Below the pieces are notes generated by a model. The model was not told where the DNA came from, made no database searches, and saw only the letters and a program-made list of their open reading frames with translations. From positions 1 to 18,554 of the forward strand of contig JAJZUH010000021.1 of NCBI GenBank assembly GCA_021847165.1: a DNA stretch of 18,554 nucleotides, in the 5' to 3' direction. This document shows, piece by piece, positions 1 through 18,554 of this stretch. Position numbers and translations under genes: made by a program. The DNA is from Pseudomonadota bacterium (GTDB lineage Bacteria > Pseudomonadota > Gammaproteobacteria > Burkholderiales > Gallionellaceae). How positions within the stretch are numbered: the first letter of the stretch is position 1; every line of letters begins with the position of its first letter.

Positions 1-140
1 GGTTGTGATGAATTACATGGGAAGTGTTACTGGGTTTTGCGGGTGTTCCCGCGCCGTACTGCCTTGAGTGTCGTTAGTTAGTTTTGTAAGGCTGGGTTTC
101 AGGACGAAACAGGGCAGTTGCGGGCGGGAGATTAAAGGGT

Positions 141-467
141 TCAGATGTGGCTGTCAATGAAAGCGGTAAGTTGGGATTTGGACAATGCGCCGACCTTGGT
201 TGCCTCGATGTTGCCGTTCTTGAACAACATCAGCGTCGGGATGCCGCGCACGCCATATTTTTGCGGGGTTTGCTGGTTCTCGTCCACGTTCAGTTTGGCG
301 ATGTTCAGCCGTCCTGAATATTCCTTGGATACCTCGTCCAGGATCGGGGCGATCATGCGGCAGGGGCCGCACCATTCCGCCCAGTAGTCGACCAGCACGG
401 GCAGCGGCGATTGCAGCACCTCGGCAGTGAAAGTGGCATCGGTGACATAACGGATATGTTCGCTCAT
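141..467 (-). CDS. trxA: Thioredoxin
   Basis: This is a 108-residue cytoplasmic thioredoxin, a general protein disulfide reductant recycled by thioredoxin reductase. The active site WCGPC is at residues 32-36, inside the usual [12 protein letters not shown] context. The cis-proline loop [11 protein letters not shown] (Pro77) is intact, and the length matches the family (about 105-110). The open frame extends 26 codons further upstream, but that extension does not look like thioredoxin. The ATG at 467 starts the classic N-terminus ([10 protein letters not shown]), so I chose it; the ribosome site there is only weakly purine-rich (GCGAGAAAC). In many proteobacteria rho follows trxA. Here 140 noncoding bases follow and no rho start is visible before the window edge. 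Confidence in function is very high. Confidence 0.97.
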
Positions 468-543
468 GTTTGTTTCTCGCTGTGGGTTAGATTTTGTAGG
501 ATGCAGTCTGTGCCGCTTGGATGTACAACTGGATTGGGGAGGC

Positions 544-572
544 ATCCTATCTAAAAAAATCAGGGTTGGGAA
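544..572 (-). promoter_or_regulatory. Possible sigma70 promoter for trxA
   Basis: Read on the minus strand, TTCCCA and TAGGAT are separated by exactly 17 bases. Each hexamer matches the sigma70 consensus at 4 of 6 positions. The -10 lies about 77 bases upstream of the chosen trxA start. It is a plausible but unproven promoter; a TATAAA further upstream has no good -35 partner. Confidence 0.3.
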
Positions 573-717
573 GAGTTTCCGGAGGCGTTTTATAACCCAT
601 TGAGACGAGGCGTGTTTTAATTATTCCGGCATGCGCGGCATATGCCAGGCGAATGGATTTTCCGTCGGTCCGCAGGCTACGATTCAGGCGATCCTGCGCC
701 AATCTGCCCGATTCTCA

Positions 718-2046
718 TTATTGAAATGTCACGATGACGTTCAATCCGACGCCATCCTTGCCTGGCGCAAGTTGCAGGGAGGCGGCGTGGATTTCTGCGA
801 TGCGTTTGACGATCGACAGTCCCAGTCCGCTTCCGCTTGCACTGGTCCCCGCGGGCCGATAGAAACGTTCCATTACTCTTTCCAGTTCCGGTAGAGGGAT
901 GCCGGGGCCGTTATCGCTGACCGACAATAGCGTCTTTCCATGCGCATGTTCGATGTCGATGCGCACGGTTGTCCCGTGCCGGGTATGACGGACGGCATTG
1001 TCGATCAGGTTGCGTACCAGGATCTGCAGCAATACCGGGTTGCCGCGCACCATTGTCTGGTCGGCTGCGGTCAATTCGAGCCGCACATCCCGTTCCAGGG
1101 CGGTTGGCGCCATGGAGGCGATCACTGCGGCGGCGATGGCTTCGAGATGGCACGGTGCGCTCGCCTCGGGACTCAGGGAGTCGATGCGGGCGAGGGTCAG
1201 CAGCTGATCGATCAAGTGTGCGGCACGATCGCAACCGAGGATCACGCTGTCGAGTGCATGGCTGCGTTCTGCCTCGGAGACGGCTGCGCGGGCTACCTGT
1301 GCCTGCGCCTTGATCGCCGCCACCGGAGTACGCAATTCATGCGCGGCGTCTGCGGTGAAACGCCGCTCTTTTTGCAGAGAGGCTGCGATGCGGACGAACA
1401 GTTCGTTGAGCCGCTCGATCAGCGGCAGCGTTTCGCTCGGTGCGCTATCCGCATCCAGCGGGGCCAGATTGTCCGGTTCGCGCTGTGCAACGTCGGCGGT
1501 CAGTCTCACCAGCGGGCGCAGGCCGCGCGTTACCGCCAGCCACAGCAACAGGGTCAGCAAGGGCAAGGAGAGCCACAGCGGTTTGAGCAGGTTGCCCGCG
1601 ATGTCTTGTGCCAGCTCGTCGCGGGTTTCGGCACGTTCCGCTACGTGGATCAGATTCCTGCCGGAATCATCCCAGGTGCTGAAGACTCGCCAGCGCCGGC
1701 CGTCGATGAGGCTGTCGCTGAAACCCTGCTGGCGCTGGCTGAGCGGTTGCTGGGGGGCGTTGGCGGAGTGCAGGCGCAGTACATGGCCTTGCTCCCATAT
1801 CTGGAACGCGACGCGGCGGGAGTATTTGTGCAACAACGGGGCATGTTCCGTTTCGACCTCTTCCAGTTCGTGCGGGGCCTGGGTCGCCAGCAGCGCGGCG
1901 GATTGCGCGAGATGCGCATCGAGTATCTCGTCGAACTCCTCGCGCGCATCGAAATAGGTAAAGGCGGCTGCAGCGATCCAGACTGCGACAACGGTCGTTA
2001 TCGACAGCAACAGCAGCCGCTGTTTCAAAGAATTGAGCTTGCGCAT
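718..2046 (-). CDS. Sensor histidine kinase, QseC/PmrB type
   Basis: This is a 442-residue inner-membrane sensor kinase. Visible parts in order are a first membrane helix (about 11-32), a periplasmic sensor segment (about 33-152), a second helix (about 153-173), a HAMP-like linker, a HisKA dimerisation domain with FTADAAHELRTP (phosphorylated His236), and a HATPase domain. The HATPase has an N-box (LVRNLIDNAVRH), a G1 box (SDNGPGIP) and a G2 box (GSGLGLSIVKRI). It should autophosphorylate and pass phosphate to the regulator encoded just upstream. The ATG at 2046 follows the regulator stop codon after one base (TGA-A-ATG) and gives a normal QseC-like N-terminus. An ATG at 2064 in the same frame would overlap the regulator by 17 bases and is less likely. 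The signal it senses cannot be read from sequence. The assignment to the QseC/PmrB group rests on overall organisation and the regulator partner. Confidence 0.93.
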   Translation of the reverse strand: MRKLNSLKQRLLLLSITTVVAVWIAAAAFTYFDAREEFDEILDAHLAQSAALLATQAPHELEEVETEHAPLLHKYSRRVAFQIWEQGHVLRLHSANAPQQPLSQRQQGFSDSLIDGRRWRVFSTWDDSGRNLIHVAERAETRDELAQDIAGNLLKPLWLSLPLLTLLLWLAVTRGLRPLVRLTADVAQREPDNLAPLDADSAPSETLPLIERLNELFVRIAASLQKERRFTADAAHELRTPVAAIKAQAQVARAAVSEAERSHALDSVILGCDRAAHLIDQLLTLARIDSLSPEASAPCHLEAIAAAVIASMAPTALERDVRLELTAADQTMVRGNPVLLQILVRNLIDNAVRHTRHGTTVRIDIEHAHGKTLLSVSDNGPGIPLPELERVMERFYRPAGTSASGSGLGLSIVKRIAEIHAASLQLAPGKDGVGLNVIVTFQ

Positions 2047-2047
2047 T

Positions 2048-2716
2048 TCAGATTTTCTTGTCATCGGCGATCAGGTAACCCACGCCACGGATGGTTTCTA
2101 TCAGGTCGGGAAACAGTTTGCGACGCAGATGATGGATATACACCTCGACCGCATTGCTTTCGACTTCCTCACCCCAGGCATACAGCTGTTCTTCGAGCTG
2201 GGCGCGCGACAGCACCCGGCCTGCATTCAGCATCAGGGCATGCAGAACGGCGAATTCCTTGCCTGGCAGGTCGATACTCCGGTCAAGATAACGCACCCGA
2301 TGCGCAGCGGGTTCCAGTTCCACCCCGGCGATCCGCAGGGTCGGCACGGGTTTGCCGCTGGCGCGACGGATCAGTGCCCGCACGCGTGCGGACAATTCGC
2401 CCATGTCGAATGGTTTGGCCAGATAATCGTCGGCGCCGGCATCGAGTCCCTTGATCCGGTCATCTACCGTGTCCATCGCAGTGAGGATCAGCACGGGGAT
2501 GGTGCCCTGACGGTTGCGCAAGCGCCGCAATACCTCCAGTCCGGACATTCGGGGAAGTCCCAGATCCAGCACCGCTGCTGCGTAGGCTTCGGTGGCGAGC
2601 GCCTGGTCGGCCGAGACGCCGTCTTTCATCCAGTCCACGGCATAGCCAGCTTGCCTCAGTCCGGCCTGGATCGCATCGCCCAGCAGGGCATCGTCTTCGA
2701 TCAACAGTATGCGCAT
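2048..2716 (-). CDS. OmpR/PhoB-family response regulator, QseB/PmrA type
   Basis: This is a 222-residue transcription regulator. The receiver domain (1-115) has the acidic pair Asp8/Asp9, phospho-acceptor Asp51 (VLDLGLPRMSG), Thr79 and Lys101 (KPFDMGEL). The C-terminal winged helix (about 125-220) includes the usual VEVYIHHLRRKL recognition-helix region. A TTG five codons upstream is possible, but the ATG at 2716 gives the standard MRILLIEDD start. It lies directly before the kinase gene and 108 bases after the dihaem cytochrome gene on the same strand, with no visible terminator between, so the set may share transcripts. A PmrA/QseB-like CTTAAG-N5-CTTAAA repeat lies upstream of the cytochrome unit (3494-3510) and is the obvious candidate binding site. 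That link is inference. Confidence 0.94.
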   Translation of the reverse strand: MRILLIEDDALLGDAIQAGLRQAGYAVDWMKDGVSADQALATEAYAAAVLDLGLPRMSGLEVLRRLRNRQGTIPVLILTAMDTVDDRIKGLDAGADDYLAKPFDMGELSARVRALIRRASGKPVPTLRIAGVELEPAAHRVRYLDRSIDLPGKEFAVLHALMLNAGRVLSRAQLEEQLYAWGEEVESNAVEVYIHHLRRKLFPDLIETIRGVGYLIADDKKI

Positions 2717-2824
2717 ATCCCCATCCGACAAGTCACTGCAGGTCTTCCCCGGTCTTTTGGTGCTGCATGGATACGGACCCGGCGTTGGCGGCCTGTCTGC
2801 GGATAGTCTGCCGGTCGGGCGGGT

Positions 2825-3310
2825 TCATCTGGGTATTCTAATACCGTGCTCGCTGTATTTGCCGCTTTCTGCCTGGGTATGGCAGGCGGCGCAGTTTGCA
2901 GGGCTTTTTACCTTGGGGTTCTTCCAGGTGCGTTCCGGCACCTCATCGTGTTCGCGCTGGAACCAGCGTGTCTCGGTGATACGCAGGATCGGCTGGCCGG
3001 TCGCATGGCGATTGCTGCCCGCATTTTTCTCAAGAAAGGCGCCAATCTCCTGTCTGGCTGCGGGGGGCAGGCTGGCATCGCTTCCGAAGTGCCGATCCAG
3101 TCCCGACATCAATGTACGCCATGACTCTGCTGGCAGCAGGCGTGGCGGGTAGGCGACGTGGCAGGCGCCGCATTCGGTTTGCCACAGGGCGTTGCTGACG
3201 CTGGGCGTGCGTTCGTCGTCATCGTCGGCATGGGCAAAGGACATCATGGTACCCATCAGCAGCATGGCGACAGCGATGGCGTGTAAAAATTTTGCAGTTC
3301 CGGACATCAT
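2825..3310 (-). CDS. Exported dihaem cytochrome c
   Basis: This is a 161-residue periplasmic c-type cytochrome resembling the dihaem cytochrome c (DHC) family. Residues 1-28 form a signal peptide (hydrophobic stretch about 8-24, then SFAHA-D). Two haem-binding motifs are clear: CGACH at 47-51, followed by the typical VAYPPRLLP segment, and CAACH at 140-144 near the C-terminus. Family members carry electrons between membrane cytochromes and periplasmic acceptors. A strong AAGGAGG lies 6 bases before the first of two adjacent ATG codons, so I chose the first. It lies 11 bases after the small exported peptide gene and before the two-component system. No membrane cytochrome b partner is present in the window. 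Confidence 0.92.
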   Translation of the reverse strand: MMSGTAKFLHAIAVAMLLMGTMMSFAHADDDDERTPSVSNALWQTECGACHVAYPPRLLPAESWRTLMSGLDRHFGSDASLPPAARQEIGAFLEKNAGSNRHATGQPILRITETRWFQREHDEVPERTWKNPKVKSPANCAACHTQAESGKYSEHGIRIPR

Positions 3311-3321
3311 GGCGGGCCTCC

Positions 3322-3444
3322 TTAATTTCTGACAGTGAGCAGATAGGCAAGTGCGTCGCCTTTTTCCTGTGCCGCAGCAGACAGTGACATCAAACCGGCG
3401 ACAACGACAAGCACCATGAGCAGCACGTGAAATGTACGAATCAT
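3322..3444 (-). CDS. Small exported peptide, 40 residues, unknown function
   Basis: This short frame encodes 40 residues from ATG (3444) to TAA (3322). The N-terminus has a positive charge (MIRT), then a strongly hydrophobic core (LLMVLVVVAGLM) and a small-residue cleavage-like site (SAAAQ). This leaves a mature peptide of only about 16 residues ending AYLLTVRN. A good ribosome site (AAGGA) lies 6 bases before the ATG. The stop is 11 bases before the dihaem cytochrome ATG, inside its leader. The hydrophobic segment could equally be a single membrane anchor. I do not recognise a family. Start, ribosome site, signal-like sequence and tight spacing argue for a real gene, possibly a small partner of the cytochrome. 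Whether it is translated is unknown. Confidence 0.6.
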   Translation of the reverse strand: MIRTFHVLLMVLVVVAGLMSLSAAAQEKGDALAYLLTVRN

Positions 3445-3465
3445 TTTCTTTCCTTGACGATGTAG

Positions 3466-3478
3466 TGCACGGCGTGCA
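3466..3478. repeat. Perfect inverted repeat TGCAC-GGC-GTGCA
   Basis: This 5-bp perfect inverted repeat with a 3-base centre lies between the PmrA-like box and the small-peptide start. It could be a short hairpin in the leader or an operator half-site pair. It is short enough to occur by chance. Confidence 0.3.
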
Positions 3479-3493
3479 GATTAGTAGGCCAAG

Positions 3494-3510
3494 CTTAAGC
3501 GCCGCTTAAA
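3494..3510 (-). promoter_or_regulatory. PmrA/QseB-type binding box
   Basis: The plus strand reads CTTAAG-CGCCG-CTTAAA, two copies of the hexamer with 5 bases between them (11-base repeat period). This fits the published PmrA/QseB-family consensus, YTTAAK-N5-YTTAAK or similar. Read in the gene direction (minus strand) it is TTTAAG-N5-CTTAAG, also a match. It is about 50 bases upstream of the 40-residue peptide gene, a usual activator position, with TACTAA about 18 bases downstream of the first half-site as a poor -10 candidate. The window also encodes a regulator of this class (2048-2716), so the site probably couples the two-component system to the peptide/cytochrome genes. Confidence 0.6.
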
Positions 3511-3584
3511 TGCGGACGCATGAAGGAATGGCGCAACGCGAAGGTCCGGGCAGTGTGGCAGGTGGAGGTTCTGAATCGGGGGGC

Positions 3585-4343
3585 TTACATGCGCCAGACG
3601 TACAGCGTCGAGCGGTGCAGGTCATCGATATCGATGGTCTCATGCGGCGGGTGGTTCGGCACGGCGAAGGTGTTGCTGATGAACAGGCTGCCGGGGCGCA
3701 TCTCCTGCTGTGCCTTGAGCCACAACTGTGCCATCGGCACCGGCGAAAGATAGGCGAACACCACATCGTAGCGGGACAGATCGTGGTGCCACAGGCTGCC
3801 CCAATGTACCGTGCAACCCCGGGAGCCGCCGAACCGGGTACGCAGCCAGCTCCACAGGAAAGGCAGCGGTGCGGCCTCCACCCCGTAGTAGCGTCCTTGC
3901 GGGTGGATGCGGGAGAGATATGCAAGCACGCCACCGATGCCGCAGCCCAGGTCGATGAAGGTGAATGGGCCTGCCGGCAGCCTGGACGCCAACGCCTGCC
4001 ATACCTTGTTGCTGGACAGGTACAACGGGACTTGCGTGCGGAAGGTGCTCCAGTACACCACCAGCATGACAAGGAATGCGGCAAGGAAAAAACCGGGCGG
4101 GATGTCGAGTGCCAGCATCAGCACCAGTGCTGGGGCAAAGGCGAACTGGATGAACAGCCACCAGCGTGCCATGCCCGCAACGCGGCTGAGGGCGGCAGCC
4201 AGCATGCCGCAGAGCAGGGCGGTGGCCAGCGGCGCCGGATGCAAGCCGAATTCGCGTACGGCCGATACGACCAGCATGAACGCAGCGGATTGCAGCAGCA
4301 GTGCGACGAGCGAAGGAGGAAGCTTCTGCAGCAGCGAGATCAC
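3585..4343 (-). CDS. Membrane-anchored SAM-dependent methyltransferase
   Basis: This is a 252-residue protein with two parts. Residues 1-100 hold about four hydrophobic helices (around 10-27, 36-54, 62-80 and 83-99). Residues 105-250 form a class I methyltransferase-like domain with the S-adenosylmethionine loop FTFIDLGCGIGG at 127-138, an acidic position after the next strand (YYGVEAAP), and a YDVVFAYLSP motif IV-like segment. Substrate is unknown. It starts at GTG (4343), and GTGA overlaps the TGA stop of the DJ-1-like gene by 4 bases, so the two are probably translationally coupled. It is the last gene of the yajQ-PAP2-DJ-1 series. The membrane part suggests a lipid or membrane-associated substrate, but that is only inference. 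Confidence 0.85.
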   Translation of the reverse strand: MISLLQKLPPSLVALLLQSAAFMLVVSAVREFGLHPAPLATALLCGMLAAALSRVAGMARWWLFIQFAFAPALVLMLALDIPPGFFLAAFLVMLVVYWSTFRTQVPLYLSSNKVWQALASRLPAGPFTFIDLGCGIGGVLAYLSRIHPQGRYYGVEAAPLPFLWSWLRTRFGGSRGCTVHWGSLWHHDLSRYDVVFAYLSPVPMAQLWLKAQQEMRPGSLFISNTFAVPNHPPHETIDIDDLHRSTLYVWRM

Positions 4344-4885
4344 GCGCGCACCAGGCCGGCTTCAACCTCGTCCCGTCTGGCCTTGCCTGCCAGGCGTTCC
4401 ACCAGGGTCAACGCGAAATCCATGGCCGTACCGGGACCGCGCGAAGTGATGAGTTTGCCGTCCTCGACCACCGCGTGCGGCTGGCGCAGGATTTTAGGGA
4501 AGGCATCCAGCGCGCCGGGGAAACTGGTGGCATGCTTGCCGTCCAGCAATCCCGCCGCTGCCAGCACGGAAGGCGCAGCACACACCGCGCAGACAAACAG
4601 GTCATCCGCCGCCATGCGTTGTACCAGCCGGATGATGCGCGCATCGGCCTTGAGGTTGTTGGTGCCGGGCTGGCCGCCGGGCAGCACCACCATGTCGAAA
4701 CGGCGTTTCAGCGCCTCATCCAGCGAAGTATCGGGGATCAGCATGGTGCCACGGCTGCCGCGTATCGGATGGCCGTCCAGGCTGGCGCTGACAGCCTCGA
4801 TGCCGGCGCGGCGCAGGATATTGAGAACGGTCACGGCTTCGAGTTCTTCGCTGCCGTTGGCCAGGGGGACGAGTACGGATTTCAT
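4340..4885 (-). CDS. DJ-1/YajL (ThiJ/PfpI) family protein
   Basis: This is a 181-residue cytoplasmic protein of the DJ-1/PfpI superfamily. It has the conserved glutamate in NGSEELEAV (Glu14), the GG turn in VVLPGGQPGTNNL, and the nucleophile elbow with Cys102 in VCAVCAAPSVLAAAG. A following KHATSFPG segment is also typical. Family members such as E. coli YajL are linked to oxidative-stress protection and to reported chaperone or deglycase activity; the exact activity is debated and cannot be read here. The ATG at 4885 lies one base after the PAP2 stop codon and has a good AGGGAG site inside the PAP2 gene end. The stop overlaps the methyltransferase GTG. Confidence 0.92.
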   Translation of the reverse strand: MKSVLVPLANGSEELEAVTVLNILRRAGIEAVSASLDGHPIRGSRGTMLIPDTSLDEALKRRFDMVVLPGGQPGTNNLKADARIIRLVQRMAADDLFVCAVCAAPSVLAAAGLLDGKHATSFPGALDAFPKILRQPHAVVEDGKLITSRGPGTAMDFALTLVERLAGKARRDEVEAGLVRA

Positions 4886-4886
4886 G

Positions 4887-5672
4887 TCAGAAACTCCCTG
4901 CTATGCGTACGCCAATTAGACCCGGTGCCAGCTCGGGAAGCAAGACCACCTTCCTGGAGCGCAACGCGGTATTGTGCGCGACGACACTCTTGCCGACCAG
5001 CGTACCGATCATCGCGCCGGCCACGATATCGGAAGCGAAATGCGCCTGATGGTAGCTGCGCGCGAGACCGACCAGGCCGGCAATGGAGTAGGAGGCGCAG
5101 GCCACCCAGGTCTCGTCGTAATGATTGGCGATGACCGCGGCCAGCGCGAAGGCTTCGGTGGTATGGCCGGACGGGAAAGAGGAATTGGCATCGCTGAACG
5201 GCCTGAAACTGTAAATGGCCTCGCCGGCACGGGGGCGGCTGCGTCCGGCGACCAGCTTGATGGTGGGGGTGATGATGCCGCTGGCGATGAGGCTGGCGGC
5301 GAGTCCGTCCTGCGCCACCTGCAGGGAGGTTTCGTTGCCGGCCAGCGCCCCCGCCACATAGAAACCGCCGACCACGCCAGCGGCATATTGCGAACCGAAA
5401 CGTTCCACTTGCGTGATGAAACTGTTGTCGCCCGAATGGCGCCTCATTTCGTCGCGCAGCGGGCGGTCGACGATCAGTGCGGTGCCGACTACGGTCAGCG
5501 ATGCCCAGCCGGCTGTGCGCCAATCGGCTTCATCCCAGCGTGCGGGCGCAGTGACGACATGCTTGACATCGTCCAGGACGATGTCGGGATAGGAGAGTTC
5601 ATCCGCACCGGCTTTGTGCATCGCGCACAAGGCCGGCAACGCGGCAAGCAATAAACCGAAGAATCGTTTCAA
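4887..5672 (-). CDS. PAP2-family phosphatase, exported or membrane-linked
   Basis: This is a 261-residue PAP2 (type 2 phosphatidic acid phosphatase) protein. All three signatures are present: Lys139...Arg146-Pro147 (KLVAGRSRP), PSGH at 167-170, and Arg205-x5-His211-x3-Asp215 ([12 protein letters not shown]). The fold removes phosphate from lipid phosphates or related molecules, often at the outer face of the inner membrane. No ATG fits the N-terminus. A TTG at 5672 overlaps the yajQ TGA (TTGA), giving a signal-peptide-like start ([17 protein letters not shown]). The internal ATG at residue 18 would cut that peptide in half. The frame continues upstream in-phase through yajQ, but that part is just the shadow of yajQ. 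The start is inferred; the function class is certain. Confidence 0.9.
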
Positions 5673-6157
5673 TCGCGGAAATTCTGGTACTGCAGAGGAA
5701 AATCGGTGACCGATTTCTTGATGAAGGCGATGGCGGCCTGCAGGTCGTCGCGATTCTTGCCGGTAACGCGTACGGTATCGCCCTGGATGCTGGCTTGCAC
5801 CTTCATCTTGCTGTCCTTGATCAGCTTGACGATCTTCTTTGCAAGTTCGGTTTCCACGCCCACCTTGACGGTGCAATTGCGCTTGACCTTGTTGCCGCTG
5901 ATCTTCTCGATCTTGTCGCTGATGTCCAGGCACTTGATGTCCACACCGCGCTTGGTCAGCCTGCCGTTGAGGATGTCCTGCACCTGGTTCATCTGGAACT
6001 CGTTGTCGGCGAACACGGTGAGCACCAGTTCGGCCTGCTCGACGCGCGCGTCGGAGCCCTTGAAGTCGAAGCGCGTGCTGACTTCCTTGTTGGTCTGCTC
6101 GACCGCGTTCTTGACCTCGGTCTTGTCTACTTCTGAAACGATGTCGAAAGATGGCAT
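5669..6157 (-). CDS. yajQ: YajQ family nucleotide-binding protein
   Basis: This is a 162-residue protein with the full YajQ (UPF0234) sequence: start [38 protein letters not shown] and end LQYQNFRD. Length matches the family (about 160-163). YajQ proteins have two RNA-recognition-like folds, and some homologues bind cyclic di-GMP and act as transcription co-regulators (reported in Xanthomonas). Cytoplasmic. A clear AAGGAGA lies 5 bases before the ATG. The gap to ppnP upstream is 73 bases without a recognisable terminator. Cyclic di-GMP binding is of interest because a GGDEF protein is encoded in the same window, though 8 kb away. Confidence 0.96.
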
Positions 6158-6230
6158 GATCTCTCCTTGAAATTCGGTTTGGCCACAACTCCCGGCTTAG
6201 CGGTGGCTGCGGTGAAAGCTAACCTTCAGA

Positions 6231-6557
6231 TTAGTCGGAACCAAAACTGCACACGTAATGCACTGCTTCCGCGCCGGTGTGGATGTCGAAGCTGCCGTTC
6301 TCGGCCACCCTGAAGCTGCTGCCTGCGGCGTAGGTCTTGAACGCCGATTCGCCGGCGATTTTCACCGAGCATTCGCCGCCGCTGATCTCCATCAGTTCCG
6401 GCGCGCCGACGTTGAAGGTGAGCTTGCTGTTGGGGAGCACCACGCCGACGGTCTTGCGCGAACCATCCGGGAAGAACACCGAGTGCGACACGCACTTGCC
6501 GTCGAAGAACACATTGGCTTTTTTGCCGACGCTGACGTTATCGATTTTGTCTGACAT
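6231..6557 (-). CDS. ppnP: Pyrimidine/purine nucleoside phosphorylase PpnP
   Basis: This is a 108-residue cupin-like protein of the former DUF1255 family, now called PpnP. It matches the family in VGVVLPNSKLTFNVGAPELMEI, the KTYAAGSSFRV segment and the C-terminal HYVCSFG. The usual length is about 94-108. In E. coli, PpnP splits a range of nucleosides with phosphate into base and ribose 1-phosphate. Cytoplasmic. The ribosome site AAGGAAA is about 8 bases before the ATG. It lies 21 bases after the macro-domain gene on the same strand, so nucleoside phosphorolysis and ADP-ribose-type metabolism may be co-expressed. Confidence 0.94.
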   Translation of the reverse strand: MSDKIDNVSVGKKANVFFDGKCVSHSVFFPDGSRKTVGVVLPNSKLTFNVGAPELMEISGGECSVKIAGESAFKTYAAGSSFRVAENGSFDIHTGAEAVHYVCSFGSD

Positions 6558-6578
6558 GCTGTGATTTCCTTTTTTACG

Positions 6579-7067
6579 TTATCTGGGTTCGTTGGCCTTG
6601 ACGCCTTTTTGGTAGGTCGTATATACATAGACCGGGATATCCAGGTCGCCGAGGTGTTTCTCGATCAGGGGCTGCACGTCGCTCCAGTCCAGCCCGTTGA
6701 TGCCGCAGGAAAGGCGCGGCATGGCGAGGCTGGCGATCTTCTCCTTCTGCACAAGGCTGCGCAGTGCGTGCAGGCTGTGGTTGACGTGATGCAGCGATGC
6801 ATGACCTGGCCTGCTGCCGTGTTCGTAAGCGGCATCCTGGGTGAACAGGTTTATCAGGTAACGCCCGTCGGCGCTCATCCATGCCCACAGTTCGCCGGAT
6901 TTCGGGTGGCTGCTCTGGCAATGATGGCGGAAGTCCTTGTACATCGCGGGCATGCGCTCGCGCAATTGCAGCGCGAGGCCATGGTGGAAATCGTCGTTCG
7001 GCGCAACGCCCTGGACGATCGCCCGGGCGCTGCTGAACAGGATATCGCCGCTCAGTTCGTGAAGCAT
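6579..7067 (-). CDS. Macro-domain protein, divergent ADP-ribose-binding loop
   Basis: This is a 162-residue single-domain protein resembling small macro-domain (Appr-1''-p processing-like) proteins. The start carries the typical GDIL (7-10), and the C-terminal part has a phosphate-loop-like segment MPRLSCGINGLDW (116-128) followed by the last strand and helix. The usual NAAN active-site segment is replaced by QGVAPNDDF (19-27), as in the YMR087W/TARG1-like branch as far as I recall. Such proteins bind ADP-ribose derivatives and may hydrolyse ADP-ribose esters or phosphates. GGAGG is 4 bases before the ATG. It sits 22 bases after argG and 21 bases before ppnP. Catalytic function is inferred only. 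Confidence 0.85.
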   Translation of the reverse strand: MLHELSGDILFSSARAIVQGVAPNDDFHHGLALQLRERMPAMYKDFRHHCQSSHPKSGELWAWMSADGRYLINLFTQDAAYEHGSRPGHASLHHVNHSLHALRSLVQKEKIASLAMPRLSCGINGLDWSDVQPLIEKHLGDLDIPVYVYTTYQKGVKANEPR

Positions 7068-7089
7068 GTGCCCTCCGGTTGCGCAGATC

Positions 7090-8316
7090 CTATTTTCGGT
7101 TCTTCAGGTTCGCGGCGATACGCATGCGCAGCGCGTTCAGCTTGATGAAACCGCCCGCGTCCTTCTGGTCGTAGGCACCCTTGTCGTCCTCGAAGGTGGC
7201 GATGGTCGGATCGAACAGCGAATCGCTCTTGGAATCGCGGCCGACGACGATCACATTGCCCTTGTACAGCTTGACGCGGACCCAGCCGTTGACGCAGGCC
7301 TGCGTATGGTCGATCAGCACCTGCAGCGCACGGCGCTCCGGGCTCCACCAGTAACCGTTGTAGATCATGCTGGCGTAACGCGGCATCAGGTCATCCTTCA
7401 GGTGCGCCACTTCGCGGTCCAGCGTGATGGATTCGATGGCGCGGTGCGCCTTCAGCATGATGGTGCCGCCGGGAGTCTCGTAACAGCCGCGCGACTTCAT
7501 GCCGACATAGCGATTCTCCACCAGGTCGAGGCGGCCGATGCCGTGCTTGCCGCCCAGTTCGTTCAGCTTGGTCAGTACCTGTGCCGGCGACATCTTGTTG
7601 CCGTTCAGTGCCACGATGTCGCCATGGGCGTACTCGAGGTCCAGGTATTCGGCCTGGTCGGGCGCCTTTTCGGGCGACACCGTCCAGCGCCACATGCTCT
7701 CCTCGGCTTCGGCCGAGGGATCCTCGAGGTGACGGCCTTCATACGAGATATGCAGCAGATTCGCGTCCATGGAGTAGGGCGAACCACCCTGGCGGTGTTT
7801 CATCTCGATCGGGATGCCGTGTTTTTCGGCGTAGGCCAGCAGCTTTTCACGCGACAGCAGGTCCCATTCACGCCAGGGGGCGATGATCTTGATGCCCGGC
7901 TTGAGCGCATAGGCGCCCAGTTCGAAACGCACCTGGTCGTTACCCTTGCCGGTTGCGCCATGCGAAATGGCCTGTGCACCGGTCTGGTTGACGATGTCGA
8001 TCAGGCGTTTGGCAATCAGCGGCCGCGCAATCGAGGTGCCCAGCAGGTATTCGCCTTCATAAACCGTATTGGCGCGGAACATCGGAAACACGAAATCGCG
8101 CACAAACTCCTCGCGCAGGTCGTCGATGAAGATGTTCTCCGGCTTGATGCCGAACTTCAGCGCTTTCTGGCGCGCCGGTTCCAGTTCTTCGCCCTGGCCG
8201 AGGTCGGCGGTGAAGGTCACCACTTCGCATTGGTAGGTATCCTGCAGCCACTTCAGGATGACCGAGGTATCGAGTCCGCCGGAATAGGCGAGGACGGCTT
8301 TTTTGATGTCTGACAT
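7090..8316 (-). CDS. argG: Argininosuccinate synthase
   Basis: This is a 408-residue cytoplasmic enzyme that joins citrulline and aspartate with ATP to give argininosuccinate, the penultimate step of arginine synthesis. The N-terminal ATP loop [15 protein letters not shown] is clear, as are [15 protein letters not shown], the [13 protein letters not shown] segment and [12 protein letters not shown]. Length is normal (about 400). An in-frame TTG three codons upstream is possible, but the ATG at 8316 gives the standard [14 protein letters not shown] start. There is no strong ribosome site (GATAAAT only). Its stop precedes the macro-domain ATG by 22 bases, and it starts 14 bases after the small membrane protein stop. 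No argH is seen in the window. Confidence 0.98.
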
Positions 8317-8330
8317 ATTTATCAACCGGG

Positions 8331-8672
8331 TTAATCAATCATGAGTTCAAAAGAAACGACAAATCCGATGATGACCATGAGCGCGATGGCCACAAGGAAA
8401 ATGATATCGGCGCTTTGTTCCAGTTTCTCCGCACCGTCCGGATGACGGATGGAAAAATAGGACAGCATGGCGCTGGCCAGGAACAGCAGGCTGTCGAAGG
8501 CCAGCAGTTCATCGACGTGCTTGCTGATGCTGTGTTTCGGGATGAGCTGGGACACGCTGATGACCGTCATGCAGACCCCGATCATGGTGGCCGACGACGG
8601 CAGGATGTGGTCGGCCAGCCTGCTTTTCTGGTTATGCCTGTTGGTTTCCGGTGTTGTCGAGCGATCGCTCAT
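8331..8672 (-). CDS. Small integral membrane protein, unknown function
   Basis: This is a 113-residue protein with a polar N-terminus (1-22) and about three hydrophobic segments (around 25-43, 56-73 and 88-110). Conserved-looking sequence includes [21 protein letters not shown] and [21 protein letters not shown] do not recognise a named family but it resembles widespread small inner-membrane proteins. The ATG at 8672 overlaps the argF stop by 4 bases (ATGA), so translation is probably coupled to argF. argG begins 14 bases downstream. Its role in an arginine operon is unknown; one possibility is a transport-related or regulatory part, which is speculation. Confidence 0.82.
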
Positions 8673-9658
8673 GCCGATATTTTTCCCAGCAGCAGGTACT
8701 CCATAAGAGCCTTTTGCACGTGCAGACGGTTCTCGGCCTCATCCCACACGACGGATTGCGCGCCGTCGATGACCTCGGCCGAGACTTCCTCGCCGCGGTG
8801 TGCGGGCAGGCAGTGCATGAAGATCGCGTCCCTGGCGGCGACGCGCATCATGTCCCCATCCACCTGCCAGTCGGCGAAGTCCTTCATGCGCTCTTCGTTC
8901 TCCGCCTCGAAACCCATCGAAGTCCAAACGTCGGTAGTGACCAGATCCGCGCCGCGAGCCGCTTCCATCGGGTCGGTGAACTCTTCGTAATGGTCCTCGC
9001 CGAACAGGCCGGCACGCTCGGGCTCCACTTCGTAGCCGGGCGGGGTGGACACGTGCACGTTGAAATCCAGTATCTCGGCTGCCTGCAGCCAGGTGTTGCA
9101 CATATTGTTGGAGTCGCCGATCCAGGCTACGGTCTTGCCCTTGATGCTGCCGCGATGTTCGACGTAGGTGTAGATGTCCGCCAGCACCTGGCAGGGATGG
9201 TATTCATTGGTCAGCCCGTTGATGACCGGTACGCGCGAATGAGCGGCAAAGCGCTCGATGATGCTTTGCTCGAATGTGCGGATCATCACGATGTCGCTCA
9301 TGCGCGAAATGACCTGTCCGGCATCTTCCACCGGTTCGCCGCGGCCCAGTTGCGAGTCGCGGGTGTTGAGGTAGATGGCCGAACCACCGAGCTGTTGCAT
9401 GCCCGCCTCGAACGACAGGCGGGTGCGCGTACTGGCCTTCTCGAAGATCATCACCAGCGTGCGGTCGGTCAGCGGCCAGTATTTTTCGTAGCGCTTGAAG
9501 CGCTCCTTGATGATGCGGGTGCGCTCGAACAGGTATTCGAGTTCGTCGCGGCTCAGGTCCTTGAATTGCAGAAAATGCCGCAGGGGCTTCAGTGAAGACG
9601 CCTGTTCGCTTGCGGGCGTGATGTCGGAGCCAAAATGCTTGATCGGTTTGCCGCTCAT
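8669..9658 (-). CDS. argF: Ornithine carbamoyltransferase
   Basis: This is a 329-residue cytoplasmic enzyme that transfers the carbamoyl group to ornithine, giving citrulline. The carbamoyl-phosphate motif STRTR is at 76-80, HPCQ at 154-157 and the ornithine-side HCLP at about 282-285, all intact. The chosen ATG (9658) lies two bases after the argD stop with AGGAG at the right distance. The frame extends 13 codons further up but overlaps argD and lacks a better start. The N-terminus has about 20 extra residues before LRHFLQFKDLS, so it is slightly longer than the shortest family members. It overlaps the next gene by 4 bases. Confidence 0.97.
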   Translation of the reverse strand: MSGKPIKHFGSDITPASEQASSLKPLRHFLQFKDLSRDELEYLFERTRIIKERFKRYEKYWPLTDRTLVMIFEKASTRTRLSFEAGMQQLGGSAIYLNTRDSQLGRGEPVEDAGQVISRMSDIVMIRTFEQSIIERFAAHSRVPVINGLTNEYHPCQVLADIYTYVEHRGSIKGKTVAWIGDSNNMCNTWLQAAEILDFNVHVSTPPGYEVEPERAGLFGEDHYEEFTDPMEAARGADLVTTDVWTSMGFEAENEERMKDFADWQVDGDMMRVAARDAIFMHCLPAHRGEEVSAEVIDGAQSVVWDEAENRLHVQKALMEYLLLGKISA

Positions 9659-9660
9659 GT

Positions 9661-10836
9661 TCACTCCTGCGCCAAGAAGTCCGCCACCAGCGGGCACAGT
9701 ATATCCAGCAACTGTTGCGCTTCGGTTTCAGAGAAGATGAGCGACGGCAGCAAGCGGATCACGTTGTCCGCGGTGACATTGATCAGCAGGCCATTCTCCC
9801 GCGCCTTGCCGACGATTTCGCCGCACGGCCTGTCGAGTTCGATGCCCAGCATCAGCCCTTGTCCGCGCACGGCCACGACCCCTTTCGCTCCCCCCAGTTT
9901 TGCCTGCAACTGCTGTTTGAGCCAGTTGCCCAGCTTGGCGGCATGGTCGAGCAGCTTGTCCTGCTCCATGATGTTCAGCGTGGCCAACGCAGCGGTCGAG
10001 GCCAGCGGGTTGCCGCCGAAGGTCGAGCCATGGTTGCCCGGCTTGAACGTACCTGTCGCCCTGCCGGCGGCCAGACAGGCACCCACCGGCACGCCGGAAC
10101 CAAGTCCTTTGGCCAGGGTCATCACGTCCGGCATGATGCTGGTGTGCTGGAAGGCGAACCACTTGCCGGTCCGGCCCAGGCCGCATTGCACCTCGTCCAG
10201 CATCAACAGCCATTCGTGTTCGTCGCAGATCTTGCGCAAACCCTGCAGGTAGCTGATGTCGGGCGTGCGGATGCCGCCTTCACCCTGGATAGGTTCGACC
10301 AGCACGGCGACGACATTGGGGGTGTGCGCAGCGACCTGGCGGATGGCGTCGAGGTCGTCGTACGGCACGCGTACGAAACCTTTTACCAGCGGTTCGAAGC
10401 CGGCCTGCACCTTGCGGTTGCCGGTGGCGGAGAGGGTGGCCAGCGTGCGGCCATGGAAGGCTTTCTCCATCACGATGATGGTGGGGGTGTCGACGCTGCG
10501 CTGGTTGCCATACAGCCGTGCCAGCTTGATCGCCGCCTCGTTCGCCTCGCAGCCGGAGTTGCACAGAAACACTTCCTGCATGCCGGAAAGTTGGCACAGT
10601 TTGTCGGCGATCAGTTCCTGCTCGCGGACCTGGTAGAGGTTGGAGGTATGGATCAGCCTGCCGATCTGCGCGGCGAGCGCGGCAGTGAAGCGCGGATGGG
10701 CATGCCCCAGGGTGTTGACCGCGATGCCCGAGAGGGCGTCCAGATAGCGCTTGCCGTTAACGTCCCATAGCCATGCGCCTTCCCCATGGGTGAAGGTGAC
10801 GGGTTGCCGAGCATAGGTGTTCATCAAATGTGACAT
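9661..10836 (-). CDS. argD: Acetylornithine aminotransferase
   Basis: This is a 391-residue class III aminotransferase that uses pyridoxal phosphate to convert N-acetylglutamate semialdehyde and glutamate to N-acetylornithine. It has SGCEANEAAIKLAR (94-107), the Asp214 region LMLDEVQCGLGRTGK, and the cofactor lysine Lys243 in MTLAKGLGSGVPVG. Family members can also act on succinyldiaminopimelate. The first ATG (10836) with GGAAAG upstream was chosen; a second ATG four codons in also fits. It is the first gene of the arg run: rpsT with its own terminator lies just upstream, so argD needs its own promoter between 10837 and 10885. Confidence 0.97.
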   Translation of the reverse strand: MSHLMNTYARQPVTFTHGEGAWLWDVNGKRYLDALSGIAVNTLGHAHPRFTAALAAQIGRLIHTSNLYQVREQELIADKLCQLSGMQEVFLCNSGCEANEAAIKLARLYGNQRSVDTPTIIVMEKAFHGRTLATLSATGNRKVQAGFEPLVKGFVRVPYDDLDAIRQVAAHTPNVVAVLVEPIQGEGGIRTPDISYLQGLRKICDEHEWLLMLDEVQCGLGRTGKWFAFQHTSIMPDVMTLAKGLGSGVPVGACLAAGRATGTFKPGNHGSTFGGNPLASTAALATLNIMEQDKLLDHAAKLGNWLKQQLQAKLGGAKGVVAVRGQGLMLGIELDRPCGEIVGKARENGLLINVTADNVIRLLPSLIFSETEAQQLLDILCPLVADFLAQE

Positions 10837-10875
10837 GGCAAGCTTTCCGGTCTTGTTGTTTCTCTGATGGATGCA

Positions 10876-10881
10876 ACTATA
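10876..10881 (-). promoter_or_regulatory. Possible -10 element for argD
   Basis: The minus strand reads TATAGT, 5 of 6 matches to TATAAT, about 40 bases before the argD ATG and 4 bases after the rpsT terminator T-run. No good -35 is seen; it would have to lie inside the terminator stem. It is offered only because argD must be transcribed from somewhere after a strong terminator. Confidence 0.3.
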
Positions 10882-10884
10882 AAC

Positions 10885-10912
10885 AAAAAAGGCCGACAGT
10901 TTCGTCGGCCTT
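10885..10912 (-). terminator. Intrinsic terminator of rpsT
   Basis: On the minus strand a 9-bp perfect stem AAGGCCGAC/GTCGGCCTT with a 6-base loop is followed by a T-run (TTTTTT, then GTTT). It lies 28 bases downstream of the rpsT stop. It is a textbook rho-independent terminator separating rpsT from argD. The A-run on the opposite side makes it weaker in the plus direction, where no gene needs it. Confidence 0.92.
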
Positions 10913-10940
10913 CTGTCGCAGACTTACCGTCTGCAATAAA

Positions 10941-11204
10941 TCAGGCCATCGCCTTGATTGCGGCAGACAATCGGCTCTTGTGGCGGGCAGCCTTGTTCTT
11001 GTGCACGATCTTCTTGTCGGCGATGGAATCCACCACGCTGGTCGATGCCTGGAATACGGCTTGTGCCGCAGCCTTGTCGCCAGCTTCGATCGCCTTGGTG
11101 ACCTTCTTGATCGCGGTACGCAGTTCGGAACGCAGGCTGGCGTTATGCTGGCTCTGCTTGACTGCTTGTCTTGCACGTTTTCTGGCTTGTGCGCTATTTG
11201 CCAT
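10941..11204 (-). CDS. rpsT: 30S ribosomal protein S20
   Basis: This is an 87-residue, lysine/arginine-rich helical protein of the small ribosomal subunit that binds 16S rRNA. The start [17 protein letters not shown] and the [16 protein letters not shown] segment are diagnostic, and length matches (about 87). The ribosome site AAGGAG precedes the ATG. It has its own sigma70 promoter (11246-11274) and a strong terminator, so it is a single-gene unit. In E. coli rpsT uses a UUG start; here it is ATG. Confidence 0.98.
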
Positions 11205-11245
11205 GACACTGCTCCTTGAGAATTCGGCTTTTCAGAAAGGGGCGC

Positions 11246-11274
11246 ATTCTAGAGGCTGAATCGGAGTTTGGCAA
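11246..11274 (-). promoter_or_regulatory. Sigma70 promoter of rpsT
   Basis: The minus strand reads TTGCCA, exactly 17 bases, TAGAAT. The -10 matches 5 of 6 and the -35 matches 4 of 6, with ideal spacing. It ends about 40 bases upstream of the rpsT ATG and an AAGGAG site, a normal distance for a ribosomal protein gene. Confidence 0.85.
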
Positions 11275-11315
11275 ACGCTTTTTTCCGGGGAGGCCCTGAC
11301 AGCCGGGGACGGCTT

Positions 11316-11329
11316 TACATAAATATGTA
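11316..11329. repeat. Perfect palindrome TACATA-AA-TATGTA
   Basis: This 6-bp inverted repeat with an AA centre is AT-rich inside very GC-rich surroundings, in the rpsT/DUF3579 divergent spacer. On the plus strand CTGACA lies about 17 bases upstream of ATAAAT within it, so a plus-strand promoter for the 11488 gene is possible here. It may also be an operator. Confidence 0.4.
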
Positions 11330-11346
11330 TCGGGACGCGCTGCCGA

Positions 11347-11417
11347 CGGCGGGCGGCTTCCGGCTCGCCGGGGATATTGCCGCGCGTGCGGCACGGGCGG
11401 TGCGCCCCCGCAGGGCG
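11347..11417 (+). other. Three tandem GC-rich hairpins in the leader of the first DUF3579-like gene
   Basis: Three short perfect or near-perfect stems follow each other: 11347-11370 (8 bp, one G-T wobble, 8-base loop), 11378-11393 (TGCCGC/GCGGCA, 4-base loop) and 11403-11417 (CGCCC/GGGCG, 5-base loop). None has a T-run, so they are not clear terminators. They could form a structured 5' leader of the 11488 gene. They could also simply reflect high GC. No open frame of note is seen in 11205-11487. Confidence 0.35.
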
Positions 11418-11487
11418 GTGGTATGATGGCGCCGATAGGGGATGGATGCCGTTGTTCGTTTGAACGGGATGATGTCGGGAGACGGGA

Positions 11488-11841
11488 ATGCTGCCAGGTG
11501 CCGCCGAATTCGTGGTTTACGGGAAAACAGTTGACGGTCAGGTCTTCCAGCAGCCGCAATGGGCCGAACAGTTGTGCAGCAAACTCGGGGCTGCCGATGC
11601 GGACGGGCAATCCCCGTATGCTGCCCATGTGCGCCCGGTACTGATCGACGGGGTGCCGGCGCTGGTGGTGCGCCTCTCCTTGCAATTGGTCGACGAACCG
11701 GCGTTCGAAAAGATCAAGCATTTCGTCGCCGAGCACCATTTGCAGGTGCGCGCCGGACGCGGAAGCCGCGACGCCGAGGCCATGGAGGCATACCTGGCAG
11801 CCGGGCAGGAGCGCCGTTCTCCCCAAAATAACGGCTGGTAG
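11488..11841 (+). CDS. DUF3579-like protein, first copy
   Basis: This is a 117-residue protein of unknown function, likely DUF3579. It shares a pattern with the next gene: EFVVYGKTVDG, W(A/G)E near 25, RPVLIDGVPALVVRLSL, AFEKIKHFV, LQVRAGR and the identical-type C-terminus ERRSPxNNGW. No signal peptide, membrane segment or known catalytic motif is visible. The ATG at 11488 has GGGAG upstream. DUF3579 proteins are, as I recall, mainly betaproteobacterial. It may be the ancestral copy of a tandem duplication. Function not assigned. Confidence 0.85.
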   Translation: MLPGAAEFVVYGKTVDGQVFQQPQWAEQLCSKLGAADADGQSPYAAHVRPVLIDGVPALVVRLSLQLVDEPAFEKIKHFVAEHHLQVRAGRGSRDAEAMEAYLAAGQERRSPQNNGW

Positions 11842-11880
11842 CCTCGGGCGGGGGGCGTTATCCGGGCAACGGGGCGATGT

Positions 11881-11886
11881 TACAAT
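11881..11886 (+). promoter_or_regulatory. Possible -10 element for the second DUF3579-like gene
   Basis: TACAAT matches the sigma70 -10 at 5 of 6 positions and lies in the 64-base gap between the two paralogues. The -35 (TTATCC, 17 bases upstream) is weak. If used, the leader would be only about 13 to 28 bases. Confidence 0.35.
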
Positions 11887-11905
11887 CGGTTCCAGTGAAC
11901 AAGAC

Positions 11906-12292
11906 TTGCGGAAATCCAAATTGCTAGACAAAAAAGACCGTTCTCCTGATCTTGCCGAATTCGTCATCCAGGGCATCACCAAAGACGGGACGAGCTTTCG
12001 CCCGTCCAACTGGGGCGAGCGCCTCAGCGACATGCTTTCGACCACCGGGCATGACGGGCGGATACTGTATTCCTCTTATCTGCGACCGATGGTGATCCAG
12101 GGCATACCTTCGGTAGTCGTGCGTTTCTCCCTGGAAACGGCGGATCCCCATGCGTTCGAACTGGTCAGGCAATTCGTGGTGACCAATCAGTTGACCGTCC
12201 GTGCCGGACGCCGCCGGGCGGATGCGGGTGCGACCGGCATGTTTCCCACCATCAGCATGGAACGCCGTTCTCCGGAAAACAATGGCTGGTAA
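11906..12292 (+). CDS. DUF3579-like protein, second copy
   Basis: This is a protein of up to 128 residues, paralogous to the gene just upstream. Shared blocks in the same order are EFVIQGITKDGTSF, WGERLSDML, YSSYLRPMVIQGIPSVVVRFSLE, AFELVRQFV, LTVRAGR and the end ERRSPENNGW. It has a slightly longer N-terminus and a small insertion before the C-terminal motif. No ATG is available. TTG at 11906 or TTG at 11921 (MLDKKDRSPDLAEF) are the likely starts, with weak ribosome sites in both cases; I list the longer. murJ begins 38 bases downstream. No function can be assigned. Confidence 0.82.
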   Translation: MRKSKLLDKKDRSPDLAEFVIQGITKDGTSFRPSNWGERLSDMLSTTGHDGRILYSSYLRPMVIQGIPSVVVRFSLETADPHAFELVRQFVVTNQLTVRAGRRRADAGATGMFPTISMERRSPENNGW

Positions 12293-12330
12293 CCTCGTCC
12301 TCGCCCGGCTTCGTCCGATCCTGAAGACCC

Positions 12331-13875
12331 ATGAATCTGCTTAAGGCCCTTGCCGCGGTCAGCAGCCTGACCCTGGTTTCCCGCATCCTGGCATTCGTGC
12401 GCGATGTATTGATCGCCCGCATCTTCGGGGCCGGGATGGCCACCGACGCCTTCTTCGTCGCCTTCAAGCTGCCCAACCTGCTGCGCCGCATGTTCGCGGA
12501 GGGCGCGTTCTCGCAGGCCTTCGTGCCGATCTTCGGCGAATACAGGAACCGCAAGGGGCACGACGAGACCAAGCTGCTGGTGGACCATGTGGTGACGCTG
12601 CTGGCGATCATTCTGTTTGGCGTCACCCTGATCGGCATCGTTGCCGCGCCCGTCCTTGTCTATATCAGCGCGCCGGGCTTCGTGAAGGAGCCGGACAAGT
12701 TCGCGCTCACCGTGCAACTGCTGCGCATCACCTCGCCGTATATCTTCTTCATCTCGCTGGTGGCGGTGGCGGCGGGCATCCTCAATACCTATAACAAGTT
12801 CTGGGTGCCGGCCTTCGCGCCCATCCTGCTCAACCTGTGTTTCATCGGTGCGGCGCTATGGCTGGCGCCTTACTGCGATCCGCCCATCCTGGCGATGGGG
12901 TGGGCAGTGTTCATCGGCGGCGTGGTGCAGCTGGCGTTCCAGATCCCGTTCCTGAGGAAAATCGGCATGCTGCCGACATGGAGCCTGAACCTGAAAGACG
13001 CCGGGGTGTGGCGCATCATCAGGCAGATGGGCCCGGCACTGTTCGGTGTCTCCATCTCCCAGATCAGCCTCATCATCAATACCATCTTCGCCTCGTTTCT
13101 GGTGGCGGGCAGCGTCTCCTGGCTGTATTACGCCGACCGCCTGATGGAATTCCCGTCCGGCCTGCTGGGCGCCGCACTCGGCACCATCCTGCTGCCCTCG
13201 CTTTCCAAGCATCACGCCGACAACAGTACGGAGGAATATTCCAGGTTGCTGGACTGGGGGTTGCGCCTGGTCTGCATGCTTACGCTGCCCGCTGCGCTGG
13301 CGCTCGGCATGATTGCCGTTCCCTTGCTCGCGACCTTCTTCCAGCACGGCGCCTTCGTTGCCGAAGATGTGCTGATGACGCGCAATGCATTGGCCGGTTA
13401 CAGCGTCGGCCTCATCGGTCTGATTGCGGTGAAAGTGCTCGCGCCCGGCTTCTATGCGCGGCAGGACATCAGGACCCCGGTCAAGATCGGCATCGTCACC
13501 TTGCTCGCCACGCAACTGATGAACCTGCTGTTCGTGTTCGGCATGCACTTGCATCATGCCGGGCTGGCGCTGGCCATTGGCCTTGGCGCCTGTTTCAATT
13601 CGGCGATCCTGTTCTATTTCCTGCGCAAGCGCGGCATCTACCGGCCCGAGCCGGGCTGGGGGAAATTCTTCCTCAAACTGTGCATCGCCTTGCTGGCGCT
13701 GGCGCTGGCACTGTGGTTCGGCATGGGCAGCGAACAGCACTGGCTCGACACCCACGGCTGGGCGCGCATCATCCACCTGACCTGGCTGGTGGCACTGGGA
13801 GGCGCAGTGTACTTTGCCGTACTGTTTGCACTCGGCTTTCGTCTCAAGGACTTTGCCAAACGCGGAGCCAGTTGA
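12331..13875 (+). CDS. murJ: Lipid II flippase MurJ
   Basis: This is a 514-residue polytopic inner-membrane protein of the MOP exporter superfamily (MviN/MurJ) with about 14 membrane helices. It moves lipid II across the membrane for peptidoglycan synthesis. Functionally important charged residues known from E. coli MurJ are visible: Arg18, Arg24, Asp39, Arg52/Arg53 ([16 protein letters not shown]) and Arg270 in [15 protein letters not shown]. Length matches (about 510). The ATG at 12331 has only a weak GAAG ribosome site. It lies 38 bases after the second DUF3579-like gene, so it may be co-transcribed. 127 bases follow before the diguanylate cyclase. Confidence 0.97.
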
Positions 13876-14002
13876 TCGGCCCGGGACCAACACGAACGTC
13901 GCCGAGGCTGCCCTCATGCAAACGGGCTTGTCCCATCCGGGCAGGTGTCGGTCAAGTGTGCAAGAATTGCAGTAAGTCTCGCTCGATCTGACAGGAGGAA
14001 AG

Positions 14003-15283
14003 ATGGGGGCACAAGCTATCCAGGGGTATCCGGTCCTGATCATCGGAGCAGGGCGTGGCGGTACCGCGCTGCTCGAGATGTTCATGGAGGACGGTCTGGT
14101 CAGTGTCGTGGCCATGGCGGACATGAACCCGGATGCTCCCGGCCTCGCATTGGCGAGAACGCACGGAATCCCGACCTATACCGATGCGGTCGCGGCACTG
14201 CAAGCCTGCAAGGGTTATCCCGACTGCATCGTATACAACCTGTCGCACGACGATACGATCGCCGAAGAGGCATTCCGGATATTCGGCGACCGGCGGGTGG
14301 CAAGCGGTCTCGAAGTCAAGCTGTTCTGGCAGATGGTGACGAACCTGAAACAGACCAAGGGAGACCTTGAAAAAAGCCAGAACCAGCTGCAATCCATCAT
14401 CAGCAACGTGATGGACGGCATCATCACGATCAACGAGTCGGGCGAGATACAGGGGTTCAACCCGGCGGCCGAGGATATCTTCGGCTATTCGCAGCAGGAA
14501 GCCCTGGGCAAGAATGTGCGGATATTGATCCCCGAGCCCCAGCGCAGCGCACATGATGCATATATCGGCCGGTATCTGCAGACGGGCCGGTCGCACATAC
14601 TCGGCGTGCGCGGCCGCGAACTGGTGGCGGTGCGCAAGAACGGCGAAGAGTTCCCCATGGAGATTTCCATATCGGAAATGGTGCTGGGCGGACATCGCTA
14701 TTTCATCGGTATCGTGCGGGATATCACCGAGCGCAAGCGGGCCGAGCAGAAGATTGCCCATCTGGCGCACTACGACTATCTGACCGACCTGCCGAACCGC
14801 GCATTGTTCCTGGACATCCTCGATCATTCGGTGGCGCTGGCGAAACGCAACAAGAACAAGGCAGCCGTCCTGTTCCTCGATCTGGACGGCTTCAAGCAGG
14901 TCAACGATACCCTGGGACACGATGCAGGCGATCAGTTGTTGAAAGGGGTCGCCAGAAGGCTCAAGGAAACCATCAGGAGTTCGGATACGGTGGCACGGGT
15001 CGGCGGTGACGAATTCATCCTGGTGCTGGACAACATCGGGGCGGAAGAGCACGCGGCACAGGTGGCGGGAAAGATCATCGGCGCCCTGGCGGTGCCGTTC
15101 GAACTGCCCGGCCAGGAATGCCGGATCGGCGGCAGTATCGGCATCTCCATGTATCCGGACGATGCCAGGGAGACCTTGAAACTCATCAAACAGGCGGATG
15201 AGGCCATGTACCTGGCGAAGCAGGGCGGCAAGAACACCTGCCGGTTTTACCGCGAGGTAGCGGCACCGCGCACCGGCGTTTGA
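14003..15283 (+). CDS. Diguanylate cyclase: Rossmann-like domain, FixL-type PAS, GGDEF
   Basis: This is a 426-residue soluble-looking protein with an unusual domain order. Residues 9-115 form a Rossmann-like nucleotide-binding fold: strand VLIIGAGRGG with GxGxxG (15-20), an acidic residue at the end of strand 2 (Asp40 in VVAMADMNPDAPG) and a further alternating pattern. A short coiled linker (116-128) leads to a PAS domain (about 128-248) very like the oxygen-sensing PAS of FixL. His184 (RSAHDAY) aligns with the haem-ligand His, with Arg190, His198 and Arg205 at known distal/heme-contact positions. The GGDEF domain (about 255-418) has intact GGDEF (334-338) and the inhibitory RxxD site (Arg325-Asp328), so it should make cyclic di-GMP with feedback control. 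AGGAGG lies 5 bases before the ATG. Haem binding and ligand of the Rossmann part are inferences. Confidence 0.93.
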   Translation: MGAQAIQGYPVLIIGAGRGGTALLEMFMEDGLVSVVAMADMNPDAPGLALARTHGIPTYTDAVAALQACKGYPDCIVYNLSHDDTIAEEAFRIFGDRRVASGLEVKLFWQMVTNLKQTKGDLEKSQNQLQSIISNVMDGIITINESGEIQGFNPAAEDIFGYSQQEALGKNVRILIPEPQRSAHDAYIGRYLQTGRSHILGVRGRELVAVRKNGEEFPMEISISEMVLGGHRYFIGIVRDITERKRAEQKIAHLAHYDYLTDLPNRALFLDILDHSVALAKRNKNKAAVLFLDLDGFKQVNDTLGHDAGDQLLKGVARRLKETIRSSDTVARVGGDEFILVLDNIGAEEHAAQVAGKIIGALAVPFELPGQECRIGGSIGISMYPDDARETLKLIKQADEAMYLAKQGGKNTCRFYREVAAPRTGV

Positions 15284-15300
15284 GCGCCGGGAGAGCGCTC
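15282..15300 (+). other. Hairpin at the end of the GGDEF gene
   Basis: GAGCGC, 7 bases, GCGCTC form a perfect 6-bp stem beginning inside the stop codon. There is no T-run after it (CCCCTGG). It could slow exonucleases or be a weak terminator; evidence is poor. Confidence 0.25.
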
Positions 15301-15380
15301 CCCTGGATGGTGCGTCCTACCGGCACGCGCCATTCGCATGCCCGATTGGTTCCTGCATCCCATATGGGACGACGCGCCCT

Positions 15381-16307
15381 CTAGGCGGTCAGGTGCAGCG
15401 CTTTCGATACCACCTCGCGCGTCAGGTGCGGCGCGAACAGTTCGATGAAATGATAGCCGAAGCCGCGCAAATATTGATTCTTGCGGATGGCGATGCGCGT
15501 AGTGCTGGGCTGGAACAGATGGCCGGCATCGATCATGCGCAGCTGGCGATCGCGGTCGGGGATGAAAGCCATCTGCGCGACGATGCCGATGCCCAATCCC
15601 AGCTCCACATAGGTCTTGATCACATCGGCATCGATTGCGGTCAGTGCGATGTTGGGCTCGATGCCGGCTTCGCTGAACGCCTGGTTGATCTTGTTGCGTC
15701 CGGTGAAGGCGAAGTCGTAGGTAATGATGGGATATTGCGCCAGTTTCTTCAGGGTCAGGCGTTTCTCCTGCAGCAGCGGATGCCTGGGGGGCGTCACCAC
15801 GCAGTGATGCCATTCGTAACAGGGCAGGGTCACCAGTTCGTCATACAGTGCAAGGCTTTCCGTGGCGATGCCGATATCCACCTCGCCGTTCAGGACCTGT
15901 TCGGCGATTTGCGTCGGGCTGCCCTGGTGCAGGCCGAGCTTCACGCCCGGATAGTGCAGGGTGAATTCCTTGACCACGCGCGGCAGGGCATAACGCGCCT
16001 GCGTGTGCGTGGTGGCGACGGTGAGTGAGCCGCTGTCCTGGGTGCGGAATTCGTCGCCGACCTGTTTCAGGTTCTCCGTTTCGTGCAGCATGCGCCGGGC
16101 AATCTCCAGCACGGCCTTGCCGGGGTCGGTGATGGCGACGATACGCTTGCCGTTGCGCACGAAGATGTCGACGCCCAACTCTTCTTCCAGCAGCTTGATC
16201 TGCTTGCTCACCCCCGGTTGCGAAGTATAGAGCGCATTGGCGGCGTCCGAGATGTTCAGGCCGCAGCGCACGATCTCGTTCAGGTAACGCAACTGTTGCA
16301 GGTTCAT
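15381..16307 (-). CDS. cysB: LysR-family regulator CysB
   Basis: This is a 308-residue LysR-type activator of sulfur assimilation. The N-terminal helix-turn-helix is at about 18-45 (NISDAANALYTSQPGVSKQIKLLEEELG region). The inducer-binding region has TTHTQARYALP, with Thr100, Thr102 and Gln103, the positions that contact sulfate or acetylserine in characterised CysB. It also has GLGIGIVAQMAF. It probably activates the divergent TSUP/siroheme reductase genes when sulfide is scarce and represses itself, as known in enterobacteria. AAGGAG precedes the ATG at the usual distance. A TATAAT is seen at 16333-16338 on the minus strand. The Cbl paralogue is the alternative; CysB fits better. Confidence 0.94.
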   Translation of the reverse strand: MNLQQLRYLNEIVRCGLNISDAANALYTSQPGVSKQIKLLEEELGVDIFVRNGKRIVAITDPGKAVLEIARRMLHETENLKQVGDEFRTQDSGSLTVATTHTQARYALPRVVKEFTLHYPGVKLGLHQGSPTQIAEQVLNGEVDIGIATESLALYDELVTLPCYEWHHCVVTPPRHPLLQEKRLTLKKLAQYPIITYDFAFTGRNKINQAFSEAGIEPNIALTAIDADVIKTYVELGLGIGIVAQMAFIPDRDRQLRMIDAGHLFQPSTTRIAIRKNQYLRGFGYHFIELFAPHLTREVVSKALHLTA

Positions 16308-16318
16308 GAGGCCGCTCC

Positions 16319-16370
16319 TTATATATCCATTAATTATAAGATATTAACATAAAAGTATTTAGATATATAA
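16319..16370. promoter_or_regulatory. Divergent cysB/TSUP control region with a 9-bp inverted repeat
   Basis: TTATATATC (16319-16327) and GATATATAA (16362-16370) are perfect reverse complements, about 43 bases centre to centre, close to four DNA turns. The region is strongly AT-rich compared with its surroundings. The left arm overlaps the expected cysB transcription start and the right arm sits at the -35 area of the TSUP promoter. This is the layout expected for CysB self-repression and divergent activation, but the match to a CysB consensus cannot be judged by eye. Confidence 0.45.
16333..16338 (-). promoter_or_regulatory. -10 element of cysB promoter
   Basis: The minus strand reads a perfect TATAAT about 26 bases before the cysB ATG, between the two arms of the inverted repeat. 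The -35 is weak (TAAATA, 17 bases upstream), consistent with a regulated or modest promoter. Confidence 0.55.
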
Positions 16371-16381
16371 AGAGCCGGACC

Positions 16382-16387
16382 TAGAAT
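16382..16387 (+). promoter_or_regulatory. -10 element of the TSUP/reductase promoter
   Basis: TAGAAT matches the -10 consensus at 5 of 6 positions and lies about 31 bases before the TSUP ATG. No convincing -35 is present (TTAGAT at 17 bases). A missing -35 is typical of promoters that need an activator such as CysB. Confidence 0.5.
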
Positions 16388-16417
16388 GCGTCCCGTGGCA
16401 GTGATCGAGGTGCGCAA

Positions 16418-17200
16418 ATGGATGGTCTATACACAGTCTCCGGCTTTCTGGTCGGCCTGATCGTCGGGGTAACCGGCGTCGGTGGCGGGTCGTTGATGAC
16501 CCCGTTGCTGGTGCTGCTCTTCGGCGTCGCGCCGGCGACGGCGGTCGGCACGGATCTGCTGTATGCCTCGCTCACCAAGGCGCTGGGAGGCTGGGTGCAT
16601 GGCCGCAACGGTACGGTCGACTGGAAAGTGGTCGGCCTGTTGAGCCTGGGCAGCCTGCCGGCGGCACTGCTCACCGTCATCTTGCTGAAACTGCTGGCGC
16701 TGGATGAAAAGTCGCTGCGCGGCCTGGTGACCGGCGTACTGAGCATCGCGCTGCTGCTGACGGCCGCGGCATTGCTGTTGAAAGACCGGATCAAACGGAT
16801 CGCCCTGCGCAGCGATGGCACGGTATATGAGCTGCACCACCGGCGCCTGCCCGCAGCGACCGTGGCCACCGGTTTCATCGTCGGCGCACTGGTGACGGTC
16901 TCTTCCATCGGCGCCGGTGTGCTGGGTACGGTGGCGCTGCTGTTCCTGTATCCGCGCATGGGAACAGCCAGGGTGGTGGGGACGGATATCGCGCATGCCG
17001 TACCGCTCACCGCCATAGCCGGCCTGGGACACATGGCGCTGGGGACGGTGGATTTCGTGCTGTTGGGCAGTCTGTTGCTGGGATCCTTGCCGGGCATCTA
17101 TATCGGCAGCCATCTGAGCGCGAAGGTGCCGGAAAAGGTATTGCGCCCGATCCTGGCAACGATGCTGTTGCTCATCGGTACCCGGCTGGTTTTGAATTGA
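16418..17200 (+). CDS. TSUP-family (TauE/SafE) membrane transporter, probably sulfur compound
   Basis: This is a 260-residue inner-membrane protein of the sulfite exporter TauE/SafE family (TSUP). It has about eight hydrophobic segments and the two family repeats: LIVGVTGVGGGSLMTPLLVLLFGV near 13-37 and a second ALVTVSSIGAGVLGTVALLFLYP copy near 162-185, each followed by a VGTD motif (VGTDLLYA, VGTDIAHA). TSUP proteins move sulfite, sulfonates or other organic anions; direction and substrate cannot be read. GAGG lies before the ATG. It precedes the siroheme reductase by 11 bases, so a sulfur-related anion such as sulfite or sulfate is a reasonable inference. Confidence 0.9.
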   Translation: MDGLYTVSGFLVGLIVGVTGVGGGSLMTPLLVLLFGVAPATAVGTDLLYASLTKALGGWVHGRNGTVDWKVVGLLSLGSLPAALLTVILLKLLALDEKSLRGLVTGVLSIALLLTAAALLLKDRIKRIALRSDGTVYELHHRRLPAATVATGFIVGALVTVSSIGAGVLGTVALLFLYPRMGTARVVGTDIAHAVPLTAIAGLGHMALGTVDFVLLGSLLLGSLPGIYIGSHLSAKVPEKVLRPILATMLLLIGTRLVLN

Positions 17201-17211
17201 AAGGAGCAAGA

Positions 17212-18554
17212 ATGAGCTTGAATACTCGCAATCTGTCCGATCTGGACGAGATCGACCGTTTCGAAGAGGCGATCACCATCTTCAATGCAGGCGGCATCGA
17301 TCCCGACCGCTTTACGGCGATACGGCTGCAGCAGGGCGTATACGGGCAGCGCCAGCAGGGCGTCAACATGCTGCGCATCAAGGTGCCGGGCGGTCGGCTG
17401 AATGCAGTTCAACTGGAAGTGCTGGCCGATATCGCCGAGGAATTCTCGCAGCACCAGATCGCGCATGTGACCACGCGCCAGAGCATCCAGATCCATTACG
17501 TACCGCTGATCAAGATGCCGTCGGCGATGCGTCGCCTGGCCCAGGCCGGCATGACTTCGCGCGAAGCTTGCGGCAACACCATCCGCAACATGACAGCCTG
17601 CCCGCTGGCCGGCGTATGCCCGAAAGAGCATGTGGACGTGAACACGCACCTGGAGGGCGCGACCCTGCACTTCCTGCGCAACCCGCTCAACCAGCAACTG
17701 CCGCGCAAATTCAAGATCTCCTTCTCCGGCTGCGAGACCGATTGCGCGCAATCGCTGCTGCACGACTGCGGCGTGATCGCGGTACGCAAGGACGGCCAGC
17801 CCGGTTTCAGGATCCGGGCCGGCGGCGGGCTCGGGCACAAGCCGCGCGAGGCCATCGTGGTCGAGGAGTTCATCCCAGAGAGCGAGTTGATGTTCGCCAT
17901 GGAAGCGCTGGTGTCGCTGCACAACAAGTATTCCGACCGCACCAAGCGGGCGAAATCGCGCATCAAGTTCCTGGTCGAGCGTTTCGGCGCGGAAGGCTTT
18001 TTGGAGAAATACCGCGAAGAGTTCGTGCGCACCAGGCAGGCGCTGGCCGGCCAGTCCTATCCGCAAGGAGAATGGCGCACGCCGGACGGCACTGAAACGC
18101 CGGGGCAAGGCGCACCGCGCAGGCTCTTTGCGCAACGCCAGGCCGGTTTGTTCGTGTTCCCCATCGCGCTGCCCATCGGCGACGTCAAGGCAGGCCAGTT
18201 GCGCGGCCTTGCGGCCTTGCTGCAGGCACAGGGGCTGAGCGAGATCCACACCTCGCAGGACCAGAACTTCGCCGTGTTCAACGTGCCGCAGGAGAAAGTG
18301 GCGGCCCTGCGCAGCGGCATCGCTGAGCTCGGCCTGTCCGAGCCGAAGGTCGGCGACAACGTGGTCGCCTGCCCCGGCACCTCGACCTGCCGCCTGGGCA
18401 TCACCTCCAGCACCGTGCTGGGCCCGCTGCTGTCCGGCGGCAAGGCCGACCTGAACATCCGCGTGTCCGGCTGCCATAACGGTTGCGCGCAGCCGGAGAC
18501 GGGCGACATCGGCATCTACGGCGAAGGCAAGCGCATGCACGGCAAGCTGGTGCC
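17212..18554 (+). CDS. cysI: Siroheme sulfite/nitrite reductase, partial at window end
   Basis: This frame runs 447 codons from ATG to the window edge without a stop. It is a siroheme-[4Fe-4S] reductase that, in this cysB/TSUP setting, most likely reduces sulfite to sulfide with six electrons; nitrite is the alternative substrate. Siroheme-site basic residues are recognisable: Arg89 (TTRQSIQ), Arg125 (NTIRNMTAC), Lys166 and Lys168 (PRKFKIS). The cluster ligands are Cys387, Cys393, Cys421 and Cys425 (ACPGTSTC and SGCHNGC). Unusually the N-terminal half also has a full set of spaced cysteines, Cys130, Cys136, Cys174 and Cys178. AAGGAG is 5 bases before the ATG. The symbol is likely but not certain, since NirA-type homologues are similar; the C-terminal end is missing. 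Confidence 0.88.
   Translation, partial: MSLNTRNLSDLDEIDRFEEAITIFNAGGIDPDRFTAIRLQQGVYGQRQQGVNMLRIKVPGGRLNAVQLEVLADIAEEFSQHQIAHVTTRQSIQIHYVPLIKMPSAMRRLAQAGMTSREACGNTIRNMTACPLAGVCPKEHVDVNTHLEGATLHFLRNPLNQQLPRKFKISFSGCETDCAQSLLHDCGVIAVRKDGQPGFRIRAGGGLGHKPREAIVVEEFIPESELMFAMEALVSLHNKYSDRTKRAKSRIKFLVERFGAEGFLEKYREEFVRTRQALAGQSYPQGEWRTPDGTETPGQGAPRRLFAQRQAGLFVFPIALPIGDVKAGQLRGLAALLQAQGLSEIHTSQDQNFAVFNVPQEKVAALRSGIAELGLSEPKVGDNVVACPGTSTCRLGITSSTVLGPLLSGGKADLNIRVSGCHNGCAQPETGDIGIYGEGKRMHGKLV

Follow-up and report, generated by a model that had tools for sequence, protein, structure and literature searches.

This locus raises the question of what the N-terminal part of a predicted diguanylate cyclase senses. 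The protein is encoded within a window of 18,554 nucleotides (the whole stretch of DNA that was analysed; contig JAJZUH010000021.1, assembly GCA_021847165.1) from a bacterium of the family Gallionellaceae. An earlier note, made from the sequence alone, had suggested that its N-terminus is a Rossmann-like domain placed ahead of haem-type PAS and GGDEF domains. The features of the gene are as follows:

13993..13998, + strand: ribosome-binding site AGGAGG, read from the sequence
14003..15283, + strand: whole gene for the Rossmann-PAS-GGDEF protein of 426 aa (open reading frame; relatives with identical domain order)
14003..14362, + strand: N-terminal Rossmann domain, residues 1-120 (AlphaFold; NCBIfam, PDB, Foldseek and VIA matches; some relatives pass the Pfam cut-off)
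14045..14062, + strand: GAGRGG (GxGxxG) dinucleotide-binding loop, residues 15-20 (conservation; position after strand 9-14)
14120..14122, + strand: Asp40, acid after strand 2, predicted to bind the adenosine ribose and to favour NAD over NADP (conservation; strand 33-39)
14309..14407, + strand: continuous helix, residues 103-135, a predicted signalling helix from the last Rossmann helix to the PAS N-cap (full-length AlphaFold)
14366..14752, + strand: FixL-type PAS domain, residues 122-250 (Pfam PAS/PAS_9; FixL PDB chains)
14552..14554, + strand: His184 (in HDAYIGRY), aligned with the presumed FixL haem histidine (alignment to 1dp6)
14570..14572, + strand: Arg190, aligned to a FixL position with Ala in chain 2cmn (alignment to FixL chains)
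14615..14617, + strand: Arg205, aligned to a FixL position with Ala in chain 1y28 (alignment to FixL chains)
14756..15247, + strand: GGDEF (diguanylate cyclase) domain, residues 252-415
14975..14986, + strand: I-site RxxD (RSSD), residues 325-328 (R and D conserved)
15002..15016, + strand: GGDEF signature, residues 334-338 (GGDE conserved)

Pfam recognised PAS at residues 128-241 (E 6e-20) and GGDEF at residues 255-411 (E 9.9e-50) of the 426-aa protein. Upstream of residue 127, no Pfam match was obtained in the full-length protein, and solely PAS-type and GGDEF families were returned at E<=1. The full-length AlphaFold model (mean pLDDT 83.7, pTM 0.50) consists of three domains, and no transmembrane segment was seen on reading of the 426-aa sequence, which agrees with the earlier claim that a membrane part is absent. 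Positions 15381-17200 of the window hold a LysR-type regulator (Pfam LysR_substrate), divergent from a gene that on reading resembles a TauE/SafE-type transporter.

When modelled by AlphaFold, the N-terminal domain reached a mean pLDDT of 89.4. It begins at residue 9, and the predicted order of its elements (strand 9-14, GAGRGG 15-20, helix 18-29, then strand 33-39 followed by Asp40) is that of a beta-alpha-beta Rossmann unit. In NCBIfam, residues 10-79 matched acetaldehyde dehydrogenase with E=2.9e-7, covering positions 7-77 of the 303 in the profile. The score of 30.1 bits falls far short of the family cut-off of 166; as this whole-protein cut-off is missed and the catalytic domain is absent, the protein does not belong to the acetaldehyde dehydrogenases. 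Among PDB chains, 8ih7 matched the domain at E=1.9e-4. The top solved folds were NAD domains of acetaldehyde dehydrogenases, followed by Gfo/Idh/MocA dehydrogenases and Rex; full-length VIA matches were dominated by GGDEF chains and carry little information on the Rossmann part. As for Pfam, no family matched the Rossmann domain of the window above cut-off (best GFO_IDH_MocA, E=0.092), and three of the eight relatives scanned passed it (L067 and L074 for PF01408, L075 for PF03447). The Pfam and NCBIfam scans showed no family dedicated to the Rossmann input domain. Judged by sequence, the Rossmann match is beyond chance. That residues 1 to about 120 form a Rossmann domain is supported, the fold being predicted and the motif observed, and the fold suggested in the earlier note was thus borne out by profile, PDB-sequence and fold searches alike.

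Conservation of the motif was followed in two sets of sequences. The first comprised the best 120 of 501 homologues found in a protein search, the window protein itself being one. G15, G17, G19, G20, D40, N79, G102, E104 and W109 were identical in 120/120 of these best 120 of 501, and R18 was kept in 118/120. The acid at the end of strand 2, a mark of the NAD type, is therefore found as Asp40 in every one of them. The second set consisted of 21 domains taken from different architectures, with identities to the window protein down to 26%. Here, G15, G17, D40, A45, A51 and G102 were invariant (21/21), and the third loop glycine, G20, was nearly so. Both the GAGRGG loop and the acid at position 40 are as previously read. 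An Asp after strand 2 favours NAD(H) over NADP(H).

The families touched by the 21 diverse members point in the same direction: the NAD-binding GFO_IDH_MocA family was touched by 14/21 (E<=0.01) and DapB_N by 10/21 in Pfam. Of what had been called a dehydrogenase- or CoA-binding-like pattern, the CoA half is less favoured (CoA_binding, 3/21). With Arg18 in the loop, a different adenosine ligand that bears phosphate is conceivable. An adenine nucleotide (AMP, ADP, ATP or ADP-ribose) could be bound as in RCK/KTN domains, in which case the domain would report energy charge and not NADH/NAD+; we regard this as unlikely, as the top sequence and Foldseek matches were dehydrogenase NAD domains and TrkA_N was reached by few members. 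More improbable is a domain that has lost ligand binding and serves for dimerisation or as a scaffold. Dimer contacts often involve the NAD domain of dehydrogenases, and diguanylate cyclases work as dimers, which would suit such a role, but the binding loop and the acid rank with the best-conserved positions in the different classes and architectures, and their retention is not what one would expect of a scaffold. We give still less credence to a sensor of CoA or acyl-CoA, binding in the manner of the CoA_binding (succinyl-CoA synthetase) family. Acylating acetaldehyde dehydrogenases do use CoA, and PF02629 was touched by the three members at E<=0.01 (best E 2.5e-4); the window member was not among them, GFO_IDH_MocA and DapB_N were touched far more often, and the invariant acid after strand 2 is a feature of NAD binding. 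Barely credible is a remnant of a PurN-like protein (formyltransferase fold) with a phosphoribosyl metabolite, such as a purine intermediate, as its ligand: although the stretch NPDAPGLxxAxxxGI is common to the Rossmann domain and a PurN-like protein, hhalign gives that pair 91%, and PDB PurN 3kcq matches at E 0.0026, just 52 columns are aligned, three PurN-like sequences (L026, L027, L077) lack both the third loop glycine and the acid at position 40, and NCBIfam PurN was touched by 1/21 members. The PurN-like protein nevertheless scores as high in hhalign as acetaldehyde dehydrogenase (87%; unrelated control LysR, 0.4%), so that the ligand is not settled by sequence alone.

With E 4.3e-33, the PAS domain matched FixL PDB chains. 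The partner of His184 in the alignment is the histidine in HDSYISRY of FixL, which we take to be the haem histidine, and Arg190 and Arg205 fall on positions occupied by Ala in 2cmn and 1y28, respectively, chains that are presumably mutants of residues in FixL haem signalling. Besides the best 120 of 501 homologues, these residues were followed in 68 rows, i.e. non-identical full-length relatives chosen for having PAS and GGDEF. H184 was present in 115/120 and in 58/68 (two of the ten exceptions being gaps), Arg190 was R in 96/120 and 46/68, and Arg205 was R in 115/120 and 58/68. The haem-type PAS that had been proposed is hence supported by FixL homology and by the three aligned residues. In some relatives, the haem histidine is replaced or the PAS loop has decayed or is missing (L131 and L135 of Methylophilaceae; L118, L126, L127, L129, L130, L132, L137 and L153). 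The domain of L153 runs over two frames, which may reflect misassembly or a broken frame.

As for the output domain, the GGDEF signature and the I-site RxxD are intact in the window protein. GGDE was found in 68/68 of the PAS and GGDEF rows, the final residue being F in 67 and Y in one, and R and D of the I-site were likewise kept in 68/68. Among the best 120 of 501, GGDE and I-site occurred together in 117, with gaps in the other three. An active, product-inhibited cyclase is expected from these residues, and the earlier impression of an active-looking GGDEF domain holds. UniRef calls three of the diguanylate cyclases (P0003, P0066 and P0082; the name of P0066 is incomplete) 'Sensor protein FixL', a misleading name because no kinase was found among their domains.

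The way in which the domains are joined was also informative. In rows without PAS, the spacing between Trp109 and the Asp in the motif that starts GGDEF (D-x-LT) was 20 residues in 23/23 scored; nine of the 32 PAS-less rows did not show the Trp pattern and were left out of this count. In rows with PAS, the same spacing was 149 residues in 43/59, the others having 148 (5), 152 (2), 142 (2) or 137 (1), with six not scored. In the full-length AlphaFold model, a monomer, a single helix (residues 103-135) of moderate confidence (pLDDT about 65-72) joins Rossmann to PAS, and a second helix (residues 242-256) enters GGDEF. Spacing and predicted helices fit transmission of a signal through a helix of fixed register.

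We then asked how the Rossmann domain is distributed, the survey covering Pseudomonadota. One copy is present in the window's own genome, which is 69% complete. In its family Gallionellaceae, the domain was found in 61/120 sampled genomes at E<=1e-10, or in 41/86 when genomes of >=90% completeness and <=5% contamination were counted; named relatives belong to Sideroxyarcus, Sideroxydans, Gallionella and Ferrigenium. In Mariprofundaceae, it occurred in 60/74 genomes (32/36 when those of good quality were counted) and in as many as four copies, and the Zetaproteobacteria among the best 80 of 94 loci included Mariprofundus, Ghiorsea and others. Both are families of iron oxidisers. The domain is not confined to such bacteria, as the PAS-GGDEF form is also present in two methylotrophs of the Methylophilaceae, Novimethylophilus and Methylobacillus. 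In other phyla, some sensor kinases probably have a comparable N-terminus. Within the window's order, 30/300 genomes matched at E<=1e-10. Fifteen of these lay below E 1e-35, six of them in the window's family; the other 15 matches were open frames of 126-285 aa, most of them <180. Short, apparently stand-alone Rossmann proteins were seen in families of the order (L075, G584, G638, G693, G720, G569, G489 and others), and L075 passes the Pfam cut-off for NAD_binding_3. In a wider sample of the phylum, 107/349 genomes matched at E<=1e-3, a figure that includes weak matches to other proteins.

Titled genome records gave the best 80 of 94 loci, with 81 reading frames: 61 were Rossmann-PAS-GGDEF, 17 Rossmann-GGDEF, two the domain only and one Rossmann-PAS. 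The last three may have been cut by contig ends or frameshifts. A further protein search found 17 close relatives. Other arrangements were a protein of 1013 aa from Mariprofundus aestuarium (L067) with the order Rossmann-GAF-histidine kinase-two receivers-GGDEF, two proteins (L069, L071) with a region without Pfam match between Rossmann and GGDEF, and one (L072) in which Rossmann is followed by a short MCP signalling domain (Pfam MCPsignal E 5.3e-19). The terminal GGDEF-like domain of L067 reads RVDEF instead of GGDEF and may be inactive. L072, L073 and L076 (the latter two by reading) place Rossmann ahead of a short, apparently soluble MCP signalling domain (about 214-246 aa) in other families of Pseudomonadota. 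In contig C153 of genome G002 (2317-2653), the domain extends over two reading frames, through an assembly error or a broken gene. The protein, which the earlier note had treated as a single odd case, thus shares its Rossmann domain with others: as an input module, the domain recurs in four or more architectures. Several of these lack PAS, from which it follows that the system does not always include oxygen sensing.

In a tree of 96 domains (119 columns, quick method; 53 of 149 dropped as near-duplicates; domains <85 residues and L026, L027, L028 and L077 left out beforehand), 41/93 inner branches were open and architectures were clustered, the PAS-GGDEF label requiring 4 changes compared with 29.8 when shuffled. 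The tree shows this clustering only; the direction of transfer is not settled by it. The Rossmann domain was not found in IMG/VR viral contigs: matches of the full-length query (six loci) were to PAS/GGDEF from residue >=129, and a scan with the domain only confirmed none. Plasmids gave one weak match, to an acetaldehyde dehydrogenase. Weak matches G050, G053 and G054, which on reading we presume to be two PurN-like proteins and one acetaldehyde dehydrogenase-like protein, and L077, PurN-like on reading, were excluded from the module counts. In the neighbourhoods of 110 loci (L001-L030, among them the window's own L001, and L082-L161; contigs partly shared; flanks about 1.5-2.5 kb long), MurJ occurred at no fewer than 16 loci and the LysR regulator at no fewer than 12. 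These neighbours suggest no function, and functional inference from operons was dropped.

A model can be proposed which takes up the domain order, predicted fold, motif conservation, modular reuse and fixed helix spacing of PAS-less members established by computation. On balance, we favour a cytoplasmic two-input sensor diguanylate cyclase, in which an NAD(H)-responsive Rossmann domain without the catalytic half controls GGDEF through a continuous helix. According to the model, the domain would be the NAD-binding half of a dehydrogenase fold, retained for binding without the catalytic half; in the multi-domain proteins that were read, it stands ahead of a signalling output. NAD(H), or at least a dinucleotide with an adenosine ribose, would be bound at GxGxxG and Asp40, and the action would resemble that of the NADH-sensing half of Rex and not that of an enzyme. 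Occupancy, or the NADH/NAD+ state if the domain discriminates between redox forms, would alter the angle or the register of the domain's terminal helix, which runs unbroken into the FixL-type haem PAS or, in shorter relatives, directly into GGDEF. The shift of the helix would change the dimer geometry of GGDEF and, in either direction, the synthesis of c-di-GMP. In microaerophilic iron oxidisers, the sessile/motile or stalk-forming switch might in this way be tied to reducing power, and in the PAS-bearing form to oxygen as well; a joint input of oxygen and redox state to c-di-GMP is plausible. A wider view, towards which we are somewhat sceptical, would see a reusable NADH/NAD+ sensor domain, like Rex in action and separate in sequence, which neutrophilic iron oxidisers from two classes have distributed among outputs of the c-di-GMP and two-component kind (and which is fused to MCP in other families). 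The PAS form would then add a haem oxygen sensor within one cyclase, and c-di-GMP and the sessile, stalk-forming state would be set jointly from both sides of the Fe(II)/O2 gradient, by electron supply and by oxygen.

Control of c-di-GMP by oxygen (through haem), light and the redox state of flavin is already known, and an NADPH-binding protein of biofilm dispersal was reportedly the subject of the BdcA study. By title and start of abstract, no description of a Rossmann-domain sensor diguanylate cyclase surfaced in the open-licence literature, which is consistent with the earlier remark that no protein of this architecture had been characterised; nor did direct control of c-di-GMP by the nicotinamide pool through a Rossmann sensor surface in that literature. 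In two papers that matched 'Rossmann', the word was the name of an author. Inputs listed in the accessible part of a 2022 review on the sensing side of c-di-GMP are haem, hemerythrin, flavin-PAS and disulphide redox; the word 'Rossmann' occurs 0 times in its main text (PMC8846402). FAD-PAS redox control is covered in the accessible part of a 2025 review (PMC12540587), and the word 'Rossmann' is absent from that of a paper on the Gallionellaceae pangenome (PMC10734462). In Zetaproteobacteria, c-di-GMP has been proposed to govern stalk formation and attachment, with no redox sensor named in the portion covered (PMC8250860), and many GGDEF/EAL genes are described, in the portion covered, for Sideroxydans ES-1 and Gallionella ES-2 (PMC3770913). 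The Rossmann module would make the proposed control of stalk formation and attachment directly testable, and would offer annotation a new input-domain family, some members of which now appear in UniRef under the FixL name or as plain diguanylate cyclases.

Sensor diguanylate cyclases are a known kind of protein; the occurrence of the Rossmann domain on several kinds of signalling proteins in iron oxidisers and some other bacteria suggests an undescribed sensor of cellular redox state. Rex is an NADH-sensing repressor with an N-terminal winged-helix DNA-binding domain, whereas the outputs here are GGDEF, histidine kinase or MCP; the window protein is no Rex, as its Rossmann domain starts at residue 9 with no winged helix before it, and for the full-length protein Pfam returned nothing at E<=1 beyond the PAS-type and GGDEF families. 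The NAD domain of acylating acetaldehyde dehydrogenases (DmpF/MhpF/BphJ type) is the best-scoring match in both sequence and fold, but the catalytic half is absent here and position 40 is Asp, compared with Gly in 8ih7. With the haem PAS oxygen sensors FixL and DosP, the protein has in common a FixL-type PAS with the matching His and two Arg; it differs by its GGDEF output and by the Rossmann domain ahead of PAS, and the His is missing in 10/68 of the relatives' rows. Finally, AxDGC2 and RmcA, redox sensors among the c-di-GMP enzymes, also connect c-di-GMP with reducing power (accessible parts of PMC12540587 and PMC8846402), but they do so through FAD in a PAS domain, where the present protein would use a dinucleotide-binding Rossmann domain.
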